Positions 1 to 64,000 of a stretch of 64,000 nucleotides of DNA are shown here, piece by piece (within the stretch, counting starts at the first letter, position 1; every line of letters begins with the position of its first letter). The stretch comes from Lysinibacillus louembei (GTDB lineage Bacteria > Bacillota > Bacilli > Bacillales_A > Planococcaceae). The position numbers were made by a program, and so were the translations under genes. Location of the stretch: contig NZ_CP137624.1 of NCBI RefSeq assembly GCF_033880585.1, forward strand, positions 2,763,501 to 2,827,500. The letters are read 5' to 3'. A model generated the notes under the pieces. That model was given only the letters and a program-made list of their open reading frames with translations. It was not told the DNA's origin and searched no databases.

Positions 1-242
1 ACGATGACGATCGCCAATATCGAACAGCGGAAGATATAGCAGAAGGTAAGGCAAATGACCCGTTGCTATTATTTGAAAACTACTTGCTTGAAGCGGGCGT
101 AGCGACAGCTGAGACGTTTGAGGAGCTAAATGCTAAAATTGCTGCAATTGTTAATGAAGCAACAGATTATGCAGAGGCAGCACCATACGCGAAGCCAGAG
201 CACGCATTGAAATACGTTTATGCTGAGGAGGGTGACGAATAA
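1..242 (+). CDS. bkdAA: Branched-chain 2-oxoacid dehydrogenase E1 alpha subunit, C-terminal fragment
   Basis: Partial gene: the 5' part lies outside the window and the visible frame begins at base 3. About 79 C-terminal residues are seen, starting DDDRQYRTAEDI and ending YAEEGDE. With E1 beta it forms the thiamine-diphosphate decarboxylase of the branched-chain keto-acid dehydrogenase, which oxidatively decarboxylates the keto acids of Val, Ile and Leu in the cytoplasm. Assignment rests on the DDDRxYR tail typical of the subunit and on the E1 beta gene that follows, whose ATG overlaps this stop (TAATG), indicating translational coupling. Catalytic residues are not visible in this fragment. 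Confidence 0.85.
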   Translation, partial: DDDRQYRTAEDIAEGKANDPLLLFENYLLEAGVATAETFEELNAKIAAIVNEATDYAEAAPYAKPEHALKYVYAEEGDE

Positions 243-1225
243 TGGCTGTGATGTCTTATATTGATGCAATTAATTTAGCAATGAAAGAAGAGATGGAACG
301 CGATGAGCGCGTCTTTATTTTAGGGGAGGACGTTGGACGCAAAGGTGGCGTATTTAAAGCAACATCAGGGCTTTACAACCAATTTGGCGAATATCGCGTC
401 CTTGATACACCTTTAGCAGAAAGCGCGATTGCAGGTGTTGCGATTGGGGCCGCGATGTATGGCATGCGTCCAATTGCCGAAATGCAATTTGCTGATTTCA
501 TTATGCCAGCAGTGAACCAAATTGTGTCGGAGGCAGCGAAAATTCGCTACCGCTCGAACAATGATTGGACATGTCCTTTAGTTGTGCGTGCACCATTTGG
601 TGGAGGAATCCACGGAGCGCTTTACCATTCACAATCAGTAGAGGCGCTATTTGCAGGAACACCAGGCTTAAAAATCGTTATCCCTTCTACACCATATGAT
701 GCGAAAGGCTTGTTAAAAGCGGCAATTCGTGATGAAGACCCAGTGCTATTTTTCGAGCATAAGCGTGCGTATCGTCTAATTAAAGGGGAAGTGCCAGCAG
801 ATGATTATACATTACCGATTGGTAAGGCAGACGTGAAACGTGAAGGTGACGATATTACCGTAATCACTTACGGCTTAGCAGTACATTTTGCATTGCAAGC
901 AGCAGAGCGCTTAGCGGCAGACGGTATTCAAGCACATATTTTAGATTTACGTACAGTTTACCCATTAGATAAAGAAGCGATTATTGAAGCGGCAAGCAAA
1001 ACAGGCAAAGTGTTGCTTGTAACAGAAGATAATAAAGAAGGTAGCATTATGAGTGAAGTGTCAGCAATTATTGCGGAGCATTGCTTATTTGATTTAGATG
1101 CGCCAATTAAGCGTTTAGCTGGTCCAGATGTACCTGCAATGCCTTACGCACCAACAATGGAAAAATTCTTCATGATTAATCCTGATAAAGTTGAGCAAGC
1201 AATGCGTGAGCTTGCTGCATTTTAA
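242..1225 (+). CDS. bkdAB: Branched-chain 2-oxoacid dehydrogenase E1 beta subunit
   Basis: 327 aa, full family length. It is the beta half of the E1 decarboxylase and pairs with the upstream alpha subunit. Recognisable features are the N-terminal SYIDAIN/ERDERVFILGEDVG block, the RAPFGGGIHGALYHSQS loop and the C-terminal transketolase domain with VTEDNKEGSIMSEV. The start overlaps the alpha stop by one base; a second in-frame ATG lies three codons later, so the exact start is uncertain by 9 nt. The E2 gene follows after 12 nt behind a good GGAGG. Homologous to pyruvate dehydrogenase E1 beta, but the operon arrangement and downstream propionate genes favour branched-chain substrates. Confidence 0.92.
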   Translation: MAVMSYIDAINLAMKEEMERDERVFILGEDVGRKGGVFKATSGLYNQFGEYRVLDTPLAESAIAGVAIGAAMYGMRPIAEMQFADFIMPAVNQIVSEAAKIRYRSNNDWTCPLVVRAPFGGGIHGALYHSQSVEALFAGTPGLKIVIPSTPYDAKGLLKAAIRDEDPVLFFEHKRAYRLIKGEVPADDYTLPIGKADVKREGDDITVITYGLAVHFALQAAERLAADGIQAHILDLRTVYPLDKEAIIEAASKTGKVLLVTEDNKEGSIMSEVSAIIAEHCLFDLDAPIKRLAGPDVPAMPYAPTMEKFFMINPDKVEQAMRELAAF

Positions 1226-1237
1226 GGAGGAATAACA

Positions 1238-2560
1238 ATGGCAATTCAAAATATTGTAATGCCCCAGTTAGGCGAGAGTGTAACAGAGGGAACAATTGAG
1301 CGTTGGCTTGTCAAGCCGGGCGATAAAGTAAATAAATATGATCCGTTAGCGGAAGTCAATACAGATAAAGTAAATGCAGAAATCCCTTCTTCCTTTGAAG
1401 GAATTGTCAGTGAGCTTATCGCAAATGAAGGGGAAACGTTACCTGTTGGTGCTATCGTCTGTACGATTGATGTACAAGGAGATGTTAGTGAGCCATCAGC
1501 AGAGAAAACATCGAATGTCAGCTCAGCCATTTTAAATGCAGGTGTTCAACATAAAGAGGAAACACCAGCTCAGCCTGCTGCACAGCAAGCAATGGTCAAG
1601 GTACCACGCGACAAAGCACGCTATTCACCAGCTGTTTTAACATTGGCGGCAGAGCATAACATTGATTTAACATTGGTACAGGGTAGCGGTGTAGGAGGAC
1701 GTATTACACGTAAAGACATTCAAGCGATTATTGCGTCTGGACAAATTCCGACAGCACCTGCACAGCCAGTAGAAGCGCCTGCAATAGCACCGTCTGCTCC
1801 ACAAGCAGCGCAAGAGCCTGTACAAGCGCCATCTGCGCCAGTTATTCCAACAGCAGCAGGTGATGTAGAAATTCCTGTGACAGCTGTGCGTCGTGCGATT
1901 GCGAACAATATGTTGCGTAGCAAGCATGAAGTGCCACACGCATGGATGATGATGGAAGTGGACGTAACGAATTTAGTAGCGTACCGCGACTCTCTTAAAA
2001 ATGAATTTAAGCGCAATGAAGGCTTTAATTTAACGTATTTCGCCTTCTTTATGAAAGCGATTAGCCAAGCGTTAAAGGAATTCCCAATGATGAATTCAAT
2101 GTGGGCTGGCGATAAAATTATTCAGAAAAAAGATATTAATTTATCGATTGCAGTAGCGACAGAAGACGCATTATTCGTGCCTGTTATTAAAAATGTCGAT
2201 GAGAAATCAGTTAAAGGCATTGCACATGAAATTCATGAATTGTCACAGCTAGTGCGCACAGGGAAATTACGCTCTGAGCATATGCAAGGTGGTACATTTA
2301 CTGTGAATAATACAGGCTCATTTGGCTCTGTTCAGTCGATGGGTATTATCAATTATCCGCAAGCTGCTATTTTGCAGGTGGAAGCAATTGTAAAACGACC
2401 TGTTATTATGGAAGGAAATATGTTCGCAGCACGTGATATGGTGAATTTATGTTTATCATTAGATCATCGAGTTTTAGATGGATTAGTTTGCGGGAAATTT
2501 CTAAATAGAGTAAAAGAAATACTCGAAAACGTCAATAAAGAGACGATGTCAGTCTACTGA
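1238..2560 (+). CDS. bkdB: Branched-chain 2-oxoacid dehydrogenase E2, dihydrolipoyl acyltransferase
   Basis: 440 aa. Core of the complex that moves the acyl group from E1 to CoA through a swinging lipoyl arm. Domains in order: lipoyl domain about residues 1-77 with lipoyl-lysine K44 in NTDKVNAE; a peripheral-subunit-binding domain around 128-165 (KARYSPAVLTLAAEH..., GGRITRKDI); an Ala/Pro/Gln-rich linker; and a C-terminal catalytic domain ending with the DHRVLDG active-site motif. RBS is AAGGAGG. It is the last gene of the operon: a perfect 22-bp palindrome and T-rich run follow at once. The E3 subunit is not visible and is presumably upstream of the window. Confidence 0.95.
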   Translation: MAIQNIVMPQLGESVTEGTIERWLVKPGDKVNKYDPLAEVNTDKVNAEIPSSFEGIVSELIANEGETLPVGAIVCTIDVQGDVSEPSAEKTSNVSSAILNAGVQHKEETPAQPAAQQAMVKVPRDKARYSPAVLTLAAEHNIDLTLVQGSGVGGRITRKDIQAIIASGQIPTAPAQPVEAPAIAPSAPQAAQEPVQAPSAPVIPTAAGDVEIPVTAVRRAIANNMLRSKHEVPHAWMMMEVDVTNLVAYRDSLKNEFKRNEGFNLTYFAFFMKAISQALKEFPMMNSMWAGDKIIQKKDINLSIAVATEDALFVPVIKNVDEKSVKGIAHEIHELSQLVRTGKLRSEHMQGGTFTVNNTGSFGSVQSMGIINYPQAAILQVEAIVKRPVIMEGNMFAARDMVNLCLSLDHRVLDGLVCGKFLNRVKEILENVNKETMSVY

Positions 2561-2570
2561 CAACCTCTAG

Positions 2571-2600
2571 AAAGCCCGTCATGACGGGCTTTCTTTAATT
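2571..2600 (+). terminator. Rho-independent terminator of the bkd operon
   Basis: Perfect palindrome AAAGCCCGTC/GACGGGCTTT at 2571-2592 followed by a T-rich tract, 10 nt after the bkdB stop. Confidence 0.9.
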
Positions 2601-2611
2601 TTTTCTCTTTA

Positions 2612-2627
2612 TTGTTAGCGCTTTCTC
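2612..2627 (+). promoter_or_regulatory. cre-like site (CcpA) upstream of mutA
   Basis: TTGTTAGCGCTTTCTC matches the cre consensus WTGNNARCGNWWWCAW at 14 of 16 positions, including the whole ARCG core. It lies about 50 nt upstream of the mutA start, between the bkd terminator and the mutA RBS, in the likely promoter region; I could not place a convincing -10/-35 pair. A site here would let CcpA repress the mutAB-meaB operon when preferred carbon is present. Sequence match is direct; the role is inference. Confidence 0.55.
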
Positions 2628-2673
2628 ATGTAATATATGAAATAGGAAATGATAAAGGGGGAAGCTCAACTGC

Positions 2674-4362
2674 ATGACAACAAATATGAAAGAGATTCAA
2701 TTTGCATCAGCCAGCTATGAGGAATGGCAGGAGCAGGCAACGAAAGCCTTAAAAGGGAAGCCATTTGAATCCTTATTAACTAAAACAATTGAAGGCATTA
2801 CATTAGAGCCACTTTACACAGAAGCGACGTTAATTGACAAATTAGGTGAGCAGCTAGAAAAGCAAGTTGCGACAATTCGCACAATGAAAGCAACAGATTC
2901 CTTTGAAATTGCCCAACAAATTTACGGTGATACAGCTGAACAATTTTTAACAAATTTACAGGACAGCTTATCACGTGGTAATGAGGTGCTAACGATTGAT
3001 AGCCGTGTGGCGTTTGAATGGGATACAGCTATTTTAACAAGCCTAGCTGACTTTATGACAGAGTACACGTTTAAGCTAATTGTTGAAAATAGTAACGACC
3101 CATTAATGCAAGTATTTACAAAAATTGCAGCAGATAAAAAACATGCTGTCACAGGCTATATTGTTTCAAGAGAGTCGCTGGAATTAGCTGATTTCCCAAA
3201 TGTCCGTACAGCACATAGCAATACTGTGAAATACCATAACAATGGAGCAAATGCTGTGCAGGAGCTAGCAATTGCGTTAGCACAAGCGAGCGATTTAGCG
3301 AAGAAAGCAACAAGCTATGAGGACGTTGCACAAAAATTTTTCGTCAGCTTTGCCATTGATACACAATTCTTTATGGAAATCGCGAAAATCCGCGCATTTA
3401 AAGTGCTGTGGAAAGCCTTTTCAAAGGGGCTTGGAGCAGAGGCAATTGCTGTACCGATCGTAGCGGAAACATCTGTACGCAGCTTCTCAAAGCTTGATGT
3501 TTATGTGAATTTATTACGTGCAGGAAATGAAGCCTTTGCAGGGATTATTGGTGGTGTTGATGTCTTCACAGTCCATCCACATGATGTGTTAACAAAGCCG
3601 ACAGAGCAATCGATACGTATTGCACGCAATGTATTATTAGTTGCAAATGAAGAATCGCATGTATTAAATGTCACAGACCCTTCAGGTGGCTCATACTTTA
3701 TCGAATCATTAACAGCCGATTTAGTAAAGGAGGCATGGCAGCTGTTTATACAAATTGAAGCTGCGGGTGGACTAGAAGCATACCGAATTGATACGAAAAT
3801 CGAGGATGTTTATCAAACGCGTATTAAGCAAATTGAAACACGTAAAGCCTCTTTAATTGGCACAAATATTTATGCAAACCCAGCGGATAGCATGGCTCCA
3901 GAAAGCAATGTGCAATTTGTCGATGTCAAGCGTTTAGCGATTCCATTTGAAAAATTGCGTGAAAGCTATGCACAGCAAAACGCCAAAATGGCGATTTTAA
4001 CATTTGGCGAATTGAAAAACTTCAAAGCGCGTGCCGATTTTGTTGCAGGCTTTTTCGCAACAGCTGGTATTACGATAGAACAGTCTGGTGCGCTTTCAAC
4101 GATTGAGGAAGCTGAGCGCTGGCTCAAGACAACGGATTATGATTATATCGTCGTCGCGGCAACGGATGACGATGCGAAAACGGTAGTACCTGCGCTGTTA
4201 AAAGTGAAGCAAGAAAAGCAGTTGCTCGATGTGGCAGGGAAATTTAAAGAAGAGGAGCAGGCATGGCAAGCTGATGGACTAAATGGCTTCATCTTTGCTG
4301 GTCAAAATATGATCCAAAAGCTCAATGCAGTGATGGCAAGCTTAAAGGAGGTACAAGGATGA
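2674..4362 (+). CDS. mutA: Methylmalonyl-CoA mutase small subunit
   Basis: 562 aa. Partner subunit of the B12-dependent mutase that interconverts (R)-methylmalonyl-CoA and succinyl-CoA. It has the MUT-family TIM-barrel (for example [15 protein letters not shown], residues near 225-245) and a C-terminal Rossmann-like domain. The B12-binding DxHxxG motif is absent, as expected for the non-catalytic subunit. RBS GGGGG precedes the ATG; a second ATG four codons in is a less likely start. The stop overlaps the mutB start by 4 nt (ATGA), so the two are translationally coupled. Confidence 0.93.
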
Positions 4363-6506
4363 ACGCGAACTTTCAAGGGATTGTTATCGAGGATATACTA
4401 GCAACAGAAGGCCTTCAAGCGACAACTACCTTTATGACAAATGAAGGTATTGAAGTGAAAAATGTCTACACAAAGGATGACATGAAGGACATCAAGCATT
4501 TACAGGATGTAGCAGGTATCGCACCAAATACAAGAGGACCATATCCAACGATGTATGTTGCACGTCCTTGGACGGTGCGCCAATATGCAGGCTTCTCAAC
4601 AGCGGAAGAATCAAATGCCTTTTATCGACGCAATTTAGCAATGGGGCAAAAAGGCTTATCTGTTGCATTTGATTTAGCGACACATCGCGGCTATGATTCT
4701 GACCACCCGCGTGTAACTGGGGATGTTGGGAAAGCAGGAGTAGCGATTGACTCTGTTGAGGATGCTAAAATTTTATTCGACGGCATTCCGTTAGATCAAA
4801 TGTCGGTATCGATGACGATGAACGGCGCAGTACTACCTGTATTAGCTTTTTATATTGTGGCGGCAGAGGAGCAAGGTGTAAAGCCAGAGCAGCTTGCTGG
4901 TACGATTCAAAACGATATTTTAAAGGAATACATGGTGCGTAATACGTATATTTATCCACCAGCGATGTCCATGAAAATTATTGCAGATATTTTTGAGTTT
5001 ACAGCGAAATTTATGCCGAAATTCAATTCGATTTCAATTTCAGGCTATCATATTCAAGAAGCAGGTGCGACAAACGATATTGAGCTTGCCTACACATTAG
5101 CAGATGGCTTGGAATATGTACGCACAGGCTTAAAGGCAGGTATTGATATCGATGCCTTTGCACCACGTTTGTCGTTCTTCTGGGCAATCGGGATGAATTA
5201 CTATATGGAAATCGCTAAAATGCGTGCAGCACGTCGCATTTGGGCACAAATGATGTCGACATTTAACCCGAAAAACCCGAAATCATTAGCTTTGCGTACA
5301 CATTCACAAACGTCTGGCTGGTCCTTAACAGAGCAGGATCCATTCAATAATGTGACGCGTACACTTATCGAAGCGAATGCGGCTGCAATGGGACATACGC
5401 AATCATTGCATACAAATGCGCTCGATGAGGCGATTGCTTTACCGACTGATTTCTCGGCACGTATTGCGCGTAATACACAGCTCTTTTTACAAGAGGAAAC
5501 AGGTATGACGAAGGTCATTGACCCGTGGGGTGGCTCGTATTATGTAGAGAAGCTAACAGAGGAGCTAACGGAAAAAGCGTGGGCGTTAATCGAGGAAATT
5601 GAAGAGCTTGGTGGCATGGCGAAGGCGATTGACACAGGCTTACCAAAAATGAAGGTGGAGGAAGCTGCGGCGAAGCGTCAAGCGAAAATCGATTCCAAAA
5701 CAGAAACGATTGTCGGTGTTAATAAATATCGTTTAGCAGAAGAAGAGCCAATCGACATTTTAGATATTGATAATGCAGTTGTACGCCAGCAGCAAATTGA
5801 GCGCTTGGAAAAAATGAAGGCAAACCGTAACGAAGAGGAAGTACAAAAGCATTTAGCACGTCTAACAAAGGCAGCTCAAACAGGCGAGGAGAACTTGCTT
5901 GCTGTTGCGGTTGATGCAGCGCGTGCACGTGCATCATTAGGCGAAATTTCGGATGCTATTGAAAAGGTATCAGGCCGTCATAAAGCGATTATCCGCTCGA
6001 TTTCAGGTGTGTATTCATCAAACTTCTCAGATGAGGAGCAAATCAATGAAGTGAAGCAAATGACGGAGGAATTCCTTGAAAATGAAGGACGCCGCCCGCG
6101 TATTTTAGTGGCAAAAATGGGGCAGGACGGACATGACCGTGGTGCGAAGGTCATCGCAACAGGCTATGCAGACCTAGGCTTTGATGTTGATATTTCACCA
6201 TTATTTATGACGCCAGAGGAAACGGCACAGATGGCAGTGGAAAATGATGTGCATTGCGTCGGTGTATCCTCATTAGCAGCAGGGCATAAAACGCTAGTAC
6301 CCGCACTTGTTGGCGAGCTGAAAAAGCTAGGGCGCGAGGACATTATCGTTATTTGCGGTGGTGTAATCCCAGCGCAGGATTATGAATTCCTTTATGAAGC
6401 AGGGGCAGTCGCTATTTTCGGACCAGGAACAGTGATTCCTGTTTCCGCCCAAAAAATCATCGAGGAAATTTATAAACAGCTAGGCTACGAGGAAGTGGCA
6501 AAGTAA
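4359..6506 (+). CDS. mutB: Methylmalonyl-CoA mutase large (catalytic) subunit
   Basis: 715 aa, normal length. Catalytic, adenosylcobalamin-binding subunit. The N-terminal TIM-barrel binds the acyl-CoA ([21 protein letters not shown] block, [21 protein letters not shown]). The C-terminal cobalamin domain carries DGHDRG, with D590, the cobalt-ligating H592 and G595, within [12 protein letters not shown]. It overlaps mutA by 4 nt and its stop codon overlaps the meaB start by one base, so mutA-mutB-meaB is one tightly coupled operon. It links Val/Ile/odd-chain propionyl-CoA to the TCA cycle. Confidence 0.97.
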
Positions 6507-7588
6507 TGGATAAACGCTTGGAGCAACAAAGTGCACTATTTGTCATGGACGGTGTGAAAGGTGGTCATGACGGCATGAATTATGGCAAACCGAAGAAATT
6601 CCGTAAAAAACAGCAAACGACACTTGATGTTGTGACATTGGCTGAGGAAGTAAAAGCAGGCAACCGCATTTCCTTATCCAAGGCGATTACCTTAATTGAA
6701 AGCTCAAATGCGATGCATAAAGAGCAAGCACAAAGCTTATTACAGGAGTTGCTGCCTTATACAGGGAACAGCATTCGCATTGGCATTACAGGCGTACCAG
6801 GTGCGGGAAAGAGCTCCTTTATTGAAGCGTTTGGCTCGATGCTTTGCGATATGGGCAAAAAGGTTGCCGTCTTAGCGATTGATCCAAGCTCATCCATTTC
6901 TGGAGGCAGCATTTTAGGTGATAAAACGCGAATGGAGGAGCTTGTGCGCAAGTCGAACTCCTTCGTGCGTCCATCACCGAGCGCGGGTACATTGGGTGGT
7001 GTGCATAAAAAAACACGTGAAACGATGCTTGTTTGCGAGGCAGCAGGCTATGATGTCATTTTGATTGAAACAGTTGGTGTTGGACAAAGTGAAACGTATG
7101 TGCGGGGCATGGTGGACTTCTTCTTACTCTTGGTGTTGACTGGTGCGGGTGATGAGCTGCAAGGCATGAAAAAGGGCATTATGGAGCTAGCAGATGGCAT
7201 TATCGTCCATAAAAGCGATGGTGATAATGTGCGCCCTGCACGCAAAACGGTGCAGGAATACAAGCAAATTTTGCATTTTTTACAGCCTGCTACACCGGGC
7301 TGGATGAGCACAGCACTTGCGGTATCTTCACATGCAAAAACAGGCTTGCAGGAAACATGGCAAATGATTCAGCAGTTTGAAGAACAGGTACAAGCCTCAA
7401 ACTATTGGTTAATACGACGTAATGCGCAAACCCGGGATTGGTTCCATGCAATGATTATGGACCATTTACTCGATTCCTTTTATCAAAATGCCGACAATAA
7501 AATGCAGGTTAGCCAGCTAGAAAATGCTATTTTACAAGGCAAATTAACAGTGACACAAGGCGTCGAACAGCTATTTAAAAATAATTAA
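6506..7588 (+). CDS. meaB: MeaB-type G-protein chaperone of methylmalonyl-CoA mutase
   Basis: 360 aa. GTPase that guards and reloads the cobalamin cofactor of the mutase. Walker A GVPGAGKS at residues 96-103, an IDPSSSISGGSILGDKTRM switch segment, a Walker B-like ILIETVGVGQSE and a GTPase base-recognition segment VHKSDGD. A basic stretch of roughly 40 residues precedes the core. The start overlaps the mutB stop (TAATG), the usual arrangement for this chaperone. Called MeaB/ArgK; the location behind mutB makes an arginine-transport kinase role implausible. Confidence 0.93.
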   Translation: MDKRLEQQSALFVMDGVKGGHDGMNYGKPKKFRKKQQTTLDVVTLAEEVKAGNRISLSKAITLIESSNAMHKEQAQSLLQELLPYTGNSIRIGITGVPGAGKSSFIEAFGSMLCDMGKKVAVLAIDPSSSISGGSILGDKTRMEELVRKSNSFVRPSPSAGTLGGVHKKTRETMLVCEAAGYDVILIETVGVGQSETYVRGMVDFFLLLVLTGAGDELQGMKKGIMELADGIIVHKSDGDNVRPARKTVQEYKQILHFLQPATPGWMSTALAVSSHAKTGLQETWQMIQQFEEQVQASNYWLIRRNAQTRDWFHAMIMDHLLDSFYQNADNKMQVSQLENAILQGKLTVTQGVEQLFKNN

Positions 7589-7656
7589 AATCAGTTCTTT
7601 GCATATCGCGAAATGTCTTGCTATGATGAAATAGTATGAAAGGAGCGAATACAATT

Positions 7657-8097
7657 ATGAACATGGATTATGATTTATTTATGCAGCAAATTACGACAAC
7701 AGCTCGCGCGGAAATGGAGGCAGCAGGCTACGAGCAATTGCGCACACCTGAAGAGGTAGAAGCAGCCTTTGCTCGTCCAGGCACAACGCTTGTTATGGTG
7801 AACTCTGTATGTGGCTGTGCAGGTGGTATTGCTCGCCCAGCAGCAACACAGGCGGTTCATTACGATAAACGTCCTGACCATTTAGTAACAGTTTTTGCAG
7901 GGCAAGACAAAGAAGCGACAGCAGCAGCACGCTATCATTTTGGTGAAGACCATTTACCATCATCACCATCTTTTGTTTTATTAAAGGATGGGCAAGTTGT
8001 AGCGGAAGTTGGACGCTATGAAATTGAAGGACATGACCCAATGTCTGTTGTGTTAAACCTGCAAGGTAACTTCGAAGAATATTGTGAGGAAGTATAG
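7657..8097 (+). CDS. brxB: Bacilliredoxin (YphP/YqiW family)
   Basis: 146 aa from ATG 7657. Thiol-disulfide oxidoreductase that removes bacillithiol from S-bacillithiolated proteins in the cytoplasm. The active site is the CGC motif (C52-G-C54) in [10 protein letters not shown], with [11 protein letters not shown] downstream. I chose 7657 because an upstream in-frame ATG at 7636 lies within the Shine-Dalgarno AAAGGAG, which is correctly spaced for 7657; length then fits the family. In B. subtilis the homologue yqiW also sits between the bkd operon and yqjA. A terminator hairpin follows. Confidence 0.93.
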
Positions 8098-8103
8098 CAT
8101 CAA

Positions 8104-8136
8104 AATAGGCTGTTCTTTATGGACAGCCTCTATTTT
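8104..8136 (+). terminator. Terminator after brxB
   Basis: Hairpin AGGCTGT-tctttatgg-ACAGCCT flanked by A- and T-rich arms, 7 nt past the brxB stop. An ATG inside the stem (8119) is in frame with the next gene but is not a sensible start. Confidence 0.75.
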
Positions 8137-8160
8137 CACCTAAAAGAGAGGCTTCCGACG

Positions 8161-9120
8161 ATGAAGAAATTTTCGATTGGCTACCGTACGCTGAAAACGG
8201 CGGTTGGTGCAGCACTTGCGATTGCCATCGCCCATTTTTTCGATTTGCAATTTTATACGTCTGCTGCGATTTTAACCATTTTATGCATCCAGCCGACGAA
8301 GCGAAAATCGGTGCATGCTGTTTATACAAGATTTGTTGCTAGCTTATTAGGGATGTTGCTCGCATGGCTTGCATTTGAGCTAATTAGCTATCATCCAATT
8401 ATGCTAGGTATCATGTTCATTATTTTTCTTCCTTTACTCGTATCATTTCACGTGACAGCAGGCTTCGTATCAAGTGCTGTTATCGTTTTGCATATTTATT
8501 CAGCAGGGCATTTTTCATGGACCTTGCTACAAAATGAAATTTATTTAATGCTGATTGGCTATGGAGTAGGGCTAGCAGTCAATATGTACATGCCGGATAT
8601 TCAGCCGAAGCTAGATGCCTACCGTCTACAAATTGAGGCATATTACCAAAAGATATTTTCTGAAATTGCGCAATATTTAAGGAATGGGGAATCATTGTGG
8701 GACGGTCATGAGCTGATTGCAGCAGCCGAAGTCATCAATAAGGCCAAGGCGATTGCTTTCCAAGATGTTGAAAACCACTTAACGCGCAAAAGTAATTCAT
8801 ATTATGTATATTTTGATATGCGAGAGCAGCAGCTTGAAATTATCGAGCGAATTTTACCGAAAATTACGGCCTTGCCTGTTATAGTACAACAAGCAGAAGT
8901 AGTAGCTGTTTTCATGGAGGATTTGAGTGAGCATGTTCACTCTGGCAATACAGCCAGCCATTTCATTGAAAAGCTTGATAGAGTCAAAGTGAAGTTTGCA
9001 GAGATGCCTTTACCAACAGACCATCAAACCTTTTTGGCAATGGCTGCATTGTATCAATGTATTGAGGAGATGGAACAGTATTTAGCGATTAAACAGTCGT
9101 TTGCAGGCTTACATAAATAA
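8161..9120 (+). CDS. yqjA: YqjA-like aromatic acid exporter family membrane protein
   Basis: 319 aa from ATG 8161 (MKKFSIGYRTLKTAVG); an in-frame ATG at 8119 lies in the preceding terminator stem, whereas 8161 has an AGAGAGG ahead. The N-terminal half carries about four hydrophobic segments (for example AAILTILCIQPT, LLGMLLAWLAFELIS, PIMLGIMFIIFLPLLVSF, MLIGYGVGLAVNMY); the C-terminal half is soluble and helical. This layout matches the YqjA/FusC-like aromatic acid exporter family. Substrate is not known. Position after brxB matches B. subtilis yqjA. Confidence 0.8.
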   Translation: MKKFSIGYRTLKTAVGAALAIAIAHFFDLQFYTSAAILTILCIQPTKRKSVHAVYTRFVASLLGMLLAWLAFELISYHPIMLGIMFIIFLPLLVSFHVTAGFVSSAVIVLHIYSAGHFSWTLLQNEIYLMLIGYGVGLAVNMYMPDIQPKLDAYRLQIEAYYQKIFSEIAQYLRNGESLWDGHELIAAAEVINKAKAIAFQDVENHLTRKSNSYYVYFDMREQQLEIIERILPKITALPVIVQQAEVVAVFMEDLSEHVHSGNTASHFIEKLDRVKVKFAEMPLPTDHQTFLAMAALYQCIEEMEQYLAIKQSFAGLHK

Positions 9121-9150
9121 AAAAAGGATGCTATATAAGCATCCTAATTA
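9121..9150. terminator. Bidirectional terminator between yqjA and prli42
   Basis: Stem AGGATGC / GCATCCT around TATATAA, A-run on the left and T/A on the right. It can serve both the rightward yqjA gene and the leftward small gene, whose stop lies at 9148. Confidence 0.75.
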
Positions 9151-9243
9151 CATAATAGCCGCTACACCCATGGCAATTGTTGAGATTAACATAATGATAA
9201 CCATTGAGTAAACAACGACTTTTTGAAACTTTTTATTGCTCAT
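9148..9243 (-). CDS. prli42: Prli42-type stressosome-anchoring miniprotein
   Basis: 31 aa: MSNKKFQKVVVYSMVII followed by MLISTIAMGVAAIM. A basic N-terminus and one transmembrane helix. Prli42 in Listeria is a 31-residue membrane peptide that anchors the stressosome scaffold RsbR and is conserved across Firmicutes; length, NKK...K..VY start and single TM all match. A good GGAGC RBS precedes the ATG. It is convergent with yqjA. It is too short for routine ORF calling, so it is easily missed. No rsb genes are in this window. Confidence 0.8.
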   Translation of the reverse strand: MSNKKFQKVVVYSMVIIMLISTIAMGVAAIM

Positions 9244-9332
9244 TTCAAATCGCTCCTTCGATATATCTGTATTTAGTTTATCAAATCTTTCAAAATTCTC
9301 AAGTATAATCGATATAGAAGGTGGATAATTCG

Positions 9333-9743
9333 ATGAAAAAAGTAGATCATATTGGGATTGCTGTGAAAAATATAGAGGAGCGTCTAGCTTATTATACAGA
9401 AACGCTCGGTTTAACTTTATTAAAAATAGAGGAGGTTACCTCTCAAAAAGTGAAGGTTGCTTTTATTGACGCGGGCAATGTCAAGCTAGAGCTTTTAGCA
9501 CCGATGAGTGAAGAAAGCACGATTCATAGCTTTATAGAAAAGCGTGGCGAAGGCATTCACCATATCGCATTTGGGGTAACTGATATTCGTGAGCGTATGG
9601 TAGAATTGCGTGAAAAAGGGGTACGCCTGCTATCAGAGGAGCCAGGGCCTGGTGCAGGTGGTGCAGAGGTTGCCTTTTTACACCCAAAGGACTCCTTCGG
9701 TGTGCTATATGAATTATGTGATAAAAGTGGAAAAGGGGAATAA
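9333..9743 (+). CDS. mce: Methylmalonyl-CoA epimerase
   Basis: 136 aa. Converts (S)- to (R)-methylmalonyl-CoA so the mutase can use it. It is a vicinal-oxygen-chelate (glyoxalase-fold) protein with two repeats: VDHIGIAVKNIEE at the start carries the first metal-binding His, and GIHHIAFGVTDI the second; ELL and LYELC carry the acidic ligands. Start chosen at ATG 9333 behind AGAAGGTGG; an in-frame GTG at 9321 overlaps that SD. The carboxylase gene follows after 5 nt, so the pair is an operon. Confidence 0.92.
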   Translation: MKKVDHIGIAVKNIEERLAYYTETLGLTLLKIEEVTSQKVKVAFIDAGNVKLELLAPMSEESTIHSFIEKRGEGIHHIAFGVTDIRERMVELREKGVRLLSEEPGPGAGGAEVAFLHPKDSFGVLYELCDKSGKGE

Positions 9744-9748
9744 AGAGA

Positions 9749-11296
9749 ATGGATATGTTTGATAAAATTCACGAGCTATATGACCGTAAAAGCGTTATCG
9801 AATTAGGTGGGGGAGATGCGCGTATTGACAAGCAGCACGAAAAGGGCAAGCTAACAGCACGTGAGCGCATTGATTTACTACTTGATGAAGGTACATTTGT
9901 TGAAATCAACCCATTTATTACGCATCGTACAATTGACTTTGGTATGGCGAGCTTAGAGGGACCAGGCGATGGGGTTGTGACAGGCTTCGGAAAAATTAAT
10001 GGGCGTAACATTTACTTATTCGCACAAGATTTTACAGTGTTCGGGGGAGCACTCGGTGAAATGCATGCGAAAAAGATTGCTGCTGTGATGGATTTAGCAG
10101 CGAAAAATGGCACGCCTTTTATCGGCATTAATGATTCAGGTGGCGCACGTATTCAAGAGGGCGTTTTATCATTGGATGGCTACGGGCATATTTTTTATCG
10201 CAACTCGATTTATTCAGGTGTGATTCCACAAATTTCTGTTATTATGGGACCTTGTGCGGGTGGTGCCGTTTATTCACCAGCGATTACTGACTTCATTTTA
10301 ATGGTTGATAAAACATCACAAATGTTTATTACAGGACCGAAAGTAATTGAAACGGTAACAGGTGAAAAAATTTCCTCTGAAGGCTTAGGTGGCTCAAAGG
10401 TGCATAATACGATTAGCGGCAATGCACATTTCCGTGCACCAAATGAGGAAGAGGCAATCAAACAAATTCAACAGCTGTTAAGCTATTTGCCACAAAACAA
10501 TAAGGAAAAAGCGCCGAAAGCTCCGTATATAGCGGGTGATGAATACCGTTCAGAGCTAGTGGACGTTGTGCCAATCGACCAAACGAAATCTTACGATGTG
10601 CGCAAAGTAGTGGAGCAAGTTGTCGATGAAGGCTCCTTTATGGAAGTGCAAAAGGAGTTCGCTAAAAACGTTGTTGTCGGCTTTGCTCGTATTGCGGGTG
10701 AATCGGTTGGCTTAGTATGTAACCAGCCGAAGTTTTTAGCAGGCGGCTTAGATATCGATTCATCAGATAAATTAGCACGCTTCGTTCGTACTTGCGATGC
10801 CTACAATGTACCTGTTATTACATTCGAGGATGTGTCAGGCTTCTTCCCAGGCGTTAAGCAGGAGCATGGTGGTATCATTCGTCACGGTGCGAAAATTTTA
10901 TATGCTTATTCAGAAGCAACAGTACCAAAAATCACGGTTATTTTACGTAAAGCATATGGAGGTGCATATGTAGCCTTAAACTCTAAGGCAATTGGCGCTG
11001 ACCTAGTATTCGCTTGGCCAAACGCAGAAATTGCCGTAATGGGCGCAGCAGGTGCAGCCAACATTATCCACGCAGGTGAAATCGCAAAATCAAGCGACCC
11101 AGAAGCAACACGTGCAGCGAAAATCGAAGAGTATAAAGAAAAGTTTGCCAACCCATATGTTGCGGCATCCCGCGGCATGGTAGACGATGTCATTGACCCA
11201 CGTGAAACACGTATTAAGCTAATGCAGGCACTTGACATGCTATCAACAAAGCATGAGGATCGCCCATATAAAAAGCATGGCAATATTCCGCTATAA
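9749..11296 (+). CDS. Propionyl-CoA carboxylase beta subunit / acyl-CoA carboxyltransferase
   Basis: 515 aa, whole-length carboxyltransferase subunit of the PccB/MmdA/YqjD family. It moves CO2 from biotin to propionyl-CoA, giving (S)-methylmalonyl-CoA for the adjacent epimerase. Two crotonase-fold halves are visible: GGARIQEGVLSL...PQISVIMGPCAGGAVYSPA for the first, and VPVITFEDVSGFFPGVKQEHGG...RKAYGGAYVALNSKA for the second; both carry oxyanion-hole glycines. No biotin-carboxylase or biotin-carrier gene is present here, so the alpha partner is encoded elsewhere. A methylmalonyl-CoA decarboxylase role is formally possible, but no decarboxylase membrane subunits are present. Confidence 0.88.
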   Translation: MDMFDKIHELYDRKSVIELGGGDARIDKQHEKGKLTARERIDLLLDEGTFVEINPFITHRTIDFGMASLEGPGDGVVTGFGKINGRNIYLFAQDFTVFGGALGEMHAKKIAAVMDLAAKNGTPFIGINDSGGARIQEGVLSLDGYGHIFYRNSIYSGVIPQISVIMGPCAGGAVYSPAITDFILMVDKTSQMFITGPKVIETVTGEKISSEGLGGSKVHNTISGNAHFRAPNEEEAIKQIQQLLSYLPQNNKEKAPKAPYIAGDEYRSELVDVVPIDQTKSYDVRKVVEQVVDEGSFMEVQKEFAKNVVVGFARIAGESVGLVCNQPKFLAGGLDIDSSDKLARFVRTCDAYNVPVITFEDVSGFFPGVKQEHGGIIRHGAKILYAYSEATVPKITVILRKAYGGAYVALNSKAIGADLVFAWPNAEIAVMGAAGAANIIHAGEIAKSSDPEATRAAKIEEYKEKFANPYVAASRGMVDDVIDPRETRIKLMQALDMLSTKHEDRPYKKHGNIPL

Positions 11297-11303
11297 GAAA
11301 AAC

Positions 11304-11332
11304 GAGCTATCTCAATTTGGGGTAGCTTTTTT
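11304..11332 (+). terminator. Terminator after the carboxyltransferase gene
   Basis: Stem AGCTATCTC / GGGGTAGCT (two G-U pairs) followed by seven T residues, just after the stop. Confidence 0.8.
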
Positions 11333-11355
11333 ATGTTGATTAGCAATGTTGAATT

Positions 11356-11460
11356 ATATCAGCGGGTTTCAAGGATATATCGGTGACTTTTGAGCAGATA
11401 TCAGCGGTTTTTCAAATATATCGGCGAGTTTCACACATATATCAGCGACTTCCCAACAAC
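11356..11460. repeat. 21-bp periodic array 1, word ATATC(A/G)GCG
   Basis: Five units begin with ATATC at 11356, 11377, 11398, 11418 and 11439 (spacings 21, 21, 20, 21). The conserved half is ATATCrGyGryTTyy; the other half is variable. The array starts about 20 nt after the preceding terminator and ends 30 nt before the next gene. It is one of five arrays of the same period with different words in this window. Confidence 0.85.
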
Positions 11461-11492
11461 TGCATGGTAAAATTAAGCAAGGGGGCGATAGC

Positions 11493-12467
11493 ATGGAATG
11501 GCAACAGCTACAGCAGCAATATAGCGACTACCAATTGCGTTTGCGAGCGATTGAAAAATTAACAAAGCAAAAGCAGGCAATTGAAAAGCAAATGCGCCGT
11601 GCACAGCGTGAAATCGAAGGCTATGAGGCACAATTAATTGAGGCAAAGAAGCGATTAAATAAGTTGGAGCAGTTTTCCTTTCTTCAGCTTTTTCAAAAAT
11701 GGACAGGGAAATATGATGAAAAAATGGAAGCGCAATTTGGCGTTGTCGCAACACAGGAATTAAAATTAATTGAAAGTCAGTTGATGCATGAAGATTTACA
11801 GCAGGATTTGGCTACTTTAACTAGCAAAATTCAAGCAGAAGATTTAGCAACAATTGCTGAGCAATTTAAAAAAATAACGAGACAAAAGGAACTATGGTTA
11901 ATGCAGCATGCACCAAAGCAGGCGGAGAAATTGAATGATTTGCTAGAGCAGGAGCTACATGTAAAGCAGCTGAAAAAGGAAATTGTGGAGGCACAGGAAG
12001 CTGGTGCAACGGCAATGCGCACTTTAATGGATGCACTTGAAAATTTAGTCAAGGCGAAAGATTATTCCACATGGGATACTTTTTTAGGTGGTGGCTTGAT
12101 TGCCACGGCGATGAAGCATGAAAAATTAAATCACTCAGAGGCGTATATTCATAAGGCGCAGATGGCCTTACAACGCTACCACAACGAGCTTCTTGATGTA
12201 CAAAATATGCAGCATAAAGCTTTTGCAGTAGAGGTCGATGGCTTTGTTAAATTTGCAGATTACTTCTTCGATGATATTTTTTCAGCTTGGTCAATTCATT
12301 CGAAAATTGCGACGGCAATTGAGCAATTGAAACGGGTACAAGATGACGTAGCCAACACGCAGCTAATGCTTGAAAATAAGCTAGACTATTTACTAGAAAA
12401 AGAAAAAGATATCGCTAAGCAGCGCGAAATTATTTTTGCGACAGAAGATGAGTCATTGTTTTTCTGA
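11493..12467 (+). CDS. Predicted coiled-coil protein of unknown function
   Basis: 324 aa, not recognised. Highly charged and helical throughout, with heptad-like runs in residues 1-75 (KLTKQKQAIEKQMRRAQREI) and again around 100-170 and 270-315. A short less charged stretch near 185-200 (YSTWDTFLGGGLIATAMKHEKL) holds a Gly-Gly-Gly turn followed by a small hydrophobic patch, which could be a membrane-touching hairpin. No signal peptide and no catalytic motif. RBS GGGGG. It stands alone between array 1 and the peptidase gene. A cytoplasmic structural or scaffold role is plausible but unproven. Confidence 0.7.
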   Translation: MEWQQLQQQYSDYQLRLRAIEKLTKQKQAIEKQMRRAQREIEGYEAQLIEAKKRLNKLEQFSFLQLFQKWTGKYDEKMEAQFGVVATQELKLIESQLMHEDLQQDLATLTSKIQAEDLATIAEQFKKITRQKELWLMQHAPKQAEKLNDLLEQELHVKQLKKEIVEAQEAGATAMRTLMDALENLVKAKDYSTWDTFLGGGLIATAMKHEKLNHSEAYIHKAQMALQRYHNELLDVQNMQHKAFAVEVDGFVKFADYFFDDIFSAWSIHSKIATAIEQLKRVQDDVANTQLMLENKLDYLLEKEKDIAKQREIIFATEDESLFF

Positions 12468-12536
12468 ACAAGGAGACGTACAATAAGATTAGTGTGAATT
12501 TTCAATAATAACTTACATAACAAGGAGTTTTCAACT

Positions 12537-13649
12537 ATGAATAATCGTTTAGTTAATGAATTTTTAGAGCTTGTACAAATCGATTCTGAAACAAAGCATG
12601 AGGAAAAAATTGCACCTGTTTTAGTTGCAAAGCTACAGGAGCTTGGCTTTGATGTTGTACAGGACGATGCACATACACGTAACGGACATGGCGCAGGCAA
12701 TATTATTGCCACATTACCTGGAACATTAGATGTAGAGCCAATCTATTTCACATGCCATATGGATACGGTTGTGCCGGGTGTTGGTATTAAGCCTGAGGTG
12801 CGTGAGGATGGCTATATTTATTCAGATGGCACGACGATTTTAGGAGCGGATGATAAAGCAGGAATTTCCGCTCTATTTGAAATGGTACGCCGTTTAAAAG
12901 AAGAAAATATTGCACATGGCACAATTCAATTTGTCATTACAGCTGGTGAAGAAAGCGGTCTAGTTGGTGCTAAAGAGCTAAATCCTGAGCACATTATTGC
13001 GAAATATGGCTTTGCGGTTGATAGTAGTGGGAAAGTAGGACATATCGTGACAGCTGCACCATTCCAAGCAAAGGTGCATGCGAAAATTTTCGGAAAATCT
13101 GCACATGCTGGTGTCGCACCAGAAAAAGGGATTTCAGCGATTACTATTGCTTCGAAGGCAGTTGCCGAAATGAAGCTAGGTCGTTTAGATTTTGAAACAA
13201 CAGCAAACATCGGTCGCTTTGAAGGCGGTAAAGCAACAAATATCGTTTGTGATGAAGTATATATTTTAGCGGAGGCACGTTCAATTGTTGAAGAAAAATT
13301 AAATGCTCAAACAGCACATATGCAGGAAACTTTTGAGCGTGTAGCGAGTGAATTAGGTGGACGTGCAGAGGTCGAAGTATTATTAATGTACCCAGGCTTC
13401 CGTGTAACAGAGGCTGATAAAGTGGTACAAGTAGCAACGGCAGCAGTGCGTGTAATCGGTGATGAGCCAACATTATTTGCATCAGGCGGCGGTAGCGATG
13501 CCAACGTCATTTCAGGCTTCGGCATTCCAACGGTGAATTTTGCAGTCGGCTATGAGGAAATTCATACGACAAACGAGCGTATGCCAATTGCTGAATTAGA
13601 GAAGCTTGCAAACTTATTAGTCGAAGTTGTTAAGCAAACAACGAAATAA
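12537..13649 (+). CDS. yqjE: M20-family peptidase, YqjE/PepT-like
   Basis: 370 aa. Zinc-dependent aminopeptidase-like protein of the peptidase T-like group. Metal-binding motifs are visible in order: TCHMDTV (His plus catalytic Asp), GADDKAG (bridging Asp), TAGEESGLVGAKEL (catalytic and ligand Glu), AVDSSG and a C-terminal EIHTTNERM with the last His. The dimerisation domain lies between residues about 180 and 285. RBS AAGGAG. The substrate is not determined; B. subtilis yqjE occupies the same neighbourhood. The downstream cheW-like gene begins 14 nt later, so co-transcription is likely. Confidence 0.85.
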   Translation: MNNRLVNEFLELVQIDSETKHEEKIAPVLVAKLQELGFDVVQDDAHTRNGHGAGNIIATLPGTLDVEPIYFTCHMDTVVPGVGIKPEVREDGYIYSDGTTILGADDKAGISALFEMVRRLKEENIAHGTIQFVITAGEESGLVGAKELNPEHIIAKYGFAVDSSGKVGHIVTAAPFQAKVHAKIFGKSAHAGVAPEKGISAITIASKAVAEMKLGRLDFETTANIGRFEGGKATNIVCDEVYILAEARSIVEEKLNAQTAHMQETFERVASELGGRAEVEVLLMYPGFRVTEADKVVQVATAAVRVIGDEPTLFASGGGSDANVISGFGIPTVNFAVGYEEIHTTNERMPIAELEKLANLLVEVVKQTTK

Positions 13650-13663
13650 GGGAGGGCAAATTA

Positions 13664-14149
13664 ATGGATTTTCGTAAATCAGTCGTGTTTGGCTGTGGCA
13701 ATGAAGAATATGCAGCACCAGTTGGGCAAGTTGTCTCAATTGAAAAGCTTGAGCATATTACACCAATTCCGCATTTGCCAAACTATTTACTAGGCTTCAC
13801 GCGCATTCGAGGCGAATTAATACCTGTGATTGATTTTCAGCGAATTTTATACGATAAACCAAGCACAGGGGATTTAGTGCGTATTATTGTATTAAATACA
13901 GATGTGGTGAATTATGGACTTGTCGTAACAGATGCCAAGGAAATTTTAGACTTTGGCGAAAATGAATTACAGCAAATTGGCTTGGTGAATTACGCAAAAA
14001 CAAAATATTTCACAGCCGTTGCCAATTTAGAAAATCGCATGATTACGTGTGTTGATCCAAAAATTTTAGTGGATTCCTTAGAGGGGATTCGCGAAATTAT
14101 TGCCTATATGCATAAAATGCTTGAAGATGAAAAGGGAGCCGATGCGTGA
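13664..14149 (+). CDS. Single-domain CheW-like coupling protein
   Basis: 161 aa, one CheW domain and nothing else. Typical elements: VFGCGNEEYAAPVGQVVSIEK at the start, ITPIPHLPNYLLGFTRIRGELIPVIDF in the middle. CheW proteins bridge chemoreceptors and the CheA kinase at receptor arrays. No cheA or other chemotaxis gene is adjacent; a chemoreceptor gene occurs at 32.6 kb. The stop codon lies within the terminator hairpin that follows. CheV is excluded because no receiver domain is present. Confidence 0.82.
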   Translation: MDFRKSVVFGCGNEEYAAPVGQVVSIEKLEHITPIPHLPNYLLGFTRIRGELIPVIDFQRILYDKPSTGDLVRIIVLNTDVVNYGLVVTDAKEILDFGENELQQIGLVNYAKTKYFTAVANLENRMITCVDPKILVDSLEGIREIIAYMHKMLEDEKGADA

Positions 14150-14164
14150 TGCATCGGCTTTTTG
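14137..14164 (+). terminator. Terminator overlapping the cheW-like stop codon
   Basis: Stem AGCCGATGC / GCATCGGCT, loop GTGAT containing part of the TGA stop, then TTTTT. The 3' end of the gene and the terminator share sequence. Confidence 0.85.
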
Positions 14165-14236
14165 CTAATAGCTGAAACTTTTTTATGCTTTAAATAGTAT
14201 AGAAGGTAGGAAGTAATAGGGAGAGGGGGGGAAAAC

Positions 14237-14743
14237 ATGCTGACAAAACCGTACCGACCGAAAATAAATTTTCCAAGCTCAACAACAGGGAAAATAGCCA
14301 ATATAATCGGGTGCATGGCAATATTATTTTCCCTGATATTTATCGCATGGAATTGGTCAAGCTTACCTGCACAAGTGCCAATGCATTTCAATGGCATTGG
14401 TGAAATTGACCGCTGGGGCTCTAAGTACGAAATGTTGCTATTACCAGTAATTAATATTGCCTTATTTATCGGCTTGCAAATTGTAGAAAATAAGCCACAT
14501 TTGCATAATTATCCTGACCGCATCAATGAAGCAAATGTTGAGCAATTTTATAAAGTAAGCAAAAGAATAATCAATTACACAAAAAATGTATGCGCGATTC
14601 TTTTTGCCTATATTACTTATGAAATTGTGATAATGGCACAACAAGAAAGGCTATTGCTCAACTCAACTGCTTTTATTGTGCTTATTGCGTCACTTTTTAT
14701 TATCATATTTGCTGGAATAATTAAAATGGCGAGAGTTCAATAA
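14237..14743 (+). CDS. DUF1648-like membrane protein
   Basis: 168 aa, four predicted membrane segments (about 27-43, 72-85, 115-132, 140-160). Between the first two is SSLPAQVPMHFNGIGEIDRWGSK, the pattern of DUF1648 domains (P-x-H-F-[ND]-x-x-G...D...S-K). Such domains occur alone or in SdpI-type immunity proteins, but this copy is short and has no SdpC/toxin neighbour. RBS AGGGGGGG. Function is unknown. Confidence 0.65.
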   Translation: MLTKPYRPKINFPSSTTGKIANIIGCMAILFSLIFIAWNWSSLPAQVPMHFNGIGEIDRWGSKYEMLLLPVINIALFIGLQIVENKPHLHNYPDRINEANVEQFYKVSKRIINYTKNVCAILFAYITYEIVIMAQQERLLLNSTAFIVLIASLFIIIFAGIIKMARVQ

Positions 14744-14812
14744 AGAATTGGGACATTTGTACAGCTTTCCGCATAGCATAGGGCAAGTTGACAATTTAGA
14801 GGAGGCTAAAAA

Positions 14813-15325
14813 GTGTATTATAACGGCTATTATTATGCACAAAATCCGATGCAGCAATATCCGTATCATCCAATGCTCCCACAACCCCCAATGCAGCCAA
14901 GCTATCCATGGCATGGACAGCATCACCATGATAGCACATCAATAAGAGATTATGGGAAATCTCCCTATGTAGTGAATTTGCACAATGCGACATTACGCAA
15001 TCAAGCATTTCGTCGGACAATTTGGACAGGAAAGCATTTACAAACAACTTTAATGAATATTCGTGTAGGAGAAGATATTGGTGCAGAGCGACACCCAGCG
15101 ACAGATCAATTTTTCTATATTGAGGAAGGGCAAGGCTATGTGCGCATTGGTGACCGCAGAGATCATCCAGAAGTAGAACGCATGGTTAATCCGGGAGATG
15201 GCATTTTTATACCTGCTGGAAAATGGCATAATATCATTAATATTGGTCAACGTCCATTAAAGTTATTTTCGGTTTATGCCCCGCCAGAGCATCGTTTTGG
15301 CACGGTGGATGAACAGAAAAAATGA
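14813..15325 (+). CDS. Cupin-domain protein with Tyr/Pro/Met-rich head
   Basis: 170 aa with a GTG start, well supported by AGAGGAGG. Residues 1-40 are Tyr-, Pro-, Met- and His-rich (PYHPMLPQPPMQPSYPWHGQHHH), reminiscent of Bacillus spore-coat proteins. Residues about 65-155 form a cupin: ERHPATDQFFYIEEGQGYVRIGD gives the first metal-binding box, PGDGIFIPAGKWHNIIN the second. A spore-associated or small-molecule-binding role is possible; neither is proven. The next gene begins 50 nt downstream. Confidence 0.75.
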   Translation: MYYNGYYYAQNPMQQYPYHPMLPQPPMQPSYPWHGQHHHDSTSIRDYGKSPYVVNLHNATLRNQAFRRTIWTGKHLQTTLMNIRVGEDIGAERHPATDQFFYIEEGQGYVRIGDRRDHPEVERMVNPGDGIFIPAGKWHNIINIGQRPLKLFSVYAPPEHRFGTVDEQKK

Positions 15326-15375
15326 ATCCTTTTCGCACCTTTCTACGTATAAAATAACAAAGGAAGGTGCTAAAG

Positions 15376-16320
15376 ATGGAACAAACACTTCAACAATTCG
15401 AGCAGAACTATCGGAAAATTGAAAAATTTGTAGGCTGGACGGTCGGCAAGCCAATTGTTTTACTAATGGCATCGCACTATACAGCGAGACAGCAAGAGGT
15501 TAACATTGATGAATTACAACAAGCAATTGCAGTAATCAAAAAGGAAACAGGCTTCTTTTCAACATTGCGGACAAATGTTTTAGTGCAGTATGTTTATGCA
15601 ATGCAATTGGCAGGTGAGCCGAATAAAGAAGACGCACTTCGTACATTGTTAAGCAATGTGGATATTTTGCATAAAGTAAAATTTCCAAACACATCGTACA
15701 CAACGATTGCCGCATTATTTTTAACAAGTGAAAATAAAGAGGCACAAGCTGAGCGTGCACAGCTACTATATCGTGAAATGCGTAAAAAACATAAATTTTT
15801 AACATCCTATGATGATGTGCCGATTGCCGTTTTATTTGGCTTAGACGATAGTAATATGGAAATACGTGCTAACACGATGCGACGCTACTATGATGCGCTT
15901 CGTACGGAAAAATTTTCGCAAGGCAATGAGCTACAAGCTTTGTCACAAATTTTAACAACTGTAGGTATTGACTACAATGAACAACTCGTGCCATACATCT
16001 TAGCAATTAAACAGCAAATCGAGCAGGCAAAAATTAAAGTACGACCGTCACATTATATTCAACTTGGTTTTTTAGCATTGGCAAAAATCAATGATGAGCA
16101 ATTACAGCAAATTATTGCATTTTATGAGTTATTGAGTAGCCAAAAATATGCAAAATGGCATACAGAGCAGGCATTAAGCATCGCAGTACAGCAATATTTA
16201 CCGAATGTGGCAAATGAATTATTGTCAGTTGTGTCGTTGGAATTGCTGCTTCAAATGCAATATGCGCTTATGGCAACAAGCGCAGCTGTGGCCGTGAATG
16301 CTTCTTCGGGCAGTGAGTAA
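15376..16320 (+). CDS. DUF4003-like protein
   Basis: 314 aa from ATG 15376, placed behind AAGGAAGGTG; an in-frame GTG at 15367 lies inside that SD. Alpha-helical, soluble, without signal peptide. Resembles the DUF4003 family of Firmicutes by its opening QNYRKIEKFVGWTVGKPIVLLMASHY and the repeated helical pattern with NTSYTTIAALFL and LYREMRKKHKFLTSYDDVPIAVL. No function is known. The gene ends in a strong terminator and so may form a two-gene unit with the cupin gene. Confidence 0.6.
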   Translation: MEQTLQQFEQNYRKIEKFVGWTVGKPIVLLMASHYTARQQEVNIDELQQAIAVIKKETGFFSTLRTNVLVQYVYAMQLAGEPNKEDALRTLLSNVDILHKVKFPNTSYTTIAALFLTSENKEAQAERAQLLYREMRKKHKFLTSYDDVPIAVLFGLDDSNMEIRANTMRRYYDALRTEKFSQGNELQALSQILTTVGIDYNEQLVPYILAIKQQIEQAKIKVRPSHYIQLGFLALAKINDEQLQQIIAFYELLSSQKYAKWHTEQALSIAVQQYLPNVANELLSVVSLELLLQMQYALMATSAAVAVNASSGSE

Positions 16321-16323
16321 TCA

Positions 16324-16366
16324 AGAGGTTATTGAGGAACATTACTTTCTCAATAACCTCTTTTTT
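16324..16366 (+). terminator. Terminator after the DUF4003-like gene
   Basis: Stem AGAGGTTATTGAG / CTCAATAACCTCT followed by TTTTTT. Confidence 0.9.
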
Positions 16367-16397
16367 AGAATAACTGTTCGTATTTCGTTTTTTTGCG

Positions 16398-16403
16398 TAT
16401 AAT
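16398..16403 (+). promoter_or_regulatory. Possible sigma-A -10 element of dinB
   Basis: TATAAT, 22 nt before the dinB ATG. The hexamer 17 nt upstream (TGTTCG, 16375-16380) is a poor -35 and overlaps a LexA-box-like sequence at 16367-16380. Confidence 0.5.
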
Positions 16404-16425
16404 AGAGAAAAGGGAGGTGTGGCAA

Positions 16426-17661
16426 ATGGCGAGCCGTGTCATTATACATATTGATATGAATTGTTTTTATGCATCTGTGGAGCAGGTGTTTGATGAAAGC
16501 TTGAAGGGCAAGCCACTTGCGATTGCAGGGAACCCGAAGGAGCGGCGCGGCATTATTATTACATGCTCCTATGAAGCACGTGCCTATGGGGTCAAAACAA
16601 CAATGACTGTGTATGAGGCAAAAAAGCTGTGTCCAAAGCTCATCCTGTTGCCGCCAAACTTTGAGCGCTATCGCCACGCCTCTAAGCAATTTTTCAAGCT
16701 ATTACGCGAATATACGGAGCTTGTCGAGCCTGTGTCTATTGATGAAAGCTATATAGATATTAGCGATTTATGTACAAAGCGACATGCGATGGAAATTGCT
16801 GAGGAAATTCAACAACGCATTTATACAGAATTGAAGCTACCATGCTCGCTCGGTGTGGCACCAAATAAATTTTTAGCGAAAACGGCTTCAGATATGAAAA
16901 AACCGATGGGTATTACGATTTTGCGCAAACGTGATGTGCCTGAAAAGCTTTGGCCATTACCTGTCATTACTATGCATGGCGTCGGAAAGAAAACGGCGAA
17001 TAAACTTGCAACAATTGGTGTTACAACGATTGAACAGCTCGCCAAAATCGAGGTGCATAAAATTCGACAGCTGCTCGGTATTAATGGAGAGCGTTTAAAG
17101 GCGAAGGCAAATGGAGAGGATCGTCGTGAAGTCAATCCAGATGTGATTTATGATACAAAAAGCGTCGGTAATTCAACAACATTGCCGCGTGATGAAACAG
17201 ATTATGAAGCATTGCAGCACATTATAAAAAAACTAAGTGTAAAAGTAGCAGAACGCTTAAAAGCGAAGCGACTTGCTGGAACAACCGTGACAATTTATAT
17301 TCGCGATGCGGACTGGCACAATCAAACGCGTAGTAAATCTGTTAAAAATGCGCTGACAAATGAAGCAGATATATTTGAAATTGCATGGGCATTATTTACG
17401 AGGCATTGGGATGAATCACCTGTTCGCTTGCTCGGTGTTACTGTATCGAATGTGACGGATCAGCAGCATATGACACAGCAGCTCGGTTTATTTGATTATG
17501 AGGAGCAAATTAAGGATGAACCAATTGTAGAATTGATGCAGCAGCTTGAACGCAAATTTGGCAAAGATGTCATTAAGCGTGGTATGATAGCGCCAGCACA
17601 AGGGAAATATCAAGCAAATACAAGCTTCAGTAAAGATTTTTTAGATGATTTCAAAGAATAG
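16426..17661 (+). CDS. dinB: DNA polymerase IV (Y family)
   Basis: 411 aa from ATG 16426 (RBS GGGAGGTG). Error-prone translesion polymerase. Palm catalytic residues: D10 in HIDMNCFYASVE, and D106-E107 in VSIDESYID. Helix-hairpin-helix segment VGKKTANKLATIGVTTIEQL and a little-finger domain ending near residue 360. The C-terminal region has QLGLF (in MTQQLGLFDYEEQ), a sliding-clamp-binding motif. In frame codons run upstream to 16393, but they include the promoter and SD. B. subtilis yqjH occupies the same relative position. Thirteen nt separate it from rnz. Confidence 0.95.
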   Translation: MASRVIIHIDMNCFYASVEQVFDESLKGKPLAIAGNPKERRGIIITCSYEARAYGVKTTMTVYEAKKLCPKLILLPPNFERYRHASKQFFKLLREYTELVEPVSIDESYIDISDLCTKRHAMEIAEEIQQRIYTELKLPCSLGVAPNKFLAKTASDMKKPMGITILRKRDVPEKLWPLPVITMHGVGKKTANKLATIGVTTIEQLAKIEVHKIRQLLGINGERLKAKANGEDRREVNPDVIYDTKSVGNSTTLPRDETDYEALQHIIKKLSVKVAERLKAKRLAGTTVTIYIRDADWHNQTRSKSVKNALTNEADIFEIAWALFTRHWDESPVRLLGVTVSNVTDQQHMTQQLGLFDYEEQIKDEPIVELMQQLERKFGKDVIKRGMIAPAQGKYQANTSFSKDFLDDFKE

Positions 17662-17673
17662 GAGGCACAGTAT

Positions 17674-18606
17674 ATGGAGTTGCATTTTTTAGGAACAGGC
17701 GCAGGTATGCCTTCAAAGGAGCGCAATACGAGTGCAATTGCCATGAAGCTATTGGAGGAGCGCGGCACAATTTGGTTATTCGATTGTGGTGAAGCGACAC
17801 AGCATCAAATTTTGCATACGACGATTAAGCCACGCAAAATCGAAAAAATATTTATTACCCATTTGCATGGCGATCATGTTTTTGGCCTGCCAGGACTGCT
17901 TAGCTCACGTTCATTTCTAGGTGGGGAGGATACGTTAACAGTTTACGGACCAAAAGGCTTGCAAAGCTGGGTGGAGGCAACACTTGCTTTGACAGGAACG
18001 CATTTGACCTATCCAATTGCCTATGTAGAAGTAACAGAAGGTATCGTCTTTGAGGACGAGCAATTTATCGTCCATGCAAAGCTGTTAGCACACGTTATTC
18101 CATGCTTTGGCTATCGCATTGAGCAAAAGCCATTGTTAGGTGAACTATTAATGGAAAAGGCGCTTGCCCTTGGTGTCCCAAAAGGTCCATTGCTTGGGAA
18201 ATTAAAGCAAGGACAAGATATCGTGCTTGAGACAGGGGAAATCATTTATAGCACGGATGTGACAGCACCTGCAAAGGACGGTTTTGTTGTGACTATTTTA
18301 GGCGATACAAAGTATTGTGACAATGCAATTCGCCTAGCAGAAAGGGCAGATATTGTGGTGCATGAAGCAACATTTGATGCGGAAACGACCCATTTAGCCG
18401 CAAGCTATGGACACGCAACAAATATAGAGGCGGCCACAGTTGCGCAAAAAGCGAATGCTAAAAATCTCATATTAAACCATATTAGCGCACGCTTTTTAGC
18501 ACATGATATCACAAAATTATTACAGCAAGCACGCGTTGTATTTCCAGCTACCTATATCGCGAGTGACGGTGCCCAATTTGAATTAAAGGGGAAGGAGCTG
18601 CTTTAA
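17674..18606 (+). CDS. rnz: Ribonuclease Z
   Basis: 310 aa. Endonuclease that removes the 3' trailer of tRNA precursors lacking an encoded CCA. Metallo-beta-lactamase fold with THLHGDH (H63, H65, D67, H68) and later ligands in LAHVIPCFGYR, ILGDTKYC and LNHISARF. FLGTGAGMPSKERN at the N-terminus is the family signature. RBS AGGAGG; close behind dinB, with which it probably shares a transcript. Order dinB-rnz corresponds to the B. subtilis yqjH-yqjK neighbourhood. Confidence 0.95.
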   Translation: MELHFLGTGAGMPSKERNTSAIAMKLLEERGTIWLFDCGEATQHQILHTTIKPRKIEKIFITHLHGDHVFGLPGLLSSRSFLGGEDTLTVYGPKGLQSWVEATLALTGTHLTYPIAYVEVTEGIVFEDEQFIVHAKLLAHVIPCFGYRIEQKPLLGELLMEKALALGVPKGPLLGKLKQGQDIVLETGEIIYSTDVTAPAKDGFVVTILGDTKYCDNAIRLAERADIVVHEATFDAETTHLAASYGHATNIEAATVAQKANAKNLILNHISARFLAHDITKLLQQARVVFPATYIASDGAQFELKGKELL

Positions 18607-18651
18607 AGCATGCAGCCACTAACAGAGAAGCTTCCAACGACTAGCAAATAT

Positions 18652-18660
18652 TGTTATAAT
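18652..18660 (+). promoter_or_regulatory. Extended -10 promoter
   Basis: TGTTATAAT is a consensus extended -10 (TGnTATAAT) about 33 nt upstream of the next start; the -35 region (TTCCAA) is weak, as extended -10 promoters tolerate. Confidence 0.55.
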
Positions 18661-18692
18661 AAGCTTGCGCAGAAGAGACAGGAGTGAAACAA

Positions 18693-18923
18693 ATGAATCC
18701 ACCAAAAATAAATCCAGCGGTACTTCGTTTACTTGTTATTTTTCCGAATGTTTTAAGCTACATATTATTATTTGGTATCATCGTGTTTATTGCGACAAAC
18801 TATGCTGCTTTACGTGAGGCAGAGGCGCTGCTAACATGGGGCATTATCGCCTGTGTACTTGCACCAATGGCTATCTATACAACATATTCAATTGTCAAAC
18901 GTATTCGTGCGGGGGTTTTATAA
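18693..18923 (+). CDS. Small two-helix membrane protein
   Basis: 76 aa from ATG 18693 (RBS ACAGGAG; an in-frame GTG at 18684 overlaps it). Two predicted membrane helices: about 13-36 (LLVIFPNVLSYILLFGIIVFIAT) and about 45-66 (LLTWGIIACVLAPMAIYTTYS), with a basic tail VKRIRAGVL. No family recognised. The acetyltransferase gene begins 2 nt after the stop, and its SD (GGGGG) lies within this gene's last codons. Confidence 0.7.
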   Translation: MNPPKINPAVLRLLVIFPNVLSYILLFGIIVFIATNYAALREAEALLTWGIIACVLAPMAIYTTYSIVKRIRAGVL

Positions 18924-18925
18924 AA

Positions 18926-19411
18926 ATGCAGCTATTTATTGAAAGCATGGACAAGGAAAAAGCCAGCGCTATTTTAAATTGGCGCTATGAAGCACCCTAT
19001 GATTTTTATAACAATGAGCTAACAGATGAAGCATTACAAGAATTACTGGATGGCTCCTATAACGCAATTGTAGATGACAAGCAGCAATTAATCGGCTTTT
19101 TTTGTGTAGGGAAAGGCGCACAGGTGCCTGCGGGCAATCGTTTCGATGCCTATACAGCAAGCTGTGTAGATATGGGGTTTGGCATGAACCCGCATCTTAC
19201 AGGGCAAGGCAACGGCTTTGACTTTTGCTCGCTAATCATGCAATTTATCGAGCAAAATTATGCAGGGACACCGATTCGATTAACTGTAGCGAAATTCAAT
19301 CAAAGGGCGATTCATTTATATGAAAAGCTTGGCTTTGTTGCACAGGCTGAATTTAGTAGTGAATTAGCAGAATTTATCGTGATGACAAGAAAAAGCTTGC
19401 ATACAGCATAA
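18926..19411 (+). CDS. GNAT-family N-acetyltransferase
   Basis: 161 aa from ATG 18926; the open frame extends upstream into the previous gene but only this start has a GGGGG RBS and gives a sensible N-terminus (MQLFIESMDKEKASAILNW). GNAT features: GMNPHLTGQGNGFDFCSLIM, a diverged acetyl-CoA-binding R/Q-x-x-G-x-G/A loop, and LTVAKFNQRAIHLYEKLGF, the typical C-terminal motif. Acceptor substrate unknown. Terminates at a strong hairpin. Confidence 0.85.
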   Translation: MQLFIESMDKEKASAILNWRYEAPYDFYNNELTDEALQELLDGSYNAIVDDKQQLIGFFCVGKGAQVPAGNRFDAYTASCVDMGFGMNPHLTGQGNGFDFCSLIMQFIEQNYAGTPIRLTVAKFNQRAIHLYEKLGFVAQAEFSSELAEFIVMTRKSLHTA

Positions 19412-19440
19412 AACCAGAGCAATCATGCTCTGGTTTTTTA
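19411..19440. terminator. Bidirectional terminator
   Basis: AAAACCAGAGC-aatcat-GCTCTGGTTTTTT lies between the convergent GNAT gene and the lipoprotein gene and can serve both strands. Confidence 0.9.
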
Positions 19441-20316
19441 TTAATTAGCTCTTGGATAATCCGCTTCTTGCCAAATATGCGTAGCACTAAGCTGCTCATC
19501 TGTTAACATAAAATAAACTTTGCTAACTTGATTAGCAAAACCTGCCCCACGGTCATTGGAGGTTGCATCGACATGACGCCATTTGCCATCCACTTTGACT
19601 AAATTCCACATATGCTTTTCATCATTAGCAATCGCGGATTTTAGCTCACCATAGACAAGCTTTGCCTCGAATCCTGCTTCCACTAATAACATATGCATGG
19701 CAGATGCGTAGGCTTGGCAAACACCTGTGCCATAGAGAAAAAAGCCTGCTGGCGAGTGATCTCTTACAAGATCATCATACTCGAAATTATAATCCATGCC
19801 TTCAATGACCGCACGGTGAATAGCCTCAAGCTGTTCACGCTCCGACTTACCTTCAAGTTGTAGAGAGGAGAGAAGGGTATCGCGCTTTGGTAAAATGCTG
19901 GCCATTTCAATTTTGTTTGTCGTGAAGCGTGAAAAAAGGTCTAAAAAGAAGCCTTGCTCAATCGGAACAACTGCAAATTCATAGTAAAATAGCGTACCAC
20001 CAATCATATCGTGCTCAATTTTCAGTTTTGTTAGAAGCTGTTCTACATTTTCTGGCGAAAGATTTTGCCCTTTGTAGATTACTCCGATTTGCTGGTCAAA
20101 CTGGACAAGCTGTGTAGCTAAAATAGATTCTAGCTCCGCTAAGGAAGTAGCTGTAAATAGTTCACCATAGATCGTATGAACGTATTTTTCATCCTGCAGC
20201 AGTTCGTCCAATGATGGCTCCTCATTTGCAATGACTATATCCTCTTTGACATCTGTTTTGACAGTGCAGCCGGCAAGTAGAAGGAGCATGGTCAACAGCC
20301 AACCGATCCTTACCAT
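19441..20316 (-). CDS. Lipoprotein with transglutaminase-like domain
   Basis: 291 aa. Signal peptide [17 protein letters not shown] with a lipobox, so lipid-anchored on the outer face of the membrane. The C-terminal part is a transglutaminase-like cysteine-protease fold: [16 protein letters not shown] (Cys), [19 protein letters not shown] (His, Asp). Residues about 30-130 are charged and without recognised domain. The start overlaps the namA stop by 7 bp, so the two are co-transcribed. These proteins are often peptidases acting at the cell wall; the target is not known. Confidence 0.82.
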
Positions 20317-21323
20317 CCGCGTTTATACACCGCCACAGTTGGTTCAAATGGCACACCGAGCTGTTTAGCTGCACGGTATGGGAAGTACGGGTCGCGCAGT
20401 AATTCGCGCCCGATAATGATTAAATCAGCACTACCGTCCTGTAATACTTGCTCTGCCTCTTGCCCTGTTGTAATTAAGCCAACAGCGCCGACCTCCACAT
20501 TTGCTCCTTCTTTAATCGTTTTGGCAAAAGGTACTTGATACAGTGGATAGGCATTAATTGTTGCAGGAACAACTGCACCAGAGGATACATCGATTAAATC
20601 CACGCCTTGTGAAGTCATCCAGCGAGCAAATTGAATGAAATCTTCAGGCACTAAGCCACCCTCCGTATAATCATGTGCAGATATACGTACAAATAATGGG
20701 CCATCCCATTTGGCACGAATTGCATCGATAATATTGCGCAGTAAACGATAGCGATTTTCTGCGTTACCACCGTAGTCATCGGTTCTTTTATTTGTTAATG
20801 GTGATAAAAAGGTATTCACTAAATAACCATGTGCTGCATGAATTTCCAGCACATCAAAGCCCGCCTGCTGTGCGCGTCTAGCTGCATTAGCAAATCCTTG
20901 CACAACTATGTCAATATCTTCAAGAGTCATTTCTTCTGGTGTGCGATAATTTTCATTAAAGGCAAGTGCGGTAGGGGCTACGATGCGACCGTCCACTGTT
21001 GCTTTGCGTCCAGCATGTGCTAATTGAATCGCTATTTTTGCACCGTACGCATGTGCCTGTTCGACAATTTGACGTTGCCCCTCGATATGCTGATCATCCC
21101 AAATGCCAAGATCATTCACTGAAATGCGTCCCTCAGGTAAAATAGCTGTCGCTTCTGTAATCATTAAGCCAACACCCCCGACCGCGCGTGAGCCGTAATG
21201 CGTTAAATGAAATGGCTGTACCGTGCCATCGCTATTTGCTTCATATGTGCACATTGGTGCCATGACGATCCGATTTTTTAATGTAACATTTCTTACTTGA
21301 TAGCTTGCAAAAAGTTTCACCAC
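20310..21323 (-). CDS. namA: NADPH dehydrogenase, old yellow enzyme family
   Basis: 337 aa. FMN-dependent ene-reductase of the YqjM class that reduces activated double bonds and responds to oxidative/electrophile stress in relatives. Signature parts: [22 protein letters not shown] (substrate-binding His region), [27 protein letters not shown], and FMN-phosphate loop GLITTG...[18 protein letters not shown]. It begins with GTG (two in tandem) behind GGAGG. Gene order proI-namA-lipoprotein on the minus strand suggests one operon driven from the proI T-box promoter; the gap to proI is 11 nt. Confidence 0.93.
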
Positions 21324-21334
21324 TAAAATACCTC

Positions 21335-22141
21335 CTAAACGCCCTTAGCTAGCTCTCGTGAGCGTGCTGCAGCACTTTTTACACAAGCAGCAATCGTTGC
21401 TGGTAGCTCGTGCTGTTGTAGTGCACGTAAGCCCGCCTCCGTTGTACCGCCAGGGCTTGTTACTTTACGACGAAGCTCTGCTGGCTCCTCATTACCAGTT
21501 TGCACCATTGCAGCAGCTCCTGCAAGTGTTTGCACCATTAACGAACGCACAACGTCTTGCGCTAAGCCAACTTCCTCTGCTACTTGCTCAAATGCTTCAA
21601 GTAAATAATAAATATAGGCAGGTCCGCTACCTGAAAAGGCTGTTACTGCATGCAGCTGTTCTTCCTCTACCTCAACGACGGTGCCAATTGCCTTTAGCAT
21701 TGTTAAAAAATGCGCACGTAATGCTTCGTCGACTAAAGCATTAAAGGTAACACCACTTGCGGACATACCGATTGTCGCAGAGGTATTTGGCATCGTGCGC
21801 GCAATAGGGCGGTCGCCTAAAATGTCATTAATTGCTGCAATCGGAATGCCAGCTAATACAGAAAAGACCGCTGTTTGTGAGCTTAAAAATGGCGCAATAG
21901 CTAACATTGCTTCTTTTGCATCCTTTGGTTTTGTGGCAAGAACAATACAATCTACCTCACGTAGCATCTCTTTATTCGGTAAAATTTGCACACCATATTT
22001 TTCTTGCAGCTCCTCTAAACGCTCCTGCTCACATTTATTTGTAATATAAATTTGTTCCTTTGCTACGCAATCTTGATCAATCCAGCCTCGAATAATAGCT
22101 TCTGCCATAGCACCAGCGCCGATAAATGCGATTTTTTTCAT
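21335..22141 (-). CDS. proI: Pyrroline-5-carboxylate reductase
   Basis: 268 aa from ATG 22141 ([16 protein letters not shown]) behind AAAGGAGGAG. Last step of proline synthesis: NAD(P)H reduction of pyrroline-5-carboxylate. Rossmann loop GAGAMA; C-terminal helical domain with [19 protein letters not shown] and [16 protein letters not shown]. An in-frame extension to 22225 runs back through the T-box terminator and antiterminator and is not translated. Expression is very likely controlled by the proline-specific T-box immediately upstream. Confidence 0.95.
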
Positions 22142-22149
22142 CGAAATCT

Positions 22150-22412
22150 CCTCCTTTTCAAAATAAAAAAGCGCTCTCGTCCTTAAAAATATAAGGACGA
22201 AAACACTTTGTTTCCGCGGTACCACCTTAGTTCACATACAAAAATGTGCCACTTCGCCTTTTTAACGCAAAGGGGACGGTTATGTTTTGCATAACGAGCT
22301 CGAAAGTAGGTTCAATAAATAAAGCGGGTATGCTGCTTGCACCAAATGCAGCACTCTCTAAACACCATTTATTTATTTACTTGGCTTTGTCGATGCCCTA
22401 ATATTTAGAATA
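22150..22412 (-). ncRNA. T-box leader, proline specifier likely
   Basis: Minus-strand leader with the T-box core GGTGGTACCGCGG at 22214-22226 and a 15-bp terminator (GTGTTTTCGTCCTTA with TAAGGACGAGAGCGC, three G-U pairs) followed by TTTTTT, just before the proI RBS. Stem I holds an AGAGAG element and, on its 3' side, the segment GAACCTACTTTCGAGC; CCT (22308-22310) is the likely specifier codon, for proline. Uncharged tRNA-Pro would stabilise the antiterminator and turn proI on. Proline T-boxes are known for this gene in Bacillus. Confidence 0.92.
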
Positions 22413-22417
22413 CTCAA

Positions 22418-22446
22418 ATTATATGAAGCTCTACAAGGAATGTCAA
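22418..22446 (-). promoter_or_regulatory. Consensus sigma-A promoter of the proI T-box operon
   Basis: On the minus strand TTGACA (22441-22446), 17 nt, TATAAT (22418-22423): both hexamers are perfect consensus. Such a strong promoter fits a gene controlled after initiation by the T-box. Confidence 0.92.
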
Positions 22447-22488
22447 CCTTTTAGCGTGACGAATTGTGTGAAAAGTTGTAAAATAAAA

Positions 22489-22506
22489 TGAATGATTGTT
22501 CATTTT
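22489..22506. promoter_or_regulatory. FadR-like inverted repeat upstream of yqjP
   Basis: TGAATGATTGTTCATTTT matches the Bacillus FadR operator TGAATGAMTANTCATTCA at 14 of 18 positions and contains the inverted repeat AATGAA/TTCATT. It lies 14 nt upstream of the ATG, next to the RBS GGGAGG. Only a sequence match. Confidence 0.35.
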
Positions 22507-22520
22507 AGGGAGGATTCTTT

Positions 22521-23462
22521 ATGCATATACATAAAATTGTACTACCAACACCCTATGCAATTGGCGATGTCAACGCCTTTTTAGTGAAAGGTGACGCACT
22601 GACATTATTTGACGCTGGACCAAAAACAGCACAAGCGTATGAAGCGTTAAAGCAGGGTATTCAAGAAGCAGGCTATGAGCTGCAGGATATTGAGCAAGTC
22701 GTTCTGACACATCATCATCCAGACCATGCTGGCTGGGTTGATGCATTTCCGAAGGCAGAAATACTAGGGCATCGCTATGTAGATTATTGGATGCGCCAAA
22801 CGACGGAGTTTTTACAATATCGTGAGTGTTTTTACCGCCAACAGCTAGAGCAAGAAAATGTCCCCCAAGAGGATATTGCGCGCATTTTAGACGCACGTGA
22901 GGAGCTTGAACTATTCGGTACGCGTCCTTTGACGCAATTTATCCAAGATGGCGATGAAGTGCCAGGGCATCCAGGCTTAATTGCACATGAAACATTAGGG
23001 CATGCACAAAGCCATTTAATGTTTGTGGAACAACATACAGGGCAGGCAATCGGTGGTGACCTGCTACTCGAAAAAGTTTCGAGCAACCCGCTAGTTGAGC
23101 CACCTGTTGACCTGCAAGGTGAGCGCCCAAAATCGTTGCTGCAATACAATGCCTCATTAAAAAAGTTGCAGCAAATGGACATTTCGACACTATATACAGG
23201 GCACGGTGAGGCAGTGACAGACATTAAGCCGCTTGTTACAGCGCGTCTAACAAAGCAGCATGAGCGTGCGATGTATGTTTTACAGCTGATGGAGGAGCAT
23301 CGTAATGTCTATGATTTAACGAAAGCATTGTTCGGTAAAACGTATGCTAAACAACCAGGGCTAACATTATCAGAAACATTAGGGCAGCTTGATTATTTAG
23401 TTGAAGAAGGCTATGCCCGTAGCGAAATGCAAAATGGGGTAGAAATTTATATCCCTGCATAG
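22521..23462 (+). CDS. yqjP: YqjP-like metallo-beta-lactamase-fold hydrolase
   Basis: 313 aa. Metal ligands in THHHPDH (H64, H66, D68, H69), then HETLGHAQSH, IGGDLLLE, and YTGHGE. It has the extra C-terminal helical region (about 240-310) of the glyoxalase II-like hydrolases with a winged-helix-like tail. Substrate not known. RBS GGGAGG. B. subtilis yqjP also follows proI. A putative FadR-like operator lies in front. The lipoprotein gene starts 14 nt after the stop. Confidence 0.87.
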   Translation: MHIHKIVLPTPYAIGDVNAFLVKGDALTLFDAGPKTAQAYEALKQGIQEAGYELQDIEQVVLTHHHPDHAGWVDAFPKAEILGHRYVDYWMRQTTEFLQYRECFYRQQLEQENVPQEDIARILDAREELELFGTRPLTQFIQDGDEVPGHPGLIAHETLGHAQSHLMFVEQHTGQAIGGDLLLEKVSSNPLVEPPVDLQGERPKSLLQYNASLKKLQQMDISTLYTGHGEAVTDIKPLVTARLTKQHERAMYVLQLMEEHRNVYDLTKALFGKTYAKQPGLTLSETLGQLDYLVEEGYARSEMQNGVEIYIPA

Positions 23463-23475
23463 AGGAGAGCTACTA

Positions 23476-23934
23476 TTGAAAAAATTATTCTTGTTATTTA
23501 GCGTTTGTCTCTTGCTCGTTGCTTGTACAAAAAAAGAGCCTGAGCTAGCTGCAGAAATTGTTATTAGCGATTTGACGGACGCACAATTTGATACAGTCGG
23601 AGGAGCAGGTGATGCAACAAAGGATGACTTCAAAATGCTGACATTCAACTTTACGATGAAAAATAGCAAAAATGTCGAGCGAGAAATTACGATGTTTCAA
23701 GATTGGAAAAATGTCTTGCAGGAGCACTACTGGACAGGGTCAGGTAGCGCTTTTGATAATTTAACAGCGGATATCGTTGAATACCACACAGAGATTGTTC
23801 TTTATGCTAAAGGATTAAGTGAGAGTGATTTACAACAACGGTTTGGCGACGCACATATTCATGTGGAGTGGCAGCAAAACGGTGAAACACGTGGTGAAAA
23901 TATTTTTTTAAAGGATATCATCTTGGTTCAGTAA
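23476..23934 (+). CDS. Small lipoprotein of unknown function
   Basis: 152 aa, TTG start supported by GAGGAG. Signal peptide MKKLFLLFSVCLLLVAC ends in a lipobox with Cys 17. The mature part is about 135 residues, beta-rich by eye, without Cys. It contains KMLTFNFTMKNSKNVEREI, a pattern like the immunoglobulin-type DUF4352/FxLYD domains that follow a lipobox in many Firmicutes proteins, but I cannot assign it. Close spacing behind yqjP and a following terminator suggest a two-gene operon. Confidence 0.7.
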   Translation: MKKLFLLFSVCLLLVACTKKEPELAAEIVISDLTDAQFDTVGGAGDATKDDFKMLTFNFTMKNSKNVEREITMFQDWKNVLQEHYWTGSGSAFDNLTADIVEYHTEIVLYAKGLSESDLQQRFGDAHIHVEWQQNGETRGENIFLKDIILVQ

Positions 23935-23963
23935 AAGGCCCCTTCCTCAAAAGGGGCTTTTCA
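23934..23963 (+). terminator. Terminator after the yqjP-lipoprotein unit
   Basis: AAAAGGCCCCTTCCTCAAAAGGGGCTTTT: stem AGCCCC/GGGGCT-type pairing with T-run directly after the stop. Confidence 0.75.
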
Positions 23964-23993
23964 AGCAAGCTTGAAAAAATCTGGAATCAATAG

Positions 23994-24026
23994 AAAAAAG
24001 CACAGCGCGTATGCTGTGCTTTTTAA
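23994..24026 (-). terminator. Terminator after hmp
   Basis: AAAAAGCACAGC-gcgtat-GCTGTGCTTTTT; on the minus strand it lies 6 nt past the hmp stop. Confidence 0.85.
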
Positions 24027-24031
24027 GTAGG

Positions 24032-25174
24032 TTAAACTGCCATCGCAGGGCCAAAGAATTCGTAGTTAACGTTTTCCTCTGGGATATTTAAGTCGCGTAA
24101 CAAATTAATTACGTGCTGCATAAATGGTGCAGGTCCACATAAGTATACCTTGCTATCATTTTTTAATAAGCCTTCAAGCTGTTCCTTTGTCACGAAGCCT
24201 TCCTCATCAGAGTACATTGCTTTGTAAGTGCCGCCGATTTCATCCACCTTTGCAGCAATTGTTTCTGTAAATGCAGCAACGTCTTTGTTGCGTGCACATT
24301 GTAGGAATGTGACATCACGCTCTTCAATTGTTTGTAGCATGCTGTTTAATGGTGTTACACCGATACCACCACTTACGAATAAGACAGGTGCACCGCTGTT
24401 ATCTAATGTGAAGACACCAGCTGGTGCGCTGACATCAATGTGTGTGCCTTGCTCATAGCCTGTGTGTAAATAGTTCGATACGATACCTTTTGGATCGTTT
24501 TCGTGCTTCACTGAAATACGATATTCATTTTGGTTATTTGCTTCAGAAACAGTGTATTGGCGGTTCATTAAATATTTTTCGCCAGGTATTTGCATACGCA
24601 CTGTAACGTATTGTCCTGCTTTGTAAGCTGGTAAAGGTTGACCATCTACGGGTGCTAAATAGAAAGAAGTTACTAACTCGCTTTCTTTTTCTGTGCGTAC
24701 GATTTTGAATGGCTTGAATAAGCGCCAGCCTTCGTTTTGCTCTGCCTCTTTATATAAATCCTCTTCCACTTGAATGAAAATATCTGCGATGACACCGTAA
24801 GCTTGTGCCCATGCATCAATAATTTCGTCTGTCGCTGCATCGCCTAACACTTCTTTAATCGCTTTCAATAAATTTTCACCTACGATTGGGTAGTGCTCTG
24901 GTAATACTCCTAAGCTGCGGTGCTTATGTGCAATTTGAATAACTGTTGGCACGATTGCTTGTAAGTTATCGATATGCATAGCAGCTGCTAATACTGTATT
25001 TGCTAATGCTGTTTGTTGTCGGCCTTGCTCTTGATTGGAATGGTTAAAAATGTTTAATAATTCTGGATGTGCACTGAACATATTTTTATAGAACGTCTTT
25101 GTAATTGTCACACCGTACTCCTGAAGTGCAGGTACAGTCGCTTTAATTGTATCAATTGTTTGTTGTTGTAACAT
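24032..25174 (-). CDS. hmp: Flavohemoglobin, nitric oxide dioxygenase
   Basis: 380 aa. Detoxifies NO to nitrate with O2 and NAD(P)H in the cytoplasm. Globin domain 1-140: B10 Tyr29, E7 Gln53 and proximal His85 are all present (FYK, GRQQTA, HKHRS). FAD domain about 150-260 with NRQYTVSEA, and NAD domain with [15 protein letters not shown] and the end YEFFGP. Divergent from nsrR; two NsrR-like operators lie in the shared region. Regulation by nitric oxide through NsrR is expected from the family and supported by the sites. Confidence 0.96.
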
Positions 25175-25205
25175 TTAAGTCACGTCCTTTTCCTTTGATA
25201 AGCCA

Positions 25206-25234
25206 ACTATAAGCCTAAAGTGAATTTAAAGCAA
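25206..25234 (-). promoter_or_regulatory. Predicted hmp promoter
   Basis: On the minus strand TTGCTT (25229-25234), 17 nt, TATAGT (25206-25211). The -35 abuts the first NsrR-like site directly. Confidence 0.65.
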
Positions 25235-25251
25235 TATCAAAAATACATCTT
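25235..25251. promoter_or_regulatory. NsrR-like operator 1 (hmp proximal)
   Basis: TATCAAAAATACATCTT; the opposite strand reads AAGATGTATTTTTGATA, whose first half AAGATGTATTT matches the NsrR half-site AAGATGyATTT. It directly adjoins the hmp -35. Confidence 0.7.
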
Positions 25252-25274
25252 TAACAAAATGGACACAAATGTAG

Positions 25275-25291
25275 TATCAAAAATACATCTT
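25275..25291. promoter_or_regulatory. NsrR-like operator 2 (nsrR proximal)
   Basis: Exact 17-bp copy of operator 1, starting 40 bp further on. Confidence 0.7.
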
Positions 25292-25366
25292 TTAGCTGTG
25301 AATGATTTCATAAGCAAATAATAGTCCGATTTGATATACTAACGAGAGAAGAAAGTTGGTGAAAAA

Positions 25367-25804
25367 GTGCGCTTAACCGTCTATACAGATTACTCGTTGC
25401 GTGTGCTAATTTATTTAGGTGTACGAGGACAACAGCATTTAGCCACAATACAAGAAATTGCAGATGCGTATCAAATATCAAAAAATCATTTAATGAAAGT
25501 CACATACGACCTTGGGCAGCACGGCTTTATCGAAACGATTCGAGGTAGAGGTGGAGGAATTCGTCTTGCAATGGCGCCTGAAGAAATTAATATTGGCGCA
25601 GTTATTCGAAAAACAGAAGAAGACTTTCATCTTGTCGAATGCTTTAGCTCAGAAAGCAATTTATGTAAAATTTCAGCTGAATGCCAATTAAAAAATGCTT
25701 TGAATGAAGCGTTGAAGGCATATTTAGCGGTTTTAGATCAATATCATATTTCCGATTTCATTCATTCAAAGGAATCGATGCTAAAATTGCTTGGCCTTAA
25801 ATAA
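25367..25804 (+). CDS. nsrR: NO-sensing Rrf2-family repressor NsrR
   Basis: 145 aa, GTG start. Iron-sulfur repressor that senses nitric oxide. Winged-helix DNA-binding domain 1-75 (IQEIADAYQISKNHLMKVTYDLGQHGFI) and cluster ligands C92-x7-C100-x5-C106 in VECFSSESNLCKISAEC, the NsrR spacing. Divergent from hmp and sharing two identical 17-bp sites with it. IscR and other Rrf2 members are excluded by the Cys spacing and the hmp neighbour. Confidence 0.95.
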   Translation: MRLTVYTDYSLRVLIYLGVRGQQHLATIQEIADAYQISKNHLMKVTYDLGQHGFIETIRGRGGGIRLAMAPEEINIGAVIRKTEEDFHLVECFSSESNLCKISAECQLKNALNEALKAYLAVLDQYHISDFIHSKESMLKLLGLK

Positions 25805-25834
25805 CTATATGCGTAACAGCATGTAGTTTTTTTA
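25803..25834 (+). terminator. Terminator after nsrR
   Basis: AACTATATGC-gtaaca-GCATGTAGTT then TTTTT; one mismatch or wobble in the stem. Confidence 0.7.
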
Positions 25835-25860
25835 CTATTATTGAAGGGAAGTACAAAAAA

Positions 25861-26598
25861 ATGCATAAAAAAAAGATTTTAATTACTGGTGCAACGAGCG
25901 GCCTCGGCTTACATATGACCAAGCTTTGTTTAGCAAAAGGCTACGAAGTTTATGCAACGGGTCGCAATGAAGTGTCATTAACGACATTAGAAAAATTAGG
26001 GGCGCATCCGATACAGGCAGATTTGCGTGAAATGGAGCAAATCGATGCATTACTACAGCAATTACCGAAGCTCGATGTGGCGATTATTAATGCAGGTGTT
26101 GGCATTTTTGAAAATGCCTTTCATTTAACAGATGAGCAAATTGATACAATGATTGATGTCAATGTGAAAGCGCCAATCTTCCTAGCAAAAAGGCTATTTG
26201 CCAATATGCAAAAAGAGGGGCATTTTATTTTTATTAGCTCACAGGCAGGAAAGGTAGCAACGAAAAAAGCGAGTGTTTATGCATCGACAAAGCATGCGCT
26301 CACAGGCTTTATCGATGGCTTCCGTCATGAGGCTGCACCATTGAAAGTAACAGGCATTTTCCCAGGGCCGATTGATACGCCATTTCTGCAAAAAGCGGAT
26401 GCAGCAGGCGCATATCGTCAGGCGATTGCCCACTTTTTATTAACACCAGAAAAAGTTGCAAATGCGGTTATTAAAACAATCGAGCATCCTGTGCGCTCTG
26501 TCAATTTACCTTGGGTAATGGGCTTGTCAAGCAAGCTATATGCGATAGCTCCAACGCTTGTAGAAAAGCTTGGCAGTAATTTTTTCAATAAAAAATAA
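25861..26598 (+). CDS. yqjQ: YqjQ-like short-chain dehydrogenase
   Basis: 245 aa. Rossmann-fold oxidoreductase: GATSGLG cofactor loop, NAGVG strand, FISS and YASTK with the catalytic Ser-Tyr-Lys, and FPGPIDTPF after the active site. Substrate unknown. RBS GAAGGGAAG. The name follows B. subtilis yqjQ, which is also an SDR beside yqjP; orthology is by position and family only. Confidence 0.85.
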   Translation: MHKKKILITGATSGLGLHMTKLCLAKGYEVYATGRNEVSLTTLEKLGAHPIQADLREMEQIDALLQQLPKLDVAIINAGVGIFENAFHLTDEQIDTMIDVNVKAPIFLAKRLFANMQKEGHFIFISSQAGKVATKKASVYASTKHALTGFIDGFRHEAAPLKVTGIFPGPIDTPFLQKADAAGAYRQAIAHFLLTPEKVANAVIKTIEHPVRSVNLPWVMGLSSKLYAIAPTLVEKLGSNFFNKK

Positions 26599-26617
26599 AT
26601 TTATAAAAATGCACTTG
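26598..26617 (+). promoter_or_regulatory. ARG-box-like site 1
   Basis: AATTTATAAAAATGCACTTG agrees with the right part of the Bacillus ARG box CATGAATAAAAATTCAAGT (ATAAAAATGCA). Confidence 0.4.
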
Positions 26618-26643
26618 TATTTATATTTATTGCGTGGTAATAT

Positions 26644-26662
26644 GCATGTATAAACTATTAAT
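26644..26662 (+). promoter_or_regulatory. ARG-box-like site 2
   Basis: GCATGTATAAACTATTAAT matches the left half (CATGtATAAA) of the ARG box. It lies about 50 nt before the argG ATG. Confidence 0.5.
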
Positions 26663-26664
26663 TT

Positions 26665-26683
26665 CTATGTATAAAAATACGTA
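26665..26683 (+). promoter_or_regulatory. ARG-box-like site 3
   Basis: CTATGTATAAAAATACGTA matches ATGAATAAAAATTCA closely. Sites 2 and 3 are spaced 21 bp start to start, as in paired AhrC/ArgR operators. Confidence 0.6.
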
Positions 26684-26708
26684 ATGATTATCGGAGGCAT
26701 ATTAGATT

Positions 26709-27902
26709 ATGGCAAATAAAAAGGTAGTATTAGCATATTCAGGTGGATTAGACACATCAGTAGCAATTCCTTGGCTAAAGGAGCAGGGCTGGGATGTTAT
26801 CGCAGTTTGTCTTGATGTAGGTGAAGGCAAAGATTTAGAGTTTATTAAAAACAAAGCATTGCAGGTCGGTGCGGTTGAATCTTATATGGTTGATGCAAAA
26901 GACGAATTTGCTGAAGAATATGCATTAATTTCATTACAGGCACATACATGGTATGAGCAAAAATATCCTTTAGTATCTGCGTTATCACGTCCATTAATTT
27001 CGAAAAAGCTTGTAGAAATTGCCAACCAAACAAATGCGGATGCGGTAGCACATGGCTGTACAGGTAAAGGTAATGACCAAGTGCGCTTCGAAGTGTCAAT
27101 TAAAGCATTGAATCCTGACTTAGAAGTGTTAGCACCTGTGCGTGAGTGGGGCTGGAGCCGCGATGAGGAAATTGAATATGCAATGAAGCATAATGTGCCG
27201 ATTCCTGCGACACTTGATTCACCATTCTCAATTGACCAAAACTTATGGGGACGTGCCAACGAAGCAGGTGTGATGGAAGATCCTTGGGTAGCACCACCAG
27301 AAGAAGCATATGGCTTAACGAAGGCCATCGAAAACACACCAGATACTGCTGAAGTAGTAGAAATCGAATTCGTTGCTGGTAAGCCTGTTGCCTTAAATGG
27401 TGAAGAAATGAAGCTAGCCGATTTAATTCAAAAATTAAATGCGGTTGCTGGTGAGCACGGCGTTGGGCGTATCGACCACGTAGAAAACCGCTTAGTCGGC
27501 ATTAAATCACGTGAGGTATACGAAATCCCAGGTGCAAAAGTGCTATTAACAGCACATAAGGAGCTAGAGGACTTAACGCTCGTAAAAGAAATGGCACACT
27601 TTAAGCCAGTAATCGAGAAAAAATTATCAGAAATTATTTATGAGGGACTATGGTTCTCACCATTGCGTCCAGCATTAGAAGCATTTTTAAAAGAAACACA
27701 GCAATATGTCAACGGTACAGTGCGCGTGAAATTATTTAAAGGGCATGCAATTGTTGAGGGACGTAAATCGCCAAACTCTTTATACAACGAGAAGCTTGCA
27801 ACATACTCTAAAGAAGATATGTTCAACCATAACTCAGCAGTTGGCTTTATTGAACTATGGGGCTTACCTACTGTTGTAGCAGCAGGTGTCAATAAAAAAT
27901 AA
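26709..27902 (+). CDS. argG: Argininosuccinate synthase
   Basis: 397 aa. ATP-dependent condensation of citrulline and aspartate, the penultimate step in arginine synthesis. PP-loop [12 protein letters not shown] at residues 9-20; [14 protein letters not shown] and [15 protein letters not shown] are diagnostic. RBS TCGGAGG. ARG-box-like sites in the upstream region point to arginine repression. argH follows after about 60 nt that contain a weak hairpin but no clear terminator, so the two are one operon. Confidence 0.97.
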
Positions 27903-27964
27903 GTAATTGTGAGCAAGAGGCACTAGCGCTTCTTGCTTCTACTTTTAATCGAGGTGTGAAGGTA

Positions 27965-29338
27965 ATGACAAAATTATGGGGCGGGCGCTTTCAGAAGTCT
28001 GCGGAAGCATGGGTAGATGAATTCGGTGCATCCATCGGCTTTGATCAGCAATTAGTAATGGAAGATCTGGAAGGCAGTAAAGCACATGTCACGATGCTAG
28101 GCATCCAAGGTATTTTACCAAAAGCAGATGTTGAGCAAATTCTAGATGGCTTACAGCAGCTACAAGTAAAAGCAGAGGCAGGGGAGCTCGCATTTTCAGT
28201 AGCAAATGAAGACATTCATTTAAACTTGGAAAAAATGCTAATTGACTTAATCGGCCCTGTTGGTGGCAAGTTACATACTGGTCGCTCACGTAATGACCAA
28301 GTAGCAACAGATATGCATTTATTTTTGAAAAAGCGCGTAGCAGAGGTCATCAGCTTAATCGAAAACTTCCAAAAAACGCTACTACAGCAGGCGGAGCAGC
28401 ATGTTGAAACAATTGCGCCAGGCTATACACATTTACAACGTGCACAACCAATTTCCTTTGCCCACCATTTAATGGCATATTTCTGGATGCTAGAGCGTGA
28501 CAAGCAGCGCTACACAGAATCTTTAAAACGCATTGATATTTCACCGCTTGGTGCAGGTGCGATGGCTGGTACAACATTCCCAATTGACCGTTTAAAGTCA
28601 GCGGAGCTACTAGGCTTTGCGGATGTTTATGCCAACTCAATGGATGCGGTAAGCGACCGTGATTTCATCGTGGAGTTTTTATCAAATTCATCTTTATTGA
28701 TGGCGCATTTATCACGTTTTGCAGAAGAAATCATTTTATGGTCAACGGATGAATTTAAATTTATCGAGCTAGATGACGCCTTTTCAACAGGCTCATCCAT
28801 TATGCCGCAAAAGAAAAATCCTGATATGGCGGAGCTGATTCGCGGAAAATCAGGTCGTGTCTACGGCAATTTAATGGGACTATTAACGGTATTAAAAGGC
28901 ACGCCGTTAACATACAACAAAGATATGCAAGAAGATAAGGAAGGCATGTTTGACACAGTGCACACGGTTCTAGGTGCATTGAAAATTTTCGAAGGCATGG
29001 TTGCCACAATGACTGTCAATACAGAGCGCTTACATAGTGCCGTGCATAGCGACTTCTCCAATGCAACGGAGCTAGCTGATTACTTAGCTGCCAAGGGCAT
29101 GCCATTCCGCGAAGCACATGAGGTCACAGGCAAGCTTGTTTTCACATGTATTCAACGTAGTATTTATTTGCTGGACTTGCCATTAGCAGATATGCAAGCA
29201 GAAAGCACATTAATCGAAGCTGATATTTATGACGTGCTCGCACCCGAAGCCGCTGTACGCCGCCGCAACTCACTAGGTGGCACAGGCTTCGAACAAGTAC
29301 GCACACAACTGGCAAAAGCGAAAGCATTATTAGCATAA
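27965..29338 (+). CDS. argH: Argininosuccinate lyase
   Basis: 457 aa from ATG 27965 ([14 protein letters not shown]) with AGGTGTGAAGG ahead; a GTG nine nt upstream is the alternative. Splits argininosuccinate to arginine and fumarate. Fumarase-superfamily signature [12 protein letters not shown], plus [13 protein letters not shown] and TAGTT-like segments. Last gene of the argGH operon; a hairpin and then array 2 follow. Confidence 0.97.
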
Positions 29339-29345
29339 TATTAAA

Positions 29346-29391
29346 GAAAGGGGTTCGCTACATGGCAGAAGCCCCTTTCATTATTATTCTT
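29346..29391 (+). terminator. Terminator after argH
   Basis: GAAAGGGG ... CCCCTTTC with an inner TTCGC/GCAGAA pairing, followed by a T-rich (TTATTATTCTT) tract. The 21-bp array begins directly behind it. Confidence 0.7.
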
Positions 29392-29491
29392 GCGGGCGAA
29401 TATAGGCATCTTACGGGCGATTTTTTATGTTTCATGGGCGAATATAAGAGGCTTACGGGCGAATTCACCTACCTTGCGGGCGAATCAGTTC
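29390..29491. repeat. 21-bp periodic array 2, word CTT(G/A)CGGGCGAAT
   Basis: Five units; GGGCGA begins at 29394, 29415, 29436, 29457 and 29478 (third is ATGGGCGA), spacing exactly 21 each time. Read on the minus strand the word is TTCGCCCG(C/T)AAG, which codes FARK in one frame. The last unit lies within the 3' end of the NERD gene, so the array supplies that gene's final codons and stop. Confidence 0.9.
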
Positions 29492-30367
29492 TGGAATTTC
29501 ATAGTAGGTGTATTTTCCGCGTTTTACGATAGGTAAAAGCCTCAATAATCGCTTTGCTGCATAACGTGAAGGTAAATCACACAACACACAAAACTGCTGA
29601 TTCGTTATTTTCGTATCAACTAATAATCGAAAATCATGCAATGCTTGGAAATGGGCATATTTGTTTTGAAAACGGCAATGTGGGCAAAGAAATTTACCAT
29701 GAGCAAAGCGCATTTTCGCGGCACATTTCTCACAAAACACACCGCATTTCAATTGCTCTAATGTAAAAGTAAATGCCTCTTTTTTAGGAGAATGTAAAGA
29801 CAACAGCTGTGCATAAACCTTATCTAAATCAAGTATCGGCTTACAATGCTGTATAAGTTTTTTCTCGATAAAGCTCAGCACATAATCCGCATGAAAAATA
29901 GGGGAATCGGGAGGCTTGCTCGCAATGATGGCACGGCGATTTGCGATGACAACAGCACCGTGAAGTGGGATATAGGGAAAGAAAGAAGAAAGCGCACGTA
30001 AATGCCGGTTGAGTTGTTCAATAGGGTTAGCAAAACGCTCAGTAACGCCATCAGCACGGGTTCGAAGCAACTGCGAGGACTCCGCATCAAAATGCAGCGT
30101 GCCTGCTATATTTTTCACCTCAAGGCACACAATCAATGACGGAAAAATTACGATAAAATCAATTTCGTGACGCTGCTGCTGTGCATTAAAAAAGGAGAAA
30201 TTGCGAATGACACGATGTGGTGTAGCAAGCTCCTGTAAAAAGAATTGCACCTCATCCTCACCGGAAACTCCGACATTTGCCATAGCAAGCTGCTCTTTAA
30301 AGTACAAATAATCTGGATGGAACGCATCAATTCTTCTAATAATTGCTTCAAGTTGTTGAAGCCTCAA
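29465..30367 (-). CDS. NERD-domain nuclease-like protein with zinc ribbon
   Basis: 300 aa, TTG start behind GGAGG. The NERD domain (about 35-145) has GEDEVQ, HEID (D70), EVK (E83, K85) and PIEQLNRH, the PD-(D/E)xK-like nuclease pattern. A zinc ribbon follows: C212, C215, C228, C231 in FCEKC...FLCPHC. A C-terminal helical part (about 240-295) may bind nucleic acid. NERD proteins are inferred, not proven, to be nucleases. A close paralogue at 54.4-55.3 kb is frameshifted. The last six codons (IRPQGR) are made from array 2 sequence. Confidence 0.85.
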   Translation of the reverse strand: MRLQQLEAIIRRIDAFHPDYLYFKEQLAMANVGVSGEDEVQFFLQELATPHRVIRNFSFFNAQQQRHEIDFIVIFPSLIVCLEVKNIAGTLHFDAESSQLLRTRADGVTERFANPIEQLNRHLRALSSFFPYIPLHGAVVIANRRAIIASKPPDSPIFHADYVLSFIEKKLIQHCKPILDLDKVYAQLLSLHSPKKEAFTFTLEQLKCGVFCEKCAAKMRFAHGKFLCPHCRFQNKYAHFQALHDFRLLVDTKITNQQFCVLCDLPSRYAAKRLLRLLPIVKRGKYTYYEIPELIRPQGR

Positions 30368-30486
30368 ATAAAATCACCTCCAATTATAGTATATTATGAA
30401 ATCCTGTCTATTTCTTCATATAGTTTTAACACTCGCTTTACAATTATCATGTACGATACAAATATTAATTTATTTGGAGGTTTAAC

Positions 30487-32571
30487 ATGAAATTTAAAAG
30501 TTTAACAGCATTAACAGCAGGGATTACAATTGCATTATCTAGTTTGGGAGCACCGCTAGGAGCAAAGGCTGAAACAATGCTACATATGCAAGCTACATCT
30601 CGCTATGATTCAGGCGTACAAAATGAGGATGGTGGTACAACAGAAATTGTTGCTTACAATGCCGATAATCAAAAATACTATGTGATTAATGGAACAACGA
30701 AGCAAATTGAAGTGGTCGCATTACCAAATACCGCATCGTTTACAACTTTAAAAGCAGAAAAAAGCATCAATCTTGAAGAAGGGCTTAAAAAAATTAAACC
30801 AACATTTACATATGGCGATGTGACAAGTATTAGTATCAACACAGAGCTAAAGACGATTGTAGCAGCAGTGCAAGCTGCCGGTACAAATGATAACGGCTTA
30901 GCAGTATTTTTAAATTATGATGGTGTGATACAGCATGTTGTAGAAGCAGGTAAACAGCCAGATATGATTACATTTACACCTGATGGTAAAAAGGCACTTG
31001 TAGCAAACGAGGGTGAGCCACGTGAAGGCTATGACAAGGCGGTCGATCCTGAGGGTAGCGTGACGGTTATTGATTTAGCAAATGGTATAACAAATGCGAC
31101 AGCACAAAATGTAACATTTGAAGCGTTAGATGCACAACGTGAGAAATTAGTGGCACAAGGGGTAATTGTCAAGAAAAATACAGCTCCTTCAGTTGATTTT
31201 GAGCCAGAATATATAGCGGTGAATGCAGCTAGTGACAAAGCATATGTAACATTACAGGAAGCAAATGCAATCGCTACACTGGATTTAACAACAAATCAAT
31301 GGATTGATGTTAAATCATTAGGCTTAAAGGATCATAGCTTAGAAAAAAATGCATTAGATTTTAGAAAAGATAAGAAAATCGCAATTCAGCCAGAAAATTT
31401 ATTTGGACTTTATATGCCAGATGGAATTGCCAGCTATGAAGTAAATGGCAAAACATATTTAGTGACAGCAAATGAGGGAGACTCTCGTGATTGGGAAGGC
31501 TATATAAACGAAATTGAAACAGAATTAGATGGCAATGAAGTCGTGTTATTTGATCCATCGGATTATGACGGCTTAGATGCATCCAAAACGTACAGCTTCG
31601 GTGCGCGCTCATTTTCCATTTATGAGGCAGACACAATGAAGCAAGTGTATGATAGCGGTAGCGACTTCGAGAAATTAACAGCGCAAGCTTTGCCTGAATA
31701 CTTCAATGTTTCAAATAATAATACAAAGCTAGATAATCGCAGTGGTAAAAAAGGGCCTGAGCCTGAAGATGTAAAAATCGGACAAATCGCTGACCGTTTT
31801 TATGCTTTCGTTGGACTTGAGCGAATCGGTGGTATTATGATGTACGATATTACAAATCCTAGCGCACCAACGTTTGTCCAATACATCAACGAGCGTGATT
31901 TTAGCGAGGATATAAAAGGCGATGTTTCACCAGAAGGGCTTGCATTTATTGCAGCAGAAAAAAGTCCAACAGGCTTGCCAACTTTACTTGCGGCACATGA
32001 AGTAAGTGGGACAGTTGCAGCATATACAATTGGTGCACCAAAAGCAGTGACATTTACTGATATTCAAGGTCACTGGGCACAAACAGCGATTGAGCATGTT
32101 GCAAGTGTTGGCATTTTCAAAGGTGTTACAAAAGAGCGCTTCAATCCAAATGAACAGCTAACGAAGGCACAATTTATTACAGCATTAAGTCGCACACAGC
32201 AGCTTGTACCATCTACAAGCGCACCGTTTACAGATGTGAAAGCAACACATTATTTTAGCGAGGCTGTTGCATGGGCTTATGACAATCAATTGATTGAGAC
32301 AACGAGCCGACAATTTAAGCCAAACAATGCAATGACACGTGAGCAAGCGGCACAAATACTGTACCGCTACTTACAACAAACAGGCTATGAATTCCTAACA
32401 CAGCAAACGCAAGCATACACAGATGATGCAACGATTTCATCAGCGGCGAAAGAAGCTGTCTATGCGCTACAGCAAGCTGGTATTATGACAGGTAATGAAC
32501 AGCAACAATTTAACCCACAGGCTACTTTAACGAGAGCGGAAGCGGCGGCAATTTTAAGCCCATTATTTTAA
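30487..32571 (+). CDS. S-layer-anchored choice-of-anchor I family protein
   Basis: 694 aa. Sec signal peptide about 1-28 (ALTAGITIALSSLGAPLGAKA). A beta-propeller-like choice-of-anchor I domain spans roughly 40-520 (LVANEGEPREGYD, EPEYIAVNAASDKAYVTLQEANAIATLDL, GKKGPEPEDVKIG). Three SLH motifs close the protein: FTDIQGHWAQTAIEHV, FTDVKATHYFSEAVAWA and YTDDATISSAAKEAVYAL, each ending with LTRAEAAAIL-like text. SLH domains bind secondary cell-wall polymer, so it is exported and held in the S-layer zone. Enzymatic activity is not clear; some relatives are annotated as phosphatases. Confidence 0.88.
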   Translation: MKFKSLTALTAGITIALSSLGAPLGAKAETMLHMQATSRYDSGVQNEDGGTTEIVAYNADNQKYYVINGTTKQIEVVALPNTASFTTLKAEKSINLEEGLKKIKPTFTYGDVTSISINTELKTIVAAVQAAGTNDNGLAVFLNYDGVIQHVVEAGKQPDMITFTPDGKKALVANEGEPREGYDKAVDPEGSVTVIDLANGITNATAQNVTFEALDAQREKLVAQGVIVKKNTAPSVDFEPEYIAVNAASDKAYVTLQEANAIATLDLTTNQWIDVKSLGLKDHSLEKNALDFRKDKKIAIQPENLFGLYMPDGIASYEVNGKTYLVTANEGDSRDWEGYINEIETELDGNEVVLFDPSDYDGLDASKTYSFGARSFSIYEADTMKQVYDSGSDFEKLTAQALPEYFNVSNNNTKLDNRSGKKGPEPEDVKIGQIADRFYAFVGLERIGGIMMYDITNPSAPTFVQYINERDFSEDIKGDVSPEGLAFIAAEKSPTGLPTLLAAHEVSGTVAAYTIGAPKAVTFTDIQGHWAQTAIEHVASVGIFKGVTKERFNPNEQLTKAQFITALSRTQQLVPSTSAPFTDVKATHYFSEAVAWAYDNQLIETTSRQFKPNNAMTREQAAQILYRYLQQTGYEFLTQQTQAYTDDATISSAAKEAVYALQQAGIMTGNEQQQFNPQATLTRAEAAAILSPLF

Positions 32572-32582
32572 AGAAATATAAG

Positions 32583-32613
32583 AAAAGTGCCTGAAACTAT
32601 CAGGCACTTTTTT
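32583..32613. terminator. Bidirectional terminator
   Basis: AAAAGTGCCTGA-aactat-CAGGCACTTTTTT between convergent SLH and chemoreceptor genes. Confidence 0.9.
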
Positions 32614-32619
32614 GTATGG

Positions 32620-34635
32620 CTAGCTTTCTGGATTGTCAGCAACTTTGAATTGATCGATTTGTCTTTCCATTTCCTGACTCATTAATAGCAGCTCCTCTGA
32701 TGCCATTGCGACTGTTTTTGTTGCTTCGGTCTGCTCAAGTGTAGAGCTTGTCACTTGCTCTGTTGCGGCAAGTGTTTGATCGCTTGCATTTAAAATTTCG
32801 TGCATTTGATGCTGTATTGTTGAAGATAGGGAAGTGGCAGAGGACACTTCTTCATTGATTGCATGAATAGCAGAAAGCATATTTGTTACATGCTGCGACA
32901 TTTGCTGGAAGGCAGATGTCGTTTCTTCAACTGCGTTTATTTGAACAGCGAACTGTTCATTTGTTGATTGCATTTCAGCTGTCGCAACTTTTGATTGATT
33001 TAAAATTTCCTGAATAGATAGCTGAACATCCGCAGCTGCCTGTGCCGATTGCTCCGCTAGTTTGCGTACCTCATCTGCTACGACTGCAAAGCCTTTACCA
33101 TGCTCACCAGCGCGCGCTGCTTCAATAGAAGCATTTAATGCCAATAAATTTGTTTGTCCTGAAATCGTTGTAATAAATGTCGCAATGCTTTCAATTTTCG
33201 CCATATCCTGTTCAAGCTTTGTCATAATCGCTTGCATATGTTGAATTTTAGCTTGCATTGAATGATTTGTTTCTTCTAAATAATCAATTTGCTGTATAGC
33301 CTGTGAGCCAACTTCATCAACTGTTTGGGCAGTGGATGAAAGGACTGTTGTATTATCATGGATTTTTTGCATTTGCTGCTGCAAGGAGTCTGATAGCTCT
33401 GCTGCTTTATTTGCCTCTGTATTAACGAGCGCTGCATCATCCGAAATGGATATGGTAGCTGTGGCAATTTCATCACTTGTCGCATTCATTTCCTCTGAAT
33501 AAGCTGTTAAGCTATTGGAAGATAGGCTCAATTTATAAATCGATTGCTGGATATTACGAATAGTATTGCTCGTTTTACTTACCATATCACCAAATGCTTT
33601 CGCTAAGCTGCCAACCTCATCATTTGTCGTTGCTTGCAATTGTACGGTTAAATCACCAGTCGCTAATTGCTGTGCCACCTTTTCAAGCGCTGTAATTGGA
33701 CGAATCAGGCGGCTGACGATGAATAGCATTAAAATTGTAATAATGATAAGCACAACAGAAAACGTGATAAGCAATATTTTCGTTGTAGAATTAGCAATCG
33801 CATTAATGTTTTTCATTTCATAATCGCTACCAACAACCCATTGTACACCTTCAATTTTTTTATAAACGACTAGCTGATTATCAAGCTGCTGATGATTAAC
33901 TGTGAAATCAGTGTCATCAAGCGACTTTAAAAATGAATAAGCAGGGAGCTCAAAAAGATTTTCATCTTCAATTGTATGATGAACAATCGGATTACCAATA
34001 GCACTAACGAGGAAAACCTCCCCATCATAGCCTGGATTAATGGTATTAAGCGTTTCAATTAAGTAGGTTAAACTAATGTCAGCTCCAATAACCCCAACTA
34101 ATTGATTCGTTTGAGAATAAAGTGGCTGTGAAATCGTAATAACTTTTTCACCAGAAATAGCATCCACATACGGTTCGCCAATGACAATTCCTCCGACTTT
34201 AACCGCATCCACATACCATGGACGGTCGCGTGGGTCGATATTTGCTGGTACATTATTGACAGGTGCGGCAATCGTTCTACCATTATTTAAGCTAATATAA
34301 ACATTTGACACACCTTCATAAATTTCTGTAAATGGTAATAACGCTTCAAAAATCGTATCAACTTCGATTTCATTTGTCGTTACAGAGCTTGTTGCCGCAG
34401 CAACAAATTGCTCATTATTCATCAGAAGAGATAAACCGTCGCGATAGCGCTCAAAATAAGCATGAATAATAGCTGTTGTACTTTCTAACATTGTTTCGCT
34501 TTGTAGCATGGCATCTTTTTTTAATGCCCTGCTATTAATAGTTGAAATAAATAGCATCATTGCGATAAAAGCAACGATTAATGTGATAAGTAGTGGGATT
34601 AATATTTTTCCTTTTAAAGATAGTTGTCTGCGCAT
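32620..34635 (-). CDS. Methyl-accepting chemotaxis protein, dCache type
   Basis: 671 aa from ATG 34635 ([16 protein letters not shown]) with GAGAGGGG ahead. Membrane helix about 10-32, then an extracellular double-Cache ligand domain to about 280 ([38 protein letters not shown]...[18 protein letters not shown]), a second helix ([24 protein letters not shown]), HAMP and the cytoplasmic signalling hairpin with [47 protein letters not shown]. The DxRxRPWY motif is typical of amine/amino-acid-binding dCache receptors. Ligand not known. No chemotaxis kinase nearby. Confidence 0.92.
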
Positions 34636-34823
34636 TGCTTTTTCGCCCCTCTCTTGTACTGATACGAGTTTATACAATGATAATATACAAAAACTGAATT
34701 GCGAAGAATAATCAGAAAATTTTGTCGAAAATTATTAGTGAAACTTTCGACATAATCTTTCGTATATAGTAGTATGGAAAAAATAATGTACAATAGTAGT
34801 ATTATAAGAATTGGGGGATGCAT

Positions 34824-35975
34824 ATGTCTGAATATAAAAATCCATTATTTGAAGATTTAGAAACGCGTGAAAAAATAACAAATGAAATCGTAGAAGCTGA
34901 GCCACAGCAGCTTGTTTCGAATGAGGAATATTCACAAATTCGCAAGCGTCAAATTGCTTTAAAATCTGAGCCACAAGTGCGTGCATTAGCCAACAAAATC
35001 GATGTGCATAATCAAATTGCAGTATTGGAATTTGGCAAGGACACAGCGAAGGGCATTTCGACTTTTTCTGATCGTATGCTATCGACAATTAAAACGAGTA
35101 AGCTAGAGCGTTCAAGTGAGCTGCTCCGCAATTTAAATACGATTATGGACCGCTTTGATCCGAAAGACTTTGAGCAGGAGGAGAAGAAAAAAGGTGGGCT
35201 CATTAAACGCTTGTTTTCGAAAAGTAAGGAGCAGCTAGAGAAACTGTTATCCAAATACGATACGATGAACAAGGAAGTTGATGCTGTTTACAACGAAATT
35301 CAAAAATACGAAGTAGAAATGAAGCGCAATACGATGGAGCTTGAGCAAATGTATGATGAAAACTTAAACTATTTCCATAGTTTAAGCGAGCATATTGCAG
35401 CTGTCGAAGTGAAGGTGGAGGAGCTAAATAGTCAGCTACCATCATTAGAGGCGCAGGCGAATGCAGGTGACCAAGTGGCCATTTTAGAATATGAAACAGT
35501 GCAGCGAGCAATTGAATTATTGGAGCAGCGTCGCTACGATTTAGAAATGGCACAGCAAGTGTCATTCCAATCAGCGCCACAAATTCGTCTAATGCAGCAA
35601 GGGAATAACCATTTAATTGCGAAAATTAATTCGGCATTTGTGACAACAATTCCTATTTTTAAACAAGGGCTTGTTCATGCGGTAACGATGCAGCGCCAAA
35701 AGCTGGTTGCGGATTCGATGATTGAGCTAGACAAACGCACAAATGAAATGCTTGTACGCAATGCTCAAAATATTCGCCAAAACTCTGTTAATATTGCAAG
35801 AACAGCGGGTAGCCCAAGCATTACAATCGATACGATTGAAACGACATGGCAAACAATTATGGCAGGCATTGAGGAAACGAAGCAAATTCAAGAAGAAACG
35901 ATTCGCAACCGTGAAGAAGGTCGCAAGCGTATTGAAAAACTGCAGTTAGAATATGAAAAATTAAAGAAAATGTAA
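34824..35975 (+). CDS. Toxic anion resistance protein TelA/KlaA family
   Basis: 383 aa from ATG 34824; a GGGGG RBS lies 7 nt ahead (a second ATG at 34818 sits too near). Helical, charged protein of the TelA family (B. subtilis YceH type): LVSNEEYSQIRKRQIALKSEPQVRALANKIDVHN, GLIKRLFSKSKEQLEKLLSKYDTMNKEVDAVY, VSFQSAPQIRLMQQGNNHLIAKINSAFVTTIPIFKQGLVHAV. The family is linked to tellurite and stress resistance, but its mechanism is unclear. Usually it sits with terD-like genes; here it stands alone. Confidence 0.88.
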   Translation: MSEYKNPLFEDLETREKITNEIVEAEPQQLVSNEEYSQIRKRQIALKSEPQVRALANKIDVHNQIAVLEFGKDTAKGISTFSDRMLSTIKTSKLERSSELLRNLNTIMDRFDPKDFEQEEKKKGGLIKRLFSKSKEQLEKLLSKYDTMNKEVDAVYNEIQKYEVEMKRNTMELEQMYDENLNYFHSLSEHIAAVEVKVEELNSQLPSLEAQANAGDQVAILEYETVQRAIELLEQRRYDLEMAQQVSFQSAPQIRLMQQGNNHLIAKINSAFVTTIPIFKQGLVHAVTMQRQKLVADSMIELDKRTNEMLVRNAQNIRQNSVNIARTAGSPSITIDTIETTWQTIMAGIEETKQIQEETIRNREEGRKRIEKLQLEYEKLKKM

Positions 35976-35982
35976 TGAACAA

Positions 35983-36024
35983 GGCTGTTGGAAAAGGCAA
36001 AGCTGCTTTTCCAGCAGCTTTTTT
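35983..36024 (+). terminator. Terminator after telA-like gene
   Basis: GCTGTTGGAAAAG / CTTTTCCAGCAGC stem then TTTTTT. Confidence 0.85.
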
Positions 36025-36099
36025 CTCGAAGTAAAATCTTCAATGATTGCAGCCTCATTTTATGCTAAAATAAATGAAAACGATTAAATGAGGTTTTGT

Positions 36100-36492
36100 A
36101 TGCTAAAAGAAATTGCTCGAAAAAGCGTCATCGCGATTATTGCAACATTGCTACTTAGCGCATTGTTCGCCTACGCAGGCTTTACACCAGAAGAGGAGTT
36201 ATTCCCATTTCCCAAGCTGTTTCAAATGTTTTTCTTATTAAGTGCACCTGCCTATTTTTTAGGGGGGATTCCTATCTCCATGTTACTTGACCGCTTTTGG
36301 AGCTGGCCTTCATTTGAAATATTAGCGTATGCAGCGTTTGGGGCACTATTGATGATTCCTTATTATTTCCTTGCATTTGCTGCGACAGGTGGACCGCTAG
36401 GAGTCATCATGTTATTTGGAGCGAGTGCAGCTATTATTTTTTATTTTGTGAAAACCTTCCTACATAAATTATTCAGAAAATACGGATTTTAG
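36100..36492 (+). CDS. Four-helix membrane protein, unknown
   Basis: 130 aa from ATG 36100 (MLKEIARKSV). An upstream in-frame ATG (36088) overlaps the AAATGAGG that serves as SD. Four hydrophobic segments at about 8-26, 42-60, 74-92 and 98-116. No family recognised. It is followed by the SMI1/KNR4 gene after 12 nt and may be co-transcribed with it; an immunity-type pair is conceivable but no toxin is present. Confidence 0.6.
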   Translation: MLKEIARKSVIAIIATLLLSALFAYAGFTPEEELFPFPKLFQMFFLLSAPAYFLGGIPISMLLDRFWSWPSFEILAYAAFGALLMIPYYFLAFAATGGPLGVIMLFGASAAIIFYFVKTFLHKLFRKYGF

Positions 36493-36504
36493 AGGTGTAT
36501 GCTG

Positions 36505-37773
36505 ATGTGGATAGAGCGCTGGCAGCAATTAGCCAAAAATTTAAAGCGACAGGGAGCCTTTGTACAGCCAATTGATATACAGCCTGTCGCAACAGAGCAA
36601 GAGCTACAGCAAGTAGAGGCACAGCTTGGCATACAAATCCCATCTGAGTTTCGTCAAGTATTGCAAAAGTGCTCACAGCAAGTAGATGTGTATTGGACGT
36701 TACCTGATGAAGTAATTATTCCATCTGAGCTAACAGATATCCCTTCAGGCGATTTTGGATGGAGCTTGGCAAATTTGTATGTACCAGACGAGCAGCTATA
36801 TTTGCAATTTCATTCAGCTCGTAATGGGGATGCAGTTCTGATAAAGCTTGAAGATGCAACGATTTGGTGCTGGAGCCATGAGGAGGATCAATACGATTAC
36901 CTTGCGACTAATTTCCAAAGCTATGTCGATGCGATAACCACTTTAGGCTGCATAGGCATAGATTGTGGGCAGCATCGTCAGTTTTGTGATACGACAGGAT
37001 TAAACCTCCAGCTAACTAGCTCACAAATATGGCTGGATTGGCTTGAGCAATATAGCATCTCTGATTTACAGCAAGCTAAATTGAGCTTACATAGCTTGCT
37101 TTTATATGCTTCTATGCACGGTATAAAAGAGACAGAGGTACAGCAGGCCTTTTTACAGTTTGACAAAGAGCAAATTTATCAGGTGCTACGTCAAAATATC
37201 GAGCAAGAGCAATCAACCACCAACCAAAAAGCATGGAGTGATATATTAGTCAATGTTTGTGCTAGCGAGGCTGTGCAGTGGGTGAGAGCGCTTTGGCAAA
37301 AGGACAGCAACATAGCAAGTGGGCTGCGCGATTATTTGACTGCACAATGCTTGCCCAGCGAAGAAGGGCTATCACTTATTCTTAACGATATAGAAAAGGA
37401 TAAAGTAAATGGCTATACCGCTTTGCAGAGACTGCGTCATTTTCAGCATCCATCTATCATTGAATGGATGCAAAATACCGTAGCTTTTCCAATCGATGGC
37501 TGGGACATCCTGTTAGCACAATCACAGCCAAGTGCTGAGCGATTGTTAGAATGGCTGAATGGACGTGAAGTGGAAAGGCTGATAGCCATTCATGCGATTC
37601 ATTACATGATGCGAGGAGAAATTGTTCCTACATCTGTTGTGAAAACAGAAAAATGGCGTCCGTTGTTAGCTTTTTGGGAAGAGCATGAAGTATTACGAAA
37701 AAATAAAAAGCTATTTAGTCAAGCTTTAAATGGTTTGGATAATTGGTTATTAAAACAACAGAGGGGGAACTAG
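36505..37773 (+). CDS. SMI1/KNR4-domain protein
   Basis: 422 aa from ATG 36505 (RBS AGAGGTG; ATG 36499 is too close to it). N-terminal SMI1/KNR4 (SUKH) domain, about 20-155: ATEQELQQVEAQLGIQIPSEFRQVLQ, then YLQFHSARNGDAVLI and VWCWSHEED-like text (IWCWSHEEDQYDYLATNF). The C-terminal 250 residues are helical, with no recognised domain. SUKH proteins are commonly immunity factors against contact-dependent or secreted toxins; no toxin lies nearby, so this could be an orphan. The pcp start lies 2 nt past the stop. Confidence 0.72.
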   Translation: MWIERWQQLAKNLKRQGAFVQPIDIQPVATEQELQQVEAQLGIQIPSEFRQVLQKCSQQVDVYWTLPDEVIIPSELTDIPSGDFGWSLANLYVPDEQLYLQFHSARNGDAVLIKLEDATIWCWSHEEDQYDYLATNFQSYVDAITTLGCIGIDCGQHRQFCDTTGLNLQLTSSQIWLDWLEQYSISDLQQAKLSLHSLLLYASMHGIKETEVQQAFLQFDKEQIYQVLRQNIEQEQSTTNQKAWSDILVNVCASEAVQWVRALWQKDSNIASGLRDYLTAQCLPSEEGLSLILNDIEKDKVNGYTALQRLRHFQHPSIIEWMQNTVAFPIDGWDILLAQSQPSAERLLEWLNGREVERLIAIHAIHYMMRGEIVPTSVVKTEKWRPLLAFWEEHEVLRKNKKLFSQALNGLDNWLLKQQRGN

Positions 37774-37775
37774 CA

Positions 37776-38369
37776 ATGAAAAAATTATTAGTGACAGGCT
37801 TTGAGCCATTTTTACAATTTACATTAAACCCGACAGAGGAAGTAGTGAAAGCATTAGACGGTAAAGCAATCGGTCAATACCAAATTGTTGGCAAGGTGTT
37901 ACCTGTAGAATTTGGGGCTGCACAGCAGCACATTCGTCAGCTCTTAATAGAGGAAAAGCCAGATGCGGTTATTGCGCTTGGACTTGCAGGTGGACGCAGT
38001 AAAATTACTCCAGAGCGTATCGCCATTAATGTAATGGATGGAGCAAAGGATAATTCAGGTCATACACCGACAGATGAAGTGATTGCTGAGGACGGGGCAG
38101 ATGGCTATTTTTCTACATTGCCAATTCGTGAGATGGTCAACCGCTTGAAGGATGCAGGTTACCCAGCTACCATTTCCAACACCGCGGGTACATATGTATG
38201 TAATTTATTAATGTATACATTGCTATATGAAACAAAAGGAGCTATTCCAGCAGGCTTTATCCATATTCCTGCATCACACCAGCTAGCCATTGAGGAAGGC
38301 AAAGTACCAAGCTGGTCACAGGCTGACTTAAATGCAGCGATTGAAATTTGTATTGAAACATTAATTTAA
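37776..38369 (+). CDS. pcp: Pyroglutamyl-peptidase I
   Basis: 197 aa from ATG 37776 (RBS GAGGGGG). Cysteine peptidase that removes N-terminal pyroglutamate. Catalytic triad regions: ITPERIAIN (Glu), NTAGTYVCNLLMY (Cys) and GFIHIPASH (His). N-terminus VTGFEPFLQFTLNPTEEVVKAL is a family hallmark. A few residues shorter than the B. subtilis enzyme. It follows the SMI1/KNR4 gene by 2 nt. The terminator is 10 nt after the stop. Confidence 0.92.
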   Translation: MKKLLVTGFEPFLQFTLNPTEEVVKALDGKAIGQYQIVGKVLPVEFGAAQQHIRQLLIEEKPDAVIALGLAGGRSKITPERIAINVMDGAKDNSGHTPTDEVIAEDGADGYFSTLPIREMVNRLKDAGYPATISNTAGTYVCNLLMYTLLYETKGAIPAGFIHIPASHQLAIEEGKVPSWSQADLNAAIEICIETLI

Positions 38370-38375
38370 AGTGGT

Positions 38376-38412
38376 GGGACATGTAGGGAAATTTGCTCTA
38401 TATGTCCCTTTT
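38376..38412 (+). terminator. Terminator after pcp
   Basis: GGGACAT-gtagggaaatttgctctat-ATGTCCC then TTTTT. Confidence 0.75.
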
Positions 38413-38454
38413 TATATAGCGTTCCCTATATAAACAAATAAGGGGGGAATGCAA

Positions 38455-38964
38455 ATGAATATCAGCGCAGGACATTGGCATGTTGGGACAGGAGCAGTAG
38501 GCTATATAGATGAAGTAACAGAGGCAAGGCGCGTTGTAAAGCGGGTAGCAAGCTTATTGCAGCAAGCGGGTGTAGAAGTGCGCGTCATTTTCGATAATAT
38601 GTCCAAAAATCAGCGACAAAATTTAAATTATTTAATTCATGCACACCAAAAGGACAAGGGCTTACATGTTAGCATCCATTTTAATGCGGTCGCAAAAGCG
38701 ACAGCCGGCGGGCTAGGAACAGAGGTGCTTTACGCGAGAACGGAAATGCAGCAGCTTGCTTCCAAGGTAAGTGCAGCCATAAGCAAGGCGAGCGGCTTGC
38801 GTAATCGTGGTGCTAAACGGCGGAACGATTTAGCCTTTTTAAACGCCTTGCCACAAGCCATACTCATTGAAGTATGCTTTGTTAATTCAAAGGAAGATGT
38901 TGCTTGCTACAAGCGCCATTTTGAAGCAATCTGTCAGGCAATGGCGCTAGTGCTAAAGTCATGA
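38455..38964 (+). CDS. N-acetylmuramoyl-L-alanine amidase, Amidase_3 type
   Basis: 169 aa from ATG 38455 (RBS AGGGGGG). Cleaves the amide between MurNAc and the stem peptide. Zinc ligands: SAGHWHVGTGA (His), a Glu in IDEVTEARR, and VSIHFNA (His); the catalytic Glu is in LIEVCFVNSKEDV. It has no signal peptide, SH3b, LysM or SLH domain, so it resembles the single-domain catalytic parts of phage endolysins or sporulation amidases. Export route is unclear. The gene is isolated: no holin or phage gene beside it. Confidence 0.85.
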   Translation: MNISAGHWHVGTGAVGYIDEVTEARRVVKRVASLLQQAGVEVRVIFDNMSKNQRQNLNYLIHAHQKDKGLHVSIHFNAVAKATAGGLGTEVLYARTEMQQLASKVSAAISKASGLRNRGAKRRNDLAFLNALPQAILIEVCFVNSKEDVACYKRHFEAICQAMALVLKS

Positions 38965-39043
38965 TTCGCACGTAAGACAACAAAAATCGCACGTGAAACA
39001 AGCACATTCGCACATAAAACCTAGAGATTCGCACGCAAACGAA
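38964..39043. repeat. 21-bp periodic array 3, word ATTCGCACG(T/C)AA
   Basis: Four units; TCGCA begins at 38966, 38987, 39008 and 39029, all exactly 21 apart. It begins at the amidase stop codon and ends before the convergent terminator at 39051. One frame reads FARK/IARE/FAHK/FARK. Word related to arrays 2 and 4. Confidence 0.88.
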
Positions 39044-39050
39044 GCAAGCC

Positions 39051-39078
39051 GTGCAAGGAGAGATTCCTTACACTTTTT
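39051..39078. terminator. Terminator between amidase and Rgg-like gene
   Basis: GTGCAAGG-agagatt-CCTTACAC then TTTTT; array 3 lies between it and the amidase stop, so the array is in the transcribed 3' region of the amidase gene. Confidence 0.7.
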
Positions 39079-39929
39079 CATGAGCATTGTACGGAAATCT
39101 CATGTAACAGTGCCGTCAAATTGTCCTCATCTTCATACAATGTGAGCAAGGTTGTTAGCTGCTGAATAACTTCCTCATTCGGTTGCCCTAAATGAAACAG
39201 GCAAATCGCTTTGTAAGTATAAATATAGCTAAGCATTTGATAACTGAGCTTTTGTTTAAATTGCGTGAAAACACGTGCCAGCAATGTGAGGCATGTCGCA
39301 TATTTTTTATTTTCTACATATAAAATACATAAATCGAGATGAAAATAAATAGATAAGTAGGTCATATCCTTCTCATAATCTTTGTACAAATCAAGGCGTT
39401 TTGTCGCGATGCTAACAATTTCAATGGCAGAATCTAACGGAAATAAAAAGAGAATTGCATTGAGTAGAACTAAATCATTGAGATACCAATGGTCAAGCTT
39501 TTGCATCTTTGTCCAAATTTGTTCTGCTAAAAGCCGCGCTTGTAGTAAATCGTCCTGTTCAACTAAGATGAGCAGAGCTTGATAGGCCAAATCAATATGC
39601 TGAATAGCCTCATCGTGATGCTGCCGCAAATATTGCTGTACGGGAATTAAATTTTTTTTGATTTCAGCAGAGGTTGTCAAGTCCATTTGGGCAAAATCCC
39701 GAATTAATTTTTCACGCGCATTTATTGTGTAATTGGTATGAACGTATAAAAATTCATTGACCGTCATATTTAATTTTGTCGTAAGTTGGACAAGAAGCTG
39801 TGCACTAAGGGTGAGCTTACTTTGTTCAATGCGTGAGTATGTACCTTGCTGAGCGATGTCGTAGGCAAGCTCCTTTTGTGTTATTTGCCGGTTTTTCCGT
39901 ATTTTTTGTAATGTGTCTCCAAAATCCAT
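39078..39929 (-). CDS. Rgg-like transcriptional regulator (XRE plus helical repeats)
   Basis: 283 aa from ATG 39929 (MDFGDTLQKIRKNRQITQKELA); a GTG at 39938 in the same frame overlaps the GGAGG SD. The N-terminal helix-turn-helix (about 5-60) is XRE type (TQKELAYDIAQQGTYSRIEQSKLTLSAQLLVQL). The rest (about 75-283) is a helical-repeat domain like Rgg/PlcR/NprR peptide-binding regions. Rgg-type regulators sense short peptides and often control the adjacent divergent gene; here that is the MutS-like ATPase, with an 18-bp perfect palindrome in the shared promoter. Confidence 0.75.
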   Translation of the reverse strand: MDFGDTLQKIRKNRQITQKELAYDIAQQGTYSRIEQSKLTLSAQLLVQLTTKLNMTVNEFLYVHTNYTINAREKLIRDFAQMDLTTSAEIKKNLIPVQQYLRQHHDEAIQHIDLAYQALLILVEQDDLLQARLLAEQIWTKMQKLDHWYLNDLVLLNAILFLFPLDSAIEIVSIATKRLDLYKDYEKDMTYLSIYFHLDLCILYVENKKYATCLTLLARVFTQFKQKLSYQMLSYIYTYKAICLFHLGQPNEEVIQQLTTLLTLYEDEDNLTALLHEISVQCS

Positions 39930-39969
39930 CGTCTTCACCTCCGAATATTCCGATTCGTATATTTTGTTC

Positions 39970-39975
39970 TATAAT
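39970..39975 (+). promoter_or_regulatory. TATAAT element in the Rgg/MutS-like intergenic region
   Basis: Consensus -10 hexamer TATAAT, overlapping the start of the palindrome at 39974; no good -35 at 17 nt. Confidence 0.4.
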
Positions 39976-39991
39976 AATAGAATTCTATTAT
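39974..39991. promoter_or_regulatory. Perfect 18-bp palindrome, probable operator
   Basis: ATAATAGAATTCTATTAT is a perfect inverted repeat between the divergent Rgg-like and MutS-like genes and overlaps a TATAAT. A dimeric HTH regulator target is the natural reading. No T-run makes it a terminator unlikely. Confidence 0.6.
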
Positions 39992-40026
39992 ACTGGAAAA
40001 GTACAAGTGAGAAGGAGGTTTTTAAC

Positions 40027-41664
40027 ATAAAAATAGCAATTATCATCATCACTTTCATACTGCTTTCTACGGTAGTCAATCTTCTATTTCATCGTACCAA
40101 ACGAAGGCGAATCAAAGAAAATTGGGCACAGAAGCACCAGCAAGGGCATGAGCCTTTGTCATCAGTTAGCAGCTATTGGCACAATAAGCAGCGCACAACA
40201 CATATTGTCGATGATTACACATGGCATGATTTAAATTTAGATGAGGTCTATGAGCAAATCAAATTCACCTATACAAGCCCTGGCTCGGAAAAGCTTTATG
40301 CTTTATTAAGAGAAATTCATTTGGGAGGCGGGCCACATCAACAGCGAGAAGCTTTTCTGAAAAAATTGTCTGTATCGCCTGTGTTACAAGAACAATTACA
40401 ATTGATTTTGTATGATATTGGAAAGAGAAATGGGACGAACAGCTCTGCTTATATGCACTCAATTGAAGACAAGCAAATCCCGCATCAATGGCTGTATTCA
40501 CTATGTGGAGTGTTACCATTTTTCTCATTAGCTGTCGCTTTTTATAGTAGCCAAATCGCAATTTTCTTATTTTTCGGCTGTGTAGTATTGAATGCCATTA
40601 TTTATACTAGTAAAAAAGACCAATATGAAAGTGAATTTTTCTCTCTGCTCTATGCAATTTCGATTATTTATGGCGCCAAAAGGATGGCAAAATTTAAGCT
40701 GACAGATGAACTGTGCCTACATCTGAAAAAGCTCAAGCCGTTATATAAATATCGTTATTTGATTTCAAAAAATAAAGAGACGCCGCTTGAAATAGTAATG
40801 GACTATTTTAGAACATTTTTCCTCATCGATTTTTTCATTTATCGCCGAATTACCAAGCATTTGTATGTACAACAAGAAGCTGCAGCGTATGTTTGGGAGT
40901 TGATTGCTGAAATCGATGTGAGCTTTTCGATTTTACATATGCGTGAGCATTATAGACATAGCGTGCCACTGTTTGTAGATGATTTCAAGGTTACATGTGA
41001 GGGGCTATACCATCCACTGCTTGCACAGCCTGTGAAAAATACTTTTTCAACAGATTGTAGTGTGCTGATTACAGGCTCGAATGCTTCTGGGAAATCGACC
41101 TTTATGAAAAGTTTGGCGTTGAATTGTATATTAGCACAAACGCTCAATACTGTTTTTGCAGATGCCTTTCAAATGAAGCGAGCTGCGATTTTTACATCAT
41201 TCGCAATTAATGACAGCTTACTACAAGGGGAGAGCTATTTTATGGCCGAAATGCATTCGCTGAAAAGAATGCTGGACGTAATTGAACAAGATGTTCCTTG
41301 TTTCACATTTATTGATGAAATATTAAAGGGTACGAATACTATTGAACGTATTTCTGCATCGGCTGCAATTTTAACATGGTTACATAAGCAAAAAAATAAT
41401 TTAACATTTATCGCTTCACATGATATCGAATTATATCAAATATGTGGGGAAATGTATGATGGCTACTATTTCGAGGGAATCGTTGAAAATAATCAGATTC
41501 GCTTCACTTATGCTATAAATAAAGGCAATACGTATATAAAAAATGCGTTAGAGCTTTTGAAATTGAGAGGCTTTCCAAAGACGGTTGTTGATAATGCTGA
41601 AATGCTGTCTGATAGTTATATATCAACAGGACAGTGGCAAGGGAAAAGTTTTCAAAAAAGATGA
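40027..41664 (+). CDS. Membrane-anchored MutS-like ATPase with apparent AUA start
   Basis: 545 aa if begun at ATA 40027. An excellent AAGGAGG (40012-40018) is 8 nt ahead, but no ATG, GTG or TTG follows; only ATA (40027, 40033) or ATT (40039). An in-frame ATG at 39913 lies inside the divergent gene. N-terminal helix (IAIIIITFILLSTVVNLLF), two more helices around residues 160-205 (LPFFSLAVAFYSSQIAIFLFF...), then a MutS-type ATPase: GSNASGKSTFMKS, CFTFIDEILKGTN, FIASHDIEL. The mismatch-recognition domain is missing, so it is not a repair MutS. Divergent from an Rgg-like gene. Confidence 0.75.
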   Translation: MKIAIIIITFILLSTVVNLLFHRTKRRRIKENWAQKHQQGHEPLSSVSSYWHNKQRTTHIVDDYTWHDLNLDEVYEQIKFTYTSPGSEKLYALLREIHLGGGPHQQREAFLKKLSVSPVLQEQLQLILYDIGKRNGTNSSAYMHSIEDKQIPHQWLYSLCGVLPFFSLAVAFYSSQIAIFLFFGCVVLNAIIYTSKKDQYESEFFSLLYAISIIYGAKRMAKFKLTDELCLHLKKLKPLYKYRYLISKNKETPLEIVMDYFRTFFLIDFFIYRRITKHLYVQQEAAAYVWELIAEIDVSFSILHMREHYRHSVPLFVDDFKVTCEGLYHPLLAQPVKNTFSTDCSVLITGSNASGKSTFMKSLALNCILAQTLNTVFADAFQMKRAAIFTSFAINDSLLQGESYFMAEMHSLKRMLDVIEQDVPCFTFIDEILKGTNTIERISASAAILTWLHKQKNNLTFIASHDIELYQICGEMYDGYYFEGIVENNQIRFTYAINKGNTYIKNALELLKLRGFPKTVVDNAEMLSDSYISTGQWQGKSFQKR

Positions 41665-41724
41665 AACATTTTCACAATCTAGTCGTATATTGATTATCGG
41701 GGTTAAAGAGAGGAGTTGGAGGAT

Positions 41725-42621
41725 TTGTTAGTATTACAAAATGTAACGAAGCGTTATAAAGATTTTACAGCCGTTCAAAGCTTAAATTTTTCCATTTCAC
41801 CTGGTGAGATTTTTGGATTAATTGGCCAAAATGGCGCAGGGAAAACGACAACGTTTCGCATGATTTTAGATTTGCAGGAGACGACAGAGGGCGTTATTAC
41901 GTGGGAAGGAACGCCTATTAATGATGTGAATCGTGACTTGCTTGGCTATTTGCCAGAGGAGCGCGGCATTTTCCCACAAATGAAGGTGGAGGAGCAGCTT
42001 ATTTATTTTGGACAGCTGCGTGGCATGACGAAAGCAGCTGTTAAAAAAGAGGCTGATTTTTGGATTAAGCGCTTTGAGCTTGAGGAAAAGCGCAATGATA
42101 AGGCGGAAACATTATCAAAGGGAAATCAGCAAAAGGTACAATTAATTGCTAGCTTTATTCACAAGCCAAAGTTTTTAATTTTAGATGAGCCATTTAGTGG
42201 ACTAGACCCAGTGAATAAGGATTTATTAAAAAATGCGATTTTATTATTAAAAGAGCAAGGTATGACGATTTTATTTTCAAGTCATCAAATGGATAATGTC
42301 GAGGAGCTATGTGACCATCTTTGCTTATTAAAGCGCGGTGTTTCGCTGTTTTCAGGCTCGCTCTTAGATTTGAAAAAGCAGTATGGTAAAACGAAGCTAA
42401 CGATTCGCACAGAGCTGTCCGCGGATAAGCTAGCCAAGCTTGATGGTGTGAAATCGGTGAAGGAAGAGCGTGAGCAATATGTGCTTACTTTAGAGGATGA
42501 GCAATATGCGAAAGGTGTGTTTGATGTCGTATCGAGCGGTACATATATTGAAAAATTTAGCTTAGATTACTTGTCACTCGACGAGATTTTCAAAGACAAG
42601 GTAGGTGGCACGCATGTCTAA
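41725..42621 (+). CDS. ABC transporter ATP-binding protein, NatA-like
   Basis: 298 aa from TTG 41725 (SD AGAGAGGAG); TTG 41716 three codons earlier is the alternative. Complete NBD: Walker A GQNGAGKTT, Q-loop, signature LSKGNQQKVQL, Walker B FLILDEPFSGLDP and H-loop SSHQMD. The C-terminal about 85 residues are the extension typical of NatA/YhaQ-type exporters. It overlaps the permease start by 8 nt. Probably exports a cation, drug or peptide; the substrate is not known. Confidence 0.9.
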   Translation: MLVLQNVTKRYKDFTAVQSLNFSISPGEIFGLIGQNGAGKTTTFRMILDLQETTEGVITWEGTPINDVNRDLLGYLPEERGIFPQMKVEEQLIYFGQLRGMTKAAVKKEADFWIKRFELEEKRNDKAETLSKGNQQKVQLIASFIHKPKFLILDEPFSGLDPVNKDLLKNAILLLKEQGMTILFSSHQMDNVEELCDHLCLLKRGVSLFSGSLLDLKKQYGKTKLTIRTELSADKLAKLDGVKSVKEEREQYVLTLEDEQYAKGVFDVVSSGTYIEKFSLDYLSLDEIFKDKVGGTHV

Positions 42622-43846
42622 ATTTATGATTTTATTGAAGGAAAATTATAAGCAAAAGGTCAAGGCTAAATCATTTATTATTATGACGGTCTTGTATATT
42701 TTAGGGATTTCTGTGTTTTTCTTCTGGTCAGATATAAAGGAAGCACTATTTTCTAGTGAGCCTGATCAAATGATTTATGTCAATACGACAAGCTTTGATG
42801 TTAGTGCCATGCTAGAGGATGGCGATATCGTATGGACAGAGCTAGCCTCTACGACAGAGGCAGAAGAGGCCTTGAAAAAAGAGGAGTACGTGGCAGCGCT
42901 GATTTTTTCCGCAGCGGATACAACATTGGCAGTCAATTTAGTGTCGCTTGACCCGTTGCCGTTAAATATGCAGCAACAATTATCAGCAACTGCCAATACA
43001 ATTGGACAATTTTATGCGATGGATCAATTAAATTTAAGTCCTGAGCAGTCTGCACAGCTGTTAAATGCTGCACCGCAAATTGAAATGAAAACATTAAATG
43101 AAGCGGCGACAGATGGCAAGTCAGAGGAACAAAAATCAGCAGGTATGCTTGTTTCCTATATTGCTGGCTTCCTAGTGTATATATTCGTTATTTCATTTTT
43201 ATCCATTGTCACTTCTGATGTTGCATCAGAAAAAGGCTCACGTGCTTTGGAAATGCTGCTAGTAAGCGTTAAAGCGGAAACGCATTTTAAAGCGAAGGTT
43301 ATGAGCATATTTTTAGTTGCTGTAACGCAATTCGCTGTGATGTTTGGCACATCATTTGTACTATTAAAGCTAACTGATGGCGGTGCTAAATGGGCGATGG
43401 TAAGTGAAGTGTTAGGAGAGCTTCACGGTCAATATTTATTGTATGTCGCTGCATTTTTACTCGTGACAATTTTCATGTTTTTAATTATCGGAGCACTGCT
43501 CGGCTCGCTCGTATCAAAGCCAGAGGAAGCTTCACAGGCGATGATGCCTGCAATGATTTTAGTTATTGTGGCATTCTTTATTATGGTAACAGCAACAGGA
43601 AATCCTGATACATTGCTTGTGACAATCGCATCGTATGTGCCATTCACATCGGGAATGGTAATGCCAATGCGCATTGGTGCAACAGATTTAGGTGTGCTTG
43701 AGCCAGTAATTTCTTTAGCGATTTTGGTTGCATCAACATTCGTGCTTTATTTAGTGAGCATATCCTTCTATAAACGTAGTGTATTAACATACTCGACAGG
43801 CGGATTGATTCAAAAAATTAAAACGGTGTTTAAGGTGACAACTTAA
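42614..43846 (+). CDS. ABC-2 type permease, NatB-like
   Basis: 410 aa from ATG 42614 (SD AGGTAGGTGG). One N-terminal helix (about 18-38), an extracellular domain to about 175 (QMIYVNTTSFDVSAMLEDGD), and then five to six helices (MLVSYIAGFLVYIFVISFL; VMSIFLVAVTQFAVMFGTSFVLL; LLYVAAFLLVTIFMFLIIGALLGS; AMMPAMILVIVAFFIMVTA; ...). Same layout as NatB/YhaP. Forms the exporter with the preceding ATPase. Confidence 0.88.
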   Translation: MSKFMILLKENYKQKVKAKSFIIMTVLYILGISVFFFWSDIKEALFSSEPDQMIYVNTTSFDVSAMLEDGDIVWTELASTTEAEEALKKEEYVAALIFSAADTTLAVNLVSLDPLPLNMQQQLSATANTIGQFYAMDQLNLSPEQSAQLLNAAPQIEMKTLNEAATDGKSEEQKSAGMLVSYIAGFLVYIFVISFLSIVTSDVASEKGSRALEMLLVSVKAETHFKAKVMSIFLVAVTQFAVMFGTSFVLLKLTDGGAKWAMVSEVLGELHGQYLLYVAAFLLVTIFMFLIIGALLGSLVSKPEEASQAMMPAMILVIVAFFIMVTATGNPDTLLVTIASYVPFTSGMVMPMRIGATDLGVLEPVISLAILVASTFVLYLVSISFYKRSVLTYSTGGLIQKIKTVFKVTT

Positions 43847-43856
43847 TATAGAGGAG

Positions 43857-43897
43857 GCTTGGAATCTGGGGAAATCCTAGATTTCAAGCGTTTTTTT
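43857..43897 (+). terminator. Terminator after the NatAB-like pair
   Basis: GCTTGGAATCT ... AGATTTCAAGC stem then TTTTTTT; array 4 begins 3 nt later. Confidence 0.8.
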
Positions 43898-43900
43898 ATT

Positions 43901-44002
43901 TTCGCTCAACGAATAGTAAAATTCGCTCATCAAAGTACGATTTTCGCTCAACGAAAGCCCGAATTCGCTCATCGAAAATTGAAATTCGCTCGCATCTCCC
44001 TG
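43901..44002. repeat. 21-bp periodic array 4, word TTCGCTCA(A/T)CGAA
   Basis: Five units; TTCGCT begins at 43901, 43922, 43943, 43964 and 43985, exactly 21 apart. The plus-strand frame through all five is open and reads FAQR, FAHQ, FAQR, FAHR, FARI at each unit start. The region lacks an RBS or start codon, so it is not called a gene. The remainder of the 284-bp gap holds a promoter region at about 44050-44100. Confidence 0.9.
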
Positions 44003-44055
44003 TTCCTAAGTCTTATCTCCGCCCTTTGACTGAAATATTTCAAAAGTCGAAACAA

Positions 44056-44079
44056 ATTATTGAATTACTATTCAATAAT
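44056..44079. promoter_or_regulatory. 10-bp inverted repeat upstream of the bmrC-like gene
   Basis: ATTATTGAAT-tact-ATTCAATAAT, a perfect IR, overlapping a weak promoter (TTCAAT 44071-44076, 17 nt, TAAAAT 44094-44099). Confidence 0.5.
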
Positions 44080-44090
44080 ATTCGAATATT
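44077..44090. promoter_or_regulatory. 14-bp perfect palindrome in the same promoter
   Basis: AATATTCGAATATT, overlapping the preceding IR by 3 bp and lying within the -35/-10 spacer. Confidence 0.45.
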
Positions 44091-44130
44091 TGTTAAAATA
44101 GGCAAGTCAAAATATAAAGGTGGGGAAATG

Positions 44131-45882
44131 ATGAAAGTATTTCGAAAGCTCGGCTGGTTTTTTAAAGAGCGCAGGCGAGAGTATGTAATTGGTCTTTTAA
44201 CGTTAACACTTGTTGCAATTTTGCAGCTTGTGCCACCGAAGGTCATTGGTTATACCATTGATGAAATCGGTGAAGGGACGCTGACAGTAGGCACTTTAAC
44301 AAAATGGGTAGGCATTATTGTTGTCGTCGCTATTTTGATGTATATTCTCCGCTATTACTGGCGTCAGATGATTTTTGGGTCATCGAACTATTTGGCGAAA
44401 ACATTGCGTGAGAAGCTGTTTCGCCATTTTACAAAAATGTCGCCATCCTTTTATCAGCAACGTCGTGTTGGGGATTTGATGGCACATGCGACGAATGATA
44501 TTTCTGCTGTACAGCAAACAGCAGGCGGTGGTGTTTTAACATTATTCGATTCCATTACGACAGGAACATTTGTCATTTTGGCGATGGCAATTACGATTGA
44601 TTGGCGCTTGACGCTGATTGCCTTAGTGCCAATGCCAATTATGGCTTTCTTAACAAGCTATTATGGGAAGCTGCTACATGAACGGTTCCGTCATGCGCAA
44701 GCTGCATTTTCAGATTTGAATGATAAAACGCAGGAAAGCATTTCAGGGATGAAGGTCATTAAAACATTCGGGCAGCAACAGGATGATATCGAGGATTTTA
44801 CGCAGTTATCGAACGATGTTGTCGATAAAAATATGCGCGTAGCGAAAATCGATTCGCTGTTTGATCCGACGATTAGCCTTGTCATTGGTGTCAGCTTTTT
44901 CCTAAGCTTAGGATTCGGTGCGAAGTTTATTACAGAGGGTGCAATGACGATTGGTGATTTAATCGCATTTACGACGTATTTAGGCTTGCTCGTATGGCCG
45001 ATGCTAGCAATTGGTATGCTGTTTAACATCGTGGAGCGCGGTTCGGCTTCGTATGACCGTATTGAGCAGCTATTGAATGAGCCTGTTGAAATTATGGATA
45101 AAACAGGAGCCTCCAATATGCGACCAAAAGGGGATTTGTCATTCCATGTGGATTCGTTTACATTCCCAGATGATGCGACACCATCCTTAACAAATGTCCA
45201 CTTTGATTTAAAGCAAGGGCAAACACTTGGGATTGTTGGGAAAACGGGTTCAGGCAAAACGACAATTTTAAAGCTATTGCTGCGTGAATTTGAAGGCTAT
45301 GAAGGCTATATCAAATATGGAGATATTCGCATCGATGATTATACAATGCTTGCATTGCGTGAGGCGATTGGCTATGTACCACAGGATCATTTCCTGTTCT
45401 CATCGACGATTTATAAAAATATTGCTTTTACAAATCCAGATGCACCAAGGGAACAGGTGGAGCATGCGGCAAGCTTAGCATACATTCATAACGATATTTT
45501 AGGCTTTACAGAAGGCTATGAAACGATTGTTGGTGAGCGTGGTGTCTCGCTCTCAGGAGGGCAAAAGCAGCGTATTTCGATTGCGCGTGCGTTAATGATG
45601 GAGCCAGAGCTATTAATATTGGATGATTCCTTATCTGCGGTCGATGCAAAAACAGAGGAAGCGATTTTACAGGCATTAAAAGCTTCACGTGAAAATGCGA
45701 CAACGATTATTACATCACATCGCTTAAGTGCGATTCAGCATGCACATATCATTATCGTTATGCATGAAGGGACGGTTGTTGAGAAGGGCACGCATGAGGA
45801 ATTGATGGAATTAAGAGGACGTTACTACGAAATGTATGAATTGCAGCAACTAGAGCAGCAAGTGGAAAAGGGGGGCATCTAG
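44131..45882 (+). CDS. Heterodimeric ABC exporter, degenerate-site subunit (BmrC-like)
   Basis: 583 aa from ATG 44131 (ATGATG; RBS AAAGGTGGGG). Six-helix TMD about 18-300, then NBD: Walker A GKTGSGKTT, signature LSGGQKQR, Walker B LLILDDSLSAVD and H-loop SHRL. Asp replaces the catalytic Glu after Walker B, the hallmark of the inactive-site subunit of heterodimers such as BmrCD/YheIH. Length matches YheI (585 aa). The stop is followed one nt later by the start of the partner. Exports drugs or lipids; two palindromes in the promoter suggest a repressor. Confidence 0.9.
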   Translation: MKVFRKLGWFFKERRREYVIGLLTLTLVAILQLVPPKVIGYTIDEIGEGTLTVGTLTKWVGIIVVVAILMYILRYYWRQMIFGSSNYLAKTLREKLFRHFTKMSPSFYQQRRVGDLMAHATNDISAVQQTAGGGVLTLFDSITTGTFVILAMAITIDWRLTLIALVPMPIMAFLTSYYGKLLHERFRHAQAAFSDLNDKTQESISGMKVIKTFGQQQDDIEDFTQLSNDVVDKNMRVAKIDSLFDPTISLVIGVSFFLSLGFGAKFITEGAMTIGDLIAFTTYLGLLVWPMLAIGMLFNIVERGSASYDRIEQLLNEPVEIMDKTGASNMRPKGDLSFHVDSFTFPDDATPSLTNVHFDLKQGQTLGIVGKTGSGKTTILKLLLREFEGYEGYIKYGDIRIDDYTMLALREAIGYVPQDHFLFSSTIYKNIAFTNPDAPREQVEHAASLAYIHNDILGFTEGYETIVGERGVSLSGGQKQRISIARALMMEPELLILDDSLSAVDAKTEEAILQALKASRENATTIITSHRLSAIQHAHIIIVMHEGTVVEKGTHEELMELRGRYYEMYELQQLEQQVEKGGI

Positions 45883-45883
45883 T

Positions 45884-47656
45884 ATGGAAAAGCAGACAAC
45901 CTTTTCACGCAAGGAGCAAGCAGCCATTTTGAAGCGTTTGCTACGCTATTTAATTCCGCATAAAAAGGCGGTTGTTATCGCACTTGCTTTACTTGTTTTA
46001 ACAGTCATTGGCGATGTGCTCGGACCGTATATTATTAAAGTCTTTTTAGATGACCATGTCGCACTCGGCGATTTTGAAACGAAGCCAATTCTTGTTTTAG
46101 CGATTAGCTATGCGACCATTCAAATTTTAAATGTGGTTATTAGCTATTTACAATTATTGAAGTTTCAAGAGTTAGCACTGAAAATTATTCAGCAGCTTCG
46201 CATCGATGTATTTTCGAAAATTCATCAGCTTGGTATGCGTTATTTTGACCGAGTTCCAGCTGGCTCCATTGTATCGCGTGCAACGAATGATACAGAAGCG
46301 ATTAAAGATATGTTCGTCAGCGTATTGATTAGCTTCGTACAGGCAGGATTTTTAATTATCGGTGTCTATGTAGCAATGTTTTTATTGAATCCTGTGCTGG
46401 CATTGTTTGCGCTTGTGCTACTGCCAATCGTGATTTACATCATTTATCTATATCGCAAATATAGCTCACTTGTCTATATGGAAATGCGTGAAAAGCTAAG
46501 TGAATTAAATGCAAAGCTATCAGAGTCGTTATCTGGTATGAGTATCGTGCAAGCATTCCGCCAAGAGAAGCGCTTTAATGATGAGTTTGATGATATTAAT
46601 GGCAAGCATTTTAAGGCGATGATGGACAATACAAAGCTAAATAGCTTATTGCTGCGTCCTGTAGTTGACTTAGTGTATTTTGCGGCAATTGTACTGCTGC
46701 TAGTGTATTTCGGTAAAACATCGTTAACGACAGCAGTTGAGGTTGGGGTTGTTTACGCGTTTATCACATATATTAATCGCTTCTTTGAGCCAATTAATCA
46801 AGTGATGGAGCGTTTAGCGATTTTCCAGCAAGCTTTAGTAGCGGCATCGCGTGTATTTGTGCTATTGGATGAAGAGGAGCTAGAGCCTGTTCAGCAAAAT
46901 AAGGCAGGGCAAATTACTGATGGGCGCATTGAGTTTAAAGATGTAACATTCAGCTATGACGGGCAAAAGGATGTGCTGAAAAATATTTCATTTACGGTCA
47001 ATCCAGGTGAAACGGTGGCACTTGTTGGTCATACAGGAAGCGGCAAAAGCTCGATTATTAATTTATTAATGCGCTTTTATGAATTTGAACAAGGCGATAT
47101 TTGCATTGATGGTGAGTCCATTAAAGCATTCAGCCAAGAGGAAATTCGCCGTAAGCTAGGGCTTGTGCTGCAAGATCCATTTTTATTTTACGGCACAATC
47201 GACAGCAACATCCGCTTATATAATAAAGAAATAACGGATATCGATGTTGAAAAAGCTGCTGAATTTGTACAGGCAGATCGCTTTATCAATACGCTACCTG
47301 ATAAATATAAGCAAAAGGTGACAGAGCGAGGCTCAACGTTTTCAAGTGGTCAACGCCAGCTTTTAGCCTTCGCTCGAACGATTGCGACAAATCCAAAAGT
47401 TTTAGTGCTAGATGAGGCAACGGCAGCAATCGATACTGAAACGGAAGTGGCGATTCAGCAGTCTTTAGAGAAGATGCGAAAAGGTCGCACAACGATTGCC
47501 ATTGCGCACCGTTTATCGACGATTCAAGATGCTGAGCAAATTTTGGTGCTACACCAAGGAGAAATCAAGGAGCGTGGCACACACCAAGAGCTCCTTGCAC
47601 AGCAAGGCTTGTATTACAAAATGTATTTATTGCAAAATGGTATAGCGAGTTTATAG
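45884..47656 (+). CDS. Heterodimeric ABC exporter, canonical-site subunit (BmrD-like)
   Basis: 590 aa. TMD about 1-320, then NBD with GHTGSGKSS, a diverged signature FSSGQRQ, Walker B VLVLDEATAAID with intact Glu, and H-loop AHRL. In a heterodimer, this Walker B pairs with the other subunit's intact LSGGQ, giving one working site; the diverged signature here pairs with the degenerate Asp of the partner. RBS GGGGGG is within the end of the upstream gene. Terminator and array 5 follow. Confidence 0.92.
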   Translation: MEKQTTFSRKEQAAILKRLLRYLIPHKKAVVIALALLVLTVIGDVLGPYIIKVFLDDHVALGDFETKPILVLAISYATIQILNVVISYLQLLKFQELALKIIQQLRIDVFSKIHQLGMRYFDRVPAGSIVSRATNDTEAIKDMFVSVLISFVQAGFLIIGVYVAMFLLNPVLALFALVLLPIVIYIIYLYRKYSSLVYMEMREKLSELNAKLSESLSGMSIVQAFRQEKRFNDEFDDINGKHFKAMMDNTKLNSLLLRPVVDLVYFAAIVLLLVYFGKTSLTTAVEVGVVYAFITYINRFFEPINQVMERLAIFQQALVAASRVFVLLDEEELEPVQQNKAGQITDGRIEFKDVTFSYDGQKDVLKNISFTVNPGETVALVGHTGSGKSSIINLLMRFYEFEQGDICIDGESIKAFSQEEIRRKLGLVLQDPFLFYGTIDSNIRLYNKEITDIDVEKAAEFVQADRFINTLPDKYKQKVTERGSTFSSGQRQLLAFARTIATNPKVLVLDEATAAIDTETEVAIQQSLEKMRKGRTTIAIAHRLSTIQDAEQILVLHQGEIKERGTHQELLAQQGLYYKMYLLQNGIASL

Positions 47657-47664
47657 AGGAGAGG

Positions 47665-47695
47665 ACACCAAGGTAGCTGCCTTGGTGTTTTTTTA
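47665..47695 (+). terminator. Terminator after the bmrCD-like pair
   Basis: ACACCAAGG-tagctg-CCTTGGTGT then TTTTTT. Confidence 0.85.
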
Positions 47696-47697
47696 TG

Positions 47698-47776
47698 AAG
47701 TGATCGAATAGCTGATAAAAGTGATCGAATAACCTGTAAAAGTGATCAAATAGAAGCTAAAATCGCTCGAATAGCA
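47698..47776. repeat. 21-bp periodic array 5, word AGTGATCGAATA
   Basis: Four units; the GATC (or GCTC) tetramer begins at 47702, 47723, 47744 and 47765, exactly 21 apart. Third unit has GATCAAAT, and the fourth is ATCGCTCGAATA, a bridge to the TTCGCTCA word of array 4. Directly behind the terminator. Confidence 0.88.
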
Positions 47777-47848
47777 TAATCTGTTTTACCATTTATGGAT
47801 TTTATTTGTTATACTACTTAATATAGGGATAGCAAGAGGGGAAAAATA

Positions 47849-48670
47849 ATGATTACAGAATTACAGCAAAGTGATTTTCATAAATGTGCCAGCATTTTAA
47901 ATGAACAAGGGCAAATAGAGGCAAAAGCCATTATTGCGGGCATTAATCCAGGGCGTGTCTTTGTCGATGATGTGAGTACACCAACAACGGGGCTTATTTG
48001 GTTAGGCAATAATGATGGTTTTATTTTTATTGGAGATGAGAATAATGAGCAATTTAATCAAGAGATCAATGCGTTTCTTGACGATGTCATTGCCCCTGAA
48101 GCCAAAGAAGTGGGCCTGGCTTGGTTTGAAGGGGTAGGCAATCATGAGGAATGGAATCCTATGATTGAATCGTTATTGGCACAGCGTGAAGTTGGAAGCT
48201 GGCTGCAAAGGGTATACATTTTACAGCAGGAAGATTATCAGCCTAATCTAGAGCCGTTGCTGGCACAAGGATATACGATACATAAAATGGATGAGGCACT
48301 CTATAATAATAAGGCAATCAAAAACATAGAATTTTTACACGCAAAAATAGATGAGTTTTGGTCGTCACCACAGCATTTTTTCAATGAAGGCATCGGTTAT
48401 AGTATTGTCTATAACAACGAAATTGTCAGTGTTTGTTTTTCTGCCTTTGTTGTGGAAAATACCCATTGCGTAACGATTGAAACATTGAAAGAGCATCAAG
48501 GGAAAAAATTAGCACAAATCACAGCGCATCGTTTTGTAAAAGCTTGCTTTGAGCAGCATATGGTGCCATATTGGGACTGTATGGAGGGCAATAAACCTTC
48601 TGTAGCCGTCGCTGAAAGCTTGGGCTTTAGCAATACGTTTAATTATAAAGGCTATGAGTTTTCATTTTAA
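47849..48670 (+). CDS. GNAT acetyltransferase, GNAT_acetyltr_2-like
   Basis: 273 aa. N-terminal accessory domain about 1-130 and C-terminal GNAT half with SIVYNNEIVSVCFSAFVVENTHCVTIETLKEHQGKKLAQITAHRFVKACFEQHMVPYWDC and a closing AVAESLGFSNTFNYKGYEF, which is the pattern of the two-domain GNAT_acetyltr_2 family. RBS AGAGGGG. Substrate unknown. Convergent with the metallo-hydrolase gene through one terminator. Confidence 0.82.
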   Translation: MITELQQSDFHKCASILNEQGQIEAKAIIAGINPGRVFVDDVSTPTTGLIWLGNNDGFIFIGDENNEQFNQEINAFLDDVIAPEAKEVGLAWFEGVGNHEEWNPMIESLLAQREVGSWLQRVYILQQEDYQPNLEPLLAQGYTIHKMDEALYNNKAIKNIEFLHAKIDEFWSSPQHFFNEGIGYSIVYNNEIVSVCFSAFVVENTHCVTIETLKEHQGKKLAQITAHRFVKACFEQHMVPYWDCMEGNKPSVAVAESLGFSNTFNYKGYEFSF

Positions 48671-48674
48671 AGAA

Positions 48675-48707
48675 AACGGATGAGCGCATATCGCTCATCC
48701 GTGTTTT
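48675..48707. terminator. Bidirectional terminator
   Basis: AACGGATGAGCG-catat-CGCTCATCCGTG then TTTTT, between convergent genes. Confidence 0.85.
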
Positions 48708-49552
48708 TATGCTTGAACAATGTGGTCATTGACGAACGCTTGTAAGAAAAATAATTCATTGTCGTTCGGCTCACGCCCATTTTCTATCTTAAAGCACTCA
48801 ATTGCATCGTCAAGTGAAGGGGATATGACAGCTTGACTTGCAGTGATTAATTCCGCCCAATACGTATCCATTTCAGCTGTATCACAGATGGATTCATGAC
48901 CAAGTAGGAATTGCTCGGCTCCATACTTTTGTATGTCCTTTATCATTGGGATTAATAATGATTGCTTAAAACGAAACAGCCCATTCGTCGTTGTGCCATA
49001 TGCGGCATCCCCTAAAAAAATCACCTTTTCATCAGGAATATAGACAATTGTCGAATCGTTCGTATGCGTGCTTTTGATTTGTTCAATGCCGCAAATTTTA
49101 TTGCCTAAATCAATTGTTAATGTATGTTCAAAGATGATGTCAGGTGTCCTCAATTGGAAGCTATCTTGATTTGGTATGTCAGCTTGTATAATCTCCATAC
49201 ATTTAGCACTTATTTGCTGTGCATTGACATATGTTTGTAGTGAATGGTCGTCAAACTCGTAGCTTTGCCATTCTTTTAACAGCTCGCTTGTTTGGTGGTT
49301 GACGATTGTAATAGCATCAAATTCATTCATACCAAGAAAATGATCCCAATGTGCATGTGTAAGCACTACATATTTAATCGGTGGCACCTGCAGTTTTGCA
49401 ATTTCTTGTAAAAATTCCTTTGCATGCTGTGGCGAATTGCCAGCATCAATCACAAGACTATATTGCTCACCACATACTAAACCTAGTGTCGGTCGCTCCT
49501 GCTCATCTTGATTGGCTAAATAATAAATCGTCTCGCTTAATTTAGTTAACAT
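48707..49552 (-). CDS. Metallo-beta-lactamase-fold hydrolase
   Basis: 281 aa. Metal motif THAHWDH (H66, H68, D70, H71), then STHTNDSTIVY (third-metal His), FLGDAAYG and FLLGHES. Family-level assignment only; the short substrate cap (about 85-125) fits quinolone-lactonase-like or flavoprotein-like members but cannot be named. RBS GAGGAG. The minus-strand leader contains an 11-bp perfect hairpin (49592-49627). Confidence 0.82.
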   Translation of the reverse strand: MLTKLSETIYYLANQDEQERPTLGLVCGEQYSLVIDAGNSPQHAKEFLQEIAKLQVPPIKYVVLTHAHWDHFLGMNEFDAITIVNHQTSELLKEWQSYEFDDHSLQTYVNAQQISAKCMEIIQADIPNQDSFQLRTPDIIFEHTLTIDLGNKICGIEQIKSTHTNDSTIVYIPDEKVIFLGDAAYGTTTNGLFRFKQSLLIPMIKDIQKYGAEQFLLGHESICDTAEMDTYWAELITASQAVISPSLDDAIECFKIENGREPNDNELFFLQAFVNDHIVQA

Positions 49553-49591
49553 GTTAAATTCTCCTCTATGTTTACCTATTTAGTTGATGAA

Positions 49592-49627
49592 AGAGAAAAT
49601 TTACATGTCGATTTGAAAATTTTCTCT
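49592..49627. promoter_or_regulatory. Perfect 11-bp inverted repeat in the MBL/rarD divergent region
   Basis: AGAGAAAATTT, 14 nt, AAATTTTCTCT. On the minus strand it lies in the leader about 40-75 nt before the MBL start; no T-run follows on that strand. On the plus strand a T-run (ATTATTTTTTT) follows. Operator or structured leader; the function is unknown. Confidence 0.45.
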
Positions 49628-49769
49628 ATATTATTTTTTTACCATTGGACTTGTACCTCCTCTATTTACTAAAGTAAAGTATACCGTTTTTTTCCTTTTC
49701 AAACAATAACATTTATCATCTCGCTTTATGCTATGATATGTATAGGTTAGGGAAGAGGAGATGCTTGAG

Positions 49770-50675
49770 ATGAGCGAAGAGAGAAAAGGCATACTTTATA
49801 CATTTTTATCGTATGCGATGTGGGGGTTTTTACCGCTTTTTTGGAAGTTACTAGAGCATGTAAATAGCATGGAAGTATTAGTAGGACGTGTGATTTGGTC
49901 ATTTATTTTTACTATGTTGGCGATTTTATTTATCGGACAGAGGAAAGCGCTTTTTCAAGATTTACATTATTTATGGCAGCATAAGAAGCAATTCATTTCA
50001 TTGATTGCAGCATCATTTATGATTGCGGTCAATTGGTACATATTTATTTATGCAGTGAATAGCAATCAAATGCTAGAAACGAGCCTTGGCTATTATATTA
50101 ATCCACTATTTTCTGTGTTATTTGGGGTGCTTTTTTTCAAGGAAAGATTGTCTCGTATGCAGCTATTTGCCGTTATGATTGCTTTCATTGGAGTAATGGT
50201 CATGACGCTCAATTACGGACGCTTACCGTGGATTGCCCTATGCTTAGCTTTGACTTTTGCTATTTATGGTGTGCTGAAAAAAAGAATTGTGTTGGATGCA
50301 CTGCGTGGATTAACAATTGAAACATTATTTACATTGCCCATTGCGATTGTTGTTTATGCCTATTTATTCCAGCAAGGGAATGCTTCCTTTTTACATGACA
50401 ATTGGTCGACAAATTTGTTATTAATGGCAAGTGGGATTGCCACAGCCATTCCGTTAATTTGTTTTGCAAAAGGTGCGCAGCGCATTCCACTTTATTTAAT
50501 CGGTTTTTTACAATATATTGCACCAACAATGATGCTCATTATAGGTGTTATTTTATATAAAGAGCCGTTTACGAAAGTAGAGCTACTAGCATTTTCAATT
50601 ATTTGGTTGGCACTTGCCATTTTCTCCATTTCAACATTGCGCGAACAGCTCGTGAGGAAGCAGAAATTAGCATAA
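49770..50675 (+). CDS. rarD: RarD-like EamA transporter
   Basis: 301 aa from ATG 49770 (SD AGAGGAG; ATG 49761 sits immediately behind it). Ten predicted membrane helices in two EamA repeats; opening GILYTFLSYAMWGFLPLFWKLL, with EVLVGRVIWSF and SLGYYINPLFSVLFGVLFFKERLS, is the RarD signature. Drug/metabolite exporter superfamily; often annotated as chloramphenicol-sensitive protein. The substrate is not known. Confidence 0.9.
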   Translation: MSEERKGILYTFLSYAMWGFLPLFWKLLEHVNSMEVLVGRVIWSFIFTMLAILFIGQRKALFQDLHYLWQHKKQFISLIAASFMIAVNWYIFIYAVNSNQMLETSLGYYINPLFSVLFGVLFFKERLSRMQLFAVMIAFIGVMVMTLNYGRLPWIALCLALTFAIYGVLKKRIVLDALRGLTIETLFTLPIAIVVYAYLFQQGNASFLHDNWSTNLLLMASGIATAIPLICFAKGAQRIPLYLIGFLQYIAPTMMLIIGVILYKEPFTKVELLAFSIIWLALAIFSISTLREQLVRKQKLA

Positions 50676-50717
50676 GATGAAAAATGATTTCACCTTTTTG
50701 CCATAAAACTTTCACAG

Positions 50718-50745
50718 TTGAAACAAGCGCATTTTCCCGTACAAT
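50718..50745 (+). promoter_or_regulatory. Predicted sigma-A promoter of the ccd operon
   Basis: TTGAAA (50718-50723), 16 nt, TACAAT (50740-50745), about 40 nt ahead of the ccdA start. Confidence 0.6.
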
Positions 50746-50787
50746 TTGATAGGATGAATGTATGACAGTAAGGGAGCGAAAAGGAAT

Positions 50788-51498
50788 ATGAATACAGATA
50801 TAAATATATTGTTAGCCTTTGGGGCAGGCTTTTTAAGCTTTATTTCGCCATGTACGTTGCCGCTGTATCCAGCATTTTTATCGTACATAACGGGCATGAG
50901 CTTTGATGAATTGACAAAAGAAAAAGGAATGATGCAACGAAGAGCCATTTTACATACGTTAAGCTTTTTAGTCGGCTTCTCGATTATATTTATTGTACTT
51001 GGCTTCGGGATATCATTCGTGGAGGAATTTTTCCATCAATATCGAGATTTATTACGTCAAGTTGGAGCCATTTTAATTGTCTTATTCGGTTTGCTGATTG
51101 TTGGCTGGCTACAAATTGATTTTTTAATGAAAGATCACAAAGTTAAATTTAAAAATCGCCCATCTGGCTATTTTGGTTCAGCTGTTATCGGTTTAGCCTT
51201 TGCAGCAGGGTGGACACCATGCTCAGGGCCAATTTTAGCTGCGATTGTCGCATTAGCTAGTACACAGCCTGGATCTAGCATGTGGTATATGCTCGCCTAT
51301 TATTTTGGTTTTGCAATCCCGTTCTTTGTGTTATCATTCTTTGTAACAAGATTAACTTGGATTCGCCGCAATAGCCAAAAAATCGTCAAAGTTGGCGGCT
51401 ATATTATGATTGCTGTCGGAATTTTATTGTTCTTTAATGGTTTAGATTACATTATTCGTATCTTCTCAGGGCTATTTGGCGGATTCACAGGATTTTAA
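50788..51498 (+). CDS. ccdA: Cytochrome c biogenesis protein CcdA
   Basis: 236 aa from ATG 50788 (MNTDINILLAFGAGFLSF), RBS AAAAGGA; codons upstream to 50758 have no RBS. Six-helix membrane protein that passes reducing equivalents across the membrane for cytochrome c and spore-cortex proteins. The two redox Cys lie in SPCTLPLYPAF and GWTPCSGPILA. Length equals B. subtilis CcdA (235 aa). It begins the ccdA-ccdB-ccdC cluster, as in B. subtilis. Confidence 0.95.
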   Translation: MNTDINILLAFGAGFLSFISPCTLPLYPAFLSYITGMSFDELTKEKGMMQRRAILHTLSFLVGFSIIFIVLGFGISFVEEFFHQYRDLLRQVGAILIVLFGLLIVGWLQIDFLMKDHKVKFKNRPSGYFGSAVIGLAFAAGWTPCSGPILAAIVALASTQPGSSMWYMLAYYFGFAIPFFVLSFFVTRLTWIRRNSQKIVKVGGYIMIAVGILLFFNGLDYIIRIFSGLFGGFTGF

Positions 51499-51516
51499 GT
51501 AGAGAGGAGGAGTGCT

Positions 51517-51876
51517 ATGCCAACAGTTATGGTCGTAGATGACGCTTTGTTTATGCGTGCATTTATTAGTAAATTGTTTGAAGAGTGGGGCTTTACCGTT
51601 GTTGCCCAAGCTTCGAATGGCAAAAAGGCGGTAGCACTTTTTCGAGAATTGCAGCCAGATATCGTAACGATGGATTTAACGATGCCTGTGATGACAGGTT
51701 TAGAGGCATCAAAGCACATTATGAGCGAGTTTCCCAATGCAAAAATAGTGATGATTACCGCATTAGGACAACAGCGGCATATTAAAGAGGCGCTAACCTA
51801 TGGCGTAAAGGATTTCATTGTAAAGCCTTTTAAACCAGAGGAATTAAAGCGAATTGTGGATACATTATTTAGTTAA
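51517..51876 (+). CDS. CheY-like single-domain response regulator (CcdB/YneI)
   Basis: 119 aa. Receiver domain only: acid pair D8-D9, phosphoacceptor D53 in TMDLTMPVMTG, conserved Thr/Ser (MITA) and Lys in VKPFKP. RBS AGAGGAGG. In B. subtilis the homologue between ccdA and ccdC was named ccdB, although a role in cytochrome maturation was not shown. No kinase nearby. Confidence 0.88.
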   Translation: MPTVMVVDDALFMRAFISKLFEEWGFTVVAQASNGKKAVALFRELQPDIVTMDLTMPVMTGLEASKHIMSEFPNAKIVMITALGQQRHIKEALTYGVKDFIVKPFKPEELKRIVDTLFS

Positions 51877-51899
51877 TTGAAGAAAGCAGGAGGGACACA

Positions 51900-52382
51900 A
51901 TGCTTAATACTATCCCCTCTCAATATTTATTAATCGGTTCAACTGTTATGGCAATTATTATGGGGACATTTGTCATGTTTGTCCGCATGCGTGCACAAAA
52001 AAAACCTGTGAATGCACGGAAAATCATTATTCCACCGATTGCTATGTCAACAGGAGCACTAATGTTTATTTTTGAGGAATTTCGTGTTGCCCCCTTACAA
52101 ATTGTAGAGGCAACAGCTATCGGTTTAATTTTTTCAACTGTCTTAATCGCCACATCGAAATTTGAAGTGCGAGAGGGCGCTATTTTTCTAAAACGTTCAA
52201 AGGCATTTTTCTTTATTTTAGTTGGTTTGCTTGTATTTCGAATCGTTTTAAAATTGATTTTTTCGAACAGCTTAGACATTGGTGAATTAGGCGGCATGTT
52301 CTGGATTTTAGCATTCGCCATGCTTGTACCGTGGCGCATCGCAATGCTATGGCAGTTTAAAAAATTGGAGAAGACAGTATAA
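51900..52382 (+). CDS. ccdC: CcdC/YneJ-family membrane protein
   Basis: 160 aa, about five membrane helices (LLIGSTVMAIIMGTFVMFV, FIFEEF..., AIGLIFSTVLIAT, FFFILVGLLVFRIVLKL, LGGMFWILAFAMLVPWRI). Third gene of the ccd cluster. Function unclear even in B. subtilis. RBS AGGAGGG. A terminator shared with the convergent yneK-like gene follows. Confidence 0.88.
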   Translation: MLNTIPSQYLLIGSTVMAIIMGTFVMFVRMRAQKKPVNARKIIIPPIAMSTGALMFIFEEFRVAPLQIVEATAIGLIFSTVLIATSKFEVREGAIFLKRSKAFFFILVGLLVFRIVLKLIFSNSLDIGELGGMFWILAFAMLVPWRIAMLWQFKKLEKTV

Positions 52383-52383
52383 G

Positions 52384-52420
52384 AAAAGGCTATGGAGATG
52401 CGCTCCATAGCCTTTTTCTG
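52384..52420. terminator. Bidirectional terminator
   Basis: AAAAGGCTATGGAG-atgcg-CTCCATAGCCTTTTT between ccdC and the convergent yneK-like gene. Confidence 0.9.
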
Positions 52421-52422
52421 TA

Positions 52423-52848
52423 TTAAAACAAGTGTTCATAAGGTGTGATATCAATTTTCAATTCATCTAGCTTTTTACGCAAAAATTTATGATCACGTTT
52501 TGGTGTAGCGATAATATAGCCACGAATAAGGATGTCTTGGTCAATTGTTGTGGCATGCTCCTTGAGAGCAAGCTCACCAATTTTCCCAGCAATTTTTTCC
52601 TTTGCAACTTGACGGAAAAGCTCAGGAACAGGGGATGTTAGCTCGTTCAATAAAGCTTTTGCCTCATCTCCCCACAAATGAATTGTTTTATCTAAATAAT
52701 ATTCTTGCCAATCTAAGTCGGATTTACCGTCATTTTTAGGCATGCGCTTTAAAAATTTGCGGAACATGAAAAAGCCGCCAATTGCAAGCAAGCTTATCAT
52801 GACAACGACCCAAAAAACGATAAATAATAAAAACCAGCTATTCAGCAA
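52423..52848 (-). CDS. yneK: YneK-like DUF2621 membrane protein
   Basis: 141 aa from TTG 52848 behind AAAGAGGTG; the longer frame to 53073 has no RBS and would run into the promoter of the divergent gene. N-terminal membrane helix (LLFIVFWVVVMISLLAIGGFFMF), then a soluble part with KSDLDWQEYYLDKTIHLW and RGYIIATPKRDHKFLRKKLDEL. In B. subtilis yneK is beside ccdC, so synteny supports the call. No known function. Confidence 0.78.
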   Translation of the reverse strand: MLNSWFLLFIVFWVVVMISLLAIGGFFMFRKFLKRMPKNDGKSDLDWQEYYLDKTIHLWGDEAKALLNELTSPVPELFRQVAKEKIAGKIGELALKEHATTIDQDILIRGYIIATPKRDHKFLRKKLDELKIDITPYEHLF

Positions 52849-52979
52849 ATCATTCACCTCTTTACAATCTCTTTTTCTATTATAAAAGCTTTTCATATAT
52901 TTAGCACTCGAAATGTTTTCACACTGTCCCTTTTCTTCTTTGTCAGCACTATATAAGTAAGTGAAAGGGGGGAAGGAAG

Positions 52980-53198
52980 ATGGCAGCATACGAATTTGAG
53001 CAAGCAACAATGACGCTCCAGTTTGAAGTTGGTAGAAGCGCAGAAGGGAAAAAACTTTATAAAACTGCTTCATATCGCAATATTGAAGCAGCTGCTACAC
53101 CAGCGCAACTGGCAGCTGTTGCATCAGCATTAGCAAGTTTAACCGTTTATCCTTTAGCAGCGATTACACGCTTGGATAAGCAACGCATTCAACAATAA
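52980..53198 (+). CDS. DUF1659-like small protein
   Basis: 72 aa. Pattern EFEQATMTLQFEVGRSAEGKKLYKTASYRNIEAAATPAQL is that of DUF1659. RBS GGGGGGAAGG. First of three tiny genes (DUF1659, DUF2922, YvrJ) often found together in bacilli. Soluble, no Cys, function unknown. Confidence 0.8.
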   Translation: MAAYEFEQATMTLQFEVGRSAEGKKLYKTASYRNIEAAATPAQLAAVASALASLTVYPLAAITRLDKQRIQQ

Positions 53199-53218
53199 AA
53201 GAAAGGGGGAGGATGTGG

Positions 53219-53437
53219 ATGACAAACACATTGCAGTTAATTTTTCAATTAGCAAATGAAAAATCATTGACTTTATCTGTTATGGAACCGCGAGAAAATT
53301 TGACAGACGCTGAAGTTGCAGCAGTGATGGAGACCATTGTTACACAAAATGTCTTTAAACGCGATGAAGCAAGCATTGTCGCAAAAAAGGCGGCACGCCT
53401 CATTAGCCGTAATGTAAAAGAATTTAACATTATGTAA
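53219..53437 (+). CDS. DUF2922-like small protein
   Basis: 72 aa from ATG 53219; the ATG at 53213 is inside the GGGGGAGG SD. Sequence TLQLIFQLANEKSLTLSVMEPRENLTDAEVAAVMETIVTQNVF matches DUF2922. Twenty nt after the DUF1659 gene. Function unknown. Confidence 0.8.
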   Translation: MTNTLQLIFQLANEKSLTLSVMEPRENLTDAEVAAVMETIVTQNVFKRDEASIVAKKAARLISRNVKEFNIM

Positions 53438-53447
53438 TATGGCAAAT

Positions 53448-53484
53448 TGCCCAGTGAGCATATGCTTTCTGGGTAATTTTTTTA
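53448..53484 (+). terminator. Terminator after the DUF2922 gene
   Basis: AATTGCCCAG ... CTGGGTAATT then TTTTTT. Confidence 0.75.
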
Positions 53485-53505
53485 TCAAAGAGGGGGGGAC
53501 TACAA

Positions 53506-53634
53506 ATGGAGCAATGGGTAACTTTGATTCAAGATATAGGCTTTCCAATCCTTGTCTCATTTTATTTATTGTCTCGCATTGAAAGCAAGCTCGATGCAAT
53601 TCATGAGGTGCTAACAACCATTAAACACTTGTGA
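53506..53634 (+). CDS. YvrJ-family small membrane-associated peptide
   Basis: 42 aa: MEQWVTLIQDIGFPILVSFY then LLSRIESKLDAIHEVLTTIK, ending HL. RBS AGGGGGGG, stop TGA. A hydrophobic segment (about 9-23) and an amphipathic helix, typical of YvrJ peptides. Too short for usual gene calls. Probably cofunctional with the two genes before it, though a terminator separates them. Confidence 0.82.
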   Translation: MEQWVTLIQDIGFPILVSFYLLSRIESKLDAIHEVLTTIKHL

Positions 53635-53744
53635 AAAAAGGCTTCACAAATTCGTCAGAAAGTCTTCATAGCTAGAGCTATTGTATTCGCTTTCCGAATT
53701 CGTTAAGATGGACTTAATGATAACAGAGTGGAGCGAGATATAGA

Positions 53745-54353
53745 ATGAAAAAAAGAAATTTGTTTATATTGCTAATGCTATTTACAGTAATTTTAGGAGC
53801 ATGTAGCAATTATAAATTTAAACCGACAATATCTTATGAAGTAAATGATTTTACAGCAACAAACCAGCATGGTGAAGAACTATCTTTAGCAGATTTAAAA
53901 GGCAAACCATGGCTTGCAATGTTTATTTTCACAAACTGTAAAACAATTTGTTCACCAATGACAAACAATATGGCTGAAATCCAAGATCGCTTAGTTGAGC
54001 AGGGAGTAGAAGATTATAATATCGTCGCTTTTTCTGTTGACCCTGAAAATGACACACCTGAAGTATTAGGGGCATATTTAGATCGCTATGGTGTAGCAGA
54101 TGAATCAAAATGGCAGCTTGTCACAGGCTACGACCAAAAATTCATCGAACAATTTGGTTTAAATTCCTTTAAAACATTCATTAAAAAAGTTGAAGGAGAA
54201 GACCAAATCACACATATGAATACATTTTATTTAGTAGACGCAACAGGAACAGCCGTGAAAAACTACTCAGGCTACACAGAAACAGAAGAAGGTGTTTCTT
54301 ATGACACAATTGCAATTGATTTAGAAACACTAATTGAAGAGCAAGCGAAATAA
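53745..54353 (+). CDS. Sco1/SenC-family copper chaperone lipoprotein
   Basis: 202 aa. Lipoprotein signal with lipobox Cys20. Thioredoxin-like fold with copper ligands C65 and C69 in FTNCKTIC and H157 in DQITHMNTFYLVD, plus FSVDPENDTP. Delivers copper to the CuA site of cytochrome c oxidase or balances thiols outside the membrane. The CxxxC and His are all intact. Terminates in a strong hairpin. Confidence 0.93.
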   Translation: MKKRNLFILLMLFTVILGACSNYKFKPTISYEVNDFTATNQHGEELSLADLKGKPWLAMFIFTNCKTICSPMTNNMAEIQDRLVEQGVEDYNIVAFSVDPENDTPEVLGAYLDRYGVADESKWQLVTGYDQKFIEQFGLNSFKTFIKKVEGEDQITHMNTFYLVDATGTAVKNYSGYTETEEGVSYDTIAIDLETLIEEQAK

Positions 54354-54383
54354 AACTGTCGGGATTCGTCCCGACAGTTTTTT
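54353..54383. terminator. Terminator after the Sco gene
   Basis: AAAACTGTCGGG-attcgt-CCCGACAGTTTTTT. Confidence 0.92.
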
Positions 54384-54414
54384 AATGGGCGAAACTACTT
54401 TAGTCGGGCTTCAT
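54384..54414. repeat. Decayed remnant of a 21-bp-type array
   Basis: GGGC occurs at 54387 and 54406 (19 apart) in the contexts ATGGGCGAAA and GTCGGGCTTC, resembling the array 2 word ATGGGCGAA. It lies behind a terminator and touches the 3' end of the second NERD gene, exactly where array 2 lies beside the first. Confidence 0.4.
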
Positions 54415-55289
54415 GGTAAGAATCTGCTCAGGAATTTCATAATAAGAATGTCCTCCCTTTTTCAGCATAGGTAAAATCTTTAATAGCCGTTTCGCTGCAT
54501 ATCTCGATGAAATATCGCACAGCCAAGAAAACTGCTGATTGGTAATTGTCGTGTCAACAAGCAAACGGAAATCATATAATGCTTGAAAATAAGCGTATTT
54601 ATCTTGAAAACGGCAGCGCAAACAAAGGAATTTACCATGTGCAAAGTGCATCTTTCACAAAAAACACCACGTTTTAATCGCATGAATGTAAAAGTATATT
54701 GCTCTTTTTTAGGGGAATGTAGGGACATCAGATTATTGTAAATGTTCTCGATATCCATTACAGGCTCTTGGTACTGCATTAATTTTTTCGCAATAAAGCT
54801 TGTTACATAATCTGCGTGAAAAATAGGAAAATCGTGAGGCTTGCTTGTAATAATAGCCCGGCGATTCGCAATGACAACAGCACCGCAAATAGGAATAGTG
54901 GGGAATAAAAAGGAGAGCGCGCGCAAATGGCGGTTTAATTGCTCAATCGGGTTTGGAAAGCGCTCTGTCACGCCGGCACGCATACATAACAATTGTGAGG
55001 TTTCCATATCAAACTGCAAGGTGCCCGTCATATTTTTCACTTCAAAGCATACAATCAATGAAGGAAAAATGATAATAAAATCAATTTCATGGCGTTGCTG
55101 CTGTGCATTCAGAAAGGAAAAATTGCGAATAATCCGATGCGGCATAGCAAGCTCCCGTAAATAGAATTGCACCTCGTTCTCACCAGCAATGCCAGCATTC
55201 ATCATGGCTAGCTGCTCCTTCAAATGCAAATAATCTGGATGAAGCTCATGCAGCCTTCTCATAATGGCTTCAAGCTGTTGAAGCTTCAA
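54400..55289 (-). pseudogene. Frameshifted NERD/zinc-ribbon paralogue
   Basis: Clear paralogue of the NERD gene at 29465-30367, with matching TTG start and GGAGG and high identity for the first 215 residues, including GENEVQ, HEID and FEVK. Near 54650 the gene lacks 11 nt compared with its sister (GTGCATCTTTCAC here versus GCGCATTTTCGCGGCACATTTCTCAC there). This removes the residues between the two Cys pairs and shifts the frame. The second Cys pair and C-terminus (MHFAHGKFLCLRCRFQDKYA...) continue in the other frame to 54400. Read unshifted, the protein ends early at 54480 with unrelated sequence. It is most likely inactive. Confidence 0.88.
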
Positions 55290-55322
55290 ATAAAATCACC
55301 TCCTATTTCAGTATACCAAAAG

Positions 55323-55350
55323 AAAGGCACGCCGCAAAAGCATGCCTTTT
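55323..55350 (-). terminator. Terminator after metC
   Basis: On the minus strand AAAGGCA-tgcttttgcggcg-TGCCTTT then CTTTT, just past the stop at 55355. Confidence 0.7.
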
Positions 55351-55354
55351 CATC

Positions 55355-56512
55355 TTATTCTTGTCCTGCTTTTTCTAAAGCCTGTGCAAAATCTGCAAGT
55401 AAATCGTCTTCATTTTCTAAGCCAACAGAGAAGCGGAATAGTCCGTCTGTAATGCCGCGCTTAATGCGTTCCTCAGGCTCCATAGCAGCATGGCTCATTT
55501 TTGCTGGGTACGATAAAATCGATTCTACACCACCAAGGCTGACTGCAAAGACTGGAATTTGCATCGCACTAGCGAATTTTTTTGCTACTTCGTAGTTAGG
55601 TAGTGTGAACGATAACACTGCACCAGCAGATGTGCTTTGTGCCGCATGAATAGCGTAGCCTGGATGCGTTTCTAACCCTGGATAGTACACTTTTTCAACA
55701 AGTGGGTGTGCTTGTAAATATTGTGCAATTTTCATAGCGACACGACTTGATTCATTAAAGCGCACCGCTGTCGTTTTCATATTTTGAATTAATGTATAGC
55801 TATCTTGCACGCCCAGCACAGAGCCGAACGAGTTTTGGATAAAGTATAGCTGGTTGCTTAACTCAGGCGTTTTTGTTACTGCAAGGCCTGCGACAATATC
55901 AGAATGTCCCGATAAAAACTTCGTTGCACTATGGATGACGATATCCACACCTAATTCTAATGGACGTTGGTGTAACGGTGTCATAAACGTATTATCTAAA
56001 AACGATAATGCACCATGTTCCTTTGCGATAGCTGCAACTGCACGAATATCTGTAATACCGAGCGTTGGGTTAGATGGCGTTTCGATATAGAGTAGCTTCG
56101 TTTCAGGTTTAACCGCCGCACGTACCGCTGCTAAATTGGAAAAATCAACGAATGTATGCGTAATGCCAAAGCGTGGTAACACCTTTGTGACAAAGCGATA
56201 CGTGCCACCATACACATCCTCTGTAATAACGATATGGTCGCCTTTTGACAATAGCATTAAACAAGCAGTGACAGCTGCCATCCCTGTTGCGAAGGCAAAT
56301 CCACGGTCACCGCCTTCAAGCTCAGCAATCGCACGCTCTAACGCATCACGTGTTGGGTTGCCTGAACGCGCATAATCGAATTCGCCAAATTCATCAATTG
56401 ATTCTTGATGGAAGGTAGAGGATAAATACATCGGCACATTGACTGCACCTTTTTTATCCGCATAGCCTTCACGAATTGCGCCATGGATAAGCGCTGTTTC
56501 AAGGTTTGTCAT
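55355..56512 (-). CDS. metC: Cystathionine beta-lyase type trans-sulfuration enzyme
   Basis: 385 aa. PLP enzyme of the Cys/Met metabolism family; forms homocysteine from cystathionine. PLP lysine in HSATKFLSGHSDIVAG; YARSGNPTRDALERAIAELEGG and GVESILSYPA are diagnostic. The start overlaps the metI stop (TAATG), so the operon is metI-metC as in B. subtilis. MetC versus MccB (cystathionine gamma-lyase) cannot be separated by sequence alone; the metI partner favours MetC. Confidence 0.85.
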   Translation of the reverse strand: MTNLETALIHGAIREGYADKKGAVNVPMYLSSTFHQESIDEFGEFDYARSGNPTRDALERAIAELEGGDRGFAFATGMAAVTACLMLLSKGDHIVITEDVYGGTYRFVTKVLPRFGITHTFVDFSNLAAVRAAVKPETKLLYIETPSNPTLGITDIRAVAAIAKEHGALSFLDNTFMTPLHQRPLELGVDIVIHSATKFLSGHSDIVAGLAVTKTPELSNQLYFIQNSFGSVLGVQDSYTLIQNMKTTAVRFNESSRVAMKIAQYLQAHPLVEKVYYPGLETHPGYAIHAAQSTSAGAVLSFTLPNYEVAKKFASAMQIPVFAVSLGGVESILSYPAKMSHAAMEPEERIKRGITDGLFRFSVGLENEDDLLADFAQALEKAGQE

Positions 56513-57627
56513 TAAAACCCTTCCTTTCGCAGCAAGTCAAATACTTGTTGTAAATCCTCGATTAAATCCTCGGCTTCCTCTACACCAACAGAGAAGCGAA
56601 GCAGTCGATTACAAACACCGCGTGCTACGCGCTCTTCATATGGAATATCCGCATGTGTTTGCGTTGCAGGATATGTGATAAAGCTCTCTACACCACCAAG
56701 GCTTTCCGCAAATGTAATGAGCTTAATATTTTGTAGGAATGGGTCAACCATCGCTTCATCCTTGACACGGAATGACAGCATGCCGCCTTTTCCTGTATAT
56801 AATACATCGGTTACAAGAGGCTCCTGCTCTAAATATGCTGCAACTTGCTTTGCATTAGCATCGTGCTGCTTTAAGCGTAAATGCAATGTTTTTAAACCAC
56901 GAATTAATAGCCATGCATCAAGCGGTCCTAATGTCATACCGACACCATTATGGATAAAGCCTAAGCGTTCGCATAGCTCCTGTCCTTTTGCAACAACAAG
57001 TCCAGCTAATACGTCATTATGTCCACCGATATATTTTGTCGCACTATGAAGGACGATATCTGCGCCAAGCTCAATTGGACGTTGGAAATAAGGTGTGTAG
57101 AATGTATTGTCTACGATTAATAGTAAGTTATGCTCCTTTGCAACTGCTGCGTATGCCACTAAATCAATTTCCTGCATTAATGGGTTTGTTGGTGTTTCAA
57201 TAAATAATGCACGTGTGTTGTCAGTGATTAATGCTTTAACTTCCTCGACTGATGTAAATGTTGCATAGACAGGTTTAATATTGTAGTTGTCTGAATACGT
57301 TTTTAATAGGCGGTATGTGCCACCGTATAAATCTTCTGGTAAAATGAGTTCATCATTTGGTTTAAATAATGATAATACGAGCTGAATCGCTGCCATACCT
57401 GAGCTACAAGCAAAGCCTGCATCGCCACCTTCAAGCTTTGCGATACCTTCTTCTAAAATCGTGCGGGTTGGGTTTTTAGTACGTGTATAATCGTAGCCTG
57501 TCGATTTGCCGATGCCATCGTGTTTATAGGCTGTTGAAAAATGAACAGGTGGGTTGACAGCCCCTGTTTTTGGATCGCTATGATTTCCTAATTGTACTAA
57601 TGTTGTTTCAATACGCTGCTTTGTCAT
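56512..57627 (-). CDS. metI: Cystathionine gamma-synthase / O-acetylhomoserine thiolyase
   Basis: 371 aa, same family as metC. PLP lysine in HSATKYIGGHNDVLAG; YDYTRTKNPTRTILEEGIAKLEGG near the start. B. subtilis MetI (373 aa) does both the cystathionine and the direct sulfhydrylation reaction. RBS is weak (AAAGAGTGAG). No S-box riboswitch is visible in the 154 nt between metI and mscL, unlike the metIC operon of B. subtilis. Confidence 0.87.
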   Translation of the reverse strand: MTKQRIETTLVQLGNHSDPKTGAVNPPVHFSTAYKHDGIGKSTGYDYTRTKNPTRTILEEGIAKLEGGDAGFACSSGMAAIQLVLSLFKPNDELILPEDLYGGTYRLLKTYSDNYNIKPVYATFTSVEEVKALITDNTRALFIETPTNPLMQEIDLVAYAAVAKEHNLLLIVDNTFYTPYFQRPIELGADIVLHSATKYIGGHNDVLAGLVVAKGQELCERLGFIHNGVGMTLGPLDAWLLIRGLKTLHLRLKQHDANAKQVAAYLEQEPLVTDVLYTGKGGMLSFRVKDEAMVDPFLQNIKLITFAESLGGVESFITYPATQTHADIPYEERVARGVCNRLLRFSVGVEEAEDLIEDLQQVFDLLRKEGF

Positions 57628-57746
57628 AAACTCACTCTTTCTATCATTATATTTCGCAAAACAAGAATGTTTTGACTATTAAACAAATTTATCATTTATA
57701 TTCTATCGTATCAATAGCTTTTCTCTGAATTAAGCAACAAAAAAAC

Positions 57747-57772
57747 GAAAACAAAGCTGTTTTCGTCATTTC
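57747..57772 (-). terminator. Terminator after mscL
   Basis: On the minus strand CGAAAAC-agctttg-GTTTTCG followed by a T-run. Confidence 0.8.
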
Positions 57773-57781
57773 TGTCTATCC

Positions 57782-58162
57782 TTATTTCTCTTTTAATAAA
57801 TCGCGAATTTCTTTCAAAAGCTCTTCCTTTGAATCCACTTCTGGTGCTTTTTCCTCAATAGCCTCTTCTTTTTTCTTGCTTAGCTTATTCATGATACGAA
57901 TTGCCATGAAAATAGCAAAGGCAATTAACGTGAAATCGATAATTGATTGTAAAAACGCACCAATTTTTATTTGTGCATCACCAATACCGAATGCAAAGCT
58001 TTTTGAAAGGTCAATACCGCCTGTTAATATACCGATTAATGGCATAATAATATCATCAACTAATGATGAAACGATTTTCCCAAATGCTGCACCGATAACT
58101 ACAGCAACTGCTAAATCAATCACATTGCCGCGCATCGCAAATTCTTTAAAGTCTTTCCACAT
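57782..58162 (-). CDS. mscL: Large-conductance mechanosensitive channel
   Basis: 126 aa. Opens on membrane tension to release solutes. N-terminus [44 protein letters not shown] is the family signature with the first helix; second helix [18 protein letters not shown], then a charged tail. RBS AAAAGGAG. Divergent from the lytic transglycosylase gene. Confidence 0.96.
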
Positions 58163-58326
58163 AATATAATGCTCCTTTTAAAATATATAAGTTTGTGCTC
58201 TACTTTTTTATTGTAGCGGACAAAAGTGATAAATGAAATAGGATAATATCATTGATTAAACAAAATCTATTTTATTTCGATAATAAATATATGGTAATTA
58301 AACGATTGAAATAATGGGGTGCGCAT

Positions 58327-59037
58327 ATGGCAAAAAAGAACAAGGGCAAGAAAGATCCACTTCTTTCTCAAAAAATTCAAATATGGATTATTGTGCTGTT
58401 AGTACCTGTTGCGATAACAGTTTATTTTTTTGTCTATTTAGCATGGAAAGAGCTGCAGCTAATCCCAACTTTTCAAGCAACGGTTGAAGAAGAGGAAGCA
58501 TCTCAAGTACCACCAAATTTCGACTTAGATATTCCTATGGAGTATATTCCAATCTACTTAGCTGCTGAGGAAAAATATGGTGTTCCTTGGACATTGCTTG
58601 CTGCACATCATCGCGTAGAAACACGTTTTTCAACGATGTCGACACTTGTATCTCCAGTCGGTGCAGAAGGACATATGCAATTTATGCCTTGTACCTTTGT
58701 CGGCTGGAAGCACCCAACTTGTACAGGCTTAGGACAAGGAGAAATAACAAAAGAAGAGAAAATGAATCCGAAAATGATTAAAAAATATGGTGGCTACGGT
58801 GTTGATGCCAATAATGATGGCATTGCAGATCCATATGACATCGAGGATGCGATTTACTCCGCTGCAAACTTTTTAGCAAAGGCGGGCGTGGCAAAAGGGG
58901 AATTAAAAAAAGCGATTTACCAATATAATCATAGTGCACAATACGTAGAGGATATTTTATTTTATTATAAGCAATACCGTGAGCATAGCGAGGAGCTAGA
59001 GCGAGTTGCACTACAGGAGGCAAATGCTAAAAAGTAA
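58327..59037 (+). CDS. Membrane-anchored lytic transglycosylase
   Basis: 236 aa. N-terminal basic segment and membrane helix (IWIIVLLVPVAITVYFFVYLAW, about 19-40), then an extracellular SLT-fold domain: catalytic E98 in HHRVETRFS, GHMQFMP, and YNHSAQYVEDIL at the end. EF-hand-like VDANNDGIADPYDIEDA in the middle (about 165-180) fits a calcium-binding loop as in MltB-like enzymes. Cleaves peptidoglycan glycan strands. RBS is GGGGTG. Confidence 0.85.
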   Translation: MAKKNKGKKDPLLSQKIQIWIIVLLVPVAITVYFFVYLAWKELQLIPTFQATVEEEEASQVPPNFDLDIPMEYIPIYLAAEEKYGVPWTLLAAHHRVETRFSTMSTLVSPVGAEGHMQFMPCTFVGWKHPTCTGLGQGEITKEEKMNPKMIKKYGGYGVDANNDGIADPYDIEDAIYSAANFLAKAGVAKGELKKAIYQYNHSAQYVEDILFYYKQYREHSEELERVALQEANAKK

Positions 59038-59039
59038 AA

Positions 59040-59079
59040 GCTGTCCGAAAAGATAATATCTTTTCGAACAGCGACTTTT
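59040..59079. terminator. Bidirectional terminator
   Basis: GCTGTCCGAAAAGATA / ATATCTTTTCGAACAGC followed by a T-containing stretch, between convergent genes. Confidence 0.8.
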
Positions 59080-59081
59080 AT

Positions 59082-59339
59082 TTATGTTGCTTTACGCATA
59101 GATTTCATGATAAAGCTTACAATAAATATTAAAATAATGGCCCCGATGAGCGCTGGGAAAACATAGAAGTCAGAAACTTTCCAACCCCAATTACCGAGAA
59201 CCATACTGCCAATCCAAGAACCAATAATACCTGCAATAATATTACCAATCACGCCTCCAGGGACGTCTTTTCCTAAAATAACCCCTGCGAGCCATCCTAA
59301 CAGACCGCCAATAATCAGAAACCAAATAAAGCTAATCAT
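59082..59339 (-). CDS. GlsB/YeaQ/YmgE-family small membrane protein
   Basis: 85 aa, three helices: FIWFLIIGGLLGWLAGVIL, GGVIGNIIAGIIGSWIGSMVLG, VFPALIGAIILIFIVSFIM. The Gly-rich GGLLGWLAG..GGVIGNIIAGIIG is the signature of this family (transglycosylase-associated protein). A stress-response role is presumed for the family. RBS AAGGAG. Confidence 0.9.
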   Translation of the reverse strand: MISFIWFLIIGGLLGWLAGVILGKDVPGGVIGNIIAGIIGSWIGSMVLGNWGWKVSDFYVFPALIGAIILIFIVSFIMKSMRKAT

Positions 59340-59424
59340 AGATGTTCATCTCCTTTGTGATCATTAAAGTTATAATAGCGCCTACTTAGTTATAACCAAA
59401 TTCCACAGGATTTAAACATTTAAT

Positions 59425-59967
59425 TTATAAAAGTTTTGCGCCAAGCGAATTTTTGAAATGCTGTAATGCCCATATATGCCCGTCTGGATTGAAGCTAGCG
59501 ACCGCCTCTTGATGGACAACAATGTCAAAGCCAAGATTGTATGCATCAACTGCTGTGTGCAGCACACAAATATCTGTACAAACCCCAGTTAAATGAACTT
59601 CTTGGATGTTGCGCTCGCGCAGTAAAATTGCTAAATTTGTTCCTGCAAAGGCACTATAACGCGTTTTATCAAATGAAATGCATTTTTCTTGATTTGCTTC
59701 ATAGATGGCTTTCACTTCACCGTAAAGCTCACGTCCCACGGTTCCCGCAATATTATGTGGGGGAAATAGCTTCGTTTCAGGATGGAATGTATCGCCCTCA
59801 TAATGAATATCATTTGCAAAAATAACGACATCCCCATTTGTTAAAAAACGCTCGATAAGTTCAACGATTTTTCCTTCAATTTGTTGCCCTGGCTCACCAC
59901 ATGTAAGCTTGCCATCAGCGGCAACAAAATCGTACGTATAATCAATTACTAGCAATGCTTTTGTCAA
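59425..59967 (-). CDS. pncA: Nicotinamidase-like isochorismatase-fold hydrolase
   Basis: 180 aa from TTG 59967 (MTKALLVIDYTYDF) behind GGGGAGG; the longer frame to 59985 includes the SD. Catalytic triad: Asp9 in VIDYTYDF, Lys in FDKTRYSAF and Cys in GVCTDICVLHTA; metal ligands in ANDIHYEGDTFHPE. Nicotinamide to nicotinate conversion in NAD salvage is the best guess from the triad context, with other isochorismatase-fold amidases possible. Confidence 0.82.
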   Translation of the reverse strand: MTKALLVIDYTYDFVAADGKLTCGEPGQQIEGKIVELIERFLTNGDVVIFANDIHYEGDTFHPETKLFPPHNIAGTVGRELYGEVKAIYEANQEKCISFDKTRYSAFAGTNLAILLRERNIQEVHLTGVCTDICVLHTAVDAYNLGFDIVVHQEAVASFNPDGHIWALQHFKNSLGAKLL

Positions 59968-60126
59968 TTTGAATAGCCTCCCCAAAATACTTTTCTATTA
60001 TTATGCCATCTGTCATGACAGATGTAAATTTTATAACAGGAGATAATTGTATTTTGATTATTCTAAATATTTTGCCAAATTAATATGTTTGATGTATAAT
60101 AAAAGAAAAGTAACGGAGTGATGAAA

Positions 60127-60234
60127 ATGGATGTAAAATTAATGAAAAAACTAGATCGTCAAGGATTATTATTTGCATTCGTTCATACAGTAATACTGTT
60201 AAATGTAGCGGCTGATTTTGTATTCTTCAGATGA
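60127..60234 (+). CDS. 35-residue putative membrane peptide
   Basis: MDVKLMKKLDRQGLLFAF followed by VHTVILLNVAADFVFFR. RBS ACGGAGTG 7 nt ahead of ATG 60127 (ATG 60121 is too close), stop TGA, followed at once by a strong terminator. Basic N-terminus and one hydrophobic helix. The whole small unit with its own RBS and terminator argues it is real. No known family recognised. Confidence 0.6.
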   Translation: MDVKLMKKLDRQGLLFAFVHTVILLNVAADFVFFR

Positions 60235-60240
60235 TAAAAA

Positions 60241-60286
60241 GGTTGATGAAAAGCGATAATTATTGTAGCTTTTCATCATCTTTTTT
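60241..60286 (+). terminator. Terminator after the 35-residue gene
   Basis: GATGAAAAGC-gataattattgta-GCTTTTCATC then TTTTTTA. Confidence 0.85.
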
Positions 60287-60345
60287 ATTTAGTAGGAATT
60301 TTCTCCATTAAAATAGAATGTAAGTGGAGAAGGGGGATGAATTTA

Positions 60346-61524
60346 ATGGAGAAATTTGAAAAGGCTTTTCAGCACATGGAGCGCCCATTTGCTTGGCTAG
60401 ACTTTGATGCGCTTGATCAAAATATCGATTTTGTTAATTGTCTTGCAACAAAGCCTGTTAGAATTGCAACAAAGTCAATTCGTTCTGTAGGTGTATTAAA
60501 ATACGTGCAAGAAAAGTTGCACCATTGTGCTGGTTTTATGACATTTACTGCTGCGGAAAGCGTATATTTAATCGAGCAAGGCTTAGATAACATTTTGCTC
60601 GGCTATCCAACAGTTGAAGAAAATTCAATTAAAAAACTGCTCACTTATAATAAGGAAGGTAAAGATATTACATTTATGGTCGATGCCATTGAGCAAGCAC
60701 AGCTATTACAAAGCTATGCGGCAGCCTTGCAAACGACCGCCAATATTTGCATTGATATAAATGTGTCAACAGATTATAAATGGATTTATTTCGGTTCAAA
60801 GCGTTCGCCGCTTGATACGCTACAAAAATTAAAAAACTTAACGGACGCCATTGCTCAATTGCCGAACGTTCGCATCCATGCGGTGATGGGCTATGAGGCA
60901 CAATTAGCGGGCGTTCCTGATTTAACGCATGCAACTTCTGCAAAGGTACGAACAAAAGGGATGCTTATTCGTCGCTTGAAAAAGCAATCGGTTAATAAAA
61001 TAACGTCCTTTCGCCGGCTAGCAGTAGCACATGTGAAATCAGTAGCACCGCTTGCTTTTGTTAATGGCGGGGGCTCAGGAAGCATTGCTTATACATGTGC
61101 CCAGAAGGAAATTACGGAGGTGACAGTAGGCTCTGCCTTTTTTGCCTCTGCGCTTTTCGATCATTATGATAGCTTACAATTGCAGCCAGCAGTTGGTTTT
61201 GCGCTACGTGTCACGCGTCAATTTGACGACCATACATTCGTTTGTCAAGGTGGTGGCTATATTGCATCAGGTGCCATTGGGGAAGACCGTGCACCTGTAT
61301 TTTTAAATGTACGGTATCAATTGCTCCCATTAGAAGGAGCAGGTGAAGTACAAACGCCTTTTATCGATCCGACTGGTTCGTTAAAAATTGGAGACACAGT
61401 TTATTTGCGCCATGCAAAGGCTGGTGAGTTATGTGAGCGATTCTCTGTTTTGCATACTACACGTGGCGACACATATGAAGGCCCTATATTAACATATCGA
61501 GGTGAGCAACAATGTTTTCTATAA
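60346..61524 (+). CDS. Alanine-racemase-fold PLP protein (amino-acid deaminase/aldolase type)
   Basis: 392 aa from ATG 60346 (SD AGGGGG at 60331-60336; ATG 60337 abuts it). Fold-type III PLP barrel with the likely Schiff-base lysine K43 in RIATKSIRS, and a C-terminal D-serine-dehydratase-like domain (FVCQGGGYIASGAIGEDRAPVF, SLKIGDTVYLRHAKAGELCERF). This matches the group annotated as amino acid deaminase/aldolase (D-threonine aldolase relatives). The overlap with the next gene (13 nt) shows coupling. Substrate unknown. Confidence 0.82.
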   Translation: MEKFEKAFQHMERPFAWLDFDALDQNIDFVNCLATKPVRIATKSIRSVGVLKYVQEKLHHCAGFMTFTAAESVYLIEQGLDNILLGYPTVEENSIKKLLTYNKEGKDITFMVDAIEQAQLLQSYAAALQTTANICIDINVSTDYKWIYFGSKRSPLDTLQKLKNLTDAIAQLPNVRIHAVMGYEAQLAGVPDLTHATSAKVRTKGMLIRRLKKQSVNKITSFRRLAVAHVKSVAPLAFVNGGGSGSIAYTCAQKEITEVTVGSAFFASALFDHYDSLQLQPAVGFALRVTRQFDDHTFVCQGGGYIASGAIGEDRAPVFLNVRYQLLPLEGAGEVQTPFIDPTGSLKIGDTVYLRHAKAGELCERFSVLHTTRGDTYEGPILTYRGEQQCFL

Positions 61525-62828
61525 ACAATTGGCAGCAAGGAGAAAAATGGACGAATTGGTCGCAACAAATTACTTCCTATCCATCAACTTATTATGCACC
61601 AATATCTATTGAAGAAATTCAGCAAGTAATTCTTAATATGAAAAAAAATCAAACATTACGTGTAACGGGAGCGGCGCACTCATTTAGCCCTGTAGCGATG
61701 CCTGAAGAGACAGCTTTAACAATGCATCATTTACGAGGCTTACTAGCAGTTGACCAAGAAAATTTAACTGCAACATTTTATGCAGGGACTTACTTGCATG
61801 AAATTGGTCCATTGTTAGCAGCACATAATTTAGCATTAATTAATATGGGTGATATTCAAGCACAAACATTAGCTGGAGTTATTGCGACAGGCACGCATGG
61901 CACAGGTGTGACGCTTGGCTCCTTTTCATCCATGGTGACAAAATGGAGCTTTATAAATGGTTTAGGGGAATATATTGAACATGAAAAAGGCGCAGATACT
62001 TTGTCTGAAGCGCTGCATGTATCGGTTGGCTTACTCGGTATTTTAGTCACTGTCACAATTAAGGTAATGCCGCTCTATAGCCTGCATTACATATCGGAAA
62101 AAGTAAATTTAATGGATGCCTTACAAAGCTTTCAACAAACAATCCACACACATCGGCACGTGGAGTGGTTTTATTTTCCGGGAAGTGATTTGATTCAAGT
62201 GAAAAAAATGGATGCTGTTGCGCCTGTGGAACAAAATAAATGGGAGCGGCGCTTAAATGAGGCGAATTTGCAGCTTGTTGAAAACGGCTTATTTTACGTC
62301 ATTTCGGAGCTTTGTAAATGGCAGCCAAAGGCAAGTGCATCTGTTAGCAAGCTAAGTGCAAAGCTTGTATCAGAAGGACAGCGTACAGATTTAAGCTATC
62401 GCATGTTTCCATCACCACGCAGTGTAAAATTTGTTGAAACGGAATATGCAATCCCATTGCAGCAATTTGAGGCATGCATGGAGGAAGTACATGCAGTATT
62501 AAAGCAAGGGCTATTTGATGTGCATTTCCCAATTGAATGCCGTACGACAAAAGGCGAAGAGGGAATGCTTAGCCCAACGCAAGGTGAGGAGAGTGCCTTT
62601 TTAGCCTTCCATATGTATAAAGGCATGAACGAAACACCGTATTTTGAATGGGTGCGTACATTGATGAAAAAATATAATGGGCGACCGCATTGGGGCAAGG
62701 TCAACGATTATCATGCGGACAACATCCGTCAATATTATCCGAAATTTGATCAATTTGCAGCAATCCGAGAGGAACACGATCCAAACAATCTATTTGTCAC
62801 AACTTATTTCCGTCGTATTTTTCAATAA
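61512..62828 (+). CDS. D-arabinono-1,4-lactone oxidase-like flavoprotein
   Basis: 438 aa. VAO-type FAD domain about 20-190: RVTGAAHSFSP with H56, the usual covalent FAD histidine position, and GDIQAQTLAGVIATGTHGTG. C-terminal ALO domain ends with RPHWGKVNDYHADNIRQYYPKFDQFAAIREEHDPNNLF, containing the HWGK motif of aldonolactone oxidases. Bacterial members oxidise sugar lactones or alditols. It is translationally coupled to the PLP-fold gene, so both probably act in one pathway. Confidence 0.85.
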   Translation: MFSINNWQQGEKWTNWSQQITSYPSTYYAPISIEEIQQVILNMKKNQTLRVTGAAHSFSPVAMPEETALTMHHLRGLLAVDQENLTATFYAGTYLHEIGPLLAAHNLALINMGDIQAQTLAGVIATGTHGTGVTLGSFSSMVTKWSFINGLGEYIEHEKGADTLSEALHVSVGLLGILVTVTIKVMPLYSLHYISEKVNLMDALQSFQQTIHTHRHVEWFYFPGSDLIQVKKMDAVAPVEQNKWERRLNEANLQLVENGLFYVISELCKWQPKASASVSKLSAKLVSEGQRTDLSYRMFPSPRSVKFVETEYAIPLQQFEACMEEVHAVLKQGLFDVHFPIECRTTKGEEGMLSPTQGEESAFLAFHMYKGMNETPYFEWVRTLMKKYNGRPHWGKVNDYHADNIRQYYPKFDQFAAIREEHDPNNLFVTTYFRRIFQ

Positions 62829-62896
62829 AAAGCATATTTTAATATAGAAATTGTTTGAGAAGCTTTGTGGAAATACAATTGTCTCTATTTTGTCAT

Positions 62897-62911
62897 AATT
62901 TCGAAAAAATT
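62897..62911 (+). promoter_or_regulatory. CodY-box-like sequence
   Basis: AATTTCGAAAAAATT matches AATTTTCWGAAAATT at 12 of 15. A second weak match (AATTGTTAAAAAATT, 12 of 15) is at 62977-62991. The region is AT-rich, so both may be chance. Confidence 0.25.
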
Positions 62912-62943
62912 ATTTAAATACAATAAATCGCATTGCTATCGCA

Positions 62944-62959
62944 ATGAAAACGCTTTCTA
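62944..62959 (+). promoter_or_regulatory. cre-like site upstream of ilvD
   Basis: ATGAAAACGCTTTCTA matches WTGNNARCGNWWWCAW at 15 of 16 positions. Centre is about 88 nt upstream of the transcription start predicted from the -10 at 63028-63033. In B. subtilis CcpA activates ilv-leu from an upstream cre. An inverted repeat CATTGC/GCAATG abuts it on the left. The sequence match is direct; the role is inferred. Confidence 0.6.
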
Positions 62960-63004
62960 ATTATTTGATTTTTTTAAATTGTTAAAAAATTTAGTGAAAT
63001 ACTG

Positions 63005-63033
63005 TTGACGCGCCCTGTTTTTCGTACTATGAT
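63005..63033 (+). promoter_or_regulatory. Predicted sigma-A promoter of ilvD
   Basis: TTGACG (63005-63010), 17 nt, TATGAT (63028-63033), about 58 nt before the ATG. Confidence 0.8.
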
Positions 63034-63091
63034 AGCGACAATCAAATAAATAACCAAGTTGAAATGGAAAAACGTGAGGGGCGTTTAAAAA

Positions 63092-64000
63092 ATGAGAAGT
63101 GATATGATTAAGCTAGGAGTCGACCGAGCTCCTCATCGTAGTTTGCTATATGCTACGGGAAAAGTGAAGGCGAAAGATTTAGATAAGCCTTTTATCGGTG
63201 TTTGTAATTCCTATATTGATATTATTCCAGGACATGTGCATTTGCGACAGTTTGCAGATGTTGTCAAGGAAGCAATTATCGAAGCAGGTGGCATTCCATT
63301 TGAATTTAATACAATTGGTGTAGATGATGGCATTGCAATGGGACATATTGGTATGCGTTATTCGCTGCCAAGCCGAGAAATTATTGCAGATGCTGCTGAG
63401 ACAGTTATTAATGCCCATTGGTTTGACGGAGTTTTCTACATTCCAAACTGCGATAAAATTACACCAGGCATGTTAATGGCAGCTGTTCGCACAAACGTCC
63501 CATCTGTTTTCGTATCAGGTGGACCGATGGAGGCTGGCACTTCATCAAGCGGTAAACAACTTTCTTTAACATCTGTTTTCGAGGGAGTTGGCGCACATAA
63601 ATCTGGCAAAATGTCAGCGGAAGAGCTGCTAGATATCGAAAACAATGCATGTCCAACATGTGGCTCATGCTCAGGCATGTTTACAGCGAACTCAATGAAC
63701 TGTTTAATGGAAATGCTCGGTGTCGCATTACCAGGGAACGGAACAATCGTTGCAACAAGCGAAGAGCGTCACCGTTTAATTAAGGAAGCAGCGCACCATT
63801 TAGTGCGAATGATAAAAGAAGATATCAAGCCACGCGATATCATTACAAAAGAAGCGATTGACGATGCATTTGCACTCGACATGGCAATGGGTGGCTCAAC
63901 AAATACAGTATTACACACATTAGCGATTGCCAATGAAGCAGAAATCGACTATAACATTGAAGATATTAATAAAGTCGCAGAGCGCGTACCGTATTTAGCA
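63092..64000 (+). CDS. ilvD: Dihydroxy-acid dehydratase, N-terminal part
   Basis: First 303 codons; the gene runs past the window edge. Fe-S dehydratase for valine, isoleucine, leucine and pantothenate synthesis. Cluster-binding Cys occur in [10 protein letters not shown] and [47 protein letters not shown] is diagnostic. ATG 63092 with GAGGGG ahead. ilvD as the first gene suggests an ilvD-led ilv operon, though downstream genes are not visible. Upstream promoter and cre-like site support carbon-dependent control. Confidence 0.95.

Follow-up and report, generated by a model that had tools for sequence, protein, structure and literature searches.

REP sequences and BIMEs are palindromic repeats that are dispersed through intergenic DNA, often at 3′ ends and in convergent gaps, with BIMEs alternating in orientation. 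CRISPR arrays alternate repeats of at least about 20 bp with spacers of comparable length that derive from foreign DNA. Short polar sites such as KOPS/SRS, Chi and AIMS are solitary and spread through genes. Iterons, DnaA-box clusters and plasmid centromere repeats are phased direct repeats bound cooperatively; they are confined to a few loci at most and have a fixed word, which for the DnaA box is TTATCCACA.

Here we analyse arrays of direct repeats that resemble these systems in part. They lie in a stretch of 64,000 nucleotides (the window), which spans positions 2,763,501-2,827,500 of the 3,960,254-base single contig of the source genome (G000). A sequence-only reading of this stretch had pointed out five intergenic arrays and had proposed that they form a protein-binding ladder, a 3′-end element or a family of decayed coding repeats. 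The relatives compared are Metasolibacillus sp. MAG (G061), Metasolibacillus meyeri (G002/G062) and 'Bacillus ndiopicus' (G001/G063). Judged by the protein encoded at 42605-43843 of the window, these are the nearest of the named genomes (99%, 92% and 86% identity, respectively), and Ureibacillus and Lysinibacillus come next in the same scan with 45-55% identity. By this measure the source genome most likely belongs to Metasolibacillus, in the family Caryophanaceae. G061 is about 98% identical to the source genome over about 230 kb of aligned sequence.

Five arrays with a 21-bp period

The window holds five non-coding arrays (Table 1). Seventeen of their 18 unit spacings measure 21 bp and one measures 20 bp, with the register of array 5 taken from 21-base blocks. 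The strict period described by the sequence-only reading is thus a real periodicity with helical phasing. In a triple-unit test, which asks for three units at one lag that agree in at least 9 of 12 columns, lag 21 gave matches at arrays 2, 3, 4 and 5 only across the whole window. For the other lags from 12 to 30 the best agreement was at most 7 of 12 columns, a value that 100 order-2 Markov surrogates made from the whole window did not surpass either. Array 1 fails the triple-unit test because of its 20-bp step and was detected by TRF.

Beyond the window, we analysed a 1,001,500-base sample of the source genome, consisting of the window, 137.5 kb nearby and 40 stretches of 20 kb placed at even distances. 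Base-by-base autocorrelation of intergenic DNA was too diluted and lags between 7-mers were used instead. By the triple-unit test, the sample contained 16 non-coding arrays at lag 21, three at lag 20 and none at the other 14 lags between 15 and 30.

As had been claimed, a stop codon or a terminator-like hairpin precedes all five window arrays (read by eye), and array 2 in addition reaches into a convergent ORF at the 3′ end of that gene. The ten ORFs that flank the arrays include argH, ABC transporters, an mmdA-like gene and others (NCBIfam).

Table 1. Repeat arrays of the window and adjoining features (window positions)
Feature	Position	Strand	Unit spacings (bp)	Basis
Terminator-like hairpin and T-run directly 5′ of array 1	11305..11332	+		by eye from sequence
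Array 1, class D, A-rich reading CGCTGATATA / CGCCGATATA, 5 units	11355..11459	-	21, 21, 20, 21	TRF and sequence reading
Array 2, class C (TTCGCCCG), 5 units, flanked by argH terminator and convergent ORF 3′ end	29391..29490	-	21, 21, 21, 21	
Array 3 left boundary, differs from TAGTTCAAAAGTAATGA at 3 positions; overlap with stop codon of the preceding ORF	38948..38964	+		
Array 3, class B (TTCGCAC), 4 units	38964..39049	+	21, 21, 21	TRF, triple-unit test
Terminator-like hairpin and T-run directly 5′ of array 4	43857..43899	+		by eye from sequence
Array 4 (focal array), class A (TTCGCTC A[AT]C[GCA]AA), 5 units	43900..44002	+	21, 21, 21, 21	TRF, triple-unit test
Terminator-like hairpin and T-run directly 5′ of array 5	47665..47694	+		by eye from sequence
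Array 5, class E (AAGTGATC[AG]AATA), 3 units	47698..47760	+	21, 21, 21	TRF, triple-unit test
Final unit of array 5, AATCGCTCGAATA	47761..47781	+		

Word classes and unit anatomy

Inside the window each array has its own word, apart from the TTCGC(C/A/T)C shared by arrays 2, 3 and 4, a kinship that we can uphold. However, the words are not private to their arrays but recur elsewhere in the genome. They fall into about nine recurring classes, which we treat as one superfamily because alignment by eye on one strand shows a shared A-rich form around CGC. Genome-wide class patterns, which also permitted gaps shorter and longer than 21, returned 144 spacings for classes A, B/C, D, E, H and I in the source genome, 140 at 21 bp and four at 20. 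All spacings were 21 bp in class A (TTCGCTC, 23/23), B/C (TTCGC[AC]C, 28/28), D (3/3), E (TTYGATCACTT, 11/11) and H (TATTCYACG, 25/25); class I (TATCTGCG) had 50 of 54 at 21 and the other four at 20. Backward-pattern controls gave no matches, except for two with B/C. Class G/F (TATTKGCG), with 209 forward and 55 reverse pairs, forms long arrays that mostly step by 20 bp; its places are those among the matches listed, up to 0.55 Mb. Class-G arrays (TATTTGCG) at L100:2194-2609, L281, L282 and L283 are long, satellite-like and mostly of 20-bp period, and some long class-G arrays show a 40-bp higher order.

A profile of class-A units from four genomes (23, 52, 21 and 34 units, with the core TTCGCTC fixed by the search pattern) revealed about 16 constrained positions and about five nearly free bases per unit: positions 14-18 of 21 carry at most 0.54 bits each, and most other positions carry more. 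Some class-A units contain a short TTCG..CGAA inverted repeat. The A/B/C arrays share a left boundary, TAGTTCAAAAGTAATGA, made up of the 17 bases that precede the first word, with up to 1.5 bits per column in 61 arrays from five genomes (50 if the near-duplicate G061 is set aside), and on the right side of the same 61 arrays no column exceeds 0.2 bits. Within three mismatches, TAGTTCAAAAGTAATGA occurs 11 times in 1.0 Mb, five times at arrays or a single unit. In class E, a GCTC-type unit (..CGCTCA/G..) comes after the last E word in five of the six arrays. The 'bridging unit' noted earlier in word 5 is one of these recurring units; the array at 824,851 has none, and at 3,281,276 the GCTC-type unit is followed by another E-like unit.

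Exact-word chains at a step of 21 comprise three to five units (20 chains for class A of M. meyeri, 16 for A/B/C, 15 for I and 8 for H), counting chains of at least three units, and with a degenerate word or another step splitting a chain. Degenerate units lengthen some arrays, for example at about 3,535,245, and five units is not a strict limit. Linkers are about as similar within arrays as between them for class A of M. meyeri, I and H, so that simple duplication of units is not supported as the origin of these arrays. For A/B/C of the source genome, linker identity is 0.37-0.45 within and 0.29 between arrays. Second-neighbour units are more alike than neighbours in class I (0 of 2000 permutations) and A/B/C (P = 0.003); this excess is marginal in class A of M. 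meyeri (P = 0.06) and absent in H (P = 0.29).

Solitary copies of the class-I 8-mer number 21, versus 23.3 expected, and all 21 lie in ORFs; that is, none stands alone outside ORFs. Of the other words, only TATTCCACG is in excess (13 versus 7.6 expected), compared with 1 versus 6.3 for TATTCTACG, 96 versus 127 for GAGCGAA and 3 versus 2.9 for TTGATCACTT. Outside ORFs lie 2 of the 13 solitary copies of TATTCCACG, 15 of the 96 of GAGCGAA and 1 of the 3 of TTGATCACTT.

Gene context and replication polarity

Gene context was determined for 52 A/B/C arrays of the source genome, M. meyeri, G003 and 'B. ndiopicus', with long ORFs only as gene calls; 50 arrays had a called gene on both sides. Among these, 25 lie in convergent gaps, 24 in tandem gaps (14 ++, 10 --) and one in a divergent gap. 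The 391 background gaps of at least 100 bp in the source genome comprise 50 convergent, 246 tandem and 95 divergent ones (Fisher test: convergent 25/50 versus 50/391, P = 7e-9; divergent 1/50 versus 95/391, P = 7e-5).

In the source genome dnaA lies at 1,009,604-1,010,917, and the cumulative GC skew is lowest near 1.0 Mb and highest near 2.95 Mb. Relative to these landmarks, the A-rich word runs from ori to ter in all segments of class I (17/17), H (12/12) and E (6/6), that is in 35 of 35, nine on the right arm and 26 on the left. The same direction was found for class G (12/12) and F (3/3) among the places listed or sampled, all on the left arm. Pooled, classes I, H, E, G and F run from ori to ter in 45 of 45 separate places, with G and F again among the places listed or sampled. 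Genes in tandem gaps generally run with the fork (80%, 171/213), and the upstream gene points towards the array in 42 of the 45 polar-class places. All 17 polar-class places in convergent gaps keep the polarity, and there gene direction cannot decide it. The fetched places of the remaining classes show no clear polarity (D 5/6, A 7/11, B/C 8/15); array 1 is the single exception among the six class-D places found. In G281, a genome of another family, three of eight places were for polarity, three were against it and two were too near the origin, with ori and ter taken from a coarse skew. The classes also differ in location: 22 of 31 A/B/C arrays lie on the right arm of the source genome, versus 9 of 33 I/H/E arrays (Fisher test, P = 0.001).

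Turnover between genomes

Comparison of the same loci in the source genome and G061, as the sequence-only reading had proposed, revealed whole units gained or lost. Arrays 1 and 5 are each shorter in G061 by exactly one unit of 21 bp. A class-C array at 2,673,725 has five units in the source genome versus one in G061. Array 3 has been rebuilt; where the source genome has array 2, a class-A array is found in G061, within a differing stretch of about 270 bp with near-identical flanks. Array 4 differs in G061 by one substitution inside the array, and the corresponding site of 'B. ndiopicus' (L126) holds three units of the word ATTCGCC (by eye). Six class-A loci show differences of one or two units between the two genomes; in two the change is at the leader end, in four it is internal, and the other loci compared have the same units. 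Only three of the 11 class-A loci of the source genome share flanks with a class-A array of M. meyeri, for which 27 loci were compared.

Substitutions between the source genome and G061 amounted to 11/726 in words, 3/225 in linkers, 3/184 in boundaries and 102/4781 in flanks, 33 of the 102 coming from one pair; the counts cover 12 of the 13 tested array pairs and leave out pair L093/L238. Word counts are thus about those of the flanks and linkers show no excess, which speaks against strong short-term purifying selection on the words.

The local amplification suggested by the sequence-only reading fits these gains and losses of units as well as the long 20-bp class. As the origin of the short arrays of class A (M. 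meyeri), I and H it is not supported, but A/B/C arrays of the source genome show a modest within-array excess of linker likeness.

Two further sites differ between these genomes. At L098:6889-6989 the source genome has a class-D array; at the same place G061 (contig C22) has a different array, together with an additional gene that by eye is GNAT-like and one remaining unit, GTTGCTGATAG. At about 2,690,675 of the source genome lies a 35-bp tandem unit, ATTTGCTCCTGCGATTACTCGTCGCAGTTAAAACC, of which G061 has two additional copies.

Spread among Bacilli and viral records

Similar arrays with other words are present in other Caryophanaceae and in some other Bacilli. Of 299 Bacilli genomes, 45 contain GCGA repeated four times at 21 bp; this number should not be read as one of true ladders, since other words and exact coding repeats exist, and a backward control fires in several genomes too. 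We examined 32 loci from the GCGA search and two added stretches, and 15 of them hold 17 arrays, mostly outside called ORFs; the 15 include the source genome itself and some near-exact satellites (L186). Their words include TTTATCAGCGATT, ATTCCGCGAAA and CGCGAATAGA. In G281, 12 of 12 spacings are 21 bp. When the triple-unit test was run over lags 15-30 on 392 kb of Lysinibacillus and Ureibacillus loci, it detected two non-coding arrays, both at lag 21. An array of more than 800 bp with a 21-bp period and the words TTCGTGCGTTTGC and GTGCGGATAC lies at L074:12488-13320 in a genome of another genus of the family (G013).

When array 4 was compared with plasmid and phage records by blastn, no match was found, and a mobile or viral origin was rejected on this ground. 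Twelve IMG/VR contigs contain three TTCGCTC at 21 bp; 11 of them carry repeats of other kinds (7 inside ORFs) and one holds a true array. This contig, viral by label (IMGVR_UViG_2791355087_000011, L202), has an array that looks the same as one of M. meyeri (L214), so that the array-bearing part is probably host DNA.

Comparison with described systems

Like REP sequences and BIMEs, the arrays are dispersed, intergenic and present in many copies, and those of classes A/B/C are enriched at 3′ ends and in convergent gaps. However, their units are repeated directly in steps of 21 bp, their linkers are nearly free and their words fall into several classes; 10 folds of five arrays (classes A, B, D and E) gave no signal of a palindromic stem-loop unit (z -1.44 to 0.64). 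With minisatellites (VNTRs) they share tandem units whose number varies between genomes that are about 98% identical, and the long class G/F arrays fit this description, the whole units of class G being near-copies. In contrast, the short arrays have few units and repeat mainly the word, with independent linkers in class A of M. meyeri, I and H. The linker identity within A/B/C arrays of the source genome, although above the between-array value, is far from that of near-copies, and A/B/C arrays have a conserved left boundary.

A conserved word, a variable linker of fixed length, a leader-like left boundary and a variant last unit in most class-E arrays are reminiscent of CRISPR, but here about 16 positions are constrained and about five free, and unit changes are not confined to the leader end. 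Furthermore, no cas gene is present among the ten ORFs beside the window arrays (NCBIfam), and blastn of array 4 matched no plasmid or phage record. A long array with a period of about 66-69 bp and a CRISPR-like look (repeat ATTTCAATCCATTCTCTCTATACAGAGAGAAAC) does occur in the source genome at about 3,110,343-3,114,029 (L063:10343-14029).

Classes I, H and E, and G and F at the places seen, resemble KOPS/SRS, Chi and AIMS in having one orientation relative to ori and ter. Unlike these, the words stand in phased non-coding arrays, classes A/B/C are not polar, and solitary words are not over-represented apart from TATTCCACG. Finally, helically phased direct repeats are also typical of iterons, DnaA-box clusters and centromere repeats, but the arrays occupy dozens of loci with many words, and neither an initiator nor a partition gene was found among the ten flanking ORFs (NCBIfam). 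By eye, the words TTATCTGCG and TATCGGCAA resemble the DnaA box, whereas those of classes A and C do not. Thus, the short arrays fail at least one defining feature each of REP/BIME, CRISPR, minisatellites and polar motifs. No description of them was found in open-access literature (full-text searches, six word strings included), in agreement with the earlier statement that no named system fits.

Interpretation and alternatives

Our tentative reading is that the arrays belong to a single family of non-coding DNA elements, dispersed over the chromosome, that would serve as protein-binding ladders, with a role as architectural or boundary elements; we regard this as possible rather than probable. 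Among the three options of the sequence-only reading, a putative protein-binding ladder remains the best. If each word is taken as a binding site on the 21-bp lattice, successive sites would lie on the same face of the helix, two helical turns apart, and could be bound cooperatively. One protein, or paralogues with slightly different words, might in this way form a short filament between transcription units. From the polarity of I, H and E, and of G and F as seen, the binding partner or the process that makes the arrays might sense fork direction. The balance tilts slightly to function because linkers are independent in three of four sets, the boundary is conserved and solitary class-I words are lacking outside ORFs, but the substitution counts and the fast turnover oppose this tilt.

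These last points would suit the main alternative, a functionless by-product or selfish sequence. In this doubtful yet possible explanation a replication-linked process (template switching or slippage on one strand, or an enzyme acting on single-stranded DNA) writes and rewrites words at 21-bp steps where they are tolerated, behind terminators. Whole units come and go, four of them at one site, and words change about as fast as flanks; I, H and E follow the fork, the long 20-bp arrays are satellite-like, and convergent gaps are presumably the least constrained places. However, linkers are not visibly copied with words in class A of M. meyeri, I and H, the left boundary is conserved, the last unit recurs in five of six E arrays, and 3 of 11 loci have the same word class in M. 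meyeri. Word-only likeness with independent linkers in those three sets would also be expected if units were added from a template, one per class, that supplies the word while the linker bases are new, as in CRISPR adaptation or by telomerase. Discrete classes, a leader-like left boundary, a recurring last unit and a fixed step point in this direction, but such a mechanism is improbable: growth is not strictly at the leader end (two of six class-A unit differences, versus four internal), a 5-bp insert is unlike known adaptation, and A/B/C arrays of the source genome show some linker likeness within arrays.

Selection for intrinsically curved DNA, with A/T patches about 10.5 bp apart and little weight on the exact word, would agree with the predicted bend, which has a median of 92 degrees in 56 arrays versus 45 degrees in 1154 intergenic 84-mers (wedge parameters). 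With column-permuted arrays of equal period as the control, the bend is larger in H (9 arrays), I (12) and B/C (9) and less clearly so in E (4), but A (8), D (3), F (2) and G (8) do not exceed the control, which rules out curvature as a universal feature. It would also leave the exact words within an array unexplained, and we give this reading little credence. An RNA-level 3′ element, acting as a terminator aid or as a stability or processing signal, would account for arrays just behind genes and for upstream genes that point towards them in 42 of 45 polar-class places. Yet arrays often lie behind a terminator, A/B/C orientation has no preference in tandem contexts (14 ++ versus 10 --), and polarity is kept in the symmetric convergent contexts (17/17). 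The folds of five arrays gave no signal, and Rfam has no match at the window arrays. The 3′-end option of the sequence-only reading is weakened by the missing strand preference and folding signal, and we consider it very unlikely. Decayed coding repeats (FA[RHQ]K) are scarcely credible. A unit of 21 bp does equal seven codons, and the class-A frame TTC GCT is open in 23 units of the source genome (by eye), but the same class in G002/G062 and G003 has in-frame TGA, TAA and TAG (for example TTC GCT CAA TGA and TTC GCT CAT TAA). This refutes a coding origin for class A in the relatives, and the arrays used lie mostly outside called ORFs.

To return to the protein-binding ladder, a more far-reaching version can be formulated: an undescribed class of elements in Caryophanaceae and other Bacilli, with a 21-bp lattice, a self-consistent but freely changing word that is copied a few times without its linker, fork orientation in several classes, and a co-evolving protein that would read it at the ends of transcription units. 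In this full form we think the proposal unlikely. If the ladder reading is true, a family of bacteria would mark its transcription-unit ends with a ruler that proteins can read, constant in its 21-bp step but with a word that differs from genus to genus. It would offer a handle on the factors that organise convergent gaps in the chromosomes of Gram-positive bacteria, and on how repeats keep their words alike without copying the bases between them. If the arrays are only a by-product, the fork-oriented classes would reveal a strand-specific process that writes DNA behind terminators. Both readings can be put to the test with the near-identical genome pair and the named relatives.

Other features of the window

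Elsewhere in the window, the only Rfam match is a T-box leader at 22190-22402 on the minus strand (RF00230, 109.8 bits). The segments 29465-30367 and 54480-55289 (minus strand) look like diverged copies, which in G061 match each other with about 74-76% DNA identity. The former, directly at array 2, has a weak match to the N-terminal part of MAD6/PglW kinase models.
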